Shown here in pieces: positions 1-64,000 of a DNA stretch of 64,000 nt (position 1 is the first letter of the stretch; the number at the start of each line of letters is the position of its first letter). The position numbers and the translations under genes are program-made. This DNA is from Amycolatopsis sp. 195334CR. GTDB lineage: Bacteria > Actinomycetota > Actinomycetes > Mycobacteriales > Pseudonocardiaceae. The stretch lies in NCBI RefSeq assembly GCF_017309385.1, contig NZ_JAFJMJ010000002.1:1240001-1304000 (forward strand), read 5' to 3'. A model generated the notes under the pieces. It was not told the origin of the DNA and ran no database searches. It saw only the letters and a list, made by a program, of their open reading frames with translations.

Positions 1-815
1 AGCGCGAGGTCCTCCGGCACCGCGACGCCACGATCGGCGGCCGCCCGCAGCGCGCCGAGCGCGAGTTCGTCGGTGAAGCAGAACACCGCGTCCGGCGGCT
101 CGGCGAGGTCGAGCAGGCCGAGCATGGCGCGGTGGCCGTCGGCGCGGTGCAGCGTCCGGACCGGCACCTCCAGCTCCGGCACCGGGGTGAGCCCGGCCTC
201 GGTCAGCGCTTCCCGGTAACCACGCAGGCGGCGCCGCGCGGTGGCGTTCGAGACCTGCGGCTGCAGGCCGAGCGCGGCCACCCGGCGGCGGCCGGTCGAG
301 AGCAGGTGCGTGGTCGCGGTGCGGGCGGCGGCGACGTTGTCGATGGCGACGTGGTCGACCGCCGCCGTGCTGTCGTGTTCGCCGAGCAGGACCAGCGGCA
401 CGGAGTCGGTGCGCGCGGCGAGTTCGTCGGGGGAGACCGCCCAGGGGTTGAACAGCACGCCGTCGACCAGCTGCGTGCGCTGGCCGCGCAGCAGGCGGCG
501 CTCGCGCTCGGCGTCGCCGTCGGTCTGGTCGATCAGCACGGTCAGCCCGCGTGCCTCGGCGATGCGCACCGTGCGCGCGGCCAGTTCGGCGAAGTACGGC
601 GAGTCGACCTCGGGGATGACCAGCGCGACCAGGCCGGTCCGGCCGCGCCGCAGCGAGCGCGCGGCCATGTTGGGCCGGTAGCCCAGCTCGTCGATGCTGG
701 CCTGCACGCGGGCCCTGGTGTCGTCGGCGACGTAGCGGAAGCCGTTGACCACGTTGGACACCGTGCGCACCGAGACGCCGGCGTGCTCGGCCACCTCCCG
801 CAGGCTCGCGCCCAT
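1..815 (-). CDS. LacI/GalR-family transcriptional regulator (3' end outside window)
   Basis: The protein has an N-terminal LacI helix-turn-helix (SLREVAEHAGVSVRTVSNVV) at residues 4-23 and a periplasmic-binding-like sensor region with typical signatures (LVIPEVDSPYFAELA, GVLFNPWAV). The start is ATG at 815, preceded by a GGGAGG ribosome site. About 271 codons are visible. The family usually has 330-350 residues, so the C-terminus lies beyond base 1. It is divergent from the PhyH-type dioxygenase gene at 902. The short gap between them holds a LacI-like palindrome, so the regulator probably controls itself and the dioxygenase in response to a small, perhaps sugar-like, ligand. The ligand cannot be read from the sequence. 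Confidence 0.93.
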   Translation of the reverse strand, partial: MGASLREVAEHAGVSVRTVSNVVNGFRYVADDTRARVQASIDELGYRPNMAARSLRRGRTGLVALVIPEVDSPYFAELAARTVRIAEARGLTVLIDQTDGDAERERRLLRGQRTQLVDGVLFNPWAVSPDELAARTDSVPLVLLGEHDSTAAVDHVAIDNVAAARTATTHLLSTGRRRVAALGLQPQVSNATARRRLRGYREALTEAGLTPVPELEVPVRTLHRADGHRAMLGLLDLAEPPDAVFCFTDELALGALRAAADRGVAVPEDLA

Positions 816-848
816 GCCACCTCCCGTCGTCTCCGCCGAGACTACCTC

Positions 849-874
849 TTGCAACGTTGCATGCCACGTTGCAA
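849..874. promoter_or_regulatory. Candidate LacI operator pair
   Basis: Bases 850-861 form the perfect 12-bp palindrome TGCAACGTTGCA, matching the CG-centred operators typical of LacI/GalR proteins. The half-site ACGTTGCA (854-861) recurs at 866-873, exactly 12 bp on. It lies between the divergent LacI and dioxygenase genes, close to both starts. Assignment to the adjacent regulator is inference. Confidence 0.65.
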
Positions 875-901
875 ACTGGGCGACACACCGAAGGAGGTCC
901 G

Positions 902-1720
902 ATGGACGAAGCTGAGCTGGCGGCGGTCACCGCCCGGATCGAGCAGGACGGCATCGCGGGGCTGCCCGGGGCGTTCGAGCGGTCCTGGGTGGCGCGGCTG
1001 GGTGAGGATGTGGACGCCGCGTTCGCCGAGGCGCTGTCCCGCGAGGGCGGCGCGGTCGGCCGCGGCCCGAACCGGTACTACGTGGAGATCCACCCCGAGC
1101 AGCTGCGCGGGTTCACCGAACTGGTCACGCACCCGTGGATCGACGCGGTGTGCGCGGCGGTGCTCGGACCGGACTACCAGATCGTCGAGGTCGGTTTCGA
1201 CGTGCCGCTGGCGGGCGCGGTCGACCAGCCGTGGCACCGGGATTTCCCGATGCCGGGGGAAACCCGGGACACCGGCAGGCTCACCTCGCTCGCCATCAAT
1301 GTGACCACTGTGGACACCGAGGAGGACATGGGGCCGTTCGAGATCGCGCCCGGCACGCACCGGGAAACGGGCGAGGACTTCGAGCACGGCATGTTCCCGC
1401 CGGACACCGAGTACCCGCGTTACCGCTCGCTGGCGACGCGGAAGTACCCGAAGATGGGCGACATCTCCATCCGTTCCGCGCTCACCATCCACCGGGGCAC
1501 GGCGAACGTCTCGTCGAAGTCGCGGCCGGTGCTCGTGCTGGGCGTCGACGCGCCGGGCGCGGGCAACGACGAACGCCACGACACCGCGGTCACCCGGGAG
1601 TTCTGGGAAACCCTGCCCGACTCGCTGAAGCGGCACCTGCACTGCCCGGTGGTCGACGTGCTGCGGCCGATCACGCAGAAACACACCATCGAAGGCCTGG
1701 TGATGGGCGCTTCCGGGTAA
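902..1720 (+). CDS. Phytanoyl-CoA dioxygenase (PhyH) family protein
   Basis: This is a 272-aa Fe(II)/2-oxoglutarate-dependent oxygenase of the PhyH type. The iron facial triad is visible as H112-x-D114 (WHRDFPMP) and the distal H197 (TIHRGT), with an Arg about ten residues later (SKSRPV) suited to binding 2-oxoglutarate. The ATG at 902 is chosen over an in-frame upstream ATG at 857 because AAGGAGG at 891-897 lies just before it, and the upstream start would fall in the operator. Members hydroxylate diverse small molecules, and the substrate here is unknown. The divergent LacI gene and palindromic operator suggest substrate-induced expression. Confidence 0.9.
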   Translation: MDEAELAAVTARIEQDGIAGLPGAFERSWVARLGEDVDAAFAEALSREGGAVGRGPNRYYVEIHPEQLRGFTELVTHPWIDAVCAAVLGPDYQIVEVGFDVPLAGAVDQPWHRDFPMPGETRDTGRLTSLAINVTTVDTEEDMGPFEIAPGTHRETGEDFEHGMFPPDTEYPRYRSLATRKYPKMGDISIRSALTIHRGTANVSSKSRPVLVLGVDAPGAGNDERHDTAVTREFWETLPDSLKRHLHCPVVDVLRPITQKHTIEGLVMGASG

Positions 1721-1730
1721 GTTCTCCGGC

Positions 1731-3809
1731 ATGTCCGAAGAGCAGCTGGTGGCCGGTCGCTACCGCCTCGGCCGCACCCTCGGCGAGGGTGGCATGGGGG
1801 TGGTCTGGCGGGCCAGGGACGAACTGCTCGACCGCGAGGTCGCGCTCAAGGAACTACGGCACACCAGCGCCTTCGACCCGGCGGACCCGGATCCGGCCTA
1901 CCGCCGGATGCTGCGCGAGGCGATGGCCGCCGCGCAGTTGCGGCACCCCGGGATCATCACCGTGCACGACGTGGTGATCGACCGCGAGCGGCCGTGGATC
2001 GTGATGGAGCTGGTCGACGGGCCGTCGGTGGCGCAGCTGGTGGCCGAGCGGGGGCCGCTGCCCGAGTGGCAGGCCGCGGCGATCGGCCGCCAGGTGGCGC
2101 AGGCGCTGGCCGCCGCGCACGCGCGGGGCATCGTGCACCGGGACGTCAAACCGGCGAACATCCTGCTCGACGGGGACCGCGCGGTGCTCACCGACTTCGG
2201 CATCGCGGCGATGTCCGGGGCCACCGCGCTGACCGGCACCGGGAACCTGATCGGCTCGCCGGAGTTCATGGCGCCGGAGCGGGTCAACGGGCAGCCCGCG
2301 GGGCCGCCGAGCGATCTGTGGTCGCTCGGCGTGACGCTGTACTTCGCGGCGAGCGGGCTTTCGCCGTTCACCGGGGAGGACCTGCAGGGGGCGCTGGCCG
2401 CGGTGGTGACGCGGGAGGCGGTGCCGCTGGCGCAGGTCCCGTCGCTGTGGCCGGTGATCGCCGCGCTGCTGCGGAAGAACCCGGCGGAACGCCCGGCCGG
2501 CGCGCAGGCGATCGCGCTGCTCGGGGGCCCGCCGGTGGTGCCATCGGTGCCGCAGCCCGGCTACCCGCCTCACCCGGTGACGCCGCCCAGCTACCCGGCC
2601 ACACCGACTGGCCACCCAGCCACGCCGCCCGGCCAGCCAGTGGCACCGTCTGGGCACCCAGTCACGCCACCCGGCTACCCGGCCACACCGTTTGAGCAGC
2701 CGGTCGCGCCACCCGGCTACCCGGCCACACCGTTTGAGCAGCCGGTCGCGCCGTCCAGCCACCCAGCCACGCCGCCCGGCCACCCGGTCGCATCGTCCGG
2801 CCACCCGGTGTCGCCTGGCTATCCGGTGGGGCAGGCACCAGCGGCCGATCCCTTCGCGCCACCCCCGGGCACGCGGCCCGCCAGAGCCTCCCGGAGGATG
2901 CGGCTGGCGATCATCGGGGTGGTGGTGTTCGTGGCGCTCGCCGCGGGCGGGGTCATCTGGTGGCAGACCAGCGGCGAGCAGTCCCAGGCGCAGTCCCCGC
3001 AAACCTCCGAATCGGCGAAGCCGCAGTCCTCGGCCCCGGTGACCGAGGTCGACGGATCGCCGACGGTGGACCGGATCCAGGCACGCGGCACGGTCGTCAT
3101 CGGGGTGAAGAGCGACCAGCCGGGCCTCGGCATGCAGAACCCCGCCGACGGCACCCGCTCCGGCTTCGACATCGAGATCGCCCGGATCGTGGCGGGCGGC
3201 CTCGGCCTCGACGACAACCGGATCGTCTACCAGAACGTCGAGTCCGCCGGGCGCGAGACCGCGCTCCGCGACGGGACCGTGGACTTCTACGTCGGCACCT
3301 ACGCGATCACCGACAAGCGCAAGGAGCAGGTCAGCTTCGCCGGCCCGTACCTCACCGGCGGCCAGTCGCTGCTGGTGCGCCGCGACGAAACCGCCATCAC
3401 CGGCAAGGACACCCTGCGCGGCAAGAAGGTCTGCTCGGTGACCGGATCCTCCCCGCTGCAGCGGATCCAGCAGCTGAACCTGACCGAACCGGAGAACATC
3501 GTCGCGTTGTCCACCTACGCCGACTGCGTGAGCCGCCTGTCCGGCGGCGAGGTCGACGCGGTGACCACCGACGACGCGCTCCTCAAGGGCTACGCCGCCG
3601 AGGACCCGGACGTGCTGAAGGTGGTCGGCGAGCCGTTCGACCAGCTGGCCTACGGCATCGGCCTGGCCAAGGACGACAAACCGCTGCGCGACAAGGTGAA
3701 CGACCTCCTCCAGGCCGCGCTCGACGACGGCCGGTGGCAGAGCGCCTACGACCGCACCCTCGGCCGGTCCGGCTCCTCGACGCCGAAGCCGGTCCTCGAC
3801 CGGTACTAA
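1731..3809 (+). CDS. Ser/Thr protein kinase fused to an extracellular amino-acid-type solute-binding domain
   Basis: The 692-aa membrane kinase has three parts. Residues about 10-265 form a Hanks-type kinase with glycine loop GEGGMGVVW, lysine in VALKEL, catalytic HRDVKPAN near 135, DFG near 155 and APE. Residues about 275-385 are a Pro-rich linker of GYPATP/GHPVTP-like repeats. One membrane segment follows (about 389-412), then an outer domain of about 245 residues resembling family 3 solute-binding proteins (GFDIEIARIVAGG, TYAITDKRKEQVSFAGPY). Two Cys in this domain (KKVCSV, YADCVS) could form a disulfide. A bound ligand, probably an amino acid or similar polar compound, may control the kinase directly. 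No transporter genes are adjacent. Confidence 0.93.
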   Translation: MSEEQLVAGRYRLGRTLGEGGMGVVWRARDELLDREVALKELRHTSAFDPADPDPAYRRMLREAMAAAQLRHPGIITVHDVVIDRERPWIVMELVDGPSVAQLVAERGPLPEWQAAAIGRQVAQALAAAHARGIVHRDVKPANILLDGDRAVLTDFGIAAMSGATALTGTGNLIGSPEFMAPERVNGQPAGPPSDLWSLGVTLYFAASGLSPFTGEDLQGALAAVVTREAVPLAQVPSLWPVIAALLRKNPAERPAGAQAIALLGGPPVVPSVPQPGYPPHPVTPPSYPATPTGHPATPPGQPVAPSGHPVTPPGYPATPFEQPVAPPGYPATPFEQPVAPSSHPATPPGHPVASSGHPVSPGYPVGQAPAADPFAPPPGTRPARASRRMRLAIIGVVVFVALAAGGVIWWQTSGEQSQAQSPQTSESAKPQSSAPVTEVDGSPTVDRIQARGTVVIGVKSDQPGLGMQNPADGTRSGFDIEIARIVAGGLGLDDNRIVYQNVESAGRETALRDGTVDFYVGTYAITDKRKEQVSFAGPYLTGGQSLLVRRDETAITGKDTLRGKKVCSVTGSSPLQRIQQLNLTEPENIVALSTYADCVSRLSGGEVDAVTTDDALLKGYAAEDPDVLKVVGEPFDQLAYGIGLAKDDKPLRDKVNDLLQAALDDGRWQSAYDRTLGRSGSSTPKPVLDRY
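2665..2748 (+). repeat. Perfect 42-bp tandem duplication in the kinase linker
   Basis: Bases 2665-2706 are repeated exactly at 2707-2748, and identity runs four bases further. The unit is 14 codons, encoding a Pro-rich segment that includes GYPATPFEQPVAP. It keeps frame and lengthens the linker between kinase and membrane segment. Perfect identity implies a recent duplication. Confidence 0.95.
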
Positions 3810-3818
3810 ACTGGGATC

Positions 3819-4694
3819 ATGCGCACCCGACCGACGCTGAGCTGGGCGTTCACCGGCGAACCGCCGTCGCGCACGACCAGCCTCGACGAGGTCGTCGAGT
3901 GCGTGGCGCGGCGCAACGCGCTCGTGCTGAGCGGAGCCGGGCTCTCCACCGAGTCCGGCATCCCCGACTACCGCGGCGACGGCGGCAGCCTGCGCCGCCA
4001 CACCCCGATGACCTTCGACGAGTTCACCGGCAGCGTCGACGGGCGGCGCCGCTACTGGGCCCGCAGCCACCTCGGCTGGCGCACCATCGCCCGCGCCCAC
4101 CCGAACGACGGCCACCGCGCGGTCGCCGCCCTGCAGGACCGCGGCCACTTCTCCGGCATCATCACGCAGAACGTAGACGGGCTGCACCAGGCCGCCGGCG
4201 CGCGCGACGTGGTCGAACTGCACGGCAGTCTGGACCGGGTGATCTGCCTGGACTGCCGCCGCACCAGCCCGCGCGAGGACCTGGACCGGCGGCTGCGGGC
4301 GGCCAACCCGGACTTCGGCGGCGAGGCCACCCGGATCAACCCGGACGGCGACGTGGAACTCGCCGAGGAGGACGTCCGCGGCTTCCAGCTCGTCGCCTGC
4401 GCGGACTGCGGGTCCGGGGTGCTCAAGCCGGACGTGGTCTTCTTCGGTGAGAACGTGCCCAAACCGCGGGTCGAGCGCTGCTACCGGATGGTCGACGCGG
4501 CCGGGGCGCTGGTGGTGCTGGGCTCGTCGCTGACCGTCATGTCCGGCCTGCGGTTCGTCCGGCACGCGGCCAAGGCGGGCAAGCCGGTGCTCATCCTCAA
4601 CCTCGGCCGGACCCGCGGCGACCAGTACTCGACCGTGCGCGTCGACCTCCCGCTCGGCCAGGCGCTCACCGAACTGCTCACCCGGCTCGGCTGA
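3819..4694 (+). CDS. Sir2-family NAD-dependent protein deacylase (sirtuin)
   Basis: The 291-aa sirtuin has the NAD-binding GAGLSTESGIPDYRG motif (from residue 39), NVDGLH, the catalytic His in ELHGS (H135), a four-Cys zinc site (ICLDC and ACADC) and GSSLTV. It removes acyl groups from lysines using NAD, probably in the cytoplasm. It follows the kinase gene by only 9 bp, so the two may be co-transcribed, linking two kinds of post-translational control. A strong ribosome site is not evident before the ATG. Confidence 0.93.
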   Translation: MRTRPTLSWAFTGEPPSRTTSLDEVVECVARRNALVLSGAGLSTESGIPDYRGDGGSLRRHTPMTFDEFTGSVDGRRRYWARSHLGWRTIARAHPNDGHRAVAALQDRGHFSGIITQNVDGLHQAAGARDVVELHGSLDRVICLDCRRTSPREDLDRRLRAANPDFGGEATRINPDGDVELAEEDVRGFQLVACADCGSGVLKPDVVFFGENVPKPRVERCYRMVDAAGALVVLGSSLTVMSGLRFVRHAAKAGKPVLILNLGRTRGDQYSTVRVDLPLGQALTELLTRLG

Positions 4695-4707
4695 CCGCCG
4701 GCCGCGC

Positions 4708-4734
4708 TGTCACATCTGCTTGACTCGCGGGGTC
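4708..4734 (+). promoter_or_regulatory. Candidate ECF41-type promoter
   Basis: TGTCACA at 4708-4714 is followed after 16 bp by GGTC at 4731-4734. ECF41 sigma factors are known to use a TGTCACA -35 element with a CGTC -10 element, and to transcribe their own genes or close neighbours. The element lies upstream of an ECF41-like gene (start 4772), which suggests autoregulation. The -10 differs by one base from the consensus. Confidence 0.55.
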
Positions 4735-4771
4735 ATCTCGATGACGACCCGCGAGGAAGGACCGTGACAGG

Positions 4772-5650
4772 GTGGAATCCGTGGACGAGCGCGACCGGCT
4801 GGCGGCGGAGTTCGAGCAGCACCGCCCGCGGTTGCGCGGGGTGGCCTACCGGATGCTCGGCTCGCTCGGCGAGGCCGACGACGCCGTGCAGGAGGCGTGG
4901 CTGCGGCTCAACCGCACCGGTGGCGAGGACATCGACAACCTGGCCGCCTGGCTCACCACCGTGGTCGCGCGGATCTGCCTGAACCTGCTGCGCTCGCGCG
5001 AGAATCGGCGCGAGGAACCACTCGACGGGGTGGACGGCAACGCCGGTTCGGCGGATCCGGCCGAGGAGGCGGCACTGGCCGACTCGGTGGGTGTGGCCCT
5101 GCTCGTCGTGCTCGACCTGCTCAGCCCGGCCGAACGCCTCGCCTTCGTGCTGCACGACTTGTTCGCCGTGCCGTTCGACGAGATCGGCACCCTGCTCGAC
5201 AAAACGCCCGCCGCGGCGAGGCAGCTCGCCAGCCGCGCCCGGCGGCGGGTCAAGGGCGCCGGAACAGCCCCTGCCGACCACGGCCGCCGCCGCGAGGTGG
5301 TGCACGCCTTCCTGGCCGCGTCCCGGGGTGGCGACTTCGGCGCGCTGGTCTCGTTGCTCGATCCGAACGTGGTGCTGCGCGCCGACGCCGAGGCCGGGCC
5401 GACCAGGGGCCCGCTCGTGCTGCGCGGCGCGCTGCAGGTGGGCAAGGGCGCGATCGCCGCGGGCTCGGCACGGGCGGCGTTCTCCGGCCCGGCCCTGGTC
5501 AACGGCTCGCCCGGGGTGGTGCTGGCGCCGTACGGCCGGCTGTTCCTGGTGCTCTCGTTCACCGTCGAGAACGGCCTGATCACCGGGATCGACATCATCG
5601 CCGAACCGGAGCGGCTGCGCGAGGTCGAAGTCGCGGTGCTCGGGGATTGA
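4772..5650 (+). CDS. ECF41-type RNA polymerase sigma factor with C-terminal SnoaL-like domain (SigJ-like)
   Basis: The 292-aa sigma factor has sigma regions 2 and 4 in its first about 170 residues (GVAYRMLGSLGEADDAVQEAW, LSPAERLAFVLHDLF). A C-terminal NTF2/SnoaL-like domain ends near EPERLREVE, the equivalent of the conserved NPDKL-type tail motif of ECF41. In this group the C-terminal domain modulates sigma activity in cis and no separate anti-sigma factor is needed. The GTG at 4772 is used, with a second in-frame GTG at 4781. A GAGGAAGG ribosome-like site lies upstream, though rather far. A candidate autoregulatory promoter is at 4708-4734. Confidence 0.9.
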   Translation: MESVDERDRLAAEFEQHRPRLRGVAYRMLGSLGEADDAVQEAWLRLNRTGGEDIDNLAAWLTTVVARICLNLLRSRENRREEPLDGVDGNAGSADPAEEAALADSVGVALLVVLDLLSPAERLAFVLHDLFAVPFDEIGTLLDKTPAAARQLASRARRRVKGAGTAPADHGRRREVVHAFLAASRGGDFGALVSLLDPNVVLRADAEAGPTRGPLVLRGALQVGKGAIAAGSARAAFSGPALVNGSPGVVLAPYGRLFLVLSFTVENGLITGIDIIAEPERLREVEVAVLGD

Positions 5651-5684
5651 CCTCCAGCGGACTGGAGGATGCACGCTCGATCGC

Positions 5685-6089
5685 GTGGAAACCAAGGAGA
5701 ACGAGGAAATCCGGGCGATCGAGCGCGTGGTCGCCGCGGTGGAGCACGCACAGGCGAACGAACTCGTCGACGAGTTCGTCGCCCTCTTCCGCGCCGACGC
5801 CATCTGGACCACCGGCGGCGGCAAGAAGCTGATCGGCCGGGACGAGATCGCGGCCTTCACCCGGCAGGTGCTGCCGGGCGGCATGACCGGGCTCAAGTGC
5901 ACCCTGGAGGTGGTGCACGTGCTGTTCATCCGGCCGGACGTGGCCGCGGTGAAGGTGCGCCAGCTCTACACCAGCACCGACGGCGTGCCGCGGGAGGACG
6001 AGGGGGAGGGCACACCGTTGTTCGTCATGTCCAAAGAGGAGGGCCGGTGGTGGCTGACCGCCTGTCAGAACACCGGGGTGGCGGCGTAG
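5685..6089 (+). CDS. SgcJ/EcaC-type NTF2-like protein
   Basis: The 134-aa protein resembles the SgcJ/EcaC (DUF4440-like) branch of the NTF2/SnoaL cone fold, seen in EEIRAIERVVAAVEHAQANELVDEF and the closing WWLTACQNT strand. Such proteins are small-molecule-binding or stress-linked proteins of unclear catalysis. The start is GTG at 5685, with GGAGG about 16 bp upstream, which is a weak arrangement. It lies 34 bp after the ECF41 sigma gene, whose own C-terminal domain has the same fold. It is a plausible target or partner, since ECF41 genes are usually linked to small oxidoreductase or cone-fold genes. Confidence 0.8.
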   Translation: METKENEEIRAIERVVAAVEHAQANELVDEFVALFRADAIWTTGGGKKLIGRDEIAAFTRQVLPGGMTGLKCTLEVVHVLFIRPDVAAVKVRQLYTSTDGVPREDEGEGTPLFVMSKEEGRWWLTACQNTGVAA

Positions 6090-6092
6090 GGC

Positions 6093-6233
6093 TCACTCGT
6101 CGTGCTCGTCCTCGTCCTCCGGGGGCGGCGCCTGGCGCCGGGCGAGCACGACGAGCAGAACGATGATCCCGACCGGGCCGCCGAACACCATGATCTCGTC
6201 CCAGCCGCCCTGGTGCGCCAGCACCCAGTGCAC
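6093..6233 (-). CDS. Small membrane protein with acidic tail (46 aa)
   Basis: The 46-aa protein has a short N-terminus, one hydrophobic segment (about 15-31, IMVFGGPVGIIVLLVVLA), a basic ARRQ stop-transfer and an almost wholly acidic C-terminus (EDEDEHDE). The start is GTG at 6233, three bases after the stop of the upstream membrane protein, with AGGAGC ideally placed before it. The coupling and signal layout argue for a real gene. Single-span peptides like this often act as small subunits of membrane complexes. Its position as the third gene of the cupredoxin/polytopic protein operon fits that, but function is inferred. Confidence 0.7.
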   Translation of the reverse strand: MHWVLAHQGGWDEIMVFGGPVGIIVLLVVLARRQAPPPEDEDEHDE

Positions 6234-6236
6234 CGC

Positions 6237-7505
6237 TCACGCTCCTGACACCAGGTAGATGCCGATGGCGGTGTACCCCACCATCAGGGCCAGCACCGGG
6301 TACTGGCCCGCCTTCTCATAGTGCGCCCGCAGCACCACGAGCGCACGGTCGTGGGCCGACACCACGCCGATCACGTGGCCGAGCACGATCCCGGCGATCT
6401 GCACAGCGGCGATGACCGCGGGCGAGAGCACCGTGTAGTCCACCGTCAGCAACAGGCCCTGCTGCCCTTCGAACACGGCGAAGGAGAAGTAGTGCGCGAT
6501 CGTGTAGCCGACCATGATCGGCACCAGTGAGTGCGCGAACGCGCGGTAGGGCTCGGTGCCCTTGCGCAGGAACGGCCGCGTCAGCCGCACCGCGCCCGCG
6601 TAGGCCCCGGCGAGCAGCGCGATCGCCAGCGCCAGCCCGGCGGTGCCGGTCAGCACCGCGGTCACGGCGCCCAGTTCGCGGGTGTTGTCCGTCCACAGTG
6701 GAAGCCTGGTCAGCCCGTCGAAGGCGGTCGCGCCGAGCACCACCAGGATGAACGGGGTCAGCCCGGCCGCGCGGTCGAGGGTGAGCAGGCCGTCGAGCGG
6801 GCTGCGCAGCACCAGCCTGCCGTCGGCGCGCCTGCCGACCGGGGCCAGCGCGGCGACCAGTCCGAAGTAGACCTCGAAGGCGTCACCCCGGTCGAACCAC
6901 GACGGCCCGTACCGCACGCCGCCCGCGACCTGCGCGAGCAGGTAGGCGGTGAGGAACACGGCGACCGCGAGCGGGGCGTCGGAATGCGGGAAAACCAGCT
7001 CCAGCCACAGGAACGCGAGCAGTCCGGTGGTCGCGGCCCGGTAGCCGAGCCGGTCCGGCAGCGGCCGGGTGCCACGCAACGCGGGCACGGCCAGGCACAC
7101 CGCCGCGGCGATCGTGCGGGCCGGGTTGACCAGCCGCCACACCGGCCCCAGCACCAGTGAAACCGCGACCAGGCCCACCCAGAACCAGGCGTAGAACCAG
7201 GCCGGGGCCGGGTTCTCACCGCTGTCCCCGCCGGACCACGCGGTGACCAGCACGACCGCCGCCGCGACCACACCGAGCACGCGCAGCGTGGCCCGTGTCG
7301 CGGCCGAGTCGGCGAAGCGCTCGACGAACGCGGGCAGCGGCCGACCGGCCTGATCCCCTTGCAGTCGCGGGGTTTTCCAGAGCGCGGTCAGTGCGAAGAA
7401 GGAGATGAGCACCGCCGCGGCCCCGGCGTAGAGCGCCAGCCACAACGGCACCGGCAGGTCGGACCGCCCGCCGAGGCCGTGCGCCAGGAACACCCCGCCG
7501 GTCAC
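6237..7505 (-). CDS. Polytopic membrane protein (FedB/'fenitrothion hydrolase'-like)
   Basis: The 422-aa protein has about 10-11 hydrophobic segments and begins VTGGVFLAHGLGGRSDLPVP. The motif AHGxGGRxDLP is what I recall from actinobacterial membrane proteins named after fenitrothion hydrolase FedB; that enzymatic name should not be taken literally. The start is GTG at 7505, which overlaps the stop of the cupredoxin-like lipoprotein gene (GTGA), so the genes are translationally coupled. Longer upstream reading in this frame antisense-shadows that lipoprotein and is not coding. Coupling to a cupredoxin suggests metal handling or electron transfer at the outer membrane face, which is inference. 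Confidence 0.8.
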   Translation of the reverse strand: MTGGVFLAHGLGGRSDLPVPLWLALYAGAAAVLISFFALTALWKTPRLQGDQAGRPLPAFVERFADSAATRATLRVLGVVAAAVVLVTAWSGGDSGENPAPAWFYAWFWVGLVAVSLVLGPVWRLVNPARTIAAAVCLAVPALRGTRPLPDRLGYRAATTGLLAFLWLELVFPHSDAPLAVAVFLTAYLLAQVAGGVRYGPSWFDRGDAFEVYFGLVAALAPVGRRADGRLVLRSPLDGLLTLDRAAGLTPFILVVLGATAFDGLTRLPLWTDNTRELGAVTAVLTGTAGLALAIALLAGAYAGAVRLTRPFLRKGTEPYRAFAHSLVPIMVGYTIAHYFSFAVFEGQQGLLLTVDYTVLSPAVIAAVQIAGIVLGHVIGVVSAHDRALVVLRAHYEKAGQYPVLALMVGYTAIGIYLVSGA

Positions 7506-7843
7506 TGCACCCGAAGTTGGGTCAGCGGGCCGGTTTCGTGCATCTCGACCTCGAACACGCCCGGCACGTCGGCGGTGAAGGTCAGCGCGGCCGGGGCACC
7601 GGGCCCGCAGGGGGCCGCCTTGTCGTAACCGTGCACGTGGAGTTCGTCGGTGGCGTCGCAGGTGACCTCGAAGGTCACCGCGGTCCCGGTGGACACGTCG
7701 ACCCGGTCCGGTCCCTCGGTGCGGGCGCCGCCCTCGACGGCGAACCGGTGGAGGGCGCCGCCCGGGGTGGCGGTCGGCGCGGAACCGCACGCTGTCATGC
7801 ACAACACCGCCAGAACCGCCACACTACGAGCGCACCAGCTCAC
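7502..7843 (-). CDS. Cupredoxin-like lipoprotein
   Basis: The 113-aa exported protein has a signal peptide ending in a lipobox-like MTAC (Cys near 17). The mature part is beta-rich, like cupredoxin_1 domains: FEVTCDATDELHVHGYDKAAP and VPGVFEVEMHETGPLTQLRV. Candidate metal ligands are the His pair in HVHGYD and the M-H in EMHET. GTG at 7843 is preferred over the in-frame GTG at 7858 because a GGAAGGAAG ribosome site ends just before it. It is the first gene of a minus-strand operon with the two membrane proteins and is divergent from the large membrane protein at 7951. Confidence 0.82.
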   Translation of the reverse strand: MSWCARSVAVLAVLCMTACGSAPTATPGGALHRFAVEGGARTEGPDRVDVSTGTAVTFEVTCDATDELHVHGYDKAAPCGPGAPAALTFTADVPGVFEVEMHETGPLTQLRVQ

Positions 7844-7884
7844 AGGACTTCCTTCCACCCGGCTCGACTTTATGTGTGACCAAC

Positions 7885-7924
7885 GGTAACATGCTATCTT
7901 CAGTAACTGTTACCTGGGGTAACA
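7885..7924. promoter_or_regulatory. Palindromic operator between divergent membrane-protein genes
   Basis: TGTTACC at 7908-7914 and GGTAACA at 7918-7924 form a perfect 7-bp inverted repeat with a 3-bp spacer. A second GGTAACA copy stands at 7885-7891 and also pairs with 7908-7914. The AT-rich sites lie between the cupredoxin operon (minus) and the 606-aa membrane protein (plus), so one regulator could control both. No regulator gene is adjacent. Confidence 0.6.
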
Positions 7925-7950
7925 CGTAGATTTCCCGGAAAGGTCCAGCA

Positions 7951-9771
7951 GTGAACCTCGCGCAGCCGACCAGTCCGCCCGCCGGTGGTGCCGAGCTCGG
8001 TCAGATCGCCATCGCCGGGCTGATGTTCTTCGTCGTCTTCCTGCCGCTCGCCGTTTTTGTGCTGCGCGAGCGGGCGGGCAAGCGCACCGCCGCCGGGCGG
8101 CTCGCGGACTGGGCGGCCGGGCTGTCCGGCCTGCCGCGCTGGGCCGCGCTGCCGATGTTCCTCGCCGGGCTGTCCGGGCTCTCGGCGCTGATCGGCGTGT
8201 ACTGGGACGTGCCGATCCACATGGAACTGGGCCGCGACGAGGGGCCGCTGGCCAACCCGTCGCACTACCCGATCTACTTCGGACTGATGGGCATCTTCGC
8301 CAGCGGCGTGCTCAGCGCCGGGCTGGCGAAGGGAAAGCTGCCCGCGCGCACCTTCCCGCTCGGCCCGCACTGGCGGGTGCCGATGGGCAGCGTGCAGATG
8401 ATGGCCACCGGCCTGGTCGGCGTGGCCGGGTTCCCGCTGGACGACGTGTGGCACCGGCTGTTCGGCCAGGACGTCACCGAATGGGGCCCCACCCACGTGC
8501 TGATGATCGGCGGCGGCATCGGCGTGGTGATCGGGCTGCAGCTGCTGCTCGCCGAAGCGCGGCAGGTCGGCGCGAGCGGGCCGCTGGTCCGGCTGCTCGG
8601 CCCGCTGCTCGCCGGCGCGTGGATGATGGGCGCCTCGGCGTTCCTGATGGAGTTCGACCTCGGGGTGCCGCAGTTCCCGATGCTCGCGCAGGTGGTGCTG
8701 GTCGGCCTGATCGGCGGCTGGACCCTGCTCTACGGGCGGCTGGCCTGGGGGCCGGGCGGCACGCTGATCGTGCTCGCGGTGTTCCTGGTGACGCGGGCGT
8801 TGTTCGCGATCATCCCGGCGGTGGACGACCTGCACGTGGCCTCGCTGCTGCCGTACGTGGCCGAGGCCGTGGTGATCGAGGTGGTCGCGCTGCTGGCGGG
8901 CCGGGCCGGCGCGCACCGGCTCGCGCTGCTGGCCGGGATCGGCGCGGGCACCGTCGGCATGCTCGGCGAATGGGCCTTCTCGCAGTGGCTGATGCCGAAC
9001 CCGTGGCCCGCCGCGCACCTGCCGCTGTTCCTCGGGTTCGGGGTGTTCGCCTCGATCGCGGGCTGCCTGATCGGGGCGTGGCAGTACCAGCAGGCGGAGA
9101 GCATCGCGGCGCCGGAGGGCCCGGAACCCCGGACGCCGGAGCGGCGGGTGCGGCACGTCGCCGGGCTGGCCGGTGCGCTCGGCGCGGTCGCGCTGATGGC
9201 CGTGGTCGTGGTGCCGCAGGACCCGCCGGCGGGGCTGACCGCGGAGGTCGCGCTGAGCGAGTCGACCACCGGGCTGCCGGTGTCCGCCCCGCACGGCGGC
9301 GGGGAACCGCGCTGGGTGCACGCCACGGTCACCATCAGCGATCCCGCGCTGGCCTCGGACGCGCTCTGGCTGAACGGCTTCTCCTGGCAGGGCGGCGATT
9401 TCTTCTCGAAGCCGCTGGAACAGGTCGGGGAGGGCGTCTACCGCACCGCCGAACCGCTGCCGGTCTACGGCGCGTGGAAGAGCGGGTTCCGGCTGCACAC
9501 CCCGAACCGCATGCTGGCGCTGGCTCCGGTGTACGCGCCGGACGACCCGGCTGCCAACGCACCGGCGATCGAAGCGGTCTCCGGTCCGCGCCCGTTCATG
9601 TCGGAGATCGAGTTCCTGCAACGCGAGCGCAAGAGCGAGACGCCCGCGGTGCTGTGGACGGTCGCCTACGTGGTGGTGGGCCTGATCTTCGGCGGCATGT
9701 GGGTGCTGTTCGGCTGGCTGTACACCGCGGGCGCCGGTGTCCGCCCGACCAGGGCGCGGTCTACCGTCTAG
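7951..9771 (+). CDS. Large polytopic membrane protein with conserved His/Asp motifs and outer domain
   Basis: The 606-aa protein has about 12-13 hydrophobic segments. An extracytoplasmic domain of about 140 residues (about 415-560) precedes the last segment. Potential metal-binding motifs sit beside membrane segments: DVPIHMELGRD and NPSHYPIYFG near 85-110, then LDDVWHRLFGQD and WGPTHVL near 165-185. The outer domain contains VYGAWKSGFRLHTP, reminiscent of FixH/YtkA-like domains. The start is GTG at 7951 with GGAAAGG upstream. I cannot name the family. It is divergent from the cupredoxin operon and shares its control region, so the four products probably work as one membrane system. Confidence 0.8.
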   Translation: MNLAQPTSPPAGGAELGQIAIAGLMFFVVFLPLAVFVLRERAGKRTAAGRLADWAAGLSGLPRWAALPMFLAGLSGLSALIGVYWDVPIHMELGRDEGPLANPSHYPIYFGLMGIFASGVLSAGLAKGKLPARTFPLGPHWRVPMGSVQMMATGLVGVAGFPLDDVWHRLFGQDVTEWGPTHVLMIGGGIGVVIGLQLLLAEARQVGASGPLVRLLGPLLAGAWMMGASAFLMEFDLGVPQFPMLAQVVLVGLIGGWTLLYGRLAWGPGGTLIVLAVFLVTRALFAIIPAVDDLHVASLLPYVAEAVVIEVVALLAGRAGAHRLALLAGIGAGTVGMLGEWAFSQWLMPNPWPAAHLPLFLGFGVFASIAGCLIGAWQYQQAESIAAPEGPEPRTPERRVRHVAGLAGALGAVALMAVVVVPQDPPAGLTAEVALSESTTGLPVSAPHGGGEPRWVHATVTISDPALASDALWLNGFSWQGGDFFSKPLEQVGEGVYRTAEPLPVYGAWKSGFRLHTPNRMLALAPVYAPDDPAANAPAIEAVSGPRPFMSEIEFLQRERKSETPAVLWTVAYVVVGLIFGGMWVLFGWLYTAGAGVRPTRARSTV

Positions 9772-9774
9772 GGC

Positions 9775-10230
9775 ATGAAGATCGTCGTCGATGACCTGTC
9801 CGGGCCGGAGATCGCCGCGTTCCTCGGCGAGCACCTCGAGGAGATGCGCTCGCTCTCGCCGCTGGAGAGCAAGCACGCGCTGGACCTCGACGATCTCCGG
9901 AAGCCGGACGTGACCTTCTGGTCGGTGTACGACGGCACCGAGCTGGTCGGCTGCGGTGCGCTCAAGGCGCTCGACACCGAGCACGCGGAACTGAAGTCGA
10001 TGCGCACCACCACCGCGCGCAAACGCGGCGGGATCGCGTCGTTCCTGCTGGAGCACGTGCTCGCCGAGGCCCGGCGGATGCGGTTCTCCCGGATCAGCCT
10101 GGAAACCGGCTCCGCCGAGTTCTTCCGCCCGGCCCGGCGGCTGTACGAGAAGTTCGGCTTCACCTACTGCGAACCGTTCGCCGGCTACCGGCCGGACCCG
10201 CACAGCGCCTTCATGACCAGGACGCTCTGA
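9775..10230 (+). CDS. GNAT-family N-acetyltransferase
   Basis: The 151-aa GNAT enzyme transfers an acetyl group from acetyl-CoA to an unknown amine. The CoA-binding loop appears as RKRGGIASFLLEHVL, after the LKSMRT strand, and the C-terminal RRLYEKFGFTYCEPF is the typical beta-alpha closing unit. It resembles the YsnE/YjgM type. It starts 3 bp after the preceding stop but has no evident functional link to the membrane cluster. Confidence 0.9.
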   Translation: MKIVVDDLSGPEIAAFLGEHLEEMRSLSPLESKHALDLDDLRKPDVTFWSVYDGTELVGCGALKALDTEHAELKSMRTTTARKRGGIASFLLEHVLAEARRMRFSRISLETGSAEFFRPARRLYEKFGFTYCEPFAGYRPDPHSAFMTRTL

Positions 10231-10236
10231 CGCGCC

Positions 10237-11070
10237 TCAGCCCAGGTTCTTGCGCTGGACGTCCCATTCGGTGGTGCACAGGCCGCAGGCCGGGCCGGTG
10301 AACTGCGCGCCGCTGGCCTGGTCGCCCTTGAGCTGCCACTTCAGCCAGTGCCCGCCGACCCGGCCGAACTCGCCGCCGTTCGGCTGGTCGAAGGTGCCGA
10401 AGTGGCCGACGTCGAGGTTGCCCATGAACGCGGGCAGCCCGGCGGGCAGCCGCCCCCAGTCATCCATCGCGTTGGGGTAGGCGATGTCGCTGGGGCCGCC
10501 GATGAAGTACGCGATCGGCGCGTGCAGCTGCTGCAGCAGGTGGTTCTGGCTGTCGCTGAGCAGGCCGCTGTTCCACAGCACGGTGGTGGTCAGCCGCGGG
10601 TCGTCCGCCACCTCGTAGGTCTCGATGCCGCCGCAGGACTGGCCCATCACCGCCACCTTGGTGGTGTCGATCCGGTTGCGGTACTTGCTGCCCAAGCGGG
10701 AGTTCTCCTCGATGGCCCAGTCGATCGACTCGGTCAGCATGGCCGAGTCGGTCTGGCCGAAGCCGCCCGGCCTGCCGTTCGCGATCACCAGGAAGCCGTG
10801 CGAGGCCCATTCGGTGAGGATGTTCTCGAACCAGGTGCCGTCCGCGCGGCAGGCACCGTTGCCCCAGGCCACGATCGGCAGCTTCACCCCGGCGGGCAGC
10901 GTGTCCGGGCGGTAGATGGTGTGGTCGGGCAGCCGGAAGCTGGTCTCGTAGCCGGCCGAGTACGGTCCAGAGCCACCCAGCGCGGACGGTGGTGTGGCGC
11001 CCGCGGTGGCGGGCGTGAGCAGGGCGGTGGCCGTGACGAGGATGCCGAGCAGTGCGGTGCGCAGTCGCAT
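10237..11070 (-). CDS. Secreted alpha/beta-hydrolase
   Basis: The 277-aa protein starts with a Sec signal peptide (MRLRTALLGILVTATALLTP, cleavage near ATAGA). An alpha/beta-hydrolase core follows with nucleophile elbow GQSCGG, AWGNGAC near the oxyanion hole and a late His in VGHFGT. It resembles PHB-depolymerase/lipase-type esterases of actinomycetes and would act outside the cell. The ATG at 11070 has GGAGAAG just upstream; an upstream in-frame ATG at 11124 would ruin the signal peptide. The substrate is unknown. It is convergent with the GNAT gene. Confidence 0.88.
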   Translation of the reverse strand: MRLRTALLGILVTATALLTPATAGATPPSALGGSGPYSAGYETSFRLPDHTIYRPDTLPAGVKLPIVAWGNGACRADGTWFENILTEWASHGFLVIANGRPGGFGQTDSAMLTESIDWAIEENSRLGSKYRNRIDTTKVAVMGQSCGGIETYEVADDPRLTTTVLWNSGLLSDSQNHLLQQLHAPIAYFIGGPSDIAYPNAMDDWGRLPAGLPAFMGNLDVGHFGTFDQPNGGEFGRVGGHWLKWQLKGDQASGAQFTGPACGLCTTEWDVQRKNLG

Positions 11071-11203
11071 GGTCTTCTCCGGTGGTCGGGGGAGTGCGGC
11101 CGGGCCGAATTGTCGCGGCCGCACTCCGCGCCCGGCCAGCGAAGCGGCCGCGGACCGGCGAAATTGCCGATGACCGCGGCCGCCTCGTGTCCTCAGTGGA
11201 CGG

Positions 11204-12139
11204 TCAGTTCGAGTTCGCCGTCATGGTGAGGTAGCCGACGCCGAGCGAGGCCAGCGATTCGAGCGCGAACTCGGTGAGCGTGTCGACCGTGGTCTTGTTC
11301 GCCAGCAGCATCTGGGTCTGCGCGTGCCGCGGCCCTGGCAGCCCCGACTGCTCCCGGTACTCGATCTTGACCGTGGTGCCGCCGGGCGCCTGCACGTCCA
11401 CCTTGATGTCCTTGTACACCCCGGTCAGCTTCGAGGTGATCTTGGTGGCCAGGTCGTGGGCGATCACCGCGGCGGTGAGCGTCGCCACGATCACCACGAT
11501 GGTCCTCGGATCGGCGTAGCGCGCGCTGGCCGACGGCGTGGACCACTTCCCGTCCTTGTAGAGGCGGGTCGCGGTGTTCTGCAGCGTCAGGTCGACCTCC
11601 ACCGCGTTCGATCTGGCCGTGCTGAACATGGTGCTGGTCGCGATGTCCTGCTCGAACCACACCTGCACCGCCTCGACCGGGGTCAGCGTGTCCTGGCCGG
11701 ACACGATCGGCTGCTCGGCCACGTAGATCGGGGTGGTCGAGGACTTGCCGTTGTAGTCGGTGGAGAAGGCGCACAGGCCGGGGTGGATGGTGCCGTAGTT
11801 GTTGATCATGGTGATGCCGGTGGCCGGGCCGCCCGAGGTGGCGTCCCCGAGATAGCCGTTGGTGTCGAGCACGGCCTGGTCGCCGAGGCCGATCGACACC
11901 TTGTTGGTGGACACGTTCACCTTCACGTCCCCGGTGAACTGGTTGCTGCCGAACATCTCGTACATCGGCTGCCAGGAGAAGGTGTTGTCGACCAGGTAGT
12001 CGATCCCCGACTGCCAGACCACGTTGTAGGTGTTGTTCACCTTCTTCGCGAAGCAGAGCTGGTAGCCGCTCGACTTGAGGGTTTCGAAATCGGCGGGTGC
12101 GATCTGGATGTCCACGGACTTGACGTTCCCGTCGGCCAT
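11204..12139 (-). CDS. Protein of unknown function (311 aa)
   Basis: The 311-aa protein starts at ATG 12139, directly after an AGGAGG ribosome site. I do not recognise the family. It lacks a signal peptide. Its N-terminal two thirds are rich in Thr, Ser, Asn and aromatic residues in alternating patterns (GYQLCFAKKVNNTYNVVWQSG), suggesting a beta-rich fold. One strongly hydrophobic stretch (TIVVIVATLTAAVIA, near residue 210) lies in the middle of otherwise soluble sequence. The C-terminus has charged and amphipathic segments. It stands alone, with a 412-bp gap separating it from the divergent SARP gene. Confidence 0.85.
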   Translation of the reverse strand: MADGNVKSVDIQIAPADFETLKSSGYQLCFAKKVNNTYNVVWQSGIDYLVDNTFSWQPMYEMFGSNQFTGDVKVNVSTNKVSIGLGDQAVLDTNGYLGDATSGGPATGITMINNYGTIHPGLCAFSTDYNGKSSTTPIYVAEQPIVSGQDTLTPVEAVQVWFEQDIATSTMFSTARSNAVEVDLTLQNTATRLYKDGKWSTPSASARYADPRTIVVIVATLTAAVIAHDLATKITSKLTGVYKDIKVDVQAPGGTTVKIEYREQSGLPGPRHAQTQMLLANKTTVDTLTEFALESLASLGVGYLTMTANSN

Positions 12140-12551
12140 GGTTGCCTCCTTGGTTCGTGCTGCGGGTTTCCGGGGCCGGTGACCCTGGGAGCACAGCTTC
12201 CGGACGCGGGGTCTCCGCGCCGTCGCCCGGCCGCGTGCCGCCGGGTCTGCCGAACGTGCCTTCACCCACTGGGCTGGATCGGGACGGGAAAATGACGCTG
12301 GGCCATTGGCCTTACCGCGGTCCGCGCGATCCGGCGGAATTGCGCACGCGCAGTGGCGTTACCCACCCGGCGCTCACTTCCGGGTGGTCATCGGTGGGAA
12401 GTCAAGCCGGTAAAAGGTGGGGGAAGTGCGGTGCACGTGCAGAAGACAGCGGCGTCCACGCCGGTGGGGGCGGCGGGGAGATGCGCGGAAGACACCCGCG
12501 GTGCGATGCTCGTTCGCCGGTGAAGGGCGTCGACGGAAACGAGGCAGGGCG
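12140..12551. other. 412-bp intergenic region upstream of two divergent genes
   Basis: This non-coding gap separates the 311-aa unknown protein gene (minus) from the SARP-like regulator (plus). It must hold both promoters. The only structure I see is an inverted repeat with 8-bp arms, CCACCCGG at 12363-12370 and CCGGGTGG at 12380-12387, with a 9-base spacer. Open frames across it look like antisense or out-of-frame reading. Confidence 0.6.
12363..12387. promoter_or_regulatory. Inverted repeat in SARP upstream region
   Basis: CCACCCGG and CCGGGTGG form a perfect 8-bp inverted repeat separated by 9 bases, about 165 bp before the SARP start. It may be an operator or a hairpin. GC-rich repeats like this can arise by chance in this genome. 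Confidence 0.3.
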
Positions 12552-13301
12552 ATGGAAGAATGCGTTGCTGACCGGAGAACGGGGCGAAGCCGGGAATCCC
12601 TGGCCCATTTGCACCTGCTCGGCCGGTTCGAACTGGTGGTCGATGGCGAACGGGTTTGCCTGCCGAGGGGAGCGCAGCGGTTGCTCGCTTTCCTCGGGAT
12701 CCGGAACGGGCTGCCGGTGAACCGGACGGCGGCCGCCGAGCAGCTGTGGCCGGAGAGCCGCCGCCAGCGCGCGGCGGCGAACCTGCGGCAGGCGCTGTGG
12801 CACGTGCGGCGCTCGACCGACCGGCCGGTGGTGGAGACGGCCACCGAGCACCTGCGGCTGTCGCCGGTGGTGGTGGTCGACCTCTGCCGTTCGCTCGATT
12901 CGGCCCACCGCGCGGACCCGGCGGCCGACGAGTGGCTGGCCGGTTCGCTGGCGCGGGACCTGCTGCCGGACTGGGGTGAGGAATGGCTGGTGCCGGAGCG
13001 GCAGCGCTGGGAACAGGTGCGGCTGCACACGCTGGAGGCGATCGCCCGCCGCCTGATCACCGCGGGCGCGCACCTGGCCGCGCTGGAGGCCGCGCTGACC
13101 GCCATCGCCATCGACCCGGTGCGGGAGAGCGCGCACTGCACGGTGATCGCGGTGCACCTGGCGCAGGGCAACACCGGTTCCGCGCTGCGGCACTACCAGC
13201 AGTATCGGGGGCTGCTGCACCGGGAGCTCGGCGTGCTGCCGTCACCCCGCATGACCAAGTTGCTCTCCTCGGCCCACGCCCACCCGGTGACGCTCGGCTA
13301 G
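12552..13301 (+). CDS. SARP/BTAD-type transcriptional regulator
   Basis: The 249-aa regulator has an OmpR-like DNA-binding domain (LHLLGRFELVVDGERVCLPRGAQRL split over residues about 20-90). A bacterial transcriptional activator domain (BTAD) follows, with RQRWEQVRLHTLEAIARRL and the final HYQQYRGLLHRELGVLPSPRM. It is a small stand-alone SARP, a type that usually activates secondary-metabolite or local genes. ATG at 12552 is used because the conserved domain begins shortly afterwards; in-frame sequence upstream is Arg-rich and unlike protein. The target may be the divergent 311-aa protein gene. Confidence 0.85.
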   Translation: MEECVADRRTGRSRESLAHLHLLGRFELVVDGERVCLPRGAQRLLAFLGIRNGLPVNRTAAAEQLWPESRRQRAAANLRQALWHVRRSTDRPVVETATEHLRLSPVVVVDLCRSLDSAHRADPAADEWLAGSLARDLLPDWGEEWLVPERQRWEQVRLHTLEAIARRLITAGAHLAALEAALTAIAIDPVRESAHCTVIAVHLAQGNTGSALRHYQQYRGLLHRELGVLPSPRMTKLLSSAHAHPVTLG

Positions 13302-13310
13302 CCTTGCGGC

Positions 13311-13472
13311 TCAGGACTCCTTGGTCGTGTCGAACCAGCCGGCGTCGCGCGGGGTGAGGGTGGCGACGGCTTCGTCGTGTAGTTCGGCGATGGCGCTCAG
13401 CGCTTCTTCCGCCTGCTTCGCCAGCCACGTGTCGTCGTGGGTGCCAGTGTCCATCTCGGTTCCTTCGCTCAT
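13311..13472 (-). CDS. Small hypothetical protein coupled to ECF sigma factor (53 aa)
   Basis: The 53-aa acidic protein has a helical AKQAEEALSAIAELHDEAVATL core and no membrane segment. Its ATG (13470-13472) overlaps the sigma factor's TGA in the ATGA arrangement, so it should be translated by coupling. A second Met (13454) is possible. Its role is unknown. The tight linkage suggests a partner or modulator of the sigma factor. Confidence 0.7.
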   Translation of the reverse strand: MSEGTEMDTGTHDDTWLAKQAEEALSAIAELHDEAVATLTPRDAGWFDTTKES

Positions 13473-14239
13473 CGGGGTCTCGGTGGCGGGGTGAGTTCGC
13501 CGTTGGATTCGGCGAGACGGGTAACGACGGTCTGGCAGTCCGTGCAGTGGGCGACGTGGTCGTCGATGCGGCGGGTGCGATGGCAGGAGAGACCCCCGCG
13601 GATCCAGGTACCCATTCGGTGCCGGGACAAACGGCAACCCTGGTCACCCGATTCGGGGACTTGCTCCTGCAGGTACGCCTGCCGCAGCCCTTCGCGGGCC
13701 CGTTTGGCGAGCGCGGCCACCCCGTTGGGGGAGATGCCCAGCGCCGAAGCCAGGTCCGCGGCGGACGCCGACTCCACTTCGGTGTGCCAGAGCACCAGCT
13801 GCCAGCGTTCCGGCAGCCGCTGGAAGGCGGACCCGGCCAGCTGCGCGTTCCACCGGTGCAGCACGACCTCGTCCAGCCGGGGCGCGGTGGGGTCCGCCCC
13901 GCTTTCCGGCACCTCGCCGTACAGCTCGACCCTGGCCAGCCGCCGCTGCCAGGTGATCGCCAGGTGGCGCATGGTGACCAGCAGGTAGGGCCGCAGGTGC
14001 TCACGCGGTCCGGCCCCGCCGCGGATGGCCGCGAGCACCCGCGCGAACCCCTCGGCGACCAGTTCGTGCCGTTCCGCCGGACTGCGGTGCCAGCGGCGGG
14101 CGAACTGCCGCGCGGCCTCGGCGTGCCGCTCGAACAACAGCCCGTACGCGGGCAGGTCACCGGCACGCACGGCGTCGAGCAGCGCGGCATCGGTCAGCTG
14201 GACCGGTTCGGTCAAATCCCCTCGGACAGCACCAGGCAA
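13469..14239 (-). CDS. ECF sigma factor with fused C-terminal zinc-finger anti-sigma-like domain
   Basis: The 256-aa protein has sigma region 2 (FERHAEAARQFARRWHRS, LRPYLLVTMRHLAI) and region 4 (RLPERWQLVLWHTEVE, ADLASALGISPNGVAALAKRA). It ends in a zf-HC2-like segment, DDHVAHCTDCQTVV, the H-x3-C-x2-C zinc signature normally found in anti-sigma factors. Sensor and sigma factor thus appear fused, with no membrane segment seen. A TTG at 14239 follows AAGGAGG with good spacing and is my preferred start; an in-frame GTG at 14308 is the alternative. The gene is coupled to a 53-aa gene downstream. Confidence 0.82.
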   Translation of the reverse strand: MPGAVRGDLTEPVQLTDAALLDAVRAGDLPAYGLLFERHAEAARQFARRWHRSPAERHELVAEGFARVLAAIRGGAGPREHLRPYLLVTMRHLAITWQRRLARVELYGEVPESGADPTAPRLDEVVLHRWNAQLAGSAFQRLPERWQLVLWHTEVESASAADLASALGISPNGVAALAKRAREGLRQAYLQEQVPESGDQGCRLSRHRMGTWIRGGLSCHRTRRIDDHVAHCTDCQTVVTRLAESNGELTPPPRPR

Positions 14240-14244
14240 CGCAT
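14212..14244 (-). CDS. Possible 10-residue leader peptide overlapping the sigma start
   Basis: An ATG at 14242-14244 has near-ideal spacing from the same AAGGAGG site. It opens a 10-codon frame ending in TGA at 14212, out of frame with and overlapping the proposed TTG start of the sigma factor. It may compete for initiation and lower sigma synthesis, or be accidental. Evidence is only positional. Confidence 0.25.
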   Translation of the reverse strand: MRCLVLSEGI

Positions 14245-14346
14245 CGGCCTCCTTCTCCCCAATTCGGCCGGACTCGCGGTAACGAGTACAGAAATGTATC
14301 AGGTACACGGTCGTATGAGGTAGTTGACGGACGATAAACTCTGCGT

Positions 14347-15066
14347 ATGCCTTCTTCCGGCCACTCGGGCGGCCACACGGACGGCCGGGCCGCGCGCTGG
14401 GCCGGTCAGCGCGAACGCCGTCGCCGGGAGTTCGTCGAAGCCGCGTTGCGGGCGATCAGGGAACGCGGGCCCGACGTGTCCACCGAGCGCATCGCCGAAG
14501 AGGCCGGGGTCGCGCGCACCCAGCTGTACAAGCACTTCACCGACGCCACCGACATCCACCGCACGATCGCCCAGCGCGCGGTGGAACTGATCAACGCCGA
14601 ACTCGCGCCGCTGTGGGAACTGCACGGCTCCCCGGAGCGGATGATCAGCACCGCGGTGGACACGCACATCCGGTGGCTGGCCGAGAACCGCCACCTCTAC
14701 CGGTACCTGAGCAGGCACTCGCTGTCCGCGCCGGACACCGGGCCCGGCGCGGTCAACGATGTCAGGACCACCATCGGCGAGCACCTCACCGTGGTGTTCG
14801 AGCACTACCTGCGGGCGTTCGGCCTGGACACCCGCGTCGCCGAGCCCGCCGCGTTCAGCGTGGTCGGGCTCGTCGACGCCAGCACCGCGCAGTGGCTCCG
14901 GTACCCGCGGGGCCTCGAGCACGCCCAGTTCGCCGCGTTGCTTTCACGCTGGGTCTGGAGCATTCTCGACGACGCGCTGCGCGGGGAGGGCATCGAGGTG
15001 GACCCGGCGGAGCCGCTGCCGCCGCCGGATCTCACCTTTCCCAGCACGCGCAACGAAATCGGCTAG
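14347..15066 (+). CDS. TetR-family transcriptional regulator
   Basis: The 239-aa regulator has a TetR helix-turn-helix at about 45-75 (IAEEAGVARTQLYKHF) after an Arg-rich N-terminus, and a larger all-helical ligand domain with a TetR_C-like LIRWLAENRHLYRYLSRH-type region. It is divergent from the ECF sigma gene and convergent with the SGNH hydrolase. Its TAG stop and the hydrolase TAG stop are built from the same CTAG at 15063-15066. Its target is not obvious. Confidence 0.9.
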   Translation: MPSSGHSGGHTDGRAARWAGQRERRRREFVEAALRAIRERGPDVSTERIAEEAGVARTQLYKHFTDATDIHRTIAQRAVELINAELAPLWELHGSPERMISTAVDTHIRWLAENRHLYRYLSRHSLSAPDTGPGAVNDVRTTIGEHLTVVFEHYLRAFGLDTRVAEPAAFSVVGLVDASTAQWLRYPRGLEHAQFAALLSRWVWSILDDALRGEGIEVDPAEPLPPPDLTFPSTRNEIG

Positions 15067-16310
15067 CGTCCGTCCAACATGGACAAAGAAACGAAGTCGG
15101 CCAGTGCCTGCTGTCCGGCGGCGTTGGCGTGCACCCCGTCGCCGTTGTCGTAGGGCGGGTGGATTCCGTTGGGGCGCAACGGGTCCTTGAGCACCTGGTC
15201 GAAGTCGACCACGCCGTCGCAGGTGCCGGAGCAGTTGTTCCAGCGCTGGGTGAACGTGCCGACCTCGTGCCGGACCAGGTTCTGCGCGTCGGTGTACCCG
15301 GGCCGCGAGGTGATCGGCGTGACGTACACCGCGACACCGGCGTCGCGCAGGCGCTGGAACACCTTCCGGTAGCTGTCCAGGATCGGCCCGGCCGCGCAGC
15401 CGAAGGCCAGGTCGTTGGTGCCGTAGTAGTAGATGACCCCGGTGACGCCGTGCAGCGCGAGCACGTCGCGGTCCAGCCGGGTGAGCGCGTCGAGTTCGGC
15501 GACCCGGTCCGGGGTGCCGGGGCACTCGGCCGAACTCGTGGTGCCGCTGATGCCGGCGTTGGCGATGGCGACCTGCCGGTGCGCCGGGTGTTCGGCGACC
15601 ACGCGCCGCGCGAGGTCGTCGGTCCAGCGGCGGTTGGTGCCCAGTTCGGTGCAGCCCGGCCCGCAGTTCGTGCTGCCCACCCCGTCGACCACCGAACTGC
15701 CGTAGGCGACGATCGTGCCGCGCAGCGCCCGGTTGCGCACGTCCACCGCGCTGACCAGGTAGGTCGAGGTGACGGTCTCGGTGTACGCCGCGCCGCTGCC
15801 GTCCCCGGTGTGGTCACCCGCGCCGGGCGCGGTCAGGTAGTTCTCGCGGAACGCGGACTCGTGCTGCCCGGGAACCGCCGTGCCCGCGACGTACATGCTG
15901 ATGCTGACGTCGGTGTCCGGCCGGGTGGCCAGCCCGGTTTCGTCGCTCCACAGCTCACCGCCGGGCGGGATGGTCACCGCGGGCTTGCCGCCGAAGGTCA
16001 GCGGCCGGGTGCCGGTGACCGACGCGCCCGGCCCGCTCAGCCCCGCGGTGGCGCGGTCGATGGTCAGCGGGGTGGTGCCGAAGGTGTTCTGCACGCGGAT
16101 CCGCAGTGCGTCACCGCCCTGGCTCAGGTGCGTGACCATGCGGACGGACTGGCCGGTCAGCGCCTTCGGGGCCAGGCTCTGCTGCGACTGCGCCCACGAG
16201 GTGAACCACGGGGAGCGCTGCGGTTGCGTGGCGGGCGCCGAGCCCATCAGCAGTCCCGCCAGCACCACCACCGCCGCGGCCAGTGCCGCGAGCTTGCCTG
16301 AACGCCTCAT
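15063..16310 (-). CDS. Secreted SGNH/GDSL-type hydrolase
   Basis: The 415-aa exported esterase-like enzyme has an N-terminal signal peptide (KLAALAAAVVVLAGLLMG), a beta-rich N-terminal domain of about 170 residues, and an SGNH hydrolase domain. Block I reads AYGSSVVDG, so Asp of the usual GDS is Ser. Later blocks are NAGISG, YYGTNDLA and the catalytic dyad DGVHANAAG. It likely deacylates an extracellular carbohydrate or lipid ester. Neighbours give no clear substrate. Its stop overlaps that of the convergent TetR gene. Confidence 0.92.
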   Translation of the reverse strand: MRRSGKLAALAAAVVVLAGLLMGSAPATQPQRSPWFTSWAQSQQSLAPKALTGQSVRMVTHLSQGGDALRIRVQNTFGTTPLTIDRATAGLSGPGASVTGTRPLTFGGKPAVTIPPGGELWSDETGLATRPDTDVSISMYVAGTAVPGQHESAFRENYLTAPGAGDHTGDGSGAAYTETVTSTYLVSAVDVRNRALRGTIVAYGSSVVDGVGSTNCGPGCTELGTNRRWTDDLARRVVAEHPAHRQVAIANAGISGTTSSAECPGTPDRVAELDALTRLDRDVLALHGVTGVIYYYGTNDLAFGCAAGPILDSYRKVFQRLRDAGVAVYVTPITSRPGYTDAQNLVRHEVGTFTQRWNNCSGTCDGVVDFDQVLKDPLRPNGIHPPYDNGDGVHANAAGQQALADFVSLSMLDGR

Positions 16311-16327
16311 CGCGCCCCTCCGGGTTT

Positions 16328-18046
16328 TCAGTGCGACTCGCGGCTGACCTCCGAGCCGCTGGAACCGAGCAGGAAGTCCAGGTCCGCGCCGGTGTCGGCC
16401 TGCAGCACGTGGTCGACGTAGAGCCGCTCCCAGCCGCGGCGCGGGTTGGCGTACGCGGAAACGGTGGCCTCATCGGGTTCGCGGGCCGCGAGGTCCTCTT
16501 CGGACACTTCGACGTCGATGCGGCGCGCGGCGACGTCGAGGCTGATCACGTCACCGGTGCGGACGAGCGCGAGCGGGCCACCGGCGGCGGCCTCGGGCGC
16601 GACGTGCAGCACGACCGTGCCGTACGCGGTGCCGCTCATCCGCCCGTCGCACACCCGGACCATGTCGCGCACGCCCTGCTCCAGCAGCTTCCGCGGCAGC
16701 GGCATGTTGGACACCTCGGGCATGCCGGGATAGCCCTTGGGACCGCACCCGCGCAGCACCAGCACCGAATCGGCGTCCACGTCGAGGTCCGGGTCGTCGA
16801 TCCGGGCGTGGAAGTCCTCGATGGAGTCGAACACCACCGCCCGGCCGCGGTGGCGCAGCAGCTCCGGGGTGGCGGCGGCGGGCTTGATCAACGCGCCGCC
16901 GGGCGCGAGGTTCCCGCGCAGCACGGCGATCCCGCCCTCGGCGACCAGTGGTTCCGCGCGGGTGCGGATCACCTCGGGGTCCCAGATCGGCGCTTCGTCC
17001 AAATAGGACACCAGTGGCTCGCCGGTGACGGTGAGCGCGTCCGGGTCGAGCAGGTCGCGCACTTCCCGCAGCACGGCGAGCAGGCCGCCGGCGCGGTGGA
17101 AGTCCTCCATCAGGAACCGCCCGGCGGGCAGCAGGTCCACCAGCACCGGCACGGACGAGCCGAGCCGGTCGAAGTCGTCGATGGACACCTCGACGCCGAG
17201 TCGCCCGGCGATGGCCAGCAGGTGGACCACCGCGTTGGTGGACCCGCCGATCGCGGCCAGCGCGACGATCGCGTTGCGGAACGAGCCCGCGGTCAGGAAG
17301 GTGCTCGGCCGCCGGTCCGCGGCGACCAGGTCGACCACCAGCCGCCCGGTGGTGTGCGCGGCCTCCAGCAGCCTGCTGTCCGGCGCCGGGGTGCCCGCCA
17401 GCCCCGGCAGCACCGTGCCCAGCGCCTCGGCGACCAGCGCCATGGTCGACGCGGTGCCCATCGTGTTGCAGTGCCCGCGGCTGCGGATCATCGCCGACTC
17501 CGAGCGGGTGAACTGCTCCGGCGCCAGCTTGCCCGCCCTGACCTCCTCCGAGAGCCGCCACACGTCGGTGCCGCAGCCCAGCGGGGTGCCGCGGAAGGTG
17601 CCGGTGAGCATCGGCCCGCCGGGCACCACCACCGCGGGCAGATCGACCGACGCGGCGGCCATCAGCAGCGACGGGATGGTCTTGTCGCAGCCGCCGAGCA
17701 GCACCACGCCGTCGAGCGGATTGGCGCGCAGCATCTCCTCGGTGGCCATCGCGGCCATGTTGCGCCACAGCATCGCGGTCGGCCGGACCTGCGTCTCGCC
17801 CAGCGACACCACGGGCAGTTCCAGCGGGATGCCGCCGGCCTCGTAGATCCCGTTCTTCACCGAGACGGCCACCTCGGACAGGTGGGCGTTGCACGGGGTG
17901 AGGTCGGAGGCGGTGTTCGCGATGGCGATCTGCGGACGGCCGAAGGCGTCGCCCGGTGTGCCCCGGCGCATCCACGCCCGGTGGATGTAGGCGTTGCGGT
18001 CTTCCCCGTCGTACCACTGCCCGCTGCGCAGACCCGATTCCGGCAC
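16328..18046 (-). CDS. IlvD/Edd-family dehydratase, probably for a sugar acid
   Basis: The 572-aa dehydratase has all three conserved Fe-S cysteines of the family: C52 (DLTPCN), C120 (GGCDKT) and C193 (HCNTMGTASTM). Length fits the IlvD/Edd group. The context of an IclR regulator, a FAH-family protein and a zinc dehydrogenase fits aldonate dehydration (xylonate, arabinonate, galactonate or fuconate-like) rather than branched-chain amino-acid synthesis. The proposed GTG start at 18046 follows GGAAGG. In-frame sequence reaching back to about 18900 is antisense to the IclR gene and is rejected. The specific substrate is unknown. Confidence 0.88.
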   Translation of the reverse strand: MPESGLRSGQWYDGEDRNAYIHRAWMRRGTPGDAFGRPQIAIANTASDLTPCNAHLSEVAVSVKNGIYEAGGIPLELPVVSLGETQVRPTAMLWRNMAAMATEEMLRANPLDGVVLLGGCDKTIPSLLMAAASVDLPAVVVPGGPMLTGTFRGTPLGCGTDVWRLSEEVRAGKLAPEQFTRSESAMIRSRGHCNTMGTASTMALVAEALGTVLPGLAGTPAPDSRLLEAAHTTGRLVVDLVAADRRPSTFLTAGSFRNAIVALAAIGGSTNAVVHLLAIAGRLGVEVSIDDFDRLGSSVPVLVDLLPAGRFLMEDFHRAGGLLAVLREVRDLLDPDALTVTGEPLVSYLDEAPIWDPEVIRTRAEPLVAEGGIAVLRGNLAPGGALIKPAAATPELLRHRGRAVVFDSIEDFHARIDDPDLDVDADSVLVLRGCGPKGYPGMPEVSNMPLPRKLLEQGVRDMVRVCDGRMSGTAYGTVVLHVAPEAAAGGPLALVRTGDVISLDVAARRIDVEVSEEDLAAREPDEATVSAYANPRRGWERLYVDHVLQADTGADLDFLLGSSGSEVSRESH

Positions 18047-18077
18047 GCCCGCCCCGCCTTCCAATAGTCGGTACGGT

Positions 18078-18094
18078 GTTCTAAAGTTCGGAAC
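18078..18094. promoter_or_regulatory. Possible IclR operator
   Basis: GTTC at 18078-18081 and GAAC at 18091-18094 are inverted with a 9-base spacer (with an extra GTTC inside) in the 51-bp gap between the dehydratase and IclR genes. IclR-family sites are often imperfect TTC/GAA palindromes. Binding by the adjacent IclR protein is inference. Confidence 0.35.
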
Positions 18095-18097
18095 GCG

Positions 18098-18886
18098 ATG
18101 AACGATACGCAGATGATCGGCGAAGCGAAAGCACCCGACGAGAGCAAGCTCGTCGGTGCCGATCGTGTGCTCGCGGTGCTCAAGGAGCTCGCCAAGTACG
18201 CCGACGGGGTGGAGCTGGACGAGCTGACCCGCGTCATCGGCAGCCCGAAACCCACCGTGCACCGCGCGCTCGGCGCGCTGCGCCGCGCCGGGCTGGCCGA
18301 GCAGGATCCGCGCGGCCGCTACCTGCTGGGTGACGAGTTCCTGCGGATGGCCTTCGCGCACCACGAGGAGCGGCCGGACCACGTGCGCGTCCAGCCGGTG
18401 CTGGAGGCGCTGGCGGAGCGGTTCGGCGAGACCGCGCACTACGCCGTGCTCGACGGGACCGAGGTGGTCTACCGCGCCAAGGTCGATCCGCCCTCCGGTG
18501 CCGTCCGGCTCACCTCGACGGTCGGCGGCCGCAACCCGGCGCACGCCACCGCGGTGGGAAAGCTGTTGCTGTCCTACGAACTGGACACCCGGGAGGCGGT
18601 CGAAGCGTGGCTCGACGACCGGGTGCCGGCCCGGCCGACCGCCCGGACCCGGTGCACCGCCGCGGAACTGCACGCCGAACTGGTGCTCGCCCGCGAACGC
18701 GGTTACGCCGAAGACGACCAGGAGTGCGAGGTCGGCGTCAACTGCCTCGCCGTCCCGGTGCGCGCCACCGCGCCCTCGATGCCCTCCGGTGCGGTGAGCG
18801 TCAGCGCGCTCGCCTACCGCACCCCGTTGCCCGTGCTGGCCGACGCCGTCGGGGAGATCCGGCGGCTGCTCGGCCCGCTCGCCTGA
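18098..18886 (+). CDS. IclR-family transcriptional regulator
   Basis: The 262-aa regulator has an N-terminal winged HTH (LDELTRVIGSPKPTVHRALGA, about 48-68) and a C-terminal effector domain of IclR type (AVGKLLLSYE, YAEDDQECEVGVNCLAVPV). It stands between the divergent dehydratase gene and the FAH/dehydrogenase pair, 16 bp from the latter, and presumably controls the whole sugar-acid locus. No clear ribosome site precedes the ATG. Confidence 0.92.
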   Translation: MNDTQMIGEAKAPDESKLVGADRVLAVLKELAKYADGVELDELTRVIGSPKPTVHRALGALRRAGLAEQDPRGRYLLGDEFLRMAFAHHEERPDHVRVQPVLEALAERFGETAHYAVLDGTEVVYRAKVDPPSGAVRLTSTVGGRNPAHATAVGKLLLSYELDTREAVEAWLDDRVPARPTARTRCTAAELHAELVLARERGYAEDDQECEVGVNCLAVPVRATAPSMPSGAVSVSALAYRTPLPVLADAVGEIRRLLGPLA

Positions 18887-18902
18887 ACCCCAGGAGAATT
18901 CC

Positions 18903-19763
18903 GTGTACCTCATGCGCATCGGTGAGCCCGGCGCCGAGAAGCCGGTTGTCCGCGTTGACGACGGCCACTACGTCGATCTGTCCGATGTGGCCGGTGACTT
19001 CGACGAGAAGTTCTTCGGTGGCGGGGGACTGGGGCGCATCCGGCCGATCGTCGAGGAACGCGTGGCGGCCGGGCGGGTGTCGGCGTTCGCCGGGGAACGC
19101 GTCGGCGCGCCGATCGCCCGGCCGCACCAGATCCTGTGCATCGGCCTGAACTACCGGGACCACGCCGCGGAAACCGGGCAGGCCGTGCCCGACGAGCCGA
19201 TCCTGTTCACCAAGTCGCCCAACACCCTCGTCGGCCCGGACGACGACGTGCGCATCCCGCGGGGTTCGACCAAACCGGACTGGGAGGTCGAACTCGGCAT
19301 CGTCATCGGCCGACGGACGTCCTATTTGGACTCCGTGGCCGACGCCCGCGCGGCGATCGCCGGCTACCTGGTGGTCAACGACGTCAGCGAGCGCGCGTTC
19401 CAGATGGAGCGCGGCGGCCAATGGGCCAAAGGGAAGTCCGCCGAGACCTTCAACCCCGCCGGACCGTGGCTGGTCACCCCGGACGAGATCGACGACGTGC
19501 TCGCGCTCGACCTGTGGCTGGACGTGAACGGGCAGCGGCGGCAGACCGGCAACACCCGGACGATGATCTTCGACCCGTACTTCATCGTGCACCACCTGAG
19601 CCAGTTCATGGTGCTGGAGCCGGGGGACCTGATCAACACCGGCACCCCGCCGGGCGTGGGCATGGGTTTCCGGCCGCCGGTGTGGCTGCGGCCCGGTGAC
19701 GTGGTGGAACTGGGCATCGACGGACTGGGGCGCCAGCGGCAGCACGTGCTCGCGCCCCGGTGA
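18903..19763 (+). CDS. FAH-family 2-keto-acid hydrolase/hydratase, possibly a diketo-sugar-acid hydrolase
   Basis: The 286-aa fumarylacetoacetate-hydrolase-fold protein shows CIGLNYRDHA, the metal-binding acidic cluster in DWEVELGIVIG, and NTGTPPGVGMG. In L-fuconate/L-rhamnonate-type pathways such enzymes cleave 2,4-diketo-3-deoxy acids after a dehydrogenase step. The presence of a dehydratase and a dehydrogenase next door supports that idea. The start is GTG at 18903 with AGGAGAATT upstream. The exact reaction is inferred only from context. Confidence 0.88.
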   Translation: MYLMRIGEPGAEKPVVRVDDGHYVDLSDVAGDFDEKFFGGGGLGRIRPIVEERVAAGRVSAFAGERVGAPIARPHQILCIGLNYRDHAAETGQAVPDEPILFTKSPNTLVGPDDDVRIPRGSTKPDWEVELGIVIGRRTSYLDSVADARAAIAGYLVVNDVSERAFQMERGGQWAKGKSAETFNPAGPWLVTPDEIDDVLALDLWLDVNGQRRQTGNTRTMIFDPYFIVHHLSQFMVLEPGDLINTGTPPGVGMGFRPPVWLRPGDVVELGIDGLGRQRQHVLAPR

Positions 19764-20764
19764 TGCGGGCCTTCGTGCTCACCGGGCCGGGGGCGTACGA
19801 GGTGCGGGAAGTGCCCGCGCCGCAGGCGGTTCCGGGTGAGGTGGTGGTCGAGGTCGAGCGCGCCGGGGTGTGCGGCACCGACGTCGAGTTCTTCACCGGT
19901 GAGATGGCCTACCTGCACCAGGGGCATTCCTCGTACCCGATGCGCCTCGGCCACGAATGGGCGGGCACGGTGGCGGAGATCGGGGACGGGGTCGACCCCG
20001 GCTGGCTCGGCCGCCGGGTGATGGGCGACACCATGCTCGGCGACCGCACCTGCCGCCGGTGCTGTCGCGGACGGCAGCACGTGTGCGAACAACGGCAGGA
20101 GGTCGGCATCCGCGACGGTCGCCCCGGTGCGCTGGCCGAGCGGATCGCCGTGCCCGCGTGGTCCCTGCACGCGCTGCCGGATCCGGTCGACGCGGTGCTC
20201 GGGGCGCTGGTGGAACCGGGCGGCAACGCGCTGCGGGCGGCACGGGCCACCGAGGCCGGGCCCGGCGACCGCGTGCTGGTCATGGGGCCGGGCACGATCG
20301 GGCTGCTGGTGGCGATGTTCCTGCGGGCCGCGGGCGCCGAGGTGCATCTGCTGGGCACCACCGCGTCGTCGCTCGACTTCGCGCGCGGCCTCGGTTTCGA
20401 GCGGGCCTGGGCGGAGGTGCCGGACCTGCCGTTCGACGCGGTCGTCGACGCGGCCAACGCCGAGCACCTGCCCGCGCTGGCACTGGACCGCGTCGAGCCC
20501 GGCGGCCGGATCGTCTACATCGGAATCGCCGGGCGGCCCAGCCGGATCGACACGCGGGCGCTGGTGCTCAAGGACGTCACCGCGGTCGGCATCCTGTCGG
20601 CGTCACCGGGACTGGCCGACACCATCGCCGCCTACGCCGAGGGCGGGGTCGACCCGCGCCCGCTGGTCGCGGCCACCGTCGGCCTCGACGAGGTCGGCGC
20701 GGTGCTGGCCGGGGGCTACCCCGGGCCGAAGGTGCAGGTGGACCCTAGGGCGCGCGCAGGGTGA
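19763..20764 (+). CDS. Zinc-dependent medium-chain alcohol/polyol dehydrogenase
   Basis: The 333-aa MDR dehydrogenase has the catalytic zinc motif CGTD and GHEWAG, a four-Cys structural zinc loop (CRRCC and the later C of QHVC) and a Rossmann VMGPGTIGLL. It probably oxidises a sugar or keto-deoxy acid in the adjacent dehydratase/FAH pathway. The ATG overlaps the FAH stop codon by one base (TGATG), which shows coupling; GTG at 19760 is an alternative. Its 3' end overlaps the convergent metallophosphoesterase gene by 20 bp. Confidence 0.9.
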   Translation: MRAFVLTGPGAYEVREVPAPQAVPGEVVVEVERAGVCGTDVEFFTGEMAYLHQGHSSYPMRLGHEWAGTVAEIGDGVDPGWLGRRVMGDTMLGDRTCRRCCRGRQHVCEQRQEVGIRDGRPGALAERIAVPAWSLHALPDPVDAVLGALVEPGGNALRAARATEAGPGDRVLVMGPGTIGLLVAMFLRAAGAEVHLLGTTASSLDFARGLGFERAWAEVPDLPFDAVVDAANAEHLPALALDRVEPGGRIVYIGIAGRPSRIDTRALVLKDVTAVGILSASPGLADTIAAYAEGGVDPRPLVAATVGLDEVGAVLAGGYPGPKVQVDPRARAG

Positions 20765-21902
20765 GCAGGGTGATTTCGCTGGGCGCGAACACCCGCAGCG
20801 GCGGTCCCCAGAAGCCCGCGCCCCGGCTGGTGTAGAGCTGCGTCGTGCCGTGCTGGGACAGGCCGTGGAGCACGGGCTGGTCGGTGCGGACGAGGTAGTG
20901 GAACGGCCAGATCTGGCCGCCGTGGGTGTGCCCGGCGAGCTGGAGGTCGACCTGGTTCGCCGTCTCGGCGATCTGCTTGGGCTGGTGGGCCAGCAGCAGG
21001 ATCGGCACGTCGCCGGGCGAGCCGTCCAGCGCCCGGTCCAGTTCGGCGCCGTGCCCGTCGAGGCCGGAGGCGCGGGCGGTGGCGTCGTCGATCCCGGCCA
21101 CGATCAGCCGGTGCCCGCCGCGTTCGACCACGATGTGCCGGTTGTGCAGCGAGTCCCAGCCGAGCGAGGTCATGTGGTCGAGCCAGGCCTGCGCCTCGCC
21201 GAAGTACTCGTGGTTGCCGGTCGAGTACACCCGCGCCAGCGGCGCGGTGATGGTGCCCAGCGGCGCGACCTGCGCGCGGCGCTGCTCGACCGTTCCGTCG
21301 GCGATGTCGCCCGCGTGCGCGACGATGTCCGGGCGCAGCGCGTTCACCGCGGCGGCCGTGCGCTCGGACCACCGGCGCCGGTCGATCGGGCCGAAGTGGG
21401 TGTCGGTCAGCAGGGCGACGGTGGTGCCGTCGAGGCCGGAGCCGAGCCGGGGCAGGGTCACCTCGACGCGGCGGATCCGCGGCACGCGCATCGCTTCGCG
21501 GACCCCGTACCCGACCAGCGCGAGGCCGACCACGAGCACCAGGACGGCGATGATCCGCGACCGCTGCGGCTCGGGCACGCCGAGCAGCGCGACCCTGAGC
21601 ACCAGGCTGAGCACCGACCACGCGAAGAACACCCAGACGACGCCGAGGGTGGTGTCCGCCACCAGCGCCGCCCGGTCGTTGCCGCGCGCGTGCCCGAGGA
21701 ACATCAGCACCGGGAAGGCGACCACGGCGATTCCGAACAGGACGGTCCCGGCCACCACCACGGGCGACGGCCAGGGCAGCACCAGTGTGGCCCACGGCAC
21801 GCCGAACAACAGCAGCAGGGCGAGCACCACCACACCGGCGAACACCCCGGGCCGCCGCCCCCGCCGCTCCCGGGGCCGCCTCGGCTGCTGAGTCTGCGTC
21901 AT
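20745..21902 (-). CDS. Membrane-anchored metallophosphoesterase
   Basis: The 385-aa protein has a basic N-terminus and four predicted membrane segments in the first about 140 residues. The C-terminal calcineurin-like phosphoesterase carries all metal motifs: DTHFG, GDIADG, GNHEYFG and GHTHGGQ. It resembles YkuE-type enzymes that act outside the membrane on lipid or nucleotide phosphates; the substrate is unknown. ATG at 21902 follows GGAGG. Confidence 0.92.
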   Translation of the reverse strand: MTQTQQPRRPRERRGRRPGVFAGVVVLALLLLFGVPWATLVLPWPSPVVVAGTVLFGIAVVAFPVLMFLGHARGNDRAALVADTTLGVVWVFFAWSVLSLVLRVALLGVPEPQRSRIIAVLVLVVGLALVGYGVREAMRVPRIRRVEVTLPRLGSGLDGTTVALLTDTHFGPIDRRRWSERTAAAVNALRPDIVAHAGDIADGTVEQRRAQVAPLGTITAPLARVYSTGNHEYFGEAQAWLDHMTSLGWDSLHNRHIVVERGGHRLIVAGIDDATARASGLDGHGAELDRALDGSPGDVPILLLAHQPKQIAETANQVDLQLAGHTHGGQIWPFHYLVRTDQPVLHGLSQHGTTQLYTSRGAGFWGPPLRVFAPSEITLLTLRAP

Positions 21903-21949
21903 TCCTCCAAGTTACCCGCGCGTTCCTGAGGCCCCAGGCACCCCGCGCC

Positions 21950-22010
21950 GATTGCTATGAGTGGGGCATTACTTGCGGTGAATGCAAGTAATGCCCCACT
22001 CATAGCAATC
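21950..22010. repeat. Perfect 27-bp inverted repeat with 7-base loop
   Basis: Arms at 21950-21976 and 21984-22010 are exact reverse complements, starting GATTGCTATGAG and ending in CTCATAGCAATC, with loop GGTGAAT. The element is markedly more AT-rich than its surroundings. It lies just after the glycerate kinase stop (22012) and before the metallophosphoesterase start, both on the minus strand. It can fold as a strong terminator-like hairpin but lacks a U-tract. Its length and composition also suggest a dispersed palindromic repeat. Confidence 0.95.
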
Positions 22011-22011
22011 A

Positions 22012-23211
22012 CTAGGCCGGTAGCCCGGTGGCGGCCGGGCGGCGGGCCTGGTCCGGCAGGTGGGTGCCCACCATGATCAGCCGCAGGGCGCGTTCGGTGG
22101 CGTCGGTGAGCAGGGTCTCGGCGTTGCCGATGGCTTCGGCCAGGGTGCCGGGCGTGGCCAGGATCCCGCTGAACGCGTCGATTCCGGCGCTCCGGGTGAC
22201 CTCGGCACCGGCGCCGATGGTGCCGGCGAGGGCGATCACCGGGACGTGGTGGCGTTTGGCGAGTCTGGCCACCTCCCCGGGCACCTTGCCCCGGACGGTC
22301 TGGGCGTCGATGGTCCCCTCGGCGGTGATCACCAGGTCCGCCGCGCTGATCCGGGCGTTCAGGTCGAACTGGTCCAGCAGCACGTCGAACCGGGAGCGCA
22401 GCCGGGCCCCGAGCCCACCGGCGAGACCGGCGCCGAGCCCGCCGGACGCCCCGCCGCCGGGCACGAGCCGCAGGTCCTGGCCGCCGGAGCGGTCGAGCAA
22501 CTCGGCCCACCGCTCCATCGCCGCCGACAGGACGGCCACCTGCGCCGGGGTGGCGCCCTTCTGCGGGCCGAACACGGCGGCGACCCCGCGCTCGCCGGTG
22601 AGCACGTTGCACGGGTTGCACGCGACGACCAGTTCCGTGTCGCGAAGCCGCGGGTCCAGCCCGCTCGTGTCCAGCGACACCGCGTCGTTGAGCGCGTACC
22701 CGCCGGGTCCCACTTCCCGGCCGTCCGCGTCGGTGATCTTCGCGCCCAGTGCGCTGAGCGCGCCCGCACCGCCGTCGCAGGTGCCGGAGTCCCCGCAGCC
22801 GACGAGGATCCGCGCGCAGCCGAGGTCCAAAGCGGACCGGATCAGTTCACCGACCCCGTAGGTCGTGGTGCGTCCCGGGTCCCGCCGGTCGGCGGGGACC
22901 AGCCGCAACCCGGCGGCGGCCGCCATCTCGACCACCGCGGTGCGCGGCCCTGGACCACCCAGCAGCGCCAGCGGAGCGATCACCGGCTCACCCGCCGGCC
23001 CGGTCACCGTCACCGGTATCAGCCGCCCGCCGGTGTTCTCGGCGAGCGCCCTGGCCGAACCCTCACCGCCGTCGACGAGGGGAACGGTGTCCAGCAGCGC
23101 GGTGGGCGCCACCCGCCGGACACCGGCCGCGATGGCACCGGCCACCGCGTCGGCGGAAAGGGACTCCTTGAACCCACTCGGGGCGATCACCAGACGCAAC
23201 GGCGTGGTCAT
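22012..23211 (-). CDS. Glycerate kinase
   Basis: The 399-aa glycerate kinase of the GarK/GlxK fold (PF02595) begins with the characteristic LVIAPSGFKESLSA and has VDGGEGSA, GCGDSGTCDGGAG, GGGASGGLGAG and TAEGTIDAQT. It phosphorylates glycerate using ATP, feeding lower glycolysis. Its ATG overlaps the stop of the upstream transporter gene (ATGA), so import and phosphorylation are probably coupled. Glycerate or a related acid is thus the likely transported substrate. Confidence 0.93.
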   Translation of the reverse strand: MTTPLRLVIAPSGFKESLSADAVAGAIAAGVRRVAPTALLDTVPLVDGGEGSARALAENTGGRLIPVTVTGPAGEPVIAPLALLGGPGPRTAVVEMAAAAGLRLVPADRRDPGRTTTYGVGELIRSALDLGCARILVGCGDSGTCDGGAGALSALGAKITDADGREVGPGGYALNDAVSLDTSGLDPRLRDTELVVACNPCNVLTGERGVAAVFGPQKGATPAQVAVLSAAMERWAELLDRSGGQDLRLVPGGGASGGLGAGLAGGLGARLRSRFDVLLDQFDLNARISAADLVITAEGTIDAQTVRGKVPGEVARLAKRHHVPVIALAGTIGAGAEVTRSAGIDAFSGILATPGTLAEAIGNAETLLTDATERALRLIMVGTHLPDQARRPAATGLPA

Positions 23212-24680
23212 TTCATCTCCTGGAGGTAGAGCGGCAAACCGAACCCCGGCCAGACGGCCGTGGCGAACAACAGGACGAGCAGGACGAGGAGCGGGCCGAG
23301 CACCACCGACAGCCGCAGGAGGTCACCCCGGCGGTAGGTGGGCGCGTCACCGATTCCGCTGAACAACGCGACCGGCTTGGCCGACGCGGGCAGCGTGTGG
23401 CAGAACCCGGCCGCCACCGTCGAGGCGAACGCGGCGGCGGCGGGGTTGAGCCCGGAAACCGCGGCCACCGGCAGGATCAGCGGCACCAGCACCGAGGAAC
23501 GGGCCGAGCGCGACTGGAGCACCAGGTGCGCGGCCGCGCTGACGCCGACGATCACCGCGAGCACCACCAGCGGGCTCCCGGTGTGGTGCCCGAGCGTCAC
23601 GCCGGCCAGCCACCCCGCCGCACCGGAGGCGCTCAACGCGGACCCGAGCGCGGTGGTGGCCACCATGAACAGCAGCAACGACCACGGAACGGTGGCCAGC
23701 GCGGCGTCGAGCGCCACCGTGCCCGCCTTCGGCACGGTGATCAGCACCGCACCGGCCAACGCCACGAGCGCGGGCGGAAGTCCGTGCCAGGCTTCGGTGC
23801 ACCACAGCCCGACCACGAGCGCGAGCACCGCCAAAGCGCGGAGTTGCACCACATTCAACGCTCCCAGTGCGACCCCCGCCTCCTCGGCGAGGTGGTGCGG
23901 GTCCACCACGACCGGCTGCTTCCGGTCGGCCCGCCGCGTCATCAGCAGCAACACCAGTTCGGCCGCGAGATGGCTGCTCAGCGCCGCGATCGGCACGCCG
24001 AGCAGCAACCACTGTCCAAACGAGATCCCGGAACCGGTCGACCCGGCGAGGATCTCCACGGTGATCAGGTGCGCCCCGGCGCCGGTCAGCGTGGCCGCCG
24101 CGGAGAGCAGGATCACCGACGGGATCAGCAGGGCCAGCGCCCGCACCACAGCCGGGCGGGGCGCGAAAGCCCGTGCCAGCGCGAGGAACACCGGCAGGGC
24201 CAGCGCCGCCCGGCCCGAGGTGGCCGGGATGGCGAAGGCGGTGAGCACCAGCCACGCGGTGAGCAGGTGGAACAGCGTTCTGACCCGGGAAGCCCTGGTG
24301 CACAAGGCGATCGCCGCGCGGGCGGGCAGGCCGGTCGCGGAAATCCCCGCCGCCAGCACAAAAGCCGAGATCAGCAGCCACACCACCTCGCCGCCGAGCG
24401 CGGCGAAGACCTGGTCGGCGTCCAGCACGCCCAGGAGGATCAGCACCAGCAGCGCGGCGAACCCGACAAAGGTGTCGTTCCGGCCGAACAGCCAGAAAAG
24501 CGTGGCGCCGGCGAACACCACCAGCGTGGTCCGGCCGCCGCCGGGCAGCGCGGATCCGGGGCCCGGCAGGAAAAGGTACAGCGCGGCGAGCACCAGCACG
24601 GCGGCCGCCAGTCCGAACGGCCAGCGCGGCACGCGGGGTGCCGCGGCCGGATCGGCGTCGTGCGCCGCGATCTTGAGCAT
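23208..24680 (-). CDS. DASS/SLC13-type anion transporter
   Basis: The 490-aa integral membrane protein has about 12 hydrophobic segments and divalent-anion:sodium symporter features, including a conserved LPASAKP near the C-terminus and AIPATSGRAA in the first half. Coupling to glycerate kinase suggests uptake of glycerate or another small carboxylate. ATG at 24680 is chosen because the mature-like sequence starts there, although no ribosome site is evident. In-frame ATG at 24740 is possible. Confidence 0.8.
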   Translation of the reverse strand: MLKIAAHDADPAAAPRVPRWPFGLAAAVLVLAALYLFLPGPGSALPGGGRTTLVVFAGATLFWLFGRNDTFVGFAALLVLILLGVLDADQVFAALGGEVVWLLISAFVLAAGISATGLPARAAIALCTRASRVRTLFHLLTAWLVLTAFAIPATSGRAALALPVFLALARAFAPRPAVVRALALLIPSVILLSAAATLTGAGAHLITVEILAGSTGSGISFGQWLLLGVPIAALSSHLAAELVLLLMTRRADRKQPVVVDPHHLAEEAGVALGALNVVQLRALAVLALVVGLWCTEAWHGLPPALVALAGAVLITVPKAGTVALDAALATVPWSLLLFMVATTALGSALSASGAAGWLAGVTLGHHTGSPLVVLAVIVGVSAAAHLVLQSRSARSSVLVPLILPVAAVSGLNPAAAAFASTVAAGFCHTLPASAKPVALFSGIGDAPTYRRGDLLRLSVVLGPLLVLLVLLFATAVWPGFGLPLYLQEMK

Positions 24681-25166
24681 GGGCCGAGAATGTGGCCGCC
24701 CGCTGAACGAGCGGTGAAACGCCGATGAGTGAATCCTCATCGGAGGGTGACAGCGGACGCCTTGGTGTCCCGTGCGATGTCCACTGGGGACGCATCCGTT
24801 ACGCACGTAGGTCCAGCCACGGAGAATTTTGACGTTCACCCGTTCGGCCCAGTGCTTCTGGCGGTGTTCGGCGGCTAACGCTCGTACCTCGGGAAACGCC
24901 AGTAGTCAACCGAATGCGGACGGTAACCGGTAGTTGATCTTGGGGACGCAGCGCACAGTCGGGTGGGCGGGGGCAACCGCGTTCGGGTGAGACATGGTAA
25001 AAAACGGACCCTGATCTGTTCCGCGGCAACACGGAGGGTGAGGCGAGCACTGGTGGTCATGGGCCCGGGTCCCTGTGGTCCCAACGGTTCCGCCGTCGGT
25101 TCTGCTTCCTCTGCCAGATCTCCACACGTTTTTCGCCGACTGTCACTCAGGAGTTCGTGAACCCCC
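24681..25166. other. 486-bp intergenic region between transporter and conservon
   Basis: No convincing gene is visible. The region must hold the promoter of the DASS transporter/glycerate kinase operon (minus) and of the conservon (plus). The only structure I can point to is the inverted repeat at 24722-24743. A 65-codon frame at 24963-25160 is Arg/Ser-rich and has no family signature. Confidence 0.6.
24722..24743. promoter_or_regulatory. Inverted repeat upstream of transporter/glycerate kinase operon
   Basis: CCGATGAG at 24722-24729 and CTCATCGG at 24736-24743 are perfect 8-bp inverted arms with a 6-base spacer, 42 bp upstream of the transporter ATG. Position and symmetry fit a repressor site. 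No regulator gene adjoins. Confidence 0.5.
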
Positions 25167-27572
25167 GTGCTGAACAAAGATGAAAAAGATGAATCGGACA
25201 AGCCGTATGACAAGTCCATCCGGAAACGGCTGACCAGGACCGTCCTGATTCCCAGCGTGACCCTGCTGGTGCTGTGGACCGCGCTGTCCTCGTACTTCTT
25301 CATCAACGGGCTCTACGTGCGCCTGGTCGCCGCCTCGGTGCGCGAAGTGTCCATTCCGGCCGCCACCGCGCTGGCCGCCTTCCAGGAGGAACGCCAGACC
25401 GCCTTGCGGTACCTGGACAATCCGTCCGCCGGGCCGGCCGGGCTGGCCGAGAAGCAGCAGGCGACCGACGAGAAGCTGGTCGCGCTGCAGGCCGCCTTCG
25501 ACTCGACCATCTCCAGTGCCCCCGACGAGATCGCCACCAAGGTCAACGGGCTCAAGGGCCAGTTCGAGCAGCTCCCGGTGCTGCGCTCGCAGATCAACTT
25601 CCGGAGCATCGACCGGGCGCAGGTCAACGACTACTACAACGGCGTGCTGGACGCGGCGTCCAACCTGTTCGACACCCAGGCGCGCGTGGTGCCCGACGCC
25701 GAGGCCGCGCACGGCGGGGTCACCGCGACCACCGTCTTCCGCGCCGGCGACCTGATGTCGCGCGAGACCTCGCTGGTGTCCACCGCGTTCGCGGCCAAGG
25801 CGTTCGACCCGGACGACTTCGTCGAGTTCACCCAGCTCTCCGGGGCCTACCGCACGCAGCTCGCGCAGGTGGAACCGTTCCTGGACCCGGAAGTCCGCGC
25901 CCGGTACCAGGCGCTGACCACGAGCCCGGCGTGGGACCAGCTGGGCAACGCGGAGGAGGCGCTGGTCAAGCGCGGCCCGTGGGCCGGCGCGCAGGCGAAC
26001 AACCTGCCGGTCAGCGAAGCCGACTGGCAGAGCGCGGCGAACCAGGTCGCCAGCAGCCTCAACGACCTGTCCATCCAGCAGGCGGACAAGGTGTCCGCGG
26101 CGGCCATCGAGTCCGGTGACGCCCAGCTGCGCAACGCCATCATCGGCAGCATCCTGGCGCTGCTGGCCTCGCTCGCGGCGATCATCGTCGCGGTGCGGGT
26201 GTCGCGCTCGCTCGTCGACCGCGCGCTGATGACCCGCCTCGCCCGGCTGCGCGACGACTCGCTCGACCTCGCCCGCAACCGCCTGCCCCGCATCGTCGGC
26301 CGGCTCAAGAGCGGCGAACCCGTTGACCTGAAACAGGAACTGCCGCAGCTCGACCACGGCCGCGACGAGATCGGGCAGGTGGCGGAGGCGTTCAACGCCG
26401 CGCAGCTGACCGCGGTCAACGCCGCCGCGAGCGAGGCGAAGGCCCGCAGCGGTGTGCACAACGTGTTCCTCGGCATCGCGCACCGCAACCAGGTGCTGGT
26501 CCACCAGCAGCTGCAGATCCTGGACGAGATGGAAAGCCGCGAGGAGAACTCCACCCAGCTGGCCTCGCTGTTCCAGCTCGACCACCTCGCCGCCCGCGCC
26601 CGCCGCACCACCGAGAACCTGATCATCCTGGGCGGCAAGCAGCCGGGCCGCCGCTGGCGCAAGCCGGTGCCGCTGCTGGAGGTGCTGCGCGCGGCGATCT
26701 CGGAAACCGAGCAGTACGCGCGGGTCCAGGTCGAGCAGGTGGCCGACGTGGCCATCGTCGGGGTCGCGGTGGCCGACACCATCCACCTGATCGCCGAGCT
26801 GGTCGACAACGCGACCTCGTTCTCCCCGCCCGGTTCGCCGGTCGAGGTGACCAGCCGCCAGGTCGCCCGCGGCGTCGTGGTCGACGTGTCGGACCAGGGC
26901 CTGGGCATGAAGGACGGCGTGCGCCAGTGGGCCAACGAGATGATGGCCGAGGCGCCCGAGTTCGACGCGATGGCGCTGCGCGCCGACTCCAGCCTCGGCC
27001 TCTTCGTGGTCGCGCGGCTGGCGGCCAAGCTCGGCATCACCGTCACCTTCGACCCGTCCCGGTACGGCGGCCTCCGCGCCACCGTGCTCATCCCGGCGCA
27101 GCACCTGGCCGGGCAGGAGGCGGAGCACCACCAGGGCGAGGCGGAGTTCTCCGCCGCGCCGGAGGACAACGCCGTCCTCGCCTCGGTGGGTGCCCCGGCG
27201 CCCGCGATTTCCGCACAGGCGCAGGGAACCCCCGCACCGGCCACGCCCACGTCGAGCTCGTTCACCGGCCAGATCCCGTTGAAGCGCGACGTCAAGCCGA
27301 GGCCGTACCCGGCACGGGCCGCCGAAGCCGCACCCACCACCCCGCCGGCGTTCACCGAGGTGAAGCACGCGGCTCCGCCCGAGCCGCCACCCGCCGACGA
27401 CCGGCCGCGGCTGCCGCGGCGCGAGCCGCAGCAGAACCTGGTGGCCCAGCTCGAAAACGAACCGGACGACGACGTCCAGAGCACGGTGACGCCGGGGGAG
27501 GGCACCGCCCGCACCCTCGCCGCGTTCCACAAGGGCACCCGTCGCGGGCGCGACGGCGCCGGCGATTCGTAG
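25167..27572 (+). CDS. cvnA: Conservon sensor protein CvnA: nitrate/nitrite-sensing-type histidine-kinase-like protein
   Basis: The 801-aa membrane protein has TM1 at about 27-48 and an extracytoplasmic helical NIT-like sensor (about 60-310, with AAFQEERQTALRYL). TM2 at about 327-350 leads to a HAMP-like region, a degenerate phospho-acceptor helix (FLGIAHRNQVLVHQQ), a HATPase_c domain (AELVDNATSFSPPGSP, DQGLGM, SSLGLFVVARLA) and a Pro-rich disordered tail. Conservon CvnA proteins bind ATP and work with CvnB, C and D in a G-protein-like signalling complex at the membrane. The start is GTG at 25167, with CAGGAG upstream. It is the first gene of a complete four-gene conservon. Confidence 0.92.
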   Translation: MLNKDEKDESDKPYDKSIRKRLTRTVLIPSVTLLVLWTALSSYFFINGLYVRLVAASVREVSIPAATALAAFQEERQTALRYLDNPSAGPAGLAEKQQATDEKLVALQAAFDSTISSAPDEIATKVNGLKGQFEQLPVLRSQINFRSIDRAQVNDYYNGVLDAASNLFDTQARVVPDAEAAHGGVTATTVFRAGDLMSRETSLVSTAFAAKAFDPDDFVEFTQLSGAYRTQLAQVEPFLDPEVRARYQALTTSPAWDQLGNAEEALVKRGPWAGAQANNLPVSEADWQSAANQVASSLNDLSIQQADKVSAAAIESGDAQLRNAIIGSILALLASLAAIIVAVRVSRSLVDRALMTRLARLRDDSLDLARNRLPRIVGRLKSGEPVDLKQELPQLDHGRDEIGQVAEAFNAAQLTAVNAAASEAKARSGVHNVFLGIAHRNQVLVHQQLQILDEMESREENSTQLASLFQLDHLAARARRTTENLIILGGKQPGRRWRKPVPLLEVLRAAISETEQYARVQVEQVADVAIVGVAVADTIHLIAELVDNATSFSPPGSPVEVTSRQVARGVVVDVSDQGLGMKDGVRQWANEMMAEAPEFDAMALRADSSLGLFVVARLAAKLGITVTFDPSRYGGLRATVLIPAQHLAGQEAEHHQGEAEFSAAPEDNAVLASVGAPAPAISAQAQGTPAPATPTSSSFTGQIPLKRDVKPRPYPARAAEAAPTTPPAFTEVKHAAPPEPPPADDRPRLPRREPQQNLVAQLENEPDDDVQSTVTPGEGTARTLAAFHKGTRRGRDGAGDS

Positions 27573-27620
27573 TCCGCGACCGCACACGAAGTCCACTGAG
27601 GAAAGTCAAGGTCTATCCGC

Positions 27621-28046
27621 ATGAACGAGTACGGGACCGCCAAACCCGATCTCAACTGGCTGCTCGACGACGTGGTGAACCGGGTCGTCGGCGCGCAGAA
27701 CGCCATCGTGCTGTCCGCCGACGGCCTGCTCATCGGCAAGTCGGCCGGGATGAGCAAGGACGACTCGGACCAGCTCTCCGCCATCGCCTCCAGCCTGCAG
27801 AGCCTGGCCAAGGGGGTGAGCAAGCAGTTCGCCCGCGGGGCCGTGCTGCAGAACATGATCGAGATGGAACTCGGCTACCTGTTCGTCTCCGCGGCCGGTC
27901 AGGGCGCCTGCCTCGCCGTGCTGGCGGGGGAGAACGTCGACGTGGAGATGATCGCCTACGAGATGAGCAGGCTGGTCAAACGCGTCGGCGACTACCTGAC
28001 CTCGGCTCCCCGTGAAGCGGCGCACGTGCTGCGCGAGGCCACGTGA
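27621..28046 (+). CDS. cvnB: Conservon protein CvnB: roadblock/LC7-domain protein
   Basis: The 141-aa protein has a roadblock/LC7 fold (WLLDDVVNRVVGAQNAIVLS, SADGLLIGKS, MIEMELGYLFVS). In conservons it binds the small GTPase CvnD and the sensor CvnA, probably as a GTPase-activating or scaffold component, like MglB in myxobacteria. It follows CvnA after 48 bp and overlaps CvnC by four bases (GTGA). Confidence 0.95.
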   Translation: MNEYGTAKPDLNWLLDDVVNRVVGAQNAIVLSADGLLIGKSAGMSKDDSDQLSAIASSLQSLAKGVSKQFARGAVLQNMIEMELGYLFVSAAGQGACLAVLAGENVDVEMIAYEMSRLVKRVGDYLTSAPREAAHVLREAT

Positions 28047-28414
28047 GCGGGGAGGACGGCTGGTACGACGAGGCGGCCGGGCCACTGGTCCGGCCGTACA
28101 CCATCACCAGCGGCCGAACTCCCGGCGAAAGCGCCAAACTGGACCTGTCCACGCAGGTGATGACGCTGCGGCAGGACCAGGAACCCACCGGGCTCGGCCC
28201 GGAGCACCTGGCGATCGTGCAGTTGTGCCGCAACCCGGTGTCGATCGCCGAGATCGCGGTCTACGTGAAGATCCCGCTCGGCGTGGTGCGCGTGCTGTGC
28301 GCGGACCTGATCGAGCGCGGGCTCGTGATCACCCGTTCCCCCACCCACCACCCGGCGCAGGCGCCGAACCTCGAAACTCTCCAGGCGGTTCTCGATGGCC
28401 TCATCAAGTACTGA
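28043..28414 (+). CDS. cvnC: Conservon protein CvnC: DUF742 protein
   Basis: The 123-aa DUF742 protein has the typical opening VRPYTITSGRT and a C-terminal winged-helix-like core (PVSIAEIAVYVKIPLGVVRVL, DLIERGLV). CvnC is a constant component of conservons with unclear chemistry, probably an adaptor between the CvnA/B sensor and CvnD. GTG at 28043 overlaps the CvnB stop, and its 3' end overlaps the CvnD start by 20 bp. Confidence 0.95.
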   Translation: MSGEDGWYDEAAGPLVRPYTITSGRTPGESAKLDLSTQVMTLRQDQEPTGLGPEHLAIVQLCRNPVSIAEIAVYVKIPLGVVRVLCADLIERGLVITRSPTHHPAQAPNLETLQAVLDGLIKY

Positions 28415-28985
28415 AGGTTCGGCGGCGGACAACGTCCCGACGCCGGTCAAGATCATCGTCGCCGGCGGGTTCGGCGCCGGCAAGACCACCATGGTCGGCT
28501 CGGTCAGCGAGATCCCGCCGCTGACCACCGAGGAGGTGCTCACCGAGGCGAGCGCCGGGGTGGACGACCTGTCCGGGGTGGAGCGCAAGCACACCACCAC
28601 GGTGGCGCTCGACTTCGGCCGGATCAGCATCTCGCCGCGGCACGTGCTGTACCTGTTCGGCACGCCCGGCCAGGCGCGCTTCTGGTTCATGTGGGACGAC
28701 CTCGCCCGCGGTGCGATCGGCACCATCGTGCTGGTCGACACCCGGCGGCTGGAGACCAGCTTCGCCGCCATCGACTTCTTCGAGCGGCGGAAGATCCCGT
28801 TCATCGTGGCGGTGAACTGCTTCGACAAGGCGCCGCGGTACACCCCGGAGGAGATCCGCGAGGCGCTCGTGGTGCCGGATCGGGTGCCGATCGTCATGTG
28901 TGACGCACGCGACCGCGATTCGAGCAAACTCGCGTTGATCCGCCTGGTGAAGCACGCGATGACGGTGTTGCCAGTACCAGCTTGA
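28395..28985 (+). CDS. cvnD: Conservon protein CvnD: small Ras/MglA-like GTPase
   Basis: The 196-aa GTP-binding protein has a P-loop GGFGAGKTTMVG (about 17-28), switch-region TTVALDFG, the DTRRLE segment and NCFD in the guanine-specificity position. It cycles between GTP and GDP under control of CvnB and completes the conservon. In Streptomyces, conservons affect development and antibiotic formation; here a link to the next genes at 29164 would be interesting but is unproven. Confidence 0.95.
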   Translation: MASSSTEGSAADNVPTPVKIIVAGGFGAGKTTMVGSVSEIPPLTTEEVLTEASAGVDDLSGVERKHTTTVALDFGRISISPRHVLYLFGTPGQARFWFMWDDLARGAIGTIVLVDTRRLETSFAAIDFFERRKIPFIVAVNCFDKAPRYTPEEIREALVVPDRVPIVMCDARDRDSSKLALIRLVKHAMTVLPVPA

Positions 28986-29147
28986 TCCGTTGCCTGGCAA
29001 GGAAAGTGTGACCGGTTCACCTGGATTTCGCAGCCCTCGCGGGTAACGCTTGGTGTCGGTGCGGGGTGGGATGTCCTTTTGTCAACCCACATGGCGCAAT
29101 TGGTTGGACCAGCCGGGTGCAGTTGATCAGGGGGATTCTCGCCTGAC

Positions 29148-29164
29148 TGCTACTCTTTGGCGCG
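29148..29164 (+). promoter_or_regulatory. Extended -10 promoter for a leaderless transcript
   Basis: TGCTACTCT at 29148-29156 matches an extended -10 (TGN followed by TANNNT). Transcription would begin about seven bases downstream, at the GTG at 29164 with no ribosome site before it. A leaderless mRNA is therefore likely. No convincing -35 hexamer is needed with an extended -10. Confidence 0.5.
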
Positions 29165-30276
29165 TGGTCAATGGCTCGCCGGGGTTGTGCGATCAGGCAA
29201 GGGAAAACGGGAGCTATCCGGCGCGGGGCCGGTTGTACGGCGAATTCCTGTGTGGAGTGTGGGCCTCGGCGTGCGAGGCGCTCGAGGTCCCCGCGGACCA
29301 GGCGGCGTGGACCACGAGGTTGCTCGGCGCCGCGCTGCCCGCGTGGGCGGCCAACCGGATCGGGTCCACTCCGGACCAGCCGTCTTATGTTGCGGGGGAC
29401 GGGTTTCCGGCCGAGCTGTCGGTCAACTGGTCGGGCGGGCAACCGGAACTGCGGGTGCTGTTCGACTGCTTGGACGACGTGCAACACGGGCACAGCCTGA
29501 TCTCCGCCGCGGCGCAGGGGAATGCCCGCGACGGCATCTACGGCTTGTTCACCCCGGAGGCGGGCATGCCGTCGGCGGCGCCGTTGTGGCACTCGGTCGC
29601 CTGGCGGCCGTCGTCGCGGCTGGTGCACAAGACCTACTTCGGCTTGTACGACTGGCCGTTCGCCGAGCGGTACGCGGCGGTGGACGAGGCGATGGCCTGG
29701 CTGGGCCTGTCGAAGGCCTGGGAGCAGGCCCGCGCCCGGGTCGAGATCGCCGACGGGGAACGGGAAATCGAGTTCTTCGCGGTGGATCTGGCCGGGGAAG
29801 CCGATGCCAGGGTGAAGGTCTACTACCGCAACCACGGTGCCGACCTCACCGAGGTGAACCGGATCGCCGCGTCGGCGGCGCGTCACGACACCACGAGCGC
29901 GCTGGCCGCGTACCGGACCCTCGCCGGTTCCCGGACCGACGCCGGTGAGGCGGCGCTGAGCTGCCTCGCCTTCCGGTCCGGTGTGGACGGAGCCGACGAG
30001 TGCACCACCTACCTCCGGCTGACCGACCTGGCCGGCAGCGACCAGGAAGCGGTGGACCGCACCGCCACCGTGCTGCACCGCGAAGGCGTGGACCCCGCCC
30101 GGTTCCGCGCCCTCGCCGGGGCGCTGTCGCCCGGGTCGATCGAGGACAGCCGGGGGTTGCTGGAACTGGTCAGTTACCGGGCTTCGGGGCGGCGTGGTGA
30201 CCTCACGACGTACTTCCGGCTCCCGGTGTTCGAGAAAACCCCCGCCCGCCTGCTTTCGCCGGTTGATCTCGCGTAG
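29164..30276 (+). CDS. DMATS-type aromatic prenyltransferase
   Basis: The 370-aa protein has features of the dimethylallyltryptophan-synthase-like ABBA fold. The catalytic Glu equivalent is E84 in FPAELSVNW, the diphosphate-binding lysines are K156 in HKTYFGLYDWP and K218 in VKVYYRN, and the closing strands read GDLTTYFRLPVF. Such enzymes transfer a prenyl group to an indole or another aromatic ring without DDxxD motifs or metal. The size fits bacterial members. GTG at 29164 lies right after an extended -10, suggesting leaderless translation; longer in-frame starts (29050, 29071) lack a ribosome site. It leads a cluster with an HDO-like oxidase and a nucleotidyltransferase-fold protein. The acceptor substrate is unknown. 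Confidence 0.78.
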   Translation: MVNGSPGLCDQARENGSYPARGRLYGEFLCGVWASACEALEVPADQAAWTTRLLGAALPAWAANRIGSTPDQPSYVAGDGFPAELSVNWSGGQPELRVLFDCLDDVQHGHSLISAAAQGNARDGIYGLFTPEAGMPSAAPLWHSVAWRPSSRLVHKTYFGLYDWPFAERYAAVDEAMAWLGLSKAWEQARARVEIADGEREIEFFAVDLAGEADARVKVYYRNHGADLTEVNRIAASAARHDTTSALAAYRTLAGSRTDAGEAALSCLAFRSGVDGADECTTYLRLTDLAGSDQEAVDRTATVLHREGVDPARFRALAGALSPGSIEDSRGLLELVSYRASGRRGDLTTYFRLPVFEKTPARLLSPVDLA

Positions 30277-30324
30277 CGGCGCCGGGAAGATGATCATGCT
30301 TACCGCCACCGGAAGGAGCCGACC

Positions 30325-30951
30325 GTGAGCCACCAGGACGTGGACCGCATCGCCAGCCACAATGAGCAGCGGCAACAGGAATACGCCGCGTCGGCGCTGA
30401 TCCGCCTGCTGGCGGACGAGAACACCGGCGAGCCGACGAAAAAGGCGGTGCTGACCTACCTCCAGCCGTGGTCGAACGCGTTCCAGCGGATGATCAGCGC
30501 CCGGGTGACCTTCGAGTCGGACCCGCAGCTGCGCGCGCTCGCCCTGGAGCACCAGGAGGAGGAGATCGGGCACGACAAGATCCTGGCCAGGACGCGGGCC
30601 GAGGACACGCGGCTGGTGTGGGACCCGGTGATCGAGTCGGGGGCGTCGTGGTTCGTCGACCAGTTCGCGATCCTGCCGAGCGTGCAGCGCGCGGTGCTGG
30701 CGCACCTCGCGCTCGAGGCGGGGAGCCTGGTGCTGAGCCAGGCCGGGACCAAGGCGTTCCCCGATGACCCGTACTTCGACCTGCACGACGAGGCCGATGT
30801 GGAGCACCTGGAGATGGGCTACCGGTTGCTGCGGGAGCGCACCGACTGGACGGTGGACGAGCTGATCGCGGTGCTGGACCGGGCGTGGCAGGTGATCGGC
30901 GTGGTGTCGGACCGCATCGCCGAGTGCGCTCGCCAGGACACCGCGGCGTGA
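30325..30951 (+). CDS. Heme-oxygenase-like diiron oxidase (HDO) family protein
   Basis: The 208-aa all-helical protein has the metal-ligand layout of the HDO superfamily (relatives of UndA, BesC and SznF): E80-x2-H83 in EEEIGHDK, E131 in HLALEAGS, and D158-x2-H161 in ADVEHLEMG. Their spacing is close to UndA. Members use O2 and a labile diiron or iron site for C-C cleavage, desaturation or N-oxygenation. The start is GTG at 30325 after GGAAGGAG. It follows the prenyltransferase by 48 bp and overlaps the nucleotidyltransferase gene, so it may act on the same metabolite. The reaction is unknown. Confidence 0.8.
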   Translation: MSHQDVDRIASHNEQRQQEYAASALIRLLADENTGEPTKKAVLTYLQPWSNAFQRMISARVTFESDPQLRALALEHQEEEIGHDKILARTRAEDTRLVWDPVIESGASWFVDQFAILPSVQRAVLAHLALEAGSLVLSQAGTKAFPDDPYFDLHDEADVEHLEMGYRLLRERTDWTVDELIAVLDRAWQVIGVVSDRIAECARQDTAA

Positions 30952-31724
30952 CTGCGGAAGCTCTGGCGGTAGCGCGGGAAAGCGCGGAGGCGTACCGGGA
31001 GGCGTTGGGGGATCGGCTGCTCGCCGTGTACCTGCTGGGCAGCCTTTCCTACGGCGGTTTTTCCCCCGCGGTCAGCGATATCGACCTGGCTCTGGTGCTG
31101 GATTCCCCGGGGGATCGGGAAACCGTCGACGCGGTGTCGTCGGCGTTGCGGGAACGCGGTGGTTTCTACCTGAAGTTGTCCGTGTTCTGGGCGTCGCTGC
31201 CCGCCCTGCGCTCAGGCCGCGACGACGGCCGGTTCCCGGCGCTGGACCGGTTGGAACTGGCGGGGAACGGCCGGTTGCTGATCGGGGAGGAGGTCGCCGC
31301 CTCGGTGGCCCGGCCGGAGCCGGAGGAACTCTCCGCGGAAACCGCGCGCTTCGCGGTCGGTGTGCTGGCGACGGAGGAGGTGGTCGCGGAGTTCCACACC
31401 CCGCGCCGCCTGCTGTCCGATGCGGTGTGGTTCACGAAGGCTGTGCTGTTCCCGGTGCGTTTTCTTTGCAGCAACGTCAAAACCGGCGGCCGCGCGGCGA
31501 CGAACGATGAGGCGATCGAGTGGTACTTGTCGCTTGTGGACGCTCCAGCCAAGCCCCTGGTGCGCTCGGCCGCGGCGGTCCGTGCGGGTTCAGCTCTGCC
31601 CGATGCGGATTTCGCCGCCGATTTGCGGGCTTTGTACCGGTACTACATCGATGACCAACTCAACCGCCTGGACGATGCCGACCTCCGTGCTGCGTTCGAA
31701 CGGTGGCGGGCTCAGCTGACCTGA
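30948..31724 (+). CDS. Nucleotidyltransferase-domain protein
   Basis: The 258-aa protein has the minimal nucleotidyltransferase active site GS-x(n)-D-x-D in LLGSLSYGGFSPAVSDIDLAL (G31-S32, D44, D46), followed by a helical C-terminal half. This resembles aminoglycoside-adenylyltransferase-like enzymes, which transfer an NMP group to small molecules or proteins. GTG at 30948 overlaps the HDO gene stop (GTGA), showing translational coupling. It could adenylylate a product of the prenyltransferase/HDO locus or provide self-protection; both are inference. Confidence 0.82.
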   Translation: MTAEALAVARESAEAYREALGDRLLAVYLLGSLSYGGFSPAVSDIDLALVLDSPGDRETVDAVSSALRERGGFYLKLSVFWASLPALRSGRDDGRFPALDRLELAGNGRLLIGEEVAASVARPEPEELSAETARFAVGVLATEEVVAEFHTPRRLLSDAVWFTKAVLFPVRFLCSNVKTGGRAATNDEAIEWYLSLVDAPAKPLVRSAAAVRAGSALPDADFAADLRALYRYYIDDQLNRLDDADLRAAFERWRAQLT

Positions 31725-32117
31725 ACCGTCGAGATGGGAGCCGCCCTCCGCACGGCTCCCATCGGCGGCGCTCTGCCGGGCGGCGTCGTAGCAGCGCTGT
31801 CTTTCCCGGGCCCACACGGCACCGTCGTCGAGTGACTGGTACTCGGGGCGCATGCGCCTTGCCATGCCGTAGAAACCGGAGTTGGGCCTGCCGCTTTCCT
31901 TGGCCACCACCAGCGCGCTCCACAGGGGTTCACCACGTTCGGCCGCCCGCCGGGATACCTGGTCGAGGGGCTGGCTCAGGAAGTTCGGCTGGGTTCCCAC
32001 GCGTCGGGCCAGTGGTCCGTAGCCGATCAGGCCGCCGCCCGTGGCGACGCCGAACAGGATGTCCGCGATGCGGTCAACGCGGTCGATCTCAAAGGTCTCC
32101 GGCACTGGTGTCTCCAT
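31590..32117 (-). CDS. Hypothetical protein with MGMT-like domain, overlapping the NTase gene antisense
   Basis: The 175-aa protein has an N-terminal region (about 10-110) with GLIGYGPLARRVG and LWSALVVAKESGRPNSGFYGMA. This layout recalls small helix-rich domains related to alkyltransferase-like proteins and seen in many hypothetical proteins. The final about 45 residues lie antisense to the end of the nucleotidyltransferase gene (135-bp tail-to-tail overlap), so the C-terminus is dubious. A stop lost by mutation or a frameshift is possible. The ATG at 32117 has only a weak ribosome site. Confidence 0.6.
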   Translation of the reverse strand: METPVPETFEIDRVDRIADILFGVATGGGLIGYGPLARRVGTQPNFLSQPLDQVSRRAAERGEPLWSALVVAKESGRPNSGFYGMARRMRPEYQSLDDGAVWARERQRCYDAARQSAADGSRAEGGSHLDGSGQLSPPPFERSTEVGIVQAVELVIDVVPVQSPQIGGEIRIGQS

Positions 32118-32181
32118 CCTGGCTCGCCCTCATGGCGCGGTGCCTTGGAGGTCGTGTCAGCGGGGATGGGTGTTACGTCCG

Positions 32182-33093
32182 TCAAGGCAGAGCGTCGATC
32201 GCGGCTTTGCGTAGGGTGGTGGCGAGGGCGGCGGCCGCTTCCGGCAGGGGGGTCGGGAGGTGCGCGAGCATCAGGCGCCGCTGTTCGGCGGGGCCGCCGT
32301 GGACCGGGAGGACTCGGACTCCGGATGGGACCACGGCGGCCAGCGAAGCGGGCACGGTGGTGATCCCGCACCCCGCCGCCACCAGGTGCAGTTTTGCCAG
32401 CCAGTCCCGGGCGGTGTGCGCGATCTCCGGCCGTTCGTCCAGGCCGGGCCACACGCCCATCACCCGCTCGTCGCCGGAGCCCGCGATCCAGCGTTGCCCG
32501 GCCAGGTCCGCGACGTCGGCGAAGTCGCCGCGGGCGAGGGGATGGGTGGCTGGCACGGCCACGCACAGGCTGCGCTCGGTCAGCGTCCGCAGGCGCAGGG
32601 CCGGGGTTTCACTGTCCGGCGGGCGAAACGGCGGTGCCGACGCCAGGAGCGCCAGGTCCAGCGTGCCCGCCCGCAGGGCCCGCGCGAGGGCTGGCGTGCT
32701 GCCTTCGCGGGTGATCACCGTGATGGCCGGGTGCGTTTCGCGCAACGTGGCCAGAGCTCGCGGCACCAACGACGCCCCGGCGCTGGCGAACCACCCGAGC
32801 CGGACCGTGCCGCGTTCGTCGGGGAGTCCGGCCAGTTCCCTGGTGGTGGCGTCGACCTGGTCGAGCACGGCGGCGGCGCGGCGGACCACGACGTGCCCGG
32901 CCGGCGTGAGCCGGACCCCGTCGTGCCGTCGTTCGACCAGTTCGGCGCCGGCGGCCCGTTCCAGCGCGGCGATCTGCCGGGACACGGCGGACTGCGTGTA
33001 CCCGAGCGCGGTGGCGGCGGCGGTGAACGTGCCGCGCTCGGCCACTTCGCGGAACACCCGCAGCGCGGTGAGCGAGACGTCGGAGAAGGCCAT
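32182..33093 (-). CDS. LysR-family transcriptional regulator
   Basis: The 303-aa LysR protein has its N-terminal HTH at about 18-45 (GTFTAAATALGYTQSAVSRQIAALE) and a substrate-binding-like effector domain with RLGWFASAGASLVP and LDLALLAS. It is divergent from the SDR gene, with 70 bp between the starts, the usual LysR arrangement, so it probably controls that gene. A GCA-N9-TGC inverted motif lies in the gap. Confidence 0.93.
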   Translation of the reverse strand: MAFSDVSLTALRVFREVAERGTFTAAATALGYTQSAVSRQIAALERAAGAELVERRHDGVRLTPAGHVVVRRAAAVLDQVDATTRELAGLPDERGTVRLGWFASAGASLVPRALATLRETHPAITVITREGSTPALARALRAGTLDLALLASAPPFRPPDSETPALRLRTLTERSLCVAVPATHPLARGDFADVADLAGQRWIAGSGDERVMGVWPGLDERPEIAHTARDWLAKLHLVAAGCGITTVPASLAAVVPSGVRVLPVHGGPAEQRRLMLAHLPTPLPEAAAALATTLRKAAIDALP

Positions 33094-33163
33094 GACATCT
33101 ACGCATACCAGGCGTGCCGGACTTTCGCTGTTCGCATGGCCGGATCGCTCCTAGCGTGGAGCC

Positions 33164-33991
33164 ATGACCACCTCACTCATCGCCCTGGTCACCGGGGCGA
33201 ACCAGGGCCTGGGCCGGGCGCTCGCCGCCGGGCTGGCCCGGCGGCTGACCGCGCAGGACGTCGTCTACCTCACCGGGCGCGACTCCGCCCGCGTGGCCGA
33301 GGCCGTCGAGGGACTTTCCGGCGCCCAGGTCCGCGGTGAACTGTTCGACGTGGCCGATCCCGAAGCCGCCTCCCGGTTCGCCGAGCGGCTGCGGGACCGC
33401 CACGGCGGCGTGGACATCGTCTTCGGCAACGCGGTGATGCGCGTCGGCCCCGAGGACGACCCGCGCGAGATCATCGGCCCCTACACCCAGGTGAACAACT
33501 TCGGCACCACCCGGCTGCTGCGGGCGTTCGCCCCGCTGGTGCGCGACGGCGGCAGGCTGATCGTGGTCGCCAGTTCGCTGGGCACCCTGCACCACCTCGC
33601 GCCCGTGCTGCACCAGCGCTTCGACGGTCTGTCCACATTGGACCAGGTGGACAAGCAGGTGGCTGCCTGGCGCGACGCGGTCGCCGACGGCAGCGCGCGC
33701 TCCGGTGCCTGGCCCGGCTTCGTCAACATCCCGTCGAAGATCGCGCAGGTCGCCGCGGTGCGCGCACTGGCGTCGCACCGACGCGCGGCCGACCTCGACC
33801 GCGGCACCCTGCTCGCCGCGGTCTGCCCCGGCATGATCAACACTCCGACCTCGGCGAAGTGGTGGGACGTGAGCGGCGCGCCCAGTCCGGCCGAGGCCGC
33901 CGTCGCGCTGCTGGACCTCGTTTTCGAGCCGGTACAACCAGAGCACTACGGACAATTGGTCCGATTTGGACAGGTCGTGCCCTGGAAGTAG
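33164..33991 (+). CDS. SDR-family protein lacking the catalytic tyrosine
   Basis: The 275-aa short-chain dehydrogenase fold has the NAD(P)-binding TGANQGLG (about 10-17), the conserved NAV in FGNAVMR and the Ser strand IVVASSLGT. It resembles carbonyl-reductase-type SDRs. At the usual YxxxK the sequence reads N-I-P-S-K, so Tyr is replaced by Asn while Lys is kept. The protein may have altered activity or be a NAD(P)H-sensing protein. It is divergent from a LysR regulator. Confidence 0.85.
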   Translation: MTTSLIALVTGANQGLGRALAAGLARRLTAQDVVYLTGRDSARVAEAVEGLSGAQVRGELFDVADPEAASRFAERLRDRHGGVDIVFGNAVMRVGPEDDPREIIGPYTQVNNFGTTRLLRAFAPLVRDGGRLIVVASSLGTLHHLAPVLHQRFDGLSTLDQVDKQVAAWRDAVADGSARSGAWPGFVNIPSKIAQVAAVRALASHRRAADLDRGTLLAAVCPGMINTPTSAKWWDVSGAPSPAEAAVALLDLVFEPVQPEHYGQLVRFGQVVPWK

Positions 33992-33994
33992 GCG

Positions 33995-35203
33995 CTACAC
34001 CACGTTCCTGGCGCGGTAGCCGGCCAGTTCGTCGGCCGGGATGCCGAGCAGCCCACCCAGCACCTGGTCGGTGTGCTCGCCCAGCTCCGGACCCACCCAC
34101 CGCACCTCACCGGGGCTCTCCGGCAGGTGCGGCACCACCCCGGGGAAGCGGATGTCCTCCGGTTCACCGTCCACGGTGACCTGGAACGGCCTCACCATGC
34201 CGCGCGCCCGGTAGTGCTCGTCGGCCGCGATGGCGTGCGCGTCGTGCACCGGACCCGCGGGCACCCCGGCTTCGCTGAGGATCCGGACGGCCTCGGCGGC
34301 GGTGTGGCGGGAGGTCCACGCCGTGATCGCCTCGTCGAGTTCGGTTTCCCTGGCGTAGCGCGCTGATCCGTCGGCGAGCGTGGGGTCGCCCGCGAGGTCG
34401 TCCCGGCCGACCGCCGCCATCAGGCGAGCGAAGGCACCGCTGGAGTTGCCCGCGATGACCACCGATCCGTCGGCGGCCGGGTACACCCCGCTCGGCACCA
34501 CGCCGGGCAGGTTCCCGGCGGTGCGCTCGCGTGCCGTGCCGTAGGCGTCGAGATCGGGGATGAGCGACTCCATCATCATGAACACCGATTCGTACAGCGC
34601 GACGTCGACCAGGTTCGGCCCGGGGGGCCGGTGGCCGCGTGCCTTCGCCAGCAACAGGATCAACGCGCCGACCGCGCCGTGCAGTCCGGCGGCGGTGTCG
34701 GCGATCGGCGCGGCGGAGCGCACCGGCGGCCGGTCGGGGTACCCGGTCACGTGACGCAGTCCGGCGAACGCCTCGGCGACCCCGCCGAACCCCGCGCGAT
34801 CCCGGTACGGGCCGGTCTGGCCGTACCCGGAGATCCGCACCACGACCACGTCGGAGTTCGCCTCGGTGAGCCGGTCCGGCCCGAGCCCGAGCCGTTCCAG
34901 CGCGCCCGGCCGGAAGTTCTCCACCACCACGTCGCTGTGGCGCACCAGGTCCAGCGCGATCGCGCGCCCCTCGTCGGTGCCCAGGTCGAGGGTGACCGAC
35001 TTCTTGTTGCGCGCGATGGTCCGGAACAGCATCGAGGTCTCGCCGCGACCGCGCCGCCAGCCCCGCAGTTCGTCGCCGGTGCCCGGCCGTTCGATCTTGA
35101 TCACCTCGGCACCGAAGTCGGCGAACAGCCGGGTGGCGAACGGGGCGGCGATGAAGCTGCCCAGTTCGAGCACCCGGATCCCGGTCAGTGGAGCGTCGGC
35201 CAC
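33995..35203 (-). CDS. CaiB/BaiF family III CoA-transferase
   Basis: The 402-aa enzyme has the family opening GIRVLELGSFIAAPFATRLFADFGAEVIKIE split over residues about 8-38. The catalytic Asp lies in PIADTAAGLHG (about 168), and GEHTDQVL appears near the end. Such enzymes move CoA between carboxylic acids by a ping-pong mechanism in the catabolism of unusual acids. GTG at 35203 follows GGAAGGGG. Neighbours do not show which acid is used. It is convergent with the SDR gene and separate from the membrane protein. Confidence 0.92.
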   Translation of the reverse strand: MADAPLTGIRVLELGSFIAAPFATRLFADFGAEVIKIERPGTGDELRGWRRGRGETSMLFRTIARNKKSVTLDLGTDEGRAIALDLVRHSDVVVENFRPGALERLGLGPDRLTEANSDVVVVRISGYGQTGPYRDRAGFGGVAEAFAGLRHVTGYPDRPPVRSAAPIADTAAGLHGAVGALILLLAKARGHRPPGPNLVDVALYESVFMMMESLIPDLDAYGTARERTAGNLPGVVPSGVYPAADGSVVIAGNSSGAFARLMAAVGRDDLAGDPTLADGSARYARETELDEAITAWTSRHTAAEAVRILSEAGVPAGPVHDAHAIAADEHYRARGMVRPFQVTVDGEPEDIRFPGVVPHLPESPGEVRWVGPELGEHTDQVLGGLLGIPADELAGYRARNVV

Positions 35204-35249
35204 GGTCGGTCCCCTTCCGCGAGTGGTGGCGGCCGTCCACGGTAGGCGC

Positions 35250-37094
35250 CTAACCGGTCAGCTGGTAGATCCGGAACCCGGGATTCTGGTAGACCAGCCG
35301 GAACGGGGGCCGGTCGAGCTCGCGCAGGCCCGGCGTGCGTTCCTTGCCGTGGAGCAGGGGCGTGGCGACCACGGCGTACCCGATGTCGTACCGGCGCACG
35401 AGTTCCCGCACCCGGGGATCGGTGGCCACCTCGTCGAACTTCTCCAGCAGCACCCAGCGGTCCGAGCCGGGCGGGTAGTTGCCGAAGTAGGGCACCACGG
35501 TCCGGCGGCCGACCAGGCCGTAGGACCAGGTGGAGCCGTCGCCGTTGTCGTTCATCACGGCGGTGCCCGGCGGCACGATCTCGGTGAGCCGCCGCAGGCC
35601 CGCCGCCACGTCCGGGGTGACCGGGCCCGGCCGGTACACCTCGCGCACGCGCTCGCCGTTCGCGAGCGCGTACCCGCCCGTCGCGCCCAGGTAGCCGGCC
35701 AGCAGCAGGACCGCCACGCGCCAGTCGCCGAGGCGGCGGCGCACCTCGTCCAGCAGGTACCCGGCGGCGACCGCGCCGACCACCGGCAGCACCGCGATCA
35801 GCCGGAAGCTGTCGTTCCACCACGGCGCGACCAGGTACCGGGTCACCGCGTGATCGGTGGACACCGACAGCACGTACAGCCCGGCGAACACCAGTGCCGC
35901 CGCTGTGGCCCACCGCCAGGCCGGGACGCGCACGAACACCAGCAGACCGCCGAACACCAGCACGGCCAGCACCCACTGCGCCGGTGGCGCCGCCTCGCCG
36001 GGCTGGGGGACCACACCGCCGAGCGTGAGCACCCGGAACAACGCGGTCCCGGCGTCGCTGCTCGCCGCCCAGAACGGCTGGAACGCGGCGACCCGCGGCG
36101 TCACCCGCAGCAGGCCGCCGAGCAACGGCAGCAGCACCAGCACGCAGAGCCCGAGCAGCACGCCCAACCTGGCCCAGTCGAGCGGGAAATCGCGCCGGTC
36201 CCGCAGGAGCAGCACCAGCACGCCGAACACCGCGAGCACCACGGCCGCGCTCGGGTGCACCACCAGCAGCCCGTTCGCGGCGAGCACGGCCATCGGCAGG
36301 ACGCCGGTGTCGCCGGTCCTGAGCCAGCGCACCGCCAGTGCCAGTGCGGGCCCGACCAGGCAGAGCGCGAGTGCGTAGGGGTAGAGCCCGCCGTAGCTCC
36401 ACAGCAGGTACGGCAGGTTGGCGAAGGTCGTGCTGACCACCACGGCCGATGCCACCGCGCCGGTGCGCAGGCCCAGCCCGGCGGCGAGCGCGGCGGTGCC
36501 CAGTGGCACCACCAGCGTGGCCACCGCGATGACCAGCCCGTTGAGCACGGCCGGTGGCGGCTGCCCGGTGAGGCCTTGCACGAGCGAACCGATCAGGTGG
36601 AACCCGTTGGGGTAGAAGAAATCCGGGTGGTCCTCGGCGATCGCGGCCAGGCCGGCCGGTGCCGGGTCACCGGAGTCGGTGAGGTGCTGGATCGCGTTGC
36701 CGTGGAAGCTCATGTCCCACACCTGGGACACCGCGTCCAGGCCGCGCATGCCCAGCGCCACGACCACCGCGCCGATCGCCGCGGCGACCACCACCGCCGG
36801 GCCGATGGTGAGAAAGCCCTTGCGCTGCCACGTTTCCGGCTCCGCGTTTCCCGTGTCGCGCAGCCAGGGCCGGGCGAGCGCGGCCACCGCCACCACGGCG
36901 GCCAGGAAGAGCAGGAAGGTCCACCACCGCCACGGCACGCCGAGCAGGCTGAACAGCGGCCCGGCGAGCCCGGCCAGGCCGCAGGTGAGCGCCGGGGCGG
37001 CCCCGAGCACCGCCCAGCCGCCGCGCCGCACGGCCGTGGCCAGCGCCAGTCCCGGCAGCCAGAGCACGCCGGGCACCACCAGCACGGTCACCAC
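35250..37094 (-). CDS. Large membrane protein, DUF6541-like (GT-C-like)
   Basis: The 614-aa protein has about 13 hydrophobic segments and a C-terminal soluble domain of about 130 residues. The loop after the first few segments holds MSFHGNAIQHLTDSGDP and EDHPDFFYPNGFHLIG, similar to actinobacterial DUF6541 proteins thought to be GT-C glycosyltransferase-like. It may use a polyprenyl-linked sugar to modify a cell-envelope component. That is inferred from architecture alone. GTG at 37094 follows AGGGGG. Confidence 0.75.
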   Translation of the reverse strand: MVTVLVVPGVLWLPGLALATAVRRGGWAVLGAAPALTCGLAGLAGPLFSLLGVPWRWWTFLLFLAAVVAVAALARPWLRDTGNAEPETWQRKGFLTIGPAVVVAAAIGAVVVALGMRGLDAVSQVWDMSFHGNAIQHLTDSGDPAPAGLAAIAEDHPDFFYPNGFHLIGSLVQGLTGQPPPAVLNGLVIAVATLVVPLGTAALAAGLGLRTGAVASAVVVSTTFANLPYLLWSYGGLYPYALALCLVGPALALAVRWLRTGDTGVLPMAVLAANGLLVVHPSAAVVLAVFGVLVLLLRDRRDFPLDWARLGVLLGLCVLVLLPLLGGLLRVTPRVAAFQPFWAASSDAGTALFRVLTLGGVVPQPGEAAPPAQWVLAVLVFGGLLVFVRVPAWRWATAAALVFAGLYVLSVSTDHAVTRYLVAPWWNDSFRLIAVLPVVGAVAAGYLLDEVRRRLGDWRVAVLLLAGYLGATGGYALANGERVREVYRPGPVTPDVAAGLRRLTEIVPPGTAVMNDNGDGSTWSYGLVGRRTVVPYFGNYPPGSDRWVLLEKFDEVATDPRVRELVRRYDIGYAVVATPLLHGKERTPGLRELDRPPFRLVYQNPGFRIYQLTG

Positions 37095-37176
37095 GGCGCA
37101 CCCCCTGGCCGTCCACGCTAGGAACCGGATTGCCTTGGCGCAGCACCCATTCGAGCGGCGGCGCGGGTGATTCGAC

Positions 37177-38610
37177 CTACTGCAGCGTCACGGTTTTGTA
37201 CTCGACGTACTGGGTCAGGCCGACCGCGCCGTACTCGCGGCCGATGCCGCTGGACTTGAACCCGCCGAACGGGCCGTCGAAGCCGATCGAGGCGCCGTTG
37301 ACGGTGACCGTACCGGTCCGTATCCGGCGCGCGAACGCGAGCGCGCGGGCTTCGTCGGCGGACCAGACACCGCCGGAAAGCCCGTACTCCGACTCGTTGG
37401 CGATGCGGACCGCGTCGTCTTCGGTGTCGTAGGGGATGACCACGAGCACCGGCCCGAAGATCTCCTCCCGTGCGATGCGCATCGAATTGTCGACGTCGGC
37501 GAACAGCGTCGGCGTGACGTAGTGGCCGTTTTCCAGCCCTGCCGGGACTTCCGGGCCGCCGGTGACCAGGCGGGCACCTTCCTCGACGCCGAGCCGGATG
37601 TAGTCGAGCACCCGCTGCTGCTGGCCCCGCCGCACCATGGGGCCGATGAACGTGTGCTCGTCGGCCGGATCGCCGACCCGCAGCGACTCCATCATTTCCT
37701 TCAGCGCGGCAACGACTTCTTCGTACCGGTCGCGCGGGGCGAGGATGCGGGTCTGCGCGATGCAGGCTTCGCCGTTGTTGAGCAGGGAACCGAACTTCAG
37801 CCCCGGCACGGCGGCGTCGAGATCGGCGTCGGGCAGCAGGACGGCGGCGGATTTCCCGCCCAGCTCCAGGCTGACCCGCTTGAGCTGCGCGCCGGCCAGC
37901 GAGGCGATCCGGCGACCGGCCGCGGTCGATCCGGTGAACGCGATCTTGTCCACGCCGGGGTGCCGGACCAGGTACTCACTGGTTTCCCGGTCGGCGGGCA
38001 GCACGCTGATCACGCCCTCGGGCAGGCCGGTCTCCTCGAGCAGGCGCGCGAGCAGGTTCATCGTCAGCGAGTTCTCCGGCGACACCTTGAGCACCACGGT
38101 GTTGCCCGCGAGCAGGGCGGGGAGGACCTTCGCCAGCGCGGCCGAGAACGGGGAGTTCCACGGGATCACCGCGGCGACCACGCCGATCGGCTCGCGGCGG
38201 ACGATCGACCGCTGGGGGCCGCCGGGCAGGGCCTCCTCCCAGGCCAGCTCCTCGGCGGCCTTGAGGTACGCGTCGGCCTGGCGGGTCAGGCCGGTCTGCC
38301 CGGCGTGGGTGAACCAGCGCGCGGAACCGTTCTCCGTGCTGGTCAGGTCTGCGATTTCCGCCGCGTGTGCCTTGCGCAGTTCGGTGAGCCGCCGGACGGC
38401 CGCGATCCGGTCGGCCGGGGCCAGTCGCGGCCAGGGACCTTCGTCGAAGGCCTTCCTGGCGGCGGCGACCGCGCGATCGATGTCCGCCGGGAGCGCCTGC
38501 GCGGCGCGGCCGAGCAGCGATCCGTCGTGCGGGGAGGTGATGTCCAGCAGGTGCGGGTCGCTCGGCTTGGTCCACGAGCCCCCGAGGAAAAGCTTGTCGT
38601 CAGTAATCAC
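37177..38610 (-). CDS. NAD(P)-dependent aldehyde dehydrogenase
   Basis: The 477-aa ALDH has IPWNSPF, the cofactor loop FTGSTAAGR, the general base in ELGGKS and the nucleophile Cys in NNGEACIAQTR. It oxidises an aldehyde to the acid. It is divergent from a small TetR regulator, and the 81-bp gap contains palindromes, so it is probably induced by its substrate aldehyde through that regulator. Confidence 0.94.
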   Translation of the reverse strand: MITDDKLFLGGSWTKPSDPHLLDITSPHDGSLLGRAAQALPADIDRAVAAARKAFDEGPWPRLAPADRIAAVRRLTELRKAHAAEIADLTSTENGSARWFTHAGQTGLTRQADAYLKAAEELAWEEALPGGPQRSIVRREPIGVVAAVIPWNSPFSAALAKVLPALLAGNTVVLKVSPENSLTMNLLARLLEETGLPEGVISVLPADRETSEYLVRHPGVDKIAFTGSTAAGRRIASLAGAQLKRVSLELGGKSAAVLLPDADLDAAVPGLKFGSLLNNGEACIAQTRILAPRDRYEEVVAALKEMMESLRVGDPADEHTFIGPMVRRGQQQRVLDYIRLGVEEGARLVTGGPEVPAGLENGHYVTPTLFADVDNSMRIAREEIFGPVLVVIPYDTEDDAVRIANESEYGLSGGVWSADEARALAFARRIRTGTVTVNGASIGFDGPFGGFKSSGIGREYGAVGLTQYVEYKTVTLQ

Positions 38611-38624
38611 GGTCTCGACGGTAC

Positions 38625-38647
38625 CACTTAAGTGTCACACCTGTGTG
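38625..38647. promoter_or_regulatory. Candidate TetR operators between ALDH and TetR genes
   Basis: CACTTAAGTG at 38625-38634 is a perfect 10-bp palindrome. CACAC at 38636-38640 and GTGTG at 38643-38647 form a second inverted pair with a 2-base spacer. Both lie in the 81-bp gap between the divergent genes. Confidence 0.5.
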
Positions 38648-38691
38648 GCAGTAAATGTTGTACCTGTCACGTCGTGGTGTAGGTTGCCGGT

Positions 38692-39228
38692 ATGAGGGCT
38701 GACGCCAAACGGAACCTGGAGCTGGTGCTGACCACCGGCGCCCGCATGCTCGCCGAAGACCCGTCGGCGAGCATCGCCGCCATCGCGGCCGAAGCCGGGG
38801 TCGACCGGCGCACGGTGTACCGCCGCTTCGCCTCCCGCGACGAACTGCTGGCCGCGGTGTACGAGGCGCGGCTCGACGCCATCGAAGCGGCGATCGAGGC
38901 GGCGCGGCTGCGCGAAGCCCCGTTCCCGGTGGCGATCCACCGCTACGTCGAGGGCATCATCGAGGTCAACCGCACCTGGCCGGTCGACCTCGGGCTCATG
39001 CTCGCGGACCCGTCCGTCCACAAGCGACGCGACCGGGCGATCGCCGAGGTGGACGCGTTCCTGCGCCGGGCCGTCGAGCAGGGCTTCCTCCGGCAGGACG
39101 GCCCGGACGGCTGGGCGGGCACGGTACTCGGCACGCTCCTGCGCGTCGGCGCCCGCGACCTGCCGGGAAGCGCGTCCCAGGCCGCCGACGTGCTGGTGCG
39201 TACCTTCGTGAGCGGTTTCGGGGGTTAG
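38692..39228 (+). CDS. TetR-family transcriptional regulator
   Basis: The 178-aa regulator has the N-terminal HTH SIAAIAAEAGVDRRTVYRRF (about 24-43) and a small helical ligand domain (DLGLMLADPSVHKR). It probably represses the divergent aldehyde dehydrogenase. Its TAG stop (39226-39228) lies inside the left arm of a palindromic element, so the C-terminus may have been altered by insertion of that element. Confidence 0.9.
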   Translation: MRADAKRNLELVLTTGARMLAEDPSASIAAIAAEAGVDRRTVYRRFASRDELLAAVYEARLDAIEAAIEAARLREAPFPVAIHRYVEGIIEVNRTWPVDLGLMLADPSVHKRRDRAIAEVDAFLRRAVEQGFLRQDGPDGWAGTVLGTLLRVGARDLPGSASQAADVLVRTFVSGFGG

Positions 39229-39390
39229 GCGGTGTCCGGCAAGTCACGCTCGCGGTCTTCGCGCCCAGGCGGCCCCTGGCGGCACCGGGCCTTCGGCCGA
39301 GTACGGCCAGTACGAGGCCGAATGCCCGGCACCGCCAGGAACCACCTGGATCACGAAGCCCATCGAGCAGACTCGCCGGACACCGCCTAA
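39225..39390. repeat. 166-bp nested palindromic element (MITE-like) between convergent genes
   Basis: The termini TTAGGCGGTGTCCGGC (39225-39240) and GCCGGACACCGCCTAA (39375-39390) are perfect 16-bp inverted repeats, and pairing extends to about 21 bp with one mismatch. Inside are further inverted segments: CCTGGCGGCACCGGGC with GCCCGGCACCGCCAGG (two mismatches), and TTCGGCC/GGCCGAA. The whole can fold as one long hairpin. The TAG stop of the TetR gene and the TAG stop of the convergent DUF885 gene both lie in the outermost arms. Mobility is inferred. Confidence 0.85.
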
Positions 39391-41072
39391 AGCGCGCCCA
39401 GTTCCGCGGTCAGGTCGTCGAGACCGAGCGCGCCCGCCGAAAGGGCGGCCATGTGCCACGCCTTCGCGTCGAAGTCGGCGCCCTTGGCGGTGCGTGCGGC
39501 TTCCCGGCCGTCGAGCCAGGCGCGCTCGCCGAGTTTGTAGCTGATCGCCTGCCCCGGCCTGCCCAGGTATCGGGTGATCTCGCTGTCGATGTACGAGTCC
39601 GGCTCGCTGCTGTACGCGGCGAACAGCGCGCGGCCCAGTTCCGGCGTCCAGGTCTGCCCGGCGCCCACCGGCGAGTCACCGGGGATCGGCAGCGACAGGT
39701 GCATGCCGATGTCGATGATCACCCGGATGGCCCGCATCAGCTGCGCCTCCAGGTACCCCAGCCGCGCGCCGGGCTCACGCAGGTGCCCGAGTTCGTCCAT
39801 CAGCCGTTCCGCGTACAGCGCCCAGCCCTCGGTGCACGCGCTGACCCCGCCGATGCCCGCCTGGAACACCGACAGCCGGTCGGCCAGGTGCGCCCACTGC
39901 GCCAGCTGCAGGTGGTGCCCCGGCACACCCTCGTGGTACCAGGTGCTGACCAGGCTCCACAGCGGGAAGCTGGTCCGCCCGAGCGTCGGCAGGTAGGTGC
40001 GGCCGGGCCGGGTGAACGACCGGTCGGGGCGCACGTAGTACGGCGCGGCGGCGCTGCCCGGCGGCGCCTCGTGCGCCTCCACCCGGCGGATCGGCTCGGC
40101 CAGGTCGAAGTGCGTGCCGTCCAGGTCGCGGATCGCCTCGTCCATCAGGCCCTGCAGCCGGGCCAGGATCGCGGGCACGCCCTCGATCCGCTCGCCGTGC
40201 TCGTTCAGGTGCGCCATCGCTTCGCCGACCGACGCGCCGGGCAGCACCCGCGAGGCCTCTTCGACGATCTCCGCGCGCAGCCGGTGGAACTCGGCCCAGC
40301 CCCATTCGTAGGCCTGCACCGGGTCGAGGTTCGACCCGGTCCACTGCCGCGCGGTCACCCGGTACCGCTCCTCGCCGACACCGTCCGGGGTGCCCTCGGT
40401 GCGCGGCAGGTACTCCTCGCCCAGCCAGCGGCCCAGCTCACGGACGGCGTCCCCGGCCTGGTCGGCGGCGCGGTCGAGGTCGGCCCGCAGTGAATCGGGG
40501 ACCTCGGCCTTCGCGGCCAGCCCGGCGAACCAGCCCCGCCCGCCTTCGACCGCCGACCAGTCGGCCAGCTGCCCGGCCACGGTCCGCGCCTGGCGGGGCG
40601 CGGCGGTCGTCCCGCGGTCCGCGCCCGCGCGCAGGGACTCGGTGTACCCGGCCAGTGCCGCCGGCACGTTCGCCATCCGCCGCGCGATCACCGCCCAGTC
40701 CTCGTCGGTGGCCGTCGGCATCATGGTGAACACCATCCGGCTGATGTGCACCGGGCCCATGATGTTGGAGACGTCGCGCAGGTGCTCGCCCGATTCGCTG
40801 ACCGCCAGGTTCGAGCCGAGCCGCTCGCGCAGCAGCCGCGCGCAGCGCCGCTCGTCGTCCCCGCCGGGCTCGCCGGTCCCGTCCAGCGCGTCCAGCGCCG
40901 TCAGGGTGCGCCGGTCCAGGTCGTCACGGGCGCGCTGGCCGTCGGGGGAGAAGTCGGGCATCCGGTCGTCACCGGGGCGCAGGCCGGTCATCGTGCCGAT
41001 GACCGGGTTCAGCTCGGCCAGGTCGTTCGAGTAGGAGTCGGCGAGGTCGCGGATCGCGCGGGAGGAGGCCAT
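39387..41072 (-). CDS. DUF885-family metallopeptidase-like protein
   Basis: The 561-aa protein carries the DUF885 zinc motif HEGVPGHH (a HExxH-type variant) and a downstream Glu in CTEGWALYAERLMDELG, as in gluzincin-like carboxypeptidases. It has no signal peptide and is probably a cytoplasmic peptidase. The ATG at 41072 lies next to a 7-bp inverted repeat; in-frame sequence further upstream is antisense to the kinase gene. The last codons and the TAG fall in the arm of the palindromic element. Confidence 0.9.
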   Translation of the reverse strand: MASSRAIRDLADSYSNDLAELNPVIGTMTGLRPGDDRMPDFSPDGQRARDDLDRRTLTALDALDGTGEPGGDDERRCARLLRERLGSNLAVSESGEHLRDVSNIMGPVHISRMVFTMMPTATDEDWAVIARRMANVPAALAGYTESLRAGADRGTTAAPRQARTVAGQLADWSAVEGGRGWFAGLAAKAEVPDSLRADLDRAADQAGDAVRELGRWLGEEYLPRTEGTPDGVGEERYRVTARQWTGSNLDPVQAYEWGWAEFHRLRAEIVEEASRVLPGASVGEAMAHLNEHGERIEGVPAILARLQGLMDEAIRDLDGTHFDLAEPIRRVEAHEAPPGSAAAPYYVRPDRSFTRPGRTYLPTLGRTSFPLWSLVSTWYHEGVPGHHLQLAQWAHLADRLSVFQAGIGGVSACTEGWALYAERLMDELGHLREPGARLGYLEAQLMRAIRVIIDIGMHLSLPIPGDSPVGAGQTWTPELGRALFAAYSSEPDSYIDSEITRYLGRPGQAISYKLGERAWLDGREAARTAKGADFDAKAWHMAALSAGALGLDDLTAELGAL

Positions 41073-41073
41073 G

Positions 41074-41094
41074 CCGCACCGTATCTTGGTGCGG
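41074..41094. promoter_or_regulatory. Inverted repeat spanning the 21-bp gap of two divergent genes
   Basis: CCGCACC (41074-41080) and GGTGCGG (41088-41094) are perfect 7-bp arms with the 7-base spacer GTATCTT. The element fills the whole space between the DUF885 ATG (41072) and the kinase GTG (41094). Neither gene has a ribosome site, so both mRNAs may be leaderless and a protein bound here could block both. Confidence 0.5.
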
Positions 41095-42374
41095 TGGAAC
41101 CAGGTGAGGTGATCGCGGAGCGCTACCGGCTCGTCTCGCTGATCGGGCGCGGCGCGATGGGCGCCGTCTGGCTGGCGCACGACGACCGGCTGGACCGCCG
41201 GGTGGCGGTGAAGCAGCTGCTGGTGGACGGCGAGGACGCGGTCGCGCGGGCGCTGCGCGAGGGCCGCAACGCCGGGCGCCTGCGTCATCCCCACGCGGTC
41301 GCGGTGTTCGACGTCGCCGAGCACGACGGCAGGCCGTGCCTGGTCATGGAGTACCTGCCGTCGACGAGCCTGGCCGCCACCGCAGGACTGCGTCCGCGCG
41401 AGGTGGCCGCGATCGGCGCGCAGCTGGCCTCCGCGCTCGCCGCGGCGCACGCGGCCGGCATCGTGCACCGCGACATCAAGCCGGACAACGTCCTGATCGC
41501 GGTGGACGGCACGGCGAAGATCACCGACTTCGGCATCTCCCGCGCCGAGGGCGAGGCCGCGGTGACCGCGACCGGCGTGCTGGCCGGCACGCCCGCGTAC
41601 CTGGCGCCGGAGGTGGCCCGCGGCCGCGAAGCCGACAAGCGGTCCGACGTGTTCTCGCTCGGCGCCACGCTTTACGCCGTGCTCGAAGGAACTCCGCCGT
41701 TCGGCGTCGAGGACAACGCGATCGCGATGCTGCACAAGGTCGCCGGTGGCACGATCACCCCGCCCCGGCGGTCCGGGGAGCTGGCCGGTGCGTTGCGCTG
41801 GCTGCTGCACGAGGACCCGGCGGCACGGCCGTCGATGGCCGCCGCCCAGGAGGCGCTGGCCGCGGCCGCCGAGGGCCGGGAGATGGCGCCGCCGTCACCG
41901 ACGCTCCTGCTGCCCACCCGGCGCGGGCCCTCCCGCCGGACGATCCTGGTGGGGGCGGGCGGCGCGGTACTGGTGGCGGCCGGGGTGCTGGCCGGCTCGC
42001 TGCTCACCAGCCCGGACTCCACCGGATCGGCGGCCCCACCGGCGACTTCCTCCTCGGCGGCGGAACCGCCGGCCTGCACCGCGCGGTTCACCGTCGGCGG
42101 TTCCTGGCCGGACGGCTACCAGTCGGCGGTGACCGTCCGGAACGAGGGGACCCGCACCATCACCGGCTGGCAGCTGAGCTGGACGATGCCCGACGGGCAC
42201 CGGGTCGCGAACCTGTGGGGCGGCCAGTTCACCCAGACCGGCTCGGCGGTGGCGGTGACCAACGCCGACTACAACGTCACGATCCCCGCGGGCGGGTCGG
42301 TGGAGGTGGGCATGACCGTGGCCGCCTCGACCGAGACCCGCGACGCGCCCGAGGTCCGCTGCACCGAGGATTGA
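41094..42374 (+). CDS. Ser/Thr protein kinase with extracellular CBM2 carbohydrate-binding domain
   Basis: The 426-aa protein has a Hanks-type kinase (about 10-265; GRGAMGAVW, VAVKQL, VHRDIKPDN, DFGISRA, APEVARG). A linker and one membrane segment (about 282-303) follow. The exported C-terminal domain of about 100 residues has the family 2 carbohydrate-binding pattern: an N-terminal Cys (ACTARF) and a C-terminal Cys (VRCTED) for the disulfide, and surface Trp in GSWPDGYQSAV, ITGWQLSW and NLWGG. It may sense cellulose, chitin or wall glycan. GTG at 41094 is the only start that fits the kinase N-terminus. Confidence 0.92.
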   Translation: MEPGEVIAERYRLVSLIGRGAMGAVWLAHDDRLDRRVAVKQLLVDGEDAVARALREGRNAGRLRHPHAVAVFDVAEHDGRPCLVMEYLPSTSLAATAGLRPREVAAIGAQLASALAAAHAAGIVHRDIKPDNVLIAVDGTAKITDFGISRAEGEAAVTATGVLAGTPAYLAPEVARGREADKRSDVFSLGATLYAVLEGTPPFGVEDNAIAMLHKVAGGTITPPRRSGELAGALRWLLHEDPAARPSMAAAQEALAAAAEGREMAPPSPTLLLPTRRGPSRRTILVGAGGAVLVAAGVLAGSLLTSPDSTGSAAPPATSSSAAEPPACTARFTVGGSWPDGYQSAVTVRNEGTRTITGWQLSWTMPDGHRVANLWGGQFTQTGSAVAVTNADYNVTIPAGGSVEVGMTVAASTETRDAPEVRCTED

Positions 42375-42385
42375 CAGCGCCCTCG

Positions 42386-42410
42386 AACTGAAACTAGGTT
42401 GGTTACAGTT
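42386..42410. promoter_or_regulatory. Rrf2 operator, site 1
   Basis: AACTGAAAC and GTTACAGTT form near-perfect 9-bp inverted arms with a 7-base spacer, just upstream of the Rrf2-type regulator gene. The same arrangement recurs at 42876-42900 before the MFS gene, which supports a real, shared operator. Confidence 0.78.
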
Positions 42411-42424
42411 CGAAGGGAGTGCGG

Positions 42425-42856
42425 GTGGGACTCAGCAGCCGGAGCGCGGTCGCGATCCACGCGCTGACGTTCCTCGCGCGCTGGGAAGACCGCTCGATGA
42501 CCTCGGCGGAGATCGCGGAGAGCCTGGCGGGGAACGCGGTGCTGGTGCGCCGCATCCTCGGCGGCCTGCGTGACGCCGGGCTGGTGGTGGCCACGGAAGG
42601 GCGTGGCGGCGGCTGGACCCTGGCGCGCCCGCCGCGGCAGATCACGCTCTACGACGCCTATGCCGCCGTCGAGGGCGGTCCGGTGCTGTCGCGGCACGCG
42701 CATCCGCCGAGCGACGCCTGCGAGGTCGGACGGCACATGCAGGCACTGGTGGACACGGAGTTCCAGAACGCGGAGCGCGCGATGGAGGAGCGGCTCGGCC
42801 GGACCACCATCGCGGACCTGGTCCAGCAGGTGGTCGCGATCGAGCGCGCGCGGTAA
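42425..42856 (+). CDS. Rrf2-family transcriptional regulator
   Basis: The 143-aa winged-helix regulator has typical Rrf2 signatures: RSAVAIHALTFLARW, SAEIAESLAGNAVLVRRILGGLRDAGLV and GRGGGWTLARPPRQITLYDAY. Only one Cys (SDACEV) is present, so it should not hold an Fe-S cluster and belongs to the YwnA-like group. GTG at 42425 is favoured because AAGGGAG precedes it at the right distance; GTG at 42419 would overlap that site. A 25-bp palindrome precedes this gene and an equal one precedes the next, so it probably represses itself and the exporter. Confidence 0.9.
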   Translation: MGLSSRSAVAIHALTFLARWEDRSMTSAEIAESLAGNAVLVRRILGGLRDAGLVVATEGRGGGWTLARPPRQITLYDAYAAVEGGPVLSRHAHPPSDACEVGRHMQALVDTEFQNAERAMEERLGRTTIADLVQQVVAIERAR

Positions 42857-42875
42857 CGCCTTTTTTATTTACCCA

Positions 42876-42900
42876 AACTGTCACCGTCGTGGTTGCAGTT
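42876..42900. promoter_or_regulatory. Rrf2 operator, site 2
   Basis: AACTGTCAC and GTTGCAGTT enclose a 7-base spacer in the same frame as site 1: AACTGNNAC-N7-GTTNCAGTT. It stands directly upstream of the MFS transporter gene, whose GGGAGGA ribosome site follows at 42909. Conservation of both arms but not the spacer argues for protein binding. Confidence 0.78.
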
Positions 42901-42923
42901 TCAACCTGGGAGGAATCCTCGTC

Positions 42924-44279
42924 ATGACAGCCATTCCGGCCGCGGCCGGTACGCGAAGCCTGCTGGCGGTGCTGCTGCCGTCGATGCTCGTCACGGTCAT
43001 CGCCAGCGACATGGTCAACCTCGTGCTGCCGTCGATCGGCGCGGAGTTCGGCGCCTCGGAGGCCGAGTTGGCCTGGGTGGTCACCGGGTTCCTGCTGGTG
43101 TTCGCGGTCGGGATCCCGTTCTACGGCCGGATTTCCGACCGGATCGGCCTGCGGCGCCTGTTCGCCTTCGCGCTGCTGACCTACGCGGTGGGGAGTGCGC
43201 TCAGCGCGCTCGCCCCGGATCTGCTGGTCCTGGTGCTGGGGCGGGTGGTGATGGGAACGGGCGCGGCCGCGATCCCGGTGCTCTCGATCGTCGCGGTGAC
43301 CAGGCTGATGCCCGCCGACCGGCGGGGGACGGGCATCGGCGTGGTCTCCGCGGCGGCCGGGATCGGCACCGCGGCCGGACCGGCGCTCGGCGGCGGGATC
43401 GGGCAACTGCTCGGCTGGCCCGCGTTGTTCTGGCTGATGGCCGGGGCGGCGGTGGTCCTGCTGCCCGCGGCCTGGCGGGTCCTGCCGGACGACGTGCCGC
43501 CGGGCGCGGAACCGTTCGACCTGCTCGGGGGTGTCCTGCTGGGACTGGGCGCCGGTGCCGTCCTGCTGGGCATCACGCAGGCGCAGGTGGCCGGGTTCGG
43601 CGCGGTGCTGGGGTGCCTCGCGGTGGCGGTGCCGGCGCTGGTGCTCTTCGGGTGGCGCACGGTTCGCGTGCCGCGGCCGTTCGTGCCACCGGCGTTGTTC
43701 GGCAACCGCGTTTACCGGGTCGCGGTGGTGGTCGCGTTCCTGGCGATGGTGGTGAATCTGGGCGGGCTGGTCTTCGTGCCGCTGCTCGTGGTCGAGGTCG
43801 AGGGGCTGACGCCGGGGGAGGGCGCGCTGGTGATGGTTCCGGCCGGGCTCGCGGTGGCCGCGCTGTCGCCGGTGATCGGCCGCCTCGCCGACCGGATCGG
43901 CACCCGGCCGCTGGTGTTGTCCGGGCTGGCGGTGATGGGGTTGTTCGCGGTGTTCCTGGCGGTTTTCGCGAATTCGGTGGTGCTCGCCGGCGTGGGCGTG
44001 CTCGGGCTCGGCGCGGGGTTCATTTTTGTGCTGACCCCGATCATCAGCGCCGCGGCGAGTGCTTTGCCCGCCGAGCAGACCGGGATCGGCCTGGGAATTC
44101 TGCAGGGCGCGCAATTCCTCGGCGCGGGCACCGGTCCGGCGTTGTTCGGCGCGCTGGTGACGGCGAATGGTGGTGGCCGTGCCGCGTACTCGGTGGCGTT
44201 CGCGGTGATGGCGGCGGTCGTGGCGCTCGCTTTTGCCTTCGCCTGGCGAATGCGGGCCGGTCTCCCCGGATCGGGGTAG
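42924..44279 (+). CDS. MFS drug-type exporter
   Basis: The 451-aa transporter has about 12-14 membrane segments, the MFS motif [13 protein letters not shown] after TM2, a second copy [12 protein letters not shown] in the middle and motif C-like [15 protein letters not shown]. It resembles proton-coupled multidrug exporters of the DHA type. It is the probable target of the Rrf2 regulator next door, which may sense a toxic electrophile or drug. ATG at 42924 follows GGGAGGA. Confidence 0.9.
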
Positions 44280-44352
44280 GGAAATTGCGCGGATCTCGCC
44301 CGGTCGGGGGTATTTCCCTCATTCGATTGCGTGCCGGCGGCTCGCCGGGCCG

Positions 44353-46008
44353 ATGATCGTGATCATGCGTGTTCGGCGTTTTGCCTCGATTTCCGCCGGT
44401 GCGGCCGCCGCGGTTTGTGTGGTGGCGGCCGTGGTGGTCGCCCCCGGTGCGATCGCGGCACCGTTGCCCGGCGGGCTCGGGCCCTGTGTGGGGGACGCCT
44501 GTCCCGGGAAGTACCCGCCGGTCAACAACGGCGGGTTCGCCGGGCGCGACAACGGGATCAACGTCTACGTCGGCGGCGGGTTCCAGGTGCGCGGCTCGGC
44601 GGCGGAGGCCGAGGGCCGGGTGGTCGTGCTCGGGGACTTCGACCAGGCGAAGGCGGCCGGAGCGTCCTCTGTGTACAACGTCGGCATCGCCGGGGTGGGG
44701 TCCAGGGTGCCGCCGCCGGACGGCGCGGACTTCCTGACCACCGGTGGTGGCGTGAGCGTGGCCGCGGGCCAGCGGTTGCTCGCCGACGGCGGGGTGGTCC
44801 GGCACGCGGGCGCGCTGACCGGCACGGTGACCGGGCGGCTGGAGCAGGACCCGGACGCGGCCAAGCCGTACCTCGGCCTGCGGGCGGACCTGGCGGCGGC
44901 GAGCCAGTGCTACGCCCACGCGGAACCCGACCCTCGGCCCGCCACCGGCACCGCGCGGAACCAGGGGTACCGCACGCTGTTCACCGGGGACGGGCAGTCG
45001 GCGCTGCAGGTGTTCACTGTGGACTTCGACCTGACCGCGGCCGGTGGCGGGATGCAGGGGATCGAGTTCGAAGGCATCCCGGCCGGGGCGACCGTGCTGG
45101 TCAACCTGCTCGGCGGGGCCAGGACGATCAACACCTACACCGGTGACCTCGATGACCGGGATCCGCTGAACCAGCTGCGGGAGCGGCTGCTGTGGAACTT
45201 CCCGGACGCCACGCAGGTGAAGATCGCCGGGGGCGCGCAGTTCCAGGGGAGCGTGCTGGTCGGGAATCCGGAGAGCCTGACCACGGTCACGGCGTCCGGG
45301 GTGAACGGCCGCTTCTTCACCACCGGCTCGCTCCTGCACACTTCCGAGGCGACGGGCGGGGGTGGTCAGGAGTTCCATGCCTACCCCTTCACCGGCGACC
45401 TCCCCGACTGCGACCCCACCGAGCCCCCCACCACCACGACCGACCCCACGACCACCACAACCGACCCGACCACGACCGACCCCACCACGACCACTGACCC
45501 CACCACGACGACCACCGACCCGACGACCACCACCGACCCGACGACGACCACCACCGACCCGACGACCACCACCACCGACCCGACCACGACGACCACCGAG
45601 CCGACCACGACGACCGAACCCACCACGACCACCACGGACCCGACCACCACAACCACCGAGCCCACGACCACCACCACGGACCCGACGACCACGACCACCG
45701 AGCCCACCACCACCGACCCCACGACCACCGAGCCGACCACCACCACGGGCCCCACGACGACGGACCCGACCACCCCCACCAGCATCGGGCCGACCACGAC
45801 CAAACCGACCGGCCCCACCACCCACCCGACCGGCACCGTGACCACCAAGCCGGTCACCTCGAGCAAAACCCCCGCCGCGGTCCATTCCAACGGCCCCCTG
45901 GCGTCCACCGGCATCGACGTCCGTGCCCCACTACTCCTCGGCGCGGGCCTGCTCCTGGCGGGCATCGTGCTGGTGACCATCGCGATCCGCCGCAAGCGGA
46001 ACGGGTGA
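44353..46008 (+). CDS. Cell-wall-anchored surface protein (choice-of-anchor A domain, Thr-Pro stalk, LAXTG signal)
   Basis: The 551-aa exported protein has a signal peptide (about 5-35) and a choice-of-anchor A-type domain (about 40-345, with [20 protein letters not shown]). A stalk of more than 100 residues of repeated T-T-T-D/E-P-T units follows. A sorting signal completes it: LASTG, a hydrophobic segment ([19 protein letters not shown]) and RRKRNG. LAXTG is the motif cut by class E sortases common in actinomycetes. The stalk should be extended and perhaps glycosylated. A second Met at 44365 could be the true start. No sortase gene is in the window. Confidence 0.9.
45412..45790 (+). repeat. 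Degenerate short tandem repeat encoding the Thr-Pro stalk
   Basis: Repeated units of about 21-27 bp, built from CCGACCACGACG-like codons for T-T-T-D/E-P, make up the surface protein stalk. They are imperfect because codons vary (ACC/ACG/ACA) and D and E alternate. Such arrays often change copy number by slippage. On the reverse strand they give long Val/Ser-rich frames with no meaning. Confidence 0.9.
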
Positions 46009-46025
46009 TGCGGCGTGAACGATCC

Positions 46026-46640
46026 TCAGTGATCCGCGAGGCTCCGGAGGTGCGCGCGCAGCACGGCGTGCATCAGCTCCGGCGTCATCCGGTCCGGCTG
46101 GACCACTCCGTCGGTGAGCAGGCCGTCGATGAGCGCGCCGAGCCGTTCGACCTCCAGGTCCAGGTCGAGGCCGTCGCGCAGGCCGCCGTGCCGGGCGGAG
46201 CCTTCGAGCACGCGGCGCATCAGCCACCGCGTGCCGTCGTAGAGCTTGCGCAGCTGCGGGCGCAGGCGCGGGCTCGTCCGCGCGGCGTCGGCGAAGGCGA
46301 GCCAGACGACGGCCTCGGTGTGCCGCTCCTCGTCCGCGGGCAGTAGTTCGGCGAGCAGGTCCTCGACCGCGGCCAGGCGCGCTTCGGGGGAGGGCGCGCT
46401 CTTGGCCAGATCGACCTTGGCCAGCACACGGGCGGAGATCCGCTCGATGAAGACCTCCAGCGCGAACTCGATCATCTCCTCGCTGCCGGTGAAGTAGTGC
46501 CGGACCGAGCCGGTGGCGAGCCCGGCCTGGGCGGCGACGTTGCGCAGGGAGGCCTGGGGCAGTCCGCGCGCGGCGACCACCCGGAACACCGCTTCGGCGA
46601 CGGCGGTCCGCCGGGTTTCGGCATCGACGATCTTCGGCAC
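46026..46640 (-). CDS. TetR-family transcriptional regulator
   Basis: The 204-aa regulator has the TetR HTH at about 28-50 (SLRNVAAQAGLATGSVRHYF) and a TetR_C-like ligand domain. It is divergent from the small membrane protein at 46709. The gap contains TAGCA-N6-TGCTA, so it probably represses that gene. GTG at 46640 follows AAAGG. Confidence 0.92.
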   Translation of the reverse strand: MPKIVDAETRRTAVAEAVFRVVAARGLPQASLRNVAAQAGLATGSVRHYFTGSEEMIEFALEVFIERISARVLAKVDLAKSAPSPEARLAAVEDLLAELLPADEERHTEAVVWLAFADAARTSPRLRPQLRKLYDGTRWLMRRVLEGSARHGGLRDGLDLDLEVERLGALIDGLLTDGVVQPDRMTPELMHAVLRAHLRSLADH

Positions 46641-46651
46641 GGTTGCCTTTG

Positions 46652-46667
46652 TAGCACACCCTTGCTA
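46652..46667. promoter_or_regulatory. Candidate TetR operator
   Basis: TAGCA (46652-46656) and TGCTA (46663-46667) are 5-bp inverted arms around CACCCT, in the 68-bp gap between the TetR gene and the divergent membrane-protein gene. Confidence 0.45.
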
Positions 46668-46708
46668 ATTTAAATGGCACAGCTGAGCTAAAAAACAAGG
46701 GGGGCACC

Positions 46709-47284
46709 TTGCCTGGATGGCTGACCGTCGTACTGGTGGTCGCGGGAATCGGCTACACCATCGCCCGGCGCGCGATCGGCGAACCGCTCGCCGCGCGCGA
46801 CCTGTTCGCCGCGCCGCTGATCCTGGTGGCGCTCGGCGTGCACCGGGTCGCCGAGCACGGGCACCTCGCCGTCGCCGACTGGTTCTGGCTCGCCTGCACC
46901 ACCGCGGTGGGCCTCGCCTTCGGCGTGCTGCGCGGCACGACGGTGCGGTTGCTGGTCAAGGACGGCGTGCTCTGGCAGCGCTACCCCGCGAAGGCGTACC
47001 TGGTCTGGGTGCTGTCGCTGGCGGGCAACGGCGCGCTCGGTTTCGTGGCGCTGTCCGCCGGGATGGCGGGCGACCTCCGGTCGGTTCCGTTGTCCATGGG
47101 TGTCGGCCTGCTGGGGGAGGCGCTGGCGATCGGCGCGCGGGGGCTGGCCGCCGGCGTGCCGTTCGCGCCCAGCGGCACCGGTCATCCCGGGCTGCTGGCG
47201 GCCCGCGCCTCGCGACCGGCCGAACTGCCCGACGCGCCCACCCTGCGGCGGTCGTTGGTGACCCTGTCCGGTGGGGCGCGCTGA
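46709..47284 (+). CDS. Small polytopic membrane protein of unknown function
   Basis: The 191-aa protein has about 5 hydrophobic segments, with KDGVLWQRYPAKAYLVW in a loop, similar to DUF1453-like membrane proteins. The C-terminal 40 residues are soluble. The start is TTG at 46709, supported by the strong AAGGGGGG site directly upstream. It is likely controlled by the divergent TetR. Its function is unknown. Confidence 0.78.
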   Translation: MPGWLTVVLVVAGIGYTIARRAIGEPLAARDLFAAPLILVALGVHRVAEHGHLAVADWFWLACTTAVGLAFGVLRGTTVRLLVKDGVLWQRYPAKAYLVWVLSLAGNGALGFVALSAGMAGDLRSVPLSMGVGLLGEALAIGARGLAAGVPFAPSGTGHPGLLAARASRPAELPDAPTLRRSLVTLSGGAR

Positions 47285-47305
47285 TCCCGCGCCTACCATC
47301 GACGC

Positions 47306-47845
47306 GTGGCAGAGCCCGCCGAACCCAGGTCAGCCGACTTCCTGTCCTTTGTGGAGGTCGCACTCGACCGGACGCAGGAACGGCTGCCCGGCACCGACCG
47401 GGCGGCGATGGCCATGGTGCTGCTGACCCACCGGGTGGCGAACGCGCTCGTCTACGACCTGGAGTCGACCGTGCACCGCCCGGCCGGGTGGAGCTGGTCG
47501 GCCTTCCGGCTGCTGTTCACGCTGTGGGTGTCCGGGCCGCAGGAACCCAGCCGCGCCGCCGAGCTGACCGGGATGAGCCGGGCCGCGGTGTCCAGCCTCG
47601 CCAAGACGCTTACCGCCTCCGGCCTGCTCGACCGCGTACCCGGCGAGCGTGACCGGCGGGCTGTGCTGCTCGGCCTCACCGACGTCGGCCGGGAGCGGCT
47701 GGAAGAGGCCTTTCAGCGGCACAACCACCGCGAGACCTCCTGGGCCGGGCTGCTCGAACCCGCCGAGCTGGAGGCGCTGAACCGCATCCTCACCAAGCTC
47801 GCCACGGCCGCGCACAGCGAGGACTGGGTCAACCTGCGCTTCTGA
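47306..47845 (+). CDS. MarR-family transcriptional regulator
   Basis: The 179-aa MarR protein has a winged helix at about 85-130: RAAELTGMSRAAVSSLAKTLTASG followed by the wing GERDRRAVLLGLTDVGRE. It stands 92 bp before the MHS transporter operon, and a perfect 18-bp palindrome lies between them. It is the likely aromatic-acid-sensing repressor of that operon. Confidence 0.93.
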   Translation: MAEPAEPRSADFLSFVEVALDRTQERLPGTDRAAMAMVLLTHRVANALVYDLESTVHRPAGWSWSAFRLLFTLWVSGPQEPSRAAELTGMSRAAVSSLAKTLTASGLLDRVPGERDRRAVLLGLTDVGRERLEEAFQRHNHRETSWAGLLEPAELEALNRILTKLATAAHSEDWVNLRF

Positions 47846-47900
47846 ACCTGTGACCCGGCTCACCCTGGTGCCCGTGGTCCTGGTCACGTACGTTCCCGGT

Positions 47901-47918
47901 TAATCAAACCTTTGATTA
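47901..47918. promoter_or_regulatory. MarR operator (TAATCAAACCTTTGATTA)
   Basis: TAATCAAA and TTTGATTA are perfect 8-bp inverted arms around CC. The AT-rich 18-bp site has the usual size of MarR operators and lies 20 bp before the transporter start, between a MarR gene and the operon. Repression at this site is a strong inference. Confidence 0.8.
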
Positions 47919-47937
47919 TCTGCCGGGAGGGGTTGCG

Positions 47938-49224
47938 ATGACGCAACTGCGGCGCGTGGTCGGCGCGAGCCTGGTCGGCACCACCATCGAGTGGTACGAC
48001 TTCTTCATCTACGCCTCGGCCGCCGGGCTGGTGTTCGGCACGCAGTTCTTCCCCGCGCTGGACGACACGGCGGCACTGCTGGCCTCGTTCGCCACGCTCG
48101 GCGTGAGCTTCGTGGCGCGGCCGATCGGCGGGGTCGTCGCCGGGCACCTCGGCGACCGCTACGGGCGCAAGGCCGTGCTGGTGGCCACGCTGCTGCTGAT
48201 GGGCGTGTCCACGGTCGGCGTCGGGCTGCTGCCGCCGTACGGTTCGATCGGCGTGGCCGCGCCCGTGCTGCTGGTCGTTCTCCGCCTGCTGCAAGGACTT
48301 TCCGCCGGTGGGGAATGGGGCGGGGCCGCGCTGATGTCGGTGGAGCACGCGCCGCCGGGGCGCCGCGGGTTCTTCGGCTCGTTCCCGCAGATCGGCGTGC
48401 CGATCGGGCTGCTGCTGGCGAACCTGGTGTTCTTCGCGGTGTCCTCGTTCACCACCGCCGAGCAGTTCCAGGCATGGGGCTGGCGCATCCCGTTCCTGCT
48501 CTCGGTGGTGCTGATCGCGGTCGGGTTCTTCGTGCGCGCCAGGGTTTCCGAGAGCCCGGTGTTCACCGAACTGCGGGACCGGCGGCAGCGGCGGTCGGCG
48601 CCGCTGCCGGAGTTGTTCCGCACGAACCGGCGTGAGCTGGTCGTCGCGATCGGGCTGTTCATCGCCAACAACATGGTCGGCTACATCCTGATCGCGTTCA
48701 TCAACTCCTACGGCACGCGCACGCTGGGCCTGCCGAGCTCGTCGATGCTGCTGGTCGGCATGGTGGGCGCGGTAGCGTGGGGCGTGTTCACCCTGCTCGC
48801 CGGACGGTGGTCCGACACCTGGGGCCGCCGCCGCACCTACCTCGTCGGCACGCTCGCGATGGCGGCGTGGACCTTCCCGTTCTTCCTGCTCTTCGACACC
48901 CGGTCGATGCCGCTGATGCTGCTTTCGGTGGTCGTGCTCGCGTTCGGGCTCGGGCTGACCTACGGCCCGCAGGCCGCCACCTACGCCGAACTGTTCCCGG
49001 CTTCCGTGCGCTACAGCGGGGTTTCCTTCGCCTACGCGTTCGGTGCCATCCTCGGCGGCGGCTTCGCGCCGCTGGTCGGAACCTGGCTGATCGGCGTCAC
49101 CGGCACTTCTTTGTCGGTGTCGGGGTACATGCTGCTCGCGTGCCTGATCACCTTCGCCGCCGTACTCGCCCTGCGCGAGCGCCCCGCCCCCGAGCGCGAG
49201 GCGTTCGTGCTGGCGACCGGCTGA
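47938..49224 (+). CDS. MFS transporter, metabolite:H+ symporter (MHS) family
   Basis: The 428-aa symporter has about 12 membrane segments and MHS signatures: TTIEWYDFFIYASAAGLVFG near the N-terminus, GHLGDRYGRKAVL after TM2-3 and LQGLSAGGEWGGAAL. Such proteins import organic acids such as aromatic or shikimate-type compounds with protons. As the first gene of the MarR-controlled operon, it likely takes up the acid degraded by the following enzymes. GGGAGGGG precedes the ATG. Confidence 0.93.
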   Translation: MTQLRRVVGASLVGTTIEWYDFFIYASAAGLVFGTQFFPALDDTAALLASFATLGVSFVARPIGGVVAGHLGDRYGRKAVLVATLLLMGVSTVGVGLLPPYGSIGVAAPVLLVVLRLLQGLSAGGEWGGAALMSVEHAPPGRRGFFGSFPQIGVPIGLLLANLVFFAVSSFTTAEQFQAWGWRIPFLLSVVLIAVGFFVRARVSESPVFTELRDRRQRRSAPLPELFRTNRRELVVAIGLFIANNMVGYILIAFINSYGTRTLGLPSSSMLLVGMVGAVAWGVFTLLAGRWSDTWGRRRTYLVGTLAMAAWTFPFFLLFDTRSMPLMLLSVVVLAFGLGLTYGPQAATYAELFPASVRYSGVSFAYAFGAILGGGFAPLVGTWLIGVTGTSLSVSGYMLLACLITFAAVLALRERPAPEREAFVLATG

Positions 49225-49248
49225 ACCCGCACCACGAAAGGGACGACC

Positions 49249-50208
49249 ATGGCCAAGCCGTTCGCATCCTCCGCCGACACCACCGCCAAGGAGCAGACCC
49301 TGGAGGTGCTCGCCGACGGGGTCTACGCCCTGACCGCCGAGGGCGACCCGAACATCGGGGCGATCGAGGGCGAGGACTTCCTCGTCTGCTTCGAAGCACT
49401 CGCCACGCCCGTCGCCGCGCGCAAGTGGCTGGCGAAACTGCGCGAGCACACCGACAAGCCGGTGCGCTACCTGGTCCTTTCGCACTACCACGCGGTGCGC
49501 GTACTGGGCGCCAGCGCGTTCGACGCCGAGACGATCGTCGCGCACGAGACCACCGCCGCGCTCATCGCCGAACGCGGGAAACAGGACTGGGAAAGCGAAT
49601 TCGCCCGCATGCCGCGGCTGGCCGAGGCCGCCGAGTCGGTGCCCGGCCTCACCTGGCCCACGCTCACCTTCGCCGACCGCCTCACCATCGACCTCGGTGG
49701 CGACCGCGGCGAGCTGGTGCTGCGGTGGCATGGGCGAGGGCACACCGAGGGCGACATCACCGCCTGGCTGCCGCGGCGGAAGATCCTGTTCGCCGGCGAC
49801 CTCGTGGAGGCCGAGGCGGCGCTGTACACGGGTGACGCCTTCCACCGCGACTGGGCCACCGGCACGCTGGACGCGGTGAAGGCACTCGGCGCGGAGCAAC
49901 TGGTCGGCGGGCGCGGCGCGGTCAGCCGCGGCCGCGAGGCCGTGGACGCCGCGATCGAGCAGACCCGCGGCTTCCTGGAGGTGATGATCCGCGAGGTCGG
50001 TGCCGTGCAAGAGCGCGGTGGCACGCTCAAGGAGGCCTTCGAAGCCACGCACGCGGCGCTGGTGGACGACTACGGCCACTGGCCGATCTTCGAGCACTGC
50101 CTGCCGTTCGACGTCTCGCGTCTGTGGGACGAGCTGTCCGGTATCGAGCGGCCGGTCATCTGGACCGCCGAACGGGACCGGGAGGTGTGGGCGCAACTGC
50201 AGGGCTGA
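49249..50208 (+). CDS. MBL-fold protein with incomplete second metal site
   Basis: The 319-aa metallo-beta-lactamase-fold protein has a core motif reading H79-Y-H81-A-V-R instead of HxHxDH. H165 (GRGHTEGD) and D184 (AGDL) are kept, and the final His position is Arg (GGRGAV). Site-1 ligands therefore remain while the usual D, H and last H of site 2 are missing. It may bind one metal ion or act non-hydrolytically. Its C-terminal about 100 residues are helical. Its place in the operon suggests a role in ester or ring-opened intermediate handling. Confidence 0.85.
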   Translation: MAKPFASSADTTAKEQTLEVLADGVYALTAEGDPNIGAIEGEDFLVCFEALATPVAARKWLAKLREHTDKPVRYLVLSHYHAVRVLGASAFDAETIVAHETTAALIAERGKQDWESEFARMPRLAEAAESVPGLTWPTLTFADRLTIDLGGDRGELVLRWHGRGHTEGDITAWLPRRKILFAGDLVEAEAALYTGDAFHRDWATGTLDAVKALGAEQLVGGRGAVSRGREAVDAAIEQTRGFLEVMIREVGAVQERGGTLKEAFEATHAALVDDYGHWPIFEHCLPFDVSRLWDELSGIERPVIWTAERDREVWAQLQG

Positions 50209-50235
50209 GCCACCGAACCGAATGAGGGGAGTCCC

Positions 50236-51810
50236 GTGGCCGGACCGTGGCCGCTGGAGCCGGTTCTCGTCGTGGGCGCGGGACCGGTCGGCCAGACCAC
50301 CGCCCTGCTGCTCGCGCGGTGGGGTGTGCCCTCGATCGTGCTCGACCGGCGCGCCGCCCGGGACGCGGTCGGCTCCAAGGCGATTTGCCAGCAGCGCGAC
50401 GTGCTCGACATCTGGGAGGCGGTCGGCGCGGGCCGCCGGATCGCCGCCGAGGGCCTCACCTGGACCACTGCGCGCACCTTCCACGGCGAGGCCGAGCTGT
50501 TCAGCTACACCTTCGCCGAGCCGGGCGCGCCGGTGTTCCCGCCGTTCGTAAACCTGTCGCAGACCCGGACCGAGGAGATCCTCGACGAGCGGATCGCCGA
50601 GGAGCCGCTGGTGGACCTGCGCTGGGGCCACGAGGTCACCGGCATCCGCCAGGACGACGGCGGGGTGACCGTGCGGGTGGGGGGCCGCGAGCTGCGCGGG
50701 TCCTACCTGGTCGTGTGCGCCGGGGCCCGTGGTGACGAACTGCGCCGCCAGCTCGGGGTGCGCTTCGAGGGGCAGTCCTTCGACGACCGGTTCCTGATCT
50801 GCGACATCCGCGCCGACCTGCCCGGCTGGGCCACCGAACGGCGGTTCTACTTCGACCCCGCGTGGAACCCCGGCCGCCAGGTGCTCATCCACCCGTGCCC
50901 GGAGTCGACCTTCCGCATCGACTGGCAGGTCCCGGCGGACTACGACCTCGAAGCCGAGGCGGGCTCCGGCGCGCTGGACGCGCGGATCCGGCAGATCATC
51001 GGTGACCGCGACTACGAGATCGTCTGGAAATCGGTCTACCGCTTCCACTCCCGGGTGGCCGACCGCCTGCGCCGCGGCCGGGTACTGCTCGCCGGGGACG
51101 CGGCGCACCTGGTCTCGCCGTTCGGCGCGCGCGGCCTGAACTCCGGGGTCGGCGACGCGGAGAACGCGGCGTGGAAGCTCGCCTACGCCGGCCGCGGCTG
51201 GGCCACGGAGGACCTGCTGGAGACCTACCACGACGAACGGCACGCGGCAGCACGCGAGAACATCGAGGTCACCACAGCGACCATGGATTTCCTGGTGCCA
51301 CCGGACGAAACCCGGGCGCGGCGGCGGAGCGCGGTGCTGGCGCGGGCGGCCGCCGACCCGGAAGCGCGGGCGCAGGTGGATTCCGGACGGCTGGCCGAGC
51401 CGTTCTGGTACGTCGATTCCCCGTTGACCACACCGGATCCACGACGCCCCTTCGACGGCCGTCCACCCCGCGGCGGGGTGCCGCGGGCCGGGCCGGGCGT
51501 GTTGCTGCCGGACGCGCCGGTGGTCGTGCCCGGAGCCGGGCCGACGCGGGCACGGGCGCTCGCGCGGGACGGTTTCCTGGTGCTGACCACCGTCGAGGTG
51601 GACAGCCCGGTGCGCGTGCTCAAGCTCGCCGAAATCGATCCGGACGGTGCGCTGACGGCCGCGCTCGGCGCCCGGCCGGGGGAAATCTGGCTGGTCCGGC
51701 CGGACGCGCACATCGCCGCGGTGCTCACCGACCCGGCGGAGCTCACGGTGGCGCTGGACCGCGCCACCTGCCGATACAGTGGACCCGTGTCCAGGACGGA
51801 GCCGGTATGA
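50236..51810 (+). CDS. FAD-dependent aromatic hydroxylase (PHBH/MhpA type)
   Basis: The 524-aa flavoprotein monooxygenase has the FAD dinucleotide motif VVGAGPVGQTTALLL (about 11-25), the second FAD motif LLAGDAAHLVSPFGARGLN, and a C-terminal thioredoxin-like domain (about 400-520). It hydroxylates an aromatic ring using NAD(P)H and O2. In this operon with fumarylacetoacetase, it may convert an aromatic acid to homogentisate or another para-diol. The next gene's ATG overlaps its TGA. Confidence 0.92.
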   Translation: MAGPWPLEPVLVVGAGPVGQTTALLLARWGVPSIVLDRRAARDAVGSKAICQQRDVLDIWEAVGAGRRIAAEGLTWTTARTFHGEAELFSYTFAEPGAPVFPPFVNLSQTRTEEILDERIAEEPLVDLRWGHEVTGIRQDDGGVTVRVGGRELRGSYLVVCAGARGDELRRQLGVRFEGQSFDDRFLICDIRADLPGWATERRFYFDPAWNPGRQVLIHPCPESTFRIDWQVPADYDLEAEAGSGALDARIRQIIGDRDYEIVWKSVYRFHSRVADRLRRGRVLLAGDAAHLVSPFGARGLNSGVGDAENAAWKLAYAGRGWATEDLLETYHDERHAAARENIEVTTATMDFLVPPDETRARRRSAVLARAAADPEARAQVDSGRLAEPFWYVDSPLTTPDPRRPFDGRPPRGGVPRAGPGVLLPDAPVVVPGAGPTRARALARDGFLVLTTVEVDSPVRVLKLAEIDPDGALTAALGARPGEIWLVRPDAHIAAVLTDPAELTVALDRATCRYSGPVSRTEPV

Positions 51811-52667
51811 GAATCCCTGCTGTGGTAAGGAATTTGTGCGACGACGCGGCGGTGTTTCCCCCGGGGCTCGCGCCGCTGCCGGACGCCGTCCGGGCCTACC
51901 TCGACCGGGCGGGTGCCTGGTACGAGGACCTGGTCGGCCCGCTCGTGCTCGCGGCGAAGGCCCTCCCCGAACTCGGCGCGCTGCTGCCGGACGACGGCAG
52001 GCGGCTGCCCCTGTCGCTGACCCTGCCGGACGGGCCCGCCGGGCTGCCCGGTGCGCTGGCCGAGCTGGCGCCGCTCCCGGTCGACCTGCGGTCGATCGAG
52101 GTCGCCGTGCCCGCCGAACTGGGCAGCCGCGAGTTCCTGACCCAGCTCGACGGCGCGCCCGACGTCGACGTCTACGTCGAGATCCCGCGAGACGACCGGC
52201 GTCCTGAGCTCCTCGACGGGATCGCGGGCCGCTACCGCGCCAAGTTCCGCACCGGCGGGGTGCGGGCGGAGATGTACCCGGACGAAGCCGAGCTGGCCGC
52301 CGCGGTCGCCGCCGTGGTGGCGGCGGGCATCCCGTTCAAGGCCACCGCCGGGCTGCACCACGCGGTGCGCAACACCGACCCGGAAACCGGCTTCGAGCAG
52401 CACGGCTTCCTCAACCTCCTGCTCGCGACGGACAGCCTGCTCGCCGGTGGCTCCACCGAGAACGCGGCCGTCCTGCTGGCCGAACGCGACGGCGCGAAGA
52501 TCGCCGGTACGCTCGCGGCGCTCGGACCGGAGCGCGTCGCCGCGGCACGTGCGGCGTTCACCTCGTTCGGCACCTGCAGCATCACCGACCCGCTCACCGA
52601 ACTGGTGGAGCTGGGACTGGTCACCGCGCCGCGATCCGGCGCCGGTACGGAAGGGACGACCGCATGA
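51807..52667 (+). CDS. Protein of unknown function in the aromatic operon
   Basis: The 286-aa protein is coupled to both neighbours by four-base overlaps (ATGA at both ends). The N-terminus reads NLCDDAAVFPPGLAPLPDAV, and the C-terminal half contains FKATAGLHHAVRNTDPETG and FGTCSITDPLTELVELGLV. Alternating strands and helices suggest an alpha/beta or TIM-barrel-like fold. I recall similar genes beside actinobacterial homogentisate or fumarylacetoacetate genes but know no function for them. The tight coupling argues for a pathway role. Confidence 0.8.
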   Translation: MRIPAVVRNLCDDAAVFPPGLAPLPDAVRAYLDRAGAWYEDLVGPLVLAAKALPELGALLPDDGRRLPLSLTLPDGPAGLPGALAELAPLPVDLRSIEVAVPAELGSREFLTQLDGAPDVDVYVEIPRDDRRPELLDGIAGRYRAKFRTGGVRAEMYPDEAELAAAVAAVVAAGIPFKATAGLHHAVRNTDPETGFEQHGFLNLLLATDSLLAGGSTENAAVLLAERDGAKIAGTLAALGPERVAAARAAFTSFGTCSITDPLTELVELGLVTAPRSGAGTEGTTA

Positions 52668-53839
52668 CCGTCATCGAGATCCCGCACGGCTCGCCGTTCG
52701 GCCGCGACAACCTGCCGTACGGGGTGTTCTCCCGCCCCGGCGAAGCGGCCAGGGTCGGCGTCCGGCTCGGCGATTCCGTGGTGGACCTCGCGATCCTGCT
52801 CGGTGACGAGCTGTTCGCCGCTCCTTCGCTGAACCCGTTCCTCGCCCAGGGCCGCGCCCGGTGGGACGAGGTGCGTGCCCGGATCGGTGAACTGCTGGCC
52901 GGTGACGTGCCCGCCGAGGCCGTGCACCCGGTCGGCGAGGTCCGGCTGCACCTGCCGTTCGAGGTCGGCGACTACGTGGACTTCTACGCTTCCGAGCACC
53001 ACGCGTCCAACCTCGGCAGGCTGTTCCGGCCGGACTCCGAGCCGCTCACGCCGAACTGGAAGCACCTGCCCGTCGGTTACCACGGCCGCTCCGGGACCGT
53101 GGTGGTCTCCGGCACCGACGTGGTGCGGCCGTGTGGCCAGCGCAAGGCACCCGACGAGGCCGCGCCCACCTACGGCCCGAGCCGCCGCCTGGACATCGAG
53201 GCCGAACTGGGCTTCGTGGTGGGCGCCGGTTCGCCGCTGGGCGGGCGCATCGGCGTGGCGGAGTTCGCCGACCACGTCTTCGGCGCGGTGCTGGTCAACG
53301 ACTGGTCCGCCCGTGACCTCCAGGCCTGGGAGTATGTCCCGCTCGGCCCGCACCTGGGCAAGAGCTTCGCCACCTCGGTCTCGCCGTGGGTGGTGCCGAT
53401 GGCCGCGCTCGAAGCCGCCCGCGTGCCGCTGCCCGGCCAGGACCCGGAGCCGCTGCCGTACCTGCGCGGGGCGGACTGGGGGCTGGACATCGACCTGGCC
53501 GTGGTGTGGAACGGCGAGACCGTGGCCCGGCCGCCCTACCGCGAGATGTACTGGTCGCCCGCGCAGATGCTGGCGCACCTGACGGTCAACGGCGCGTCGA
53601 CGCGCACCGGTGACCTGTTCGCCTCCGGGACGATCTCCGGCCCGGAGAAGGAGCAGCGCGGCGCGTTCATCGAACTCAGCTGGGGCGGGCGCGAGCCGAT
53701 CACCGTCAAGGGCGAGGAGCGCACCTTCCTGGTCGACGGCGACGAGGTGACCATCACCGCCACCGCGCCCGGCCCTGACGGTGCGCGGATCGGCTTCGGC
53801 GAGGTCACCGGCACCATCCGCCCGGCCGTGGAGGGCTGA
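52664..53839 (+). CDS. Fumarylacetoacetase
   Basis: The 391-aa enzyme is a full-length fumarylacetoacetase with an N-terminal SH3-like domain (about 1-100). The catalytic domain shows DFYASEHHASNLGRLF, LPVGYHGR, DIEAELGFVVG and NDWSARDLQAWE. It hydrolyses fumarylacetoacetate, or a close homologue, to fumarate and acetoacetate, the last step of homogentisate-type catabolism. No homogentisate dioxygenase or maleylacetoacetate isomerase gene is in the window. The ATG overlaps the preceding stop. Confidence 0.93.
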   Translation: MTVIEIPHGSPFGRDNLPYGVFSRPGEAARVGVRLGDSVVDLAILLGDELFAAPSLNPFLAQGRARWDEVRARIGELLAGDVPAEAVHPVGEVRLHLPFEVGDYVDFYASEHHASNLGRLFRPDSEPLTPNWKHLPVGYHGRSGTVVVSGTDVVRPCGQRKAPDEAAPTYGPSRRLDIEAELGFVVGAGSPLGGRIGVAEFADHVFGAVLVNDWSARDLQAWEYVPLGPHLGKSFATSVSPWVVPMAALEAARVPLPGQDPEPLPYLRGADWGLDIDLAVVWNGETVARPPYREMYWSPAQMLAHLTVNGASTRTGDLFASGTISGPEKEQRGAFIELSWGGREPITVKGEERTFLVDGDEVTITATAPGPDGARIGFGEVTGTIRPAVEG

Positions 53840-53841
53840 GC

Positions 53842-54408
53842 ATGAGCGAGTTCGACATCCCCGCCGCCGAGGTGCTCGAAGCCAGGCAGAAGCTGGTGCT
53901 CGACCACTTCCGCGACGAGGTCGCGCAGGACTGGGACGCCACCCTGTCGACCTTCCCGCACCCGCACTACGAAGTGATCGCGACGATGACCGTGCACGAC
54001 GGCGACAGCGCCGTCCGCGGTTACTACCACGACACCCGCACCGCGTTCCCCGACCAGCACCACGAGCTGATCGCGCTGCGGCACAGCGCGGACGCGGTGA
54101 TCGTGGAGTTCTGGCTGAAGGGCACGCACCTCGGCCCGTTCGGCAAGCTCCCGGCGACGGGGTCGAAGTTCCGGGTGCGCATGACCGCGTACTTCGTCTT
54201 CGACGCCGAGGAGAAGCTGGTCTGCGAGCGCATCTACTTCGATTCGCTGTCGATGCTCAAGCAGCTCGCTGGCGGGATCGACAAGCGCAAGCCGAAGAAC
54301 TGGCCGGTGCTGGTCAAGCTGGTGCGGGGGCTGCTCGCCATGTCCGGCGAGCAGCCGGACCGGCGCCTGGTCGAAACCACCGAGCCGACGCTCAGCGCCC
54401 GTTCTTGA
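53842..54408 (+). CDS. SnoaL-like (NTF2-fold) protein at end of aromatic operon
   Basis: The 188-aa NTF2/SnoaL-like protein has PHPHYEVIATMTVHDG, GYYHDTRTAFPDQHHELI and IVEFWLKGTHLG. The fold serves cyclases, hydroxylases and isomerases. Two bases separate it from the fumarylacetoacetase stop, so it is part of the operon. It could supply a missing isomerase-type step, but this is speculation. Its end overlaps the convergent SDR gene by 17 bp. Confidence 0.85.
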   Translation: MSEFDIPAAEVLEARQKLVLDHFRDEVAQDWDATLSTFPHPHYEVIATMTVHDGDSAVRGYYHDTRTAFPDQHHELIALRHSADAVIVEFWLKGTHLGPFGKLPATGSKFRVRMTAYFVFDAEEKLVCERIYFDSLSMLKQLAGGIDKRKPKNWPVLVKLVRGLLAMSGEQPDRRLVETTEPTLSARS

Positions 54409-55297
54409 CCGCGGACCGCTTTTCCAGGTCGCGGATGAGGGAGTGGATGCCGCGGTCCGCGGCCAGGTAGCTGTCGGCGAAGACGTTGACCACGCCGCGC
54501 AGCAGCGCCCACGGTTGCCAGGCGGCGGGCGCGAGCGTGCGCCCCGCCCGCCGGGCGATCGCGTCGGCGAGGACGACCGCGGCCTGCTCGGCGGTGATCC
54601 GCCGGCGCAACGGTTTGGGCAGCCGGGTTTCCAGCGCCCGCCCCAGCGGGTCATCGTCCAAAGTGGTCCGTGCCAGCTGCGTGTCCACCACGCCGAAGTA
54701 CGCGACGCCCACGCTCACGCCGTGCGCGGCGAGTTCCAGGCGCAGCGCACGGCCCAGTTGTTCGGCGCCCGCCTTGCTGATCATGTACGCCGCCCCGCCC
54801 GGGCCGGGGGTGAACGCCGCCGCCGACGAGACCACCACGATGTGCCCATGCCGGGTGATCACGTCCCCGATCGCTGGCCGGACCGAGTTGAACACCCCGG
54901 TCACGTTGATGTCGAGCACGCGGTCGAACTCGGCTTCGTCGATCTGGCGCAGCGTCGCCGGGGGAGGCGTGACGCCCGCGTTCGCCACGACCACGTCGAG
55001 CCCGTGCGCGCGCTGGGAAAGCTCGCGCACCGCGGCGGCCGTCGCCTCGCGGTCGCGGACGTCCGCGACCGCGCAGAACACGCGCGATCCCAGCGCCGCG
55101 GCGGCCTTGGCGAGCGCATCGGCGTCGCGGTCCAGCAGTGCGACGACGGCACCGCGGGCGTGCAGTTCGTGCGCCAGCGCCAGCCCGATCCCGGCGCCCC
55201 CGCCGGTGACCAGCACGGCCTTGCCGGTGACGTCGAACTTCCGCCCGCCGGGCAGCGGGAGGCCCAGGTCTCGCAGCGTCGAGGCGACGGCGTTCAT
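54392..55297 (-). CDS. Short-chain dehydrogenase/reductase (last gene of BVMO operon)
   Basis: The 301-aa SDR has TGGGAGIGLAL at the cofactor site, NAG in VVANAGV, Ser in VVVSSAAAF and YMISK as the YxxxK motif. The C-terminal extension ends with SLIRDLEKRSAVKNGR. It resembles SadH-like SDRs of mycobacterial mymA-type operons. The ATG follows AAGGAGATCC and overlaps the SRPBCC gene stop. It probably oxidises or reduces the alcohol/ketone handled by the monooxygenase. Confidence 0.93.
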   Translation of the reverse strand: MNAVASTLRDLGLPLPGGRKFDVTGKAVLVTGGGAGIGLALAHELHARGAVVALLDRDADALAKAAAALGSRVFCAVADVRDREATAAAVRELSQRAHGLDVVVANAGVTPPPATLRQIDEAEFDRVLDINVTGVFNSVRPAIGDVITRHGHIVVVSSAAAFTPGPGGAAYMISKAGAEQLGRALRLELAAHGVSVGVAYFGVVDTQLARTTLDDDPLGRALETRLPKPLRRRITAEQAAVVLADAIARRAGRTLAPAAWQPWALLRGVVNVFADSYLAADRGIHSLIRDLEKRSAVKNGR

Positions 55298-55794
55298 CGG
55301 CGGATCTCCTTCTCCACTCGGGAAGCCACCCCGGCGGTCCACCCGCCGGTGACCCGGTGCAGCACGAACCGGGACGAGGACAGCACCGGTACCAGCCACG
55401 GCGCGGCGTCCACCGCGAAGGTCCAGCACAACCGCGTCCGGCCGGCGTCGGGGGTCAGGGTGAGGTCCTCGGCGAAACGGCGGAAGCCCGGCTGGCTCGC
55501 GGCCTCCGCACTGAACGTCATCCGCTCGCCTTCGTCCCACCGGTAGAACCGCTCGCGCAGCGCGGCCACCCCGCCGACGGTGACCGTCCGGGTGGTCCCG
55601 ACACCGAACGGCCGGGGCGAGGTCCACTCCGCCCCGGTGATCAGCTTCGACCACGACACGAGCGCGTCGTCGGCGGTCAGCACCTGCCACACGCGCTCGC
55701 GCGGCGCGGGGATGCCGACCACGTGCCGGAACAGGAACCGGGCGGTCCGGAAGACGTCGTCGTCGCTCTCGGCGAGCGGGTACCACCGCGCCAC
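55294..55794 (-). CDS. SRPBCC-family ligand-binding protein
   Basis: The 166-aa START-like protein has FRHVVGIPAPRERVWQVLTADDALVSW near the N-terminus (split at about 20-45) and a closing long helix FVLHRVTGGWTAGVASRVEK. The fold binds hydrophobic ligands. It is coupled to the SDR gene (ATGA) and may present a lipid or steroid-like substrate to the operon enzymes. GTG at 55794 follows AAAGGGA. Confidence 0.85.
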   Translation of the reverse strand: MARWYPLAESDDDVFRTARFLFRHVVGIPAPRERVWQVLTADDALVSWSKLITGAEWTSPRPFGVGTTRTVTVGGVAALRERFYRWDEGERMTFSAEAASQPGFRRFAEDLTLTPDAGRTRLCWTFAVDAAPWLVPVLSSSRFVLHRVTGGWTAGVASRVEKEIRR

Positions 55795-55814
55795 GGTGTC
55801 CCCTTTCTGTCGGT

Positions 55815-56846
55815 TCAGAGGTCGATGACCAGCGAGGATGAGGTCGAACGGGAGACGCAGACGAGCATCGAGTCCGCGCGCTCGCGGTCGGTCAGCGTCC
55901 GGTCGCGGTGGTCCACCTCGCCGTCGAGCACGCGCACCCGGCAGGTTCCGCAGAAACCCTGCTGGCACGAGTACGCGACACCGGGCAGCTCACGCCGGAT
56001 CGCGGCCAGCGCGCTCTCGTCGGCGCCCACGCGCACTGTGGCACCACTGCGGGCCAGCCGCACGTCGAAGGGTTCGCCGCCGGTCACCGGCAGCGGGCTG
56101 AACCGTTCGGTGTGCAGTGAGGCGTCCGGGTTGATCTCCCGCAACATCCCGCGCGCCCCTTCGCCGAGCGCCGGCGGTCCGCACAGGTAAACCGCGGCGC
56201 CACGCGAAGCGAGCGGGAGGATGTCGGCGATGTCCGGCAAGCCGTACTCGTCGTCGGGCCGGATGTCCGCCTCACCGAGGGAGTCCAGGAACGGCATGCT
56301 CGCCCGCGACCGTCCCAAGTAGACAAGCCGCCAGGAGGCCCCGCGACGGCGGCACGCCTGGACCATCGGCAGGATCGGCGTGATCCCGATGCCACCGGCG
56401 ACGAACAGGTACGAGTCGGCGCAGACCAGTGGGAACGCGTTGCGCGGACCACGCACGCGCACCACCTGGCCGCGTTCCAGACCGTGGACCTCGCGGGAAC
56501 CGTCGCCGATCCGGCGGACCGCGATCCGGTAGGTCCGGCGGTCGGCGGGGTCGCCGCAGAGCGAGTACTGGCGCTGCCTGCCCGAAGTCAGGAACAGGTC
56601 GAGGTGCGCGCCGGGGATCCACGAGGGCAGGTCGGCACCGGACGGGCCGGCCAGCGTCACGCCGACCACGTCCTCGGCTTCCGGCTCCACCCGTTCGACC
56701 GTCAGATCGAGGTCGAAACCGGTGTGCCGCACCGGGTTCGGGCGCGAGAGCAGCGGCGCGACCCGGCTGGTGGCGAACACCCGCCGGTACCCGCTGCTCG
56801 CCGCCGCGACCAGCCGCAGCGTCCGCGACGGGGTGAAGGTGGTCAT
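55815..56846 (-). CDS. Ferredoxin-NAD(P)H reductase with C-terminal 2Fe-2S ferredoxin domain
   Basis: The 343-aa protein is a phthalate-dioxygenase-reductase-type electron-transfer protein. It has an FAD/FMN-binding barrel (RQRQYSLCGDP), a NAD(P)-binding domain (VAGGIGITPILPMVQ, YLCGPPALG) and a plant-type 2Fe-2S domain with CQQGFCGTCRVRVLDG and the distal Cys in SMLVCVS. It passes electrons from NAD(P)H to an oxygenase, plausibly the upstream PF10118 diiron protein. It begins one base within that gene's stop (TGATG). Confidence 0.93.
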   Translation of the reverse strand: MTTFTPSRTLRLVAAASSGYRRVFATSRVAPLLSRPNPVRHTGFDLDLTVERVEPEAEDVVGVTLAGPSGADLPSWIPGAHLDLFLTSGRQRQYSLCGDPADRRTYRIAVRRIGDGSREVHGLERGQVVRVRGPRNAFPLVCADSYLFVAGGIGITPILPMVQACRRRGASWRLVYLGRSRASMPFLDSLGEADIRPDDEYGLPDIADILPLASRGAAVYLCGPPALGEGARGMLREINPDASLHTERFSPLPVTGGEPFDVRLARSGATVRVGADESALAAIRRELPGVAYSCQQGFCGTCRVRVLDGEVDHRDRTLTDRERADSMLVCVSRSTSSSLVIDL

Positions 56847-57757
56847 CAGCGCGCGGGGTTGGCGGCCGGGGACTGGGCGAGGTACCGCACCGCCTTGTCC
56901 ATGCTGCCGAGCTGCGACGGGTGGAACCGCGGCCGGAGGTACTTCGGGATCTCGGTGACGAAGATCGTCGCGTTCGGGATCACCTTGCGCCGGGTCGCGC
57001 CGAGCAGCTGCCACAGCCAGAACCGGCCCTTGCCCGGCGTCGGGTCCTTGCGGTACAGGTGGCCCGCGGTGGTCAGGAACAACACGGCGAGGGTGAAGCT
57101 GGCCAGCAGCGCGGTGCGCACGCGCCGCGCGTAGCTGCCGTCGACGTGCATGAAGGCGTCGAAGGCGACGTTGCGGTGTTCGACCTCCTCCGCGCCGTGC
57201 CAGCGGATCAGGTCCAGCATCGTCGGGTGCATGCCGAGGCGTTCCAGCTGGTCGGCGTTGAGCAGCCATTCACCGACCACCGCGGTGTAGTGCTCCATCG
57301 CGGCGAACAGGCCCAGCCGCTCGCACAACCACGCGTGCCCGGCCTTCCCGGTCAGGCCCCGGTTGCCGAGCACCTTGTCCACCAGCCATTCCATCTTGCG
57401 CGCCATCGGCTCGACGTCCAGCCCGAGCTTGGCCAGGTGGTCCCTGGCGCCCTCGTGCGACGCGGCGTGCGTGGCCTCCTGGCCGATGAAGCCGACCACC
57501 TCCTCCCGCAGCCGGGGGTCGGTGATCAGCGGCAGCGCCTCGGCGAGCGTGTTCGACATCGCGCGCTCGCCCTCGGGCAGCACCAGGTGCATCACGTTGA
57601 TCACGTGCGTGGCCATCGGCTCGCCGGGGATGTAGTGCATCGGCACGCCGTCCCAGGAGAAGTGCACGTCGCGCGCGGCGATCGCGTGCGCCTGCCCGGT
57701 GTAGCGCCGCGCGCCGCGCGGGTCGACCACCGGGTTCCGGCCGAATCCCCGTTTCAT
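56846..57757 (-). CDS. PF10118-family 'metal-dependent hydrolase', ferritin-like diiron protein
   Basis: The 303-aa protein carries the metal ligand pairs of PF10118: QEATHAASHEGA (about 93-104) and GAEEVEHRNVAFD (about 192-204). A hydrophobic hairpin follows near 218-240 (ALLASFTLAVLFLTTAGHL), suggesting membrane attachment. The E/H pattern is that of ferritin-like diiron proteins rather than a proven hydrolase. Being next to a ferredoxin reductase, it could be an oxygenase or desaturase. The ATG overlaps the stop of the monooxygenase gene (ATGA). Confidence 0.88.
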   Translation of the reverse strand: MKRGFGRNPVVDPRGARRYTGQAHAIAARDVHFSWDGVPMHYIPGEPMATHVINVMHLVLPEGERAMSNTLAEALPLITDPRLREEVVGFIGQEATHAASHEGARDHLAKLGLDVEPMARKMEWLVDKVLGNRGLTGKAGHAWLCERLGLFAAMEHYTAVVGEWLLNADQLERLGMHPTMLDLIRWHGAEEVEHRNVAFDAFMHVDGSYARRVRTALLASFTLAVLFLTTAGHLYRKDPTPGKGRFWLWQLLGATRRKVIPNATIFVTEIPKYLRPRFHPSQLGSMDKAVRYLAQSPAANPAR

Positions 57758-59214
57758 GCGATCCTCGCTCCCTGCTCGGTGCGGTGGTAGTCGGCCAGGT
57801 CCACGGCCGCGGTGCGGCGGCGGAACTGGCGGTTGAACCCGGGGTAGAACACGAAGTTGCGCCCGGAGTCGTCGAGGTAGTAGCTGCGGCAGCCGCCGGT
57901 GTTCCACACCGAGCCCCGCAGGCCGTGGTCCACTTCGCGCACCCAGGCGTCCTGGGCCGCCTGGGTGACCTCCAAAGTGGACAGACCGTGCCGGTCGAGT
58001 GCGCGCAGGCAGCTGAGCACGTAGGCGACCTGCGCCTCGATGGTCACCACCTGCGAGGTGTAGACCACCGAATTCGGGCCCAGCAACAGGAAGAAGTTCG
58101 GGAAGCCGGCCACCGTGGTGCCGAGGTAGGCGCGCGGACTTCCGTTCCACGCCTCGCCGAGGGTACGGCCGCCCCGGCCGCGGATCCGGCCGAACCCCGG
58201 GTGGTCGGTCATCCGGAACCCAGTGCCGAAGACGATCGTGTCGACCTCGTGCTCGACGCCGTCGGCGGTAACGATGCCGGACGGCCGCACCTCGCGGATC
58301 CCTTCGGTGACCACGTCGGTGTTCGGCTGGGTCAGCGCGGGGTAGTAGGCGTTGGAGAACGTCGGGCGCTTGCAACCGAACGCGTAGGACGGGGTGAGCC
58401 TGGCGCGCAGCAGGGGATCGCGCACCTGGCGGCGCAGGTGCGCGCGGCTGACGAGTTCCATGCCCTTGAGCAACGCGGGTCGCCGCACGAGTCCGGGCAC
58501 CAGCGCCTCCTGCACCAGGTCCAGTCCGGTCCTGGCGAGGCGCTGCGCGGCGGGGAAGCGCTCGAACAGCCGTCCGGTGATCGGCCGGTCGGGGTGCGGC
58601 ATGATCCAGGTCGGCGTGCGCTGGAAGACGGTGAGCCGCGCGGCCGCCGGCTGTAGGCGCGGCACGATCTGCACGGCCGAGGCGCCGGTGCCGATCACCG
58701 CGATCCGGCGCCCGGCCAGCTCGTGCTCGTGGTCCCATGCGGACGAGTGGAACGTGGTGCCGCCGAAGGTGTCCAGGCCGGGAAGGTCCGGTGTGGACGG
58801 TTCGCTGAACGGCCCGATCGCGCCCACCAGCACGTCGGCCTCGAACTCGCCGCGATCGGTGCGCACGCGCCAGAACCGGGCGGACTCGTCCCAGGTCGCG
58901 TCCAGCACTTCGTGGCGCAGCCGCAGGTGGGGCCCGATCCCGAAGTCATCGGCGCAGCGGCGCAGGTAGTCGTGGATCTCCGGCTGCAGCGGGTAGAGCC
59001 GCGTCCAGCGCGGGTTCGGCGCGAAGGAGAACGAGTACAGGATGGACGGGATGTCGCACTGGGCACCCGGGTAGTCGTTGACCTGCCAGGTGCCGCCCAC
59101 CTCGGCGGCGCGCTCCAGCACCACGAAGTCGTCGACCCCGGACCGCTTGAGCGCGATCGCGGTGCCGAGACCGCCGAACCCGGCGCCCACGATGGCGACG
59201 CGAACTCTGGACAT
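57754..59214 (-). CDS. Baeyer-Villiger-type flavin monooxygenase
   Basis: The 486-aa FAD/NADPH enzyme has the first Rossmann motif GAGFGGLG (about 9-16), the Baeyer-Villiger fingerprint FxGxxxHxxxW seen as FGGTTFHSSAW, and a second Rossmann motif GTGASA. It inserts oxygen next to a ketone or oxygenates a heteroatom, using NADPH and O2. ATG at 59214 lies six bases after a -10 element and lacks a ribosome site, so it is probably leaderless. It starts a five-gene operon resembling mycobacterial mymA-type clusters. Confidence 0.92.
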   Translation of the reverse strand: MSRVRVAIVGAGFGGLGTAIALKRSGVDDFVVLERAAEVGGTWQVNDYPGAQCDIPSILYSFSFAPNPRWTRLYPLQPEIHDYLRRCADDFGIGPHLRLRHEVLDATWDESARFWRVRTDRGEFEADVLVGAIGPFSEPSTPDLPGLDTFGGTTFHSSAWDHEHELAGRRIAVIGTGASAVQIVPRLQPAAARLTVFQRTPTWIMPHPDRPITGRLFERFPAAQRLARTGLDLVQEALVPGLVRRPALLKGMELVSRAHLRRQVRDPLLRARLTPSYAFGCKRPTFSNAYYPALTQPNTDVVTEGIREVRPSGIVTADGVEHEVDTIVFGTGFRMTDHPGFGRIRGRGGRTLGEAWNGSPRAYLGTTVAGFPNFFLLLGPNSVVYTSQVVTIEAQVAYVLSCLRALDRHGLSTLEVTQAAQDAWVREVDHGLRGSVWNTGGCRSYYLDDSGRNFVFYPGFNRQFRRRTAAVDLADYHRTEQGARIA

Positions 59215-59220
59215 GGGGCG

Positions 59221-59250
59221 ACCGTAGAAGCTGACATCAGCCAATGTCAA
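59221..59250 (-). promoter_or_regulatory. Promoter of the BVMO operon (leaderless)
   Basis: On the minus strand TTGACA (59245-59250) and TACGGT (59221-59226) are spaced by 18 bp, a good match to a housekeeping promoter. The monooxygenase ATG at 59214 begins six bases after the -10, where transcription should start, so the mRNA should be leaderless. Confidence 0.7.
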
Positions 59251-59267
59251 CATCAGGCGATGTCAGC
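59230..59267. promoter_or_regulatory. TetR operator array over the BVMO promoter
   Basis: TGACAT (59232-59237) and ATGTCA (59244-59249) are inverted with a 6-bp spacer and cover the -35. A further ATGTCA is at 59260-59265. The outer arms GCTGACATC (59230-59238) and GATGTCAGC (59259-59267) are perfect 9-bp inverted repeats. The adjacent TetR gene (59307-59963) is the natural candidate to bind and repress. Confidence 0.7.
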
Positions 59268-59306
59268 TTCGCGGAAGCAAATGCCAGGTTCTCGCCCGGA
59301 GAGTTT

Positions 59307-59963
59307 TCAGGAGCCCGCTTGGGCGATCTGTTCGATGACGCGGACCGCGTGCCGCACGAAGCGGTCGCGGCCGACCGGTACGCGGTCGTTCAACCAGGCC
59401 TGGTACAGCCAGGCCAGCGCGCCGAACACGGCTTGGGCGTTGAGCTCGACGTCCTGCTCGTCGGCGTTTTCCCCGGCCAGCACCGGACTGCGCAGGCCGA
59501 GCGCGATGGTCGCGGTGAACTCCTCGACCAGTTGCGTGCCCCGGCTGGCCAGTTCCGGCGCGGCCAGCGACTCGACGAAGAGCACCCGGCCCCGGCGCGG
59601 ATCGGCGGTGACGAACTCGGTGAACGCGGCGACCGCGTGGCGGACCAGGCCGGGACTGTCCGGTGGGGACTGTTCCAGCGCCGCCACCAGGACGTCCCGC
59701 GCCTGCCGCGCCACCATCTCCAGCACCGCGATCAGCAGTTCCTCGCGGCCGCGGAAGCTCTCGTAGAAGTACCGCTCGGTCAGCTTCGCCTCGCGGCAGA
59801 CGCCCCGCATGGTCACCGCCGCCACGCCCTGCGTGCCCATGATCGAGAAGCACGCGTCGAGCAGCTGGTCCCGGCGCCGCGCCTGCCGCTCTTCGGCGGC
59901 CACGCCGCGCCAGGGTCGGTGCACCCCGGTCTCGGGGTCGGGATGGGCGGCCATGCCGTTCAT
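59307..59963 (-). CDS. TetR-family regulator of the BVMO operon
   Basis: The 218-aa regulator has the HTH VTMRGVCREAKLTERYFYESF (about 50-70) and a large helical ligand domain. It is encoded just upstream, on the same strand, of the monooxygenase operon. A TGACAT/ATGTCA array in the 92-bp gap overlaps the operon promoter, so repression of that operon is likely. ATG at 59963 or a second Met at 59954 may be the start. Confidence 0.92.
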   Translation of the reverse strand: MNGMAAHPDPETGVHRPWRGVAAEERQARRRDQLLDACFSIMGTQGVAAVTMRGVCREAKLTERYFYESFRGREELLIAVLEMVARQARDVLVAALEQSPPDSPGLVRHAVAAFTEFVTADPRRGRVLFVESLAAPELASRGTQLVEEFTATIALGLRSPVLAGENADEQDVELNAQAVFGALAWLYQAWLNDRVPVGRDRFVRHAVRVIEQIAQAGS

Positions 59964-59991
59964 CCTGCCAGGCGCCCGCCGCGAACCGGCG

Positions 59992-60618
59992 TCACGCCGG
60001 GTCGGCGAGGATGCCGTTCACCCAGGAGCCGGGGCGGGTGGCCCCGTCCTGGCGCAGCACCGGCAGGTCGGCGGGCCAGTCGAGGACGAAGGACTCGGTC
60101 GAGCCCGGCGGAATGGTTTCGAGGTGGCTCGGCGTCCAGCCGGGGTCGTCGCTCTCGCCCGGGGCCAGCACGGTGATGCTCGCGGTCGCGGTCTGGCCGG
60201 GCGCCACCTGGTTGACCGGCGCGCCGTTGTCGATGCGCGGCAGGCTGTAGGTGGTGCCCATGGCGTGCTCCGGCCCGAGCAGGTCCGCCCCCGGCACGCC
60301 GTAAAGCTGGCAGTCTCGCCCGGAGATGTTGGTGTAGACCAAGGGCAGTTCGTACTGACCGGCGGCGTCGCCCACCGGCTCCGGGGCGCCCAGCTCGGCC
60401 GACAGGTCGTCGGTGGTGCACCGCGGCGTCTCCTGGGCGCTGACCGGGTTGGCCGCGCCACCGCCCCCGGCGGCCACCGCGCTGCCCGCGCCGGCCTGGC
60501 CCGGCTGCTGCGGCTGGCCTGCCGCGGTCGAACCGGACGAACCGCAGGCCGCGAGCGCGAACACCCCCGCCACCGCGGTGGTGCCGAGCGCGATCCGCTT
60601 CCTCTGGCTGCCGAACAT
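59992..60618 (-). CDS. DUF4232-domain lipoprotein
   Basis: The 208-aa protein has a lipoprotein signal peptide with lipobox LAAC (VFALAACGSSG), a Gly/Gln/Ala-rich linker and a DUF4232 domain (about 70-205) with RCTTDDLSAELG, YELPLVYTNISGRDCQLYGVPGAD (split) and a final WVNGILAD. Two Cys, in RCTTDD and RDCQL, probably form a disulfide. It is anchored outside the membrane; its function is unknown but may involve wall or ligand binding. ATG at 60618 follows GGGAGAAACC. Confidence 0.92.
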   Translation of the reverse strand: MFGSQRKRIALGTTAVAGVFALAACGSSGSTAAGQPQQPGQAGAGSAVAAGGGGAANPVSAQETPRCTTDDLSAELGAPEPVGDAAGQYELPLVYTNISGRDCQLYGVPGADLLGPEHAMGTTYSLPRIDNGAPVNQVAPGQTATASITVLAPGESDDPGWTPSHLETIPPGSTESFVLDWPADLPVLRQDGATRPGSWVNGILADPA

Positions 60619-60637
60619 GGTTTCTCCCTGTGGTTGG

Positions 60638-60649
60638 CTGTCTAGACAG
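60638..60649. promoter_or_regulatory. Palindrome CTGTCTAGACAG upstream of lipoprotein gene
   Basis: A perfect 12-bp palindrome lies about 20 bp upstream of the lipoprotein ATG, where it could affect transcription or translation of that gene. A single copy is seen. Confidence 0.4.
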
Positions 60650-60874
60650 TCCACTTCGGACGATGATCGCCGCCGGTGGACTCTCCCCGTGTCTGTCGTT
60701 CGCCTTGCGTAGAGAGGATGTTCGGCACCGGGGTGACGATGCTCGGGTGTGGGATTGGTCCCCCGTACGCAACCTTCCGCGCCGCCGCACGTCAGAAGGA
60801 ACGGAAACTGGGTGTACCGGTCCCAGGACGCGTGCGGCCTCCTCACCCGCATTTCGGTTGGGGAAGCTGGAGGC

Positions 60875-61306
60875 ATGACCGACGAAGAGATGGTGGCGAA
60901 CGCGCACGAGCGGTGGTTGTTCGGCTGGGACCGCGAACCCGGGGCGGCACCGTTCGACTTCCGCGCCGTGCAAGGCGAGTTCTACGACTGGCAGGCCGAC
61001 GACCTGCTGCTCTACGACGACGCCGATCCCGCGCACCGCGTGGCGCGCAGCGCGGAGGAGTATCGATCGTGGTGGGAGCCGGTTTTCACCGGGCTGGCCG
61101 CGGCCGGGCACGAACTGGCGGACGGGCCGCACGTGCTGGTGTCCGGCGACCTGGCCGCGTCGAGGCTGATCTTCCTGGCCAGGCTGGTCGCGGCCGACGG
61201 GACCGAAAGCCGGTTGCGTGCCACGAGTTCCCTCCTCTGGCGGCGCACCGCCGACGGCTGGCGGATCGCCTGGGACCACACGTCGTCGGTCAGCGAGCCG
61301 GTTTGA
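60875..61306 (+). CDS. SnoaL-like/NTF2-fold protein
   Basis: The 143-aa protein has the NTF2-like features DFRAVQGEFYDWQADDLLLYDDAD and the final WRIAWDHTSSV. It belongs to the ketosteroid-isomerase-like cone-fold group with unknown ligand. ATG at 60875 follows TGGAGG. Its 3' end overlaps the convergent SDR gene by 17 bp. Nothing else links it to neighbours. Confidence 0.85.
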   Translation: MTDEEMVANAHERWLFGWDREPGAAPFDFRAVQGEFYDWQADDLLLYDDADPAHRVARSAEEYRSWWEPVFTGLAAAGHELADGPHVLVSGDLAASRLIFLARLVAADGTESRLRATSSLLWRRTADGWRIAWDHTSSVSEPV

Positions 61307-62054
61307 CGTACCGGGTCACGGCCCGCCGCAGCAGGTTCGGCGCGAACCGGCGGGCGCGCCAGAGCTGACGCGTGCCGAAGCCCGGGAAGAAGAACAGCGG
61401 CGCGTCCGGATCGGCGAGGGCGCGGTCGATCGCGTCCAGCACGTCCGCCGGGTCGGCCCCGGTCCGCTTGCCGAGCACCCCGGGATCGGCGGCGCGCACG
61501 CCGTCGGCCAGCGGGGTTTCGACGTGGTCGGGACACGCGCACAGCACGCGCACCCCGGTTCCCGTGGTCTCCATGGCGAGCACTTCGCAGTAGGCGTGCA
61601 CCGCGCCCTTCGACGCCGCGTAGGCGGCCAGCCGCGGCGAGGGCAGCCAGCCGGCCAGCGAACCGAACACCACGACGGTGCCGCCGCCCGCCTCGATCAT
61701 CGGCGGTACCGTCGCGCGGGTCAGGTGCACCGTGCCGAGGTAGTTGGTCTCGTGGACCCGCCGCAGTTCGGCGGCGGGCTGGTCCAGCGCCCGGCCGATC
61801 CGGCAGACCCCGGCCGCGTGCACGACGAGATCGATCGGGCCGAGGTCGTCCACCGCCATGGCGACCGCGTTCCGCACGGCGGTTTCGTCGGCGACATCGC
61901 AGGGGTACGCGCGCATGGCGGGCGAACGCCACGCCGTGGCGGTGAGGTTGCCCGCGTCGAGGTCGAGCGCGGCCACCGGTGTGCCCGCGGCGGCCAGGCG
62001 CAGAGCGGCCAGCCTGCCCAGGCCGCTGGCCGCGCCCGTCACCAGAGCGGTCAC
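61290..62054 (-). CDS. Short-chain dehydrogenase/reductase (ADC operon)
   Basis: The 254-aa classical SDR has TGAASGLGRLAA at the cofactor site, HAAGV in place of NAG, VVFGSLAGW for the Ser strand and YAASKGAVH as YxxxK. A basic C-terminal tail (RARRFAPNLLRRAVTRYVKPAR) may touch membranes. GTG at 62054 overlaps the ADC-like gene stop (GTGA). It probably reduces or oxidises a keto intermediate of the operon. Confidence 0.92.
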   Translation of the reverse strand: MTALVTGAASGLGRLAALRLAAAGTPVAALDLDAGNLTATAWRSPAMRAYPCDVADETAVRNAVAMAVDDLGPIDLVVHAAGVCRIGRALDQPAAELRRVHETNYLGTVHLTRATVPPMIEAGGGTVVVFGSLAGWLPSPRLAAYAASKGAVHAYCEVLAMETTGTGVRVLCACPDHVETPLADGVRAADPGVLGKRTGADPADVLDAIDRALADPDAPLFFFPGFGTRQLWRARRFAPNLLRRAVTRYVKPAR

Positions 62055-62749
62055 CGCACGACCTCGGCTTCGCCGAAGGTCATCCGCATCCGCCCGATGA
62101 CGCTGGTGAACAACGCGCGCCGGGGCAGGCCGAGCCGGCGCAGTTCGTCGGCGATCGGGTGGTCGCCGAGCCGGACCTCGGCGCCGCCGGGGCGGCCGCG
62201 CACCCCGCTCGCGCGCAGGTCCCACGGCGTGCGGCGGAGCGTGCCGTCCAGGCAGGTGTAGGCGTCGATGGAGGTGGCCGCGGCGCCGCTGGGCACCGGG
62301 AGTCCGGGCCTGGCCAGCAGACCGGCCACGAACCGCCCGTCCACCCGGACCGCGCAACTGCTCGTCCGACCGGAAAACCCCAGTTCGATGTCGGCCATCT
62401 CCTTGGGAAAGCCCCAGATGGTGCGGCCCGCTTCGAGGGTGAACGGCTGGTTGACCGGCAGCCAGTGGATGAACGCCCCGACGCCGCGGCCGGTGGGGGA
62501 GCGGATCAGGAAGGCCACGCCGAATTCGTGGTACGGCCCCAGATCCCCGTCCAGGTAGCGGACGAAGACCAGCGAGCACAGCGCGCGGCCGGGCAGCGGT
62601 TCGACCAGCTCCACCCCGGCGTAGTCCAGCACCGAGCGGGCGGCGGGGGCGCGCACGGCGAAGTTCGCCGCGCAGGCGGTGGCGTCGCGGATCTCGACCG
62701 GCATCGCGACCCGCTGCCCCTGGATCAGATGTCCACTGTGGAGGTTCAT
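62051..62749 (-). CDS. Acetoacetate decarboxylase-like protein
   Basis: The 232-aa protein is of the ADC superfamily. The Schiff-base lysine motif appears as IWGFPKEMADI (about 112-122), matching the GFPK of acetoacetate decarboxylase, and FIHWLPVNQPFT precedes it. ADC-like proteins decarboxylate beta-keto acids or act as lyases/hydratases. It is coupled to both neighbours by four-base overlaps, in an alpha/beta hydrolase - ADC - SDR order that suggests stepwise degradation of an ester or beta-keto acid. Confidence 0.88.
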   Translation of the reverse strand: MNLHSGHLIQGQRVAMPVEIRDATACAANFAVRAPAARSVLDYAGVELVEPLPGRALCSLVFVRYLDGDLGPYHEFGVAFLIRSPTGRGVGAFIHWLPVNQPFTLEAGRTIWGFPKEMADIELGFSGRTSSCAVRVDGRFVAGLLARPGLPVPSGAAATSIDAYTCLDGTLRRTPWDLRASGVRGRPGGAEVRLGDHPIADELRRLGLPRRALFTSVIGRMRMTFGEAEVVR

Positions 62750-63618
62750 GCGATCTCCCGTAGGTGCCTGCGGAGGAACAACAGCTGGTGCTTGACCGCC
62801 TGCTCGAACCAGGGGTTGCCGGGGAAGACGTCGAAGTGGTCGCAGGGGTAGTGGCGCACCTCGGCGCGGGCGGCCACGGCGGCCTTCGCGGCGGCCTGCG
62901 GCGGGCTCATCCGGTCGAGGTCGGCGATCTGGACCAGCACCGGGCCGCGCACCCCGCGTGCCTGCCGCACCGGCCGGTACCGGGTGATCTCGAACAGGGC
63001 ACGCGGGTCGATCTCGTTGCGCCAGCTCGGCCCGGCCATCGCGGTGTAGGCCTCGAACTGGCCGGGCAGGGCCAGCACCGCGCCGGATCCCGGTGGTCCG
63101 ACCAGTCGCACGGCCCCGCCCTTGGCGGCGGTGAGCGCCGACTTCGCCAGCACGCCGGACCGGTGGTGCCCGGCCGCGTGCCGGGCGGCGGCGAGGCCGT
63201 CGACCATCGGCACGAGCGACACGGTGGCGGCCACCGCCTGGTCGCGGGCCGCGGTGACCAGCACGTGCCCACCGGCCAGGGACGCGCCCCACAGCACGAT
63301 CCTCCCGGGATCCACGCCGTCGAGGCCGCGTGCCGTGGTGACCGCCGCGCGGTAGTCGGCGAGCTGGCGGGCGATGGACACCGACTGCCGGGGCACCCCG
63401 CCGCTTTCGCCGAAACCCCGGTAGTCGAAGGCGAGCACGTCCATCCCGGCACGAGCGAACTCGCGGGCGAAGGCGCCGAGGCCGCAGTCGCGGGTCGCGC
63501 CGAACCCGTGGGCCATGACCACGCAAGGCACGCCGCTCTTGGAGCGCAGGTCGTCGCATTCGGCCCGGAACCGGCTTGCCGCGCAGGTGGCGCCGTCGAC
63601 GGCGAAGGTGACGGTCAT
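62746..63618 (-). CDS. Alpha/beta-hydrolase
   Basis: The 290-aa hydrolase has VMAHGFGATRD as the oxyanion region, VLAFDYRGFGESGG, the nucleophile elbow GASLAGG and a final His in PCDHFDVF. It resembles dienelactone-hydrolase or acyl-peptidase-like esterases and is presumably cytoplasmic, as there is no signal peptide. ATG at 63618 overlaps the stop of the TetR gene (ATGA), and its own stop overlaps the ADC-like gene, so all four genes form one operon. Confidence 0.9.
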   Translation of the reverse strand: MTVTFAVDGATCAASRFRAECDDLRSKSGVPCVVMAHGFGATRDCGLGAFAREFARAGMDVLAFDYRGFGESGGVPRQSVSIARQLADYRAAVTTARGLDGVDPGRIVLWGASLAGGHVLVTAARDQAVAATVSLVPMVDGLAAARHAAGHHRSGVLAKSALTAAKGGAVRLVGPPGSGAVLALPGQFEAYTAMAGPSWRNEIDPRALFEITRYRPVRQARGVRGPVLVQIADLDRMSPPQAAAKAAVAARAEVRHYPCDHFDVFPGNPWFEQAVKHQLLFLRRHLREIA

Positions 63619-64000
63619 GGGCAGCTGCCGTAGATCGTCCGCAGCCACACCGTGACCAGCGTGTCCATCAGCGCGTCGGTGGGTACGGAACTGCCGCGGG
63701 AGAGCCGTTCCAGCGCGCGGTCGTTGAGTTCGAGCAGGACGGTGGCGAGCAACGCGGCGTCGGGTCCCTCGGGCGCGTGACCCGCCGCGCGTTCCTGGTC
63801 GATCATCTTCGCCACCTGGGGCACGAACGATTCCCGGTCCCGGTCCCAGAGTTCGCGTACCGTCCGGTCGGCGTCACGGGCGTCGAGCATGGCGCGGAAG
63901 ACGTGGCGGTGCTTGCTCCACGCCTCGAAGAGACCGGCCGTGGTGCGGCGGATCCGCTCCTCGGGCGTGCCCTCGGCGGACAGCAGCGCGGTGCCCGCGG
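63615..64000 (-). CDS. TetR-family regulator, C-terminal part (start outside window)
   Basis: About 127 codons of the ligand domain are visible, beginning TALLSAEGTPEERIRRTTAGL and continuing HRHVFRAMLDAR, VPQVAKMIDQERAAGHAP and RLSRGSSVPTDALMDTLVTVW. This is the usual C-terminal layout of a TetR protein; the HTH lies beyond base 64000. It is coupled to the alpha/beta-hydrolase gene, so it probably autoregulates the operon. Confidence 0.85.
   Translation of the reverse strand, partial: AGTALLSAEGTPEERIRRTTAGLFEAWSKHRHVFRAMLDARDADRTVRELWDRDRESFVPQVAKMIDQERAAGHAPEGPDAALLATVLLELNDRALERLSRGSSVPTDALMDTLVTVWLRTIYGSCP

What the first reader, a model, noticed from the sequence alone, without database searches (positions are those of the whole stretch)
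29164..31724. DMATS-type prenyltransferase + HDO diiron oxidase + nucleotidyltransferase: a compact candidate biosynthetic system
The sequence shows the DMATS catalytic set (E84, K156, K218), an HDO ligand pattern (E80-x2-H83, E131, D158-x2-H161) with spacing near UndA, and a GS..DxD nucleotidyltransferase site. The genes lie in order on one strand, with a 48-bp gap and a GTGA overlap, after a complete conservon. From family knowledge, DMATS enzymes prenylate indoles and other aromatics, and HDO enzymes do unusual O2 chemistry. I know of no described pathway with this trio. Inference: prenylation of an aromatic, oxidative cleavage or N-oxidation, and nucleotidylation for activation or self-protection.
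Basis: partly seen in the sequence, partly recalled or inferred. Interest (0 to 1): 0.82.

Follow-up and report, generated by a model that had tools for sequence, protein, structure and literature searches.

The report
Third type of prenyl-tryptophan gene cluster
Next to a bacterial G-protein-like switch lies a conserved set of three enzymes that probably attaches a prenyl group to tryptophan and then remodels it with a di-iron oxygen enzyme, a new variant of a known family of small indole-making gene clusters.

Summary
The trio is real and more than chance. All 30 distinct loci collected (window plus 29; six named genera) carry DMATS–HDO–NTase in that order on one strand; 29 of 30 have a CvnABCD conservon in the stretch read, in three layouts. 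In 7 of 29 loci DMATS and HDO are one fused ORF; HDO and NTase overlap by 4 nt in 28 of 29. The HDO model (pLDDT 91) has the heme-oxygenase-like fold; of the 50 hits shown, the best TM-score is to AetD, which turns (bromo)tryptophan into indole nitrile (TenA and UndA rank above it by E-value). All six diiron ligands are invariant in 29 of 29.

The DMATS here is the sister clade of the Type B-like set, with HDO+NTase in the FMO's place: a third type ("Type C"). Related conservons carry different cassettes.

Best reading: prenylation of L-Trp, then O2-dependent remodelling of its side chain by the HDO. Substrate, product and NTase role are inferred. New variant of a known kind; no description found in the papers searched.

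The parts
25167..27572 (+). CvnA: sensor-kinase-like protein of the conservon (NIT + HATPase_c)
   Evidence: Pfam; a conservon lies beside the trio in 29 of 30 loci
27621..28046 (+). CvnB: roadblock/LC7 protein of the conservon
   Evidence: Pfam Robl_LC7 E 2.8e-22
28043..28414 (+). CvnC: DUF742 protein of the conservon
   Evidence: Pfam DUF742 E 1.6e-31
28395..28985 (+). CvnD: small GTPase-like ATP/GTP-binding protein of the conservon
   Evidence: Pfam ATP_bind_1 E 5e-34
29164..30276 (+). DMATS-type indole prenyltransferase (370 aa, GTG start); E84, K156, K218 invariant in 29 of 29
   Evidence: PF11991 above cut-off, PDB 4yl7 E 4e-23, start supported by relatives, invariance, tree
30325..30951 (+). 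HDO: heme-oxygenase-like diiron oxidase/oxygenase (208 aa)
   Evidence: AF2 model pLDDT 91.2; Foldseek to TenA, UndA, CADD, AetD; ligands invariant 29 of 29
30562..30573 (+). HDO core helix 1 ligands E80-x2-H83
30715..30717 (+). HDO core helix 2 ligand E131
30784..30807 (+).
   Evidence: same H-x3-[DE]-x2-H pattern as AetD
30948..31724 (+). NTase: nucleotidyltransferase of the AadA/ANT(3'')(9) fold (258 aa), start overlaps the HDO stop (GTGA)
   Evidence: Foldseek AadA E 5e-8; GS-x11-DxD invariant 29 of 29, 4-nt overlap 28 of 29

Best explanation
This is a third type ('Type C', my label) of the actinobacterial conservon-linked prenyl-tryptophan cassette. Step 1 (inferred from sister Type B): the DMATS transfers a dimethylallyl group to the indole ring of L-tryptophan. 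Step 2 (inferred from fold, ligands and gene replacement): the diiron HDO binds the amino and carboxylate groups of prenyl-tryptophan at Fe1, activates O2 and remodels or cleaves the side chain. It takes the place of the FMO (Type B: aldoxime, then nitrile) or the tryptophanase (Type A: prenylindole, then carbaldehyde). The most specific guess is an AetD-like one-enzyme conversion to prenyl-indole-3-carbonitrile. Step 3 (weakest): the NTase transfers a nucleotide to a hydroxyl, oxime or similar group of the product or intermediate, to activate it for dehydration or to mask it. Expression or signalling is tied to the adjoining conservon, a G-protein-like relay. Shown here: the genes, the HDO and NTase folds (models), invariant sites, strict co-conservation, DMATS-HDO fusions and conservon linkage. 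Not shown: substrate, regiochemistry, product, NTase reaction.
For: Trio in the same order in 30 of 30 loci, conservon near in 29 of 30, in three layouts. DMATS-HDO fused with a short linker in 7 of 29, a state that needs 3 changes on the tree. HDO subfamily seen only in this cluster: 14 of 297 family genomes, 2 of 394 class genomes, all with DMATS. DMATS tree: A, B and C are separate sides, C next to B. FMO in 19 of 19 B loci; a ~455-aa gene in the tryptophanase place beside DMATS in 18 of 20 distant loci, 4 of 4 tested being PF01212. SCO7467/7468 act on L-Trp and 5-dimethylallyl-Trp (PMC3617294). HDO fold and 3H/3C ligands, AetD with the highest TM-score of the 50 rows shown (0.82); AetD and SktA are HDOs whose substrates are substituted tryptophans. 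Cassettes change behind kindred conservons: two Type A conservons of the window's genus nest among the Type C ones (AU p 0.014 against one C clade), and Type A locus L159 shares its conservon (CvnB 98%, CvnD 96%) and flanking genes (94%, 90%) with Type B loci but not the DMATS cassette.
Against: No biochemical data. The closest solved DMATS relatives (MpnD, TleC) do not accept L-Trp, although the closest genomic relatives are the Type B-like set. AetD is not found by sequence profile, and in Foldseek its E-value (1.1e-3 at best) ranks below TenA, UndA and CADD; its lead is in TM-score only. AetD's helix-1 Fe2 ligand is Asp, here Glu; ligand geometry in the model was not measured. The link of my B loci to SCO7467/7468 rests on gene content, not on a sequence comparison. 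B's own support in the DMATS tree is 87 (quick search; four B rows under half filled). The NTase has an invariant Ser (S78) where I recall AadA's catalytic Glu87 (Foldseek titles mention E87Q mutants), so its activity is not assured. The one-clade test was chosen after seeing the tree, and the Type A loci of the window's genus share no flanking gene with Type C loci, so that swap is not shown to be at one site.
Confidence: 0.6

Rival explanations
1. The HDO acts on prenyl-tryptophan but not to a nitrile: it N-oxygenates the alpha-amine (aldoxime or hydroxylamine, same outcome as the Type B FMO) or fragments the side chain to a prenylskatole, as SktA does with 5-bromo-Trp.
For: HDOs with the same or similar ligand sets do different reactions on similar substrates, e.g. 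AetD and SktA, HrmI and BesC (PMC13108848 passages). The Type B counterpart is an N-oxygenating FMO. An oxime would give the NTase a hydroxyl to act on.
Against: The N-oxygenase SznF, and RohS, carry an extra Glu ligand on auxiliary helix 2. By spacing, that helix (36-63) has the invariant aromatics W49 and F53 here and no invariant Glu (E64 lies just past its end), as in AetD; HrmI shows that 3H/3C can also N-oxygenate.
Confidence: 0.4
2. The NTase is not a biosynthetic step but self-protection or regulation: it masks the bioactive product by nucleotidylation, or modifies a protein of the unit.
For: The fold is that of drug-modifying ANT enzymes. Stand-alone homologues 39-43% identical were called in 13 of 16 fetched loci, and none of the 16 holds a DMATS, HDO or conservon match at E<1e-10, so the family has a life of its own.
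Against: Translational coupling to the HDO (4-nt overlap in 28 of 29) and presence in 30 of 30 loci suggest a part in the pathway itself.
Confidence: 0.35
3. The DMATS prenylates another aromatic (for example a dipeptide, indolactam or phenol) and the HDO acts elsewhere, e.g. supplies or trims that aromatic.
For: Nearest solved structures MpnD and TleC are indolactam-specific. Of the well-conserved positions listed, 19 differ in C from both A and B, e.g. N-P in A and B is G-L in C at 160-161.
Against: No NRPS or other aromatic-supply gene recurs beside the trio in the loci read (gene calls by start sequence, not scanned one by one). B and C share residues absent from A (R222, R271, R285, R352, W61, W89, W186, H241), and the characterised Types A and B both use L-Trp.
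Confidence: 0.15
4. The 208-aa protein is a metal-free TenA-like enzyme or an inactive relic.
For: Many of the best Foldseek hits by E-value are TenA proteins; Pfam support is below cut-off.
Against: All six diiron ligands are invariant in 29 of 29, including the 58%-identical Streptacidiphilus copy; it is the most conserved protein of the trio (identity to the window 58-92%, against 46-80% for the NTase and 41-88% for the DMATS).
Confidence: 0.04

Closest known systems
Type B conservon-DMATS-FMO clusters (S. coelicolor SCO7467/SCO7468; PMC3617294)
   Same: Conservon beside a DMATS plus one oxygen-using enzyme; compact unit in actinobacteria; the Type B-like loci fetched hold the sister clade of the window DMATS
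   Different: FMO replaced by HDO plus NTase; DMATS-HDO gene fusions; product unknown here
Type A conservon-DMATS-tryptophanase clusters (IptA; PMC3617294)
   Same: Conservon and DMATS; two Type A conservons of the window's genus fall inside the Type C conservon clade
   Different: PLP lyase instead of HDO; DMATS of another clade
AetD nitrile synthase (aetokthonotoxin pathway; PMC11611611, PMC10654658)
   Same: HO-like diiron fold, 3H/3C ligands with [DE]-x2-H ... E ... H-x3-[DE]-x2-H; acts on ring-substituted tryptophan
   Different: No sequence similarity found by profile; Glu for Asp on helix 1; AetD's partners are halogenases (recalled), not a prenyltransferase
AadA / ANT(3'')(9) aminoglycoside adenylyltransferases
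   Same: Two-domain fold and GS...DxD site of the NTase
   Different: 17-18% structural identity; the strand that I recall carrying AadA's catalytic Glu has an invariant Ser here; antibiotic substrate not implied

Membership tests
DMATS-type aromatic prenyltransferase (PF11991) | Profile match over the curated cut-off | tested here: met
   33.6 bits against 25; the six-frame genome search missed it; NCBIfam TIGR03429 60.7 bits, below its cut-off of 163.85
DMATS-type aromatic prenyltransferase (PF11991) | Catalytic Glu and diphosphate-binding Lys/Arg, tyrosine shield | tested here: met
   E84, R97, K156, R216, K218, Y220, Y283, Y350 conserved across A, B and C (Y283 89% in A); E84 aligned to MpnD Glu89 (residue number counted by hand). 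Which of the others match TleC's named residues was not worked out one by one
DMATS-type aromatic prenyltransferase (PF11991) | ABBA barrel fold | not tested
Heme-oxygenase-like diiron oxidase/oxygenase (HDO) | Seven-helix HO-like fold | tested here: met
   Model pLDDT 91.2 with eight helices; 27 PDB hits at E<=0.001, TenA, UndA, CADD; AetD TM 0.82 at E 1.2e-3
Heme-oxygenase-like diiron oxidase/oxygenase (HDO) | 3 His/3 carboxylate ligands on core helices 1-3 | tested here: met
   E80, H83 (helix 67-90), E131 (119-144), H154, D158, H161 (149-171), invariant 29 of 29; geometry not measured, coordinates not available
Heme-oxygenase-like diiron oxidase/oxygenase (HDO) | Bound diiron and O2 reactivity | not testable with these tools
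   Needs purified protein
AetD-type nitrile synthase | Sequence or profile relation to AetD | tested here: not met
   Profile searches of the PDB sequences (AetD has PDB entries) did not list it at E<=10; so it may work like AetD but is not filed as one
Conservon (CvnABCD) | Sensor kinase-like, roadblock, DUF742 and GTPase genes in order | tested here: met
Type A/B conservon-DMATS cluster | Conservon next to indole prenyltransferase | tested here: met
   29 of 30 loci
Type A/B conservon-DMATS cluster | Tryptophanase (A) or FMO (B) as partner | tested here: not met
   HDO and NTase stand in that place in 30 of 30 loci; no match to the two tryptophanases of the window's genus in 28 Type C loci
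ANT nucleotidyltransferase | GS-x(9-13)-D-x-D in the NTase fold | tested here: met
   the Pfam profile PF01909 stays just below its cut-off (20.1 against 21)
ANT nucleotidyltransferase | AadA-type catalytic Glu | tested here: inconclusive
   The strand reads LSVFW with invariant S78; no residue-level structure alignment was available

The most novel reading that the evidence does not exclude
DMATS-HDO is a two-step synthase, in some genomes one polypeptide, that turns L-tryptophan straight into a prenyl-indole-3-carbonitrile, a convergent answer to the FMO/aldoxime route of Type B; the NTase finishes or masks the product. The three cassette types are interchangeable outputs of one class of G-protein-like conservons, so prenyl-indoles would be the dedicated signals of those conservons.
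Probability: 0.2. Interest if true: 0.82.

Novelty: new variant of a known kind. Interest (0 to 1): 0.63.

Why it matters
It adds a third enzymatic solution to a widespread but little-studied actinobacterial pathway, and offers the first HDO that I know of that is naturally fused to a prenyltransferase, which points directly at its substrate. It also makes a standing question testable: the cassette behind kindred conservons changes (tryptophanase, FMO or HDO) while the conservon stays, so the output class of these G-protein-like systems can be asked for directly.

Tried and rejected
Six-frame search of the own genome with PF11991 found nothing, not even the window gene, so protein queries were used instead. 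Sequence and profile searches for an HDO relative in the PDB gave only chance-like hits (DARPins, symplekin, MBP fusion, P450). Pfam also gave PF19138 (TbsP_N) for 18 of 29 HDO rows at E<=0.1 (best 0.0044), which I take as chance, since the model has the HO-like fold. My first gene caller started DMATS at 29257; relatives support 29164. The caller also missed DMATS in L078 and L065, so these two are absent from the trees (67 of 69 rows); tblastn shows that both have it, and L078 is in the tree. Genes flanking the seven-gene unit in the window recur only in the close relative G260 among the 13 loci and were set aside. NTase homologues elsewhere gave no functional hint (whose printout was cut; recounted). 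In the NTase search 13 of the 14 Type C genomes turned up; G295 did not (not drawn, or missed), though its NTase is seen. Considered and rejected: chance adjacency (30 of 30); HDO as a relic (ligands invariant). Paper searches for this combination: heme oxygenase-like + diiron + prenyltransferase + tryptophan, 0 papers; dimetal oxid + prenyltransferase, 0; conservon + diiron, 0; conservon + prenyltransferase, 1, Ozaki 2013. A looser search gave 776 papers, of which 10 were listed and none of those 10 held the term 'iron-containing redox enzyme'. The library holds only open-licence papers.
Full report
OBSERVATION. The three ORFs, the 48-bp gap and the GTGA overlap are as described. The DMATS assignment is firm: PF11991 33.6 bits against a cut-off of 25 and nine distinct prenyltransferase sequences of the PDB at E<=1e-5, the best being 4yl7 (MpnD by recall; the residue numbers agree with PMC4786772). 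NCBIfam's DMATS model is below its cut-off. The HDO cannot be recognised reliably by sequence (PF14518 E 0.013, below cut-off; PDB profile searches gave only chance-like hits). A structure model from 29 relatives (pLDDT 91.2) matches heme-oxygenase-like proteins: 27 PDB chains at E<=0.001, TenA, UndA and CADD among them. Of the 50 rows shown the highest query TM-score is AetD 8zvg_A (0.82, rmsd 3.0, E 1.2e-3), followed by AetD 8ji2_A 0.79 and UndA 4wwj 0.78; by E-value TenA, UndA and CADD chains rank above AetD. The ligand pattern is E80-x2-H83 (helix 67-90), E131 (helix 119-144), H154-x3-D158-x2-H161 (helix 149-171), all invariant in 29 of 29. AetD has D76-x2-H79, E140 and H172-x3-E176-x2-H179 (PMC11611611 and PMC10654658, passages). 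The NTase is just below Pfam's cut-off (20.1 against 21 bits); its model (pLDDT 89.1, pTM 0.75) matches AadA/ANT(3'')(9) (E 5e-8, TM 0.67).

CO-OCCURRENCE. In 297 genomes of the family the HDO was found in 14, of three genera; all 14 had a close DMATS, and the 13 fetched besides the window all carried DMATS, HDO, NTase and CvnABCD within about 7 kb. In 394 genomes of the class the HDO profile matched 2, the window's genome and G487; G487 has the whole trio (42, 59 and 47% identical) with a diverged conservon about 3.4 kb off. A pattern-based scan of the 84,980-species collection gave 24 named loci: Amycolatopsis, Kibdelosporangium, Pseudonocardia, Plantactinospora, Actinoplanes, Streptacidiphilus and one record titled Rhodococcus rhodnii. 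All 24 have DMATS-HDO-NTase in order; 23 have a conservon in the stretch, L099 (Streptacidiphilus fuscans) has none within 8 kb. Nine of the 13 unnamed loci are the same records as named ones (equal contig lengths), which leaves 30 distinct loci: window, L045, L047, L054, L055, L077-L100 and L149. L149 was not in the 29-row alignments. The trio is present in 30 of 30 and the conservon in 29 of 30.

ARRANGEMENT. The conservon lies upstream on the same strand (Amycolatopsis including the window, Pseudonocardia, Actinoplanes), downstream on the same strand (L077, L080, L083), or downstream and convergent (L078, L094, L095, L149). So the association survives rearrangement and is not mere inertia of gene order. 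The HDO stop and NTase start overlap by 4 nt in 28 of 29; L098 has a 2-nt gap. In 7 of 29 loci (L047, L077, L078, L080, L083, L094, L095) DMATS and HDO form one uninterrupted ORF of 577-608 codons with a short linker; in L149 they are separate genes. On the DMATS tree the fused state needs three changes, two of them forced by starred branches. An internal start codon remains near the HDO start in the fused genes, so separate translation of the HDO is not excluded.

THE KNOWN FAMILY. Ozaki et al. 2013 (PMC3617294; abstract, outline, passages and the full Discussion seen) describe indole prenyltransferase clusters that all carry a conservon: Type A with tryptophanase, Type B with an FMO. SCO7467 prenylates L-Trp at C5 and SCO7468 converts the product to an aldoxime, which presumably an unidentified enzyme dehydrates to 5-dimethylallylindole-3-acetonitrile. 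The next DMATS clade to the window's (34-42% identity, 19 loci) fits Type B by gene content: FMO in 19 of 19 loci, conservon in 18 of 19 (L076 lacks it). Some 120 further genomes had a DMATS match (153 less 14 and 19); from 19 of them, and from a second match in G063, I fetched 20 loci. Of these 18 have a conservon and a ~455-aa gene in the tryptophanase place (4 of 4 tested are PF01212; the other 14 recognised by their start sequence only); L152 and L155 have neither. The DMATS tree (67 rows, quick search, unrooted) separates A, B and C, with C next to B (B+C 97, C 99, A 100, B only 87).

CASSETTE SWAP. On a tree of CvnA, and of CvnA+B+D for 29 loci (24 Type C, 5 Type A), the conservons of two Type A clusters of the window's genus (L165, L166; Amycolatopsis by its named members) fall inside the Type C conservon clade; holding the 24 Type C rows together is rejected at p-AU 0.014. 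I chose that test after seeing the first tree, and these two loci share no flanking gene with 28 Type C loci. A clearer case lies between A and B: Type A locus L159 has a conservon 98% (CvnB, CvnC) and 96% (CvnD) identical to those of Type B loci and flanking genes up to 94% and 90% identical, yet carries tryptophanase and a DMATS only 33% identical; L153 is similar. Each of the 14 Type C genomes showed one DMATS match only (which scores at most six candidates a genome). Micromonosporaceae Type C clusters use a distant conservon lineage (CvnA 44-45%). Together this suggests that different enzyme cassettes are exchanged behind related conservons.

MECHANISM. Shown: genes, predicted folds, conserved sites, linkage, fusion. 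Inferred: L-Trp as substrate, from the sister types and from residues shared by B and C but not A; prenyl-Trp as HDO substrate, from the fusion, from the gene-for-gene replacement of FMO/tryptophanase, and from AetD and SktA, HDOs that act on substituted tryptophans (PMC13108848 passages). AetD and other substrate-triggered HDOs have a hydrophobic residue in place of the extra Glu on auxiliary helix 2; here the invariant W49 and F53 have the same mutual spacing, and nearly the same distance to the helix-1 ligands, as AetD F44 and F48. This is spacing, not a superposition. The nitrile outcome is a guess, at about one in four. The NTase reaction is open: the family keeps GS-x11-DxD but has an invariant Ser on the strand where I recall AadA's catalytic Glu. 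Stand-alone homologues (39-43%) were called in 13 of 16 fetched loci, none of which holds a DMATS, HDO or conservon match.

NOVELTY. I found no paper joining an HDO with a prenyltransferase or a conservon (open-licence library only). It works like, and is related to, the Type A/B conservon-DMATS clusters but fails their partner-gene test, so I call it a new variant of a known kind. It may work like AetD but is not filed as an AetD.

Noticed in passing
L159:313-13999 against L058-L073: A Type A cluster (tryptophanase + DMATS) sits between a conservon (CvnB-D 96-98% identical, CvnA 74%) and flanking genes (up to 94%) that elsewhere enclose a Type B cluster (FMO + DMATS): an apparent cassette replacement at one chromosomal site.
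   Followed up: partly
L077 (JOAA01000020.1; same contig as G093): The record is titled Rhodococcus rhodnii, but the genome falls in the window's family (genus code g27, as Kibdelosporangium aridum) and its cluster groups with Kibdelosporangium, so the title is probably wrong.
   Followed up: partly
L134, L136-L138, L140-L148: A family of stand-alone nucleotidyltransferases (39-43% identical to the window NTase) in Pseudonocardiaceae; in L136 and L140 it sits beside genes that look like peptidyl-tRNA hydrolase and ribosomal L25 (by start sequence only). No function known to me; the one scanned (L137) has no Pfam match at E<=0.001.
   Followed up: partly
L155:20-3249: A DMATS without conservon directly follows an NRPS-like gene (AMP-binding, carrier and thioesterase domains), reminiscent of an indolactam-type pathway.
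   Followed up: partly
L098:13402-15985; L070:15129-17000; L071:6-3531: Second, different conservons lie within a few kilobases of the DMATS-linked conservon.
   Followed up: no
L058-L062, L066-L069, L072, L073: These 11 Type B-like clusters lie beside 3-hydroxyacyl-CoA dehydrogenase, glutamine-synthetase-like, peptidase C26 and aldehyde dehydrogenase genes, most also an amino acid permease (Pfam for L061), perhaps only a shared site, since Type A loci L153 and L159 show part of the set.
   Followed up: partly
window 57754-59190 (-): A flavin-monooxygenase-like gene (PF00743 E 2e-11), 22-28% identical to Type B FMOs, far from the DMATS; not linked to the finding.
   Followed up: partly
own genome: The six-frame PF11991 search returned no match although the window gene passes the PF11991 cut-off with hmmscan, so such a negative does not show absence.
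   Followed up: yes
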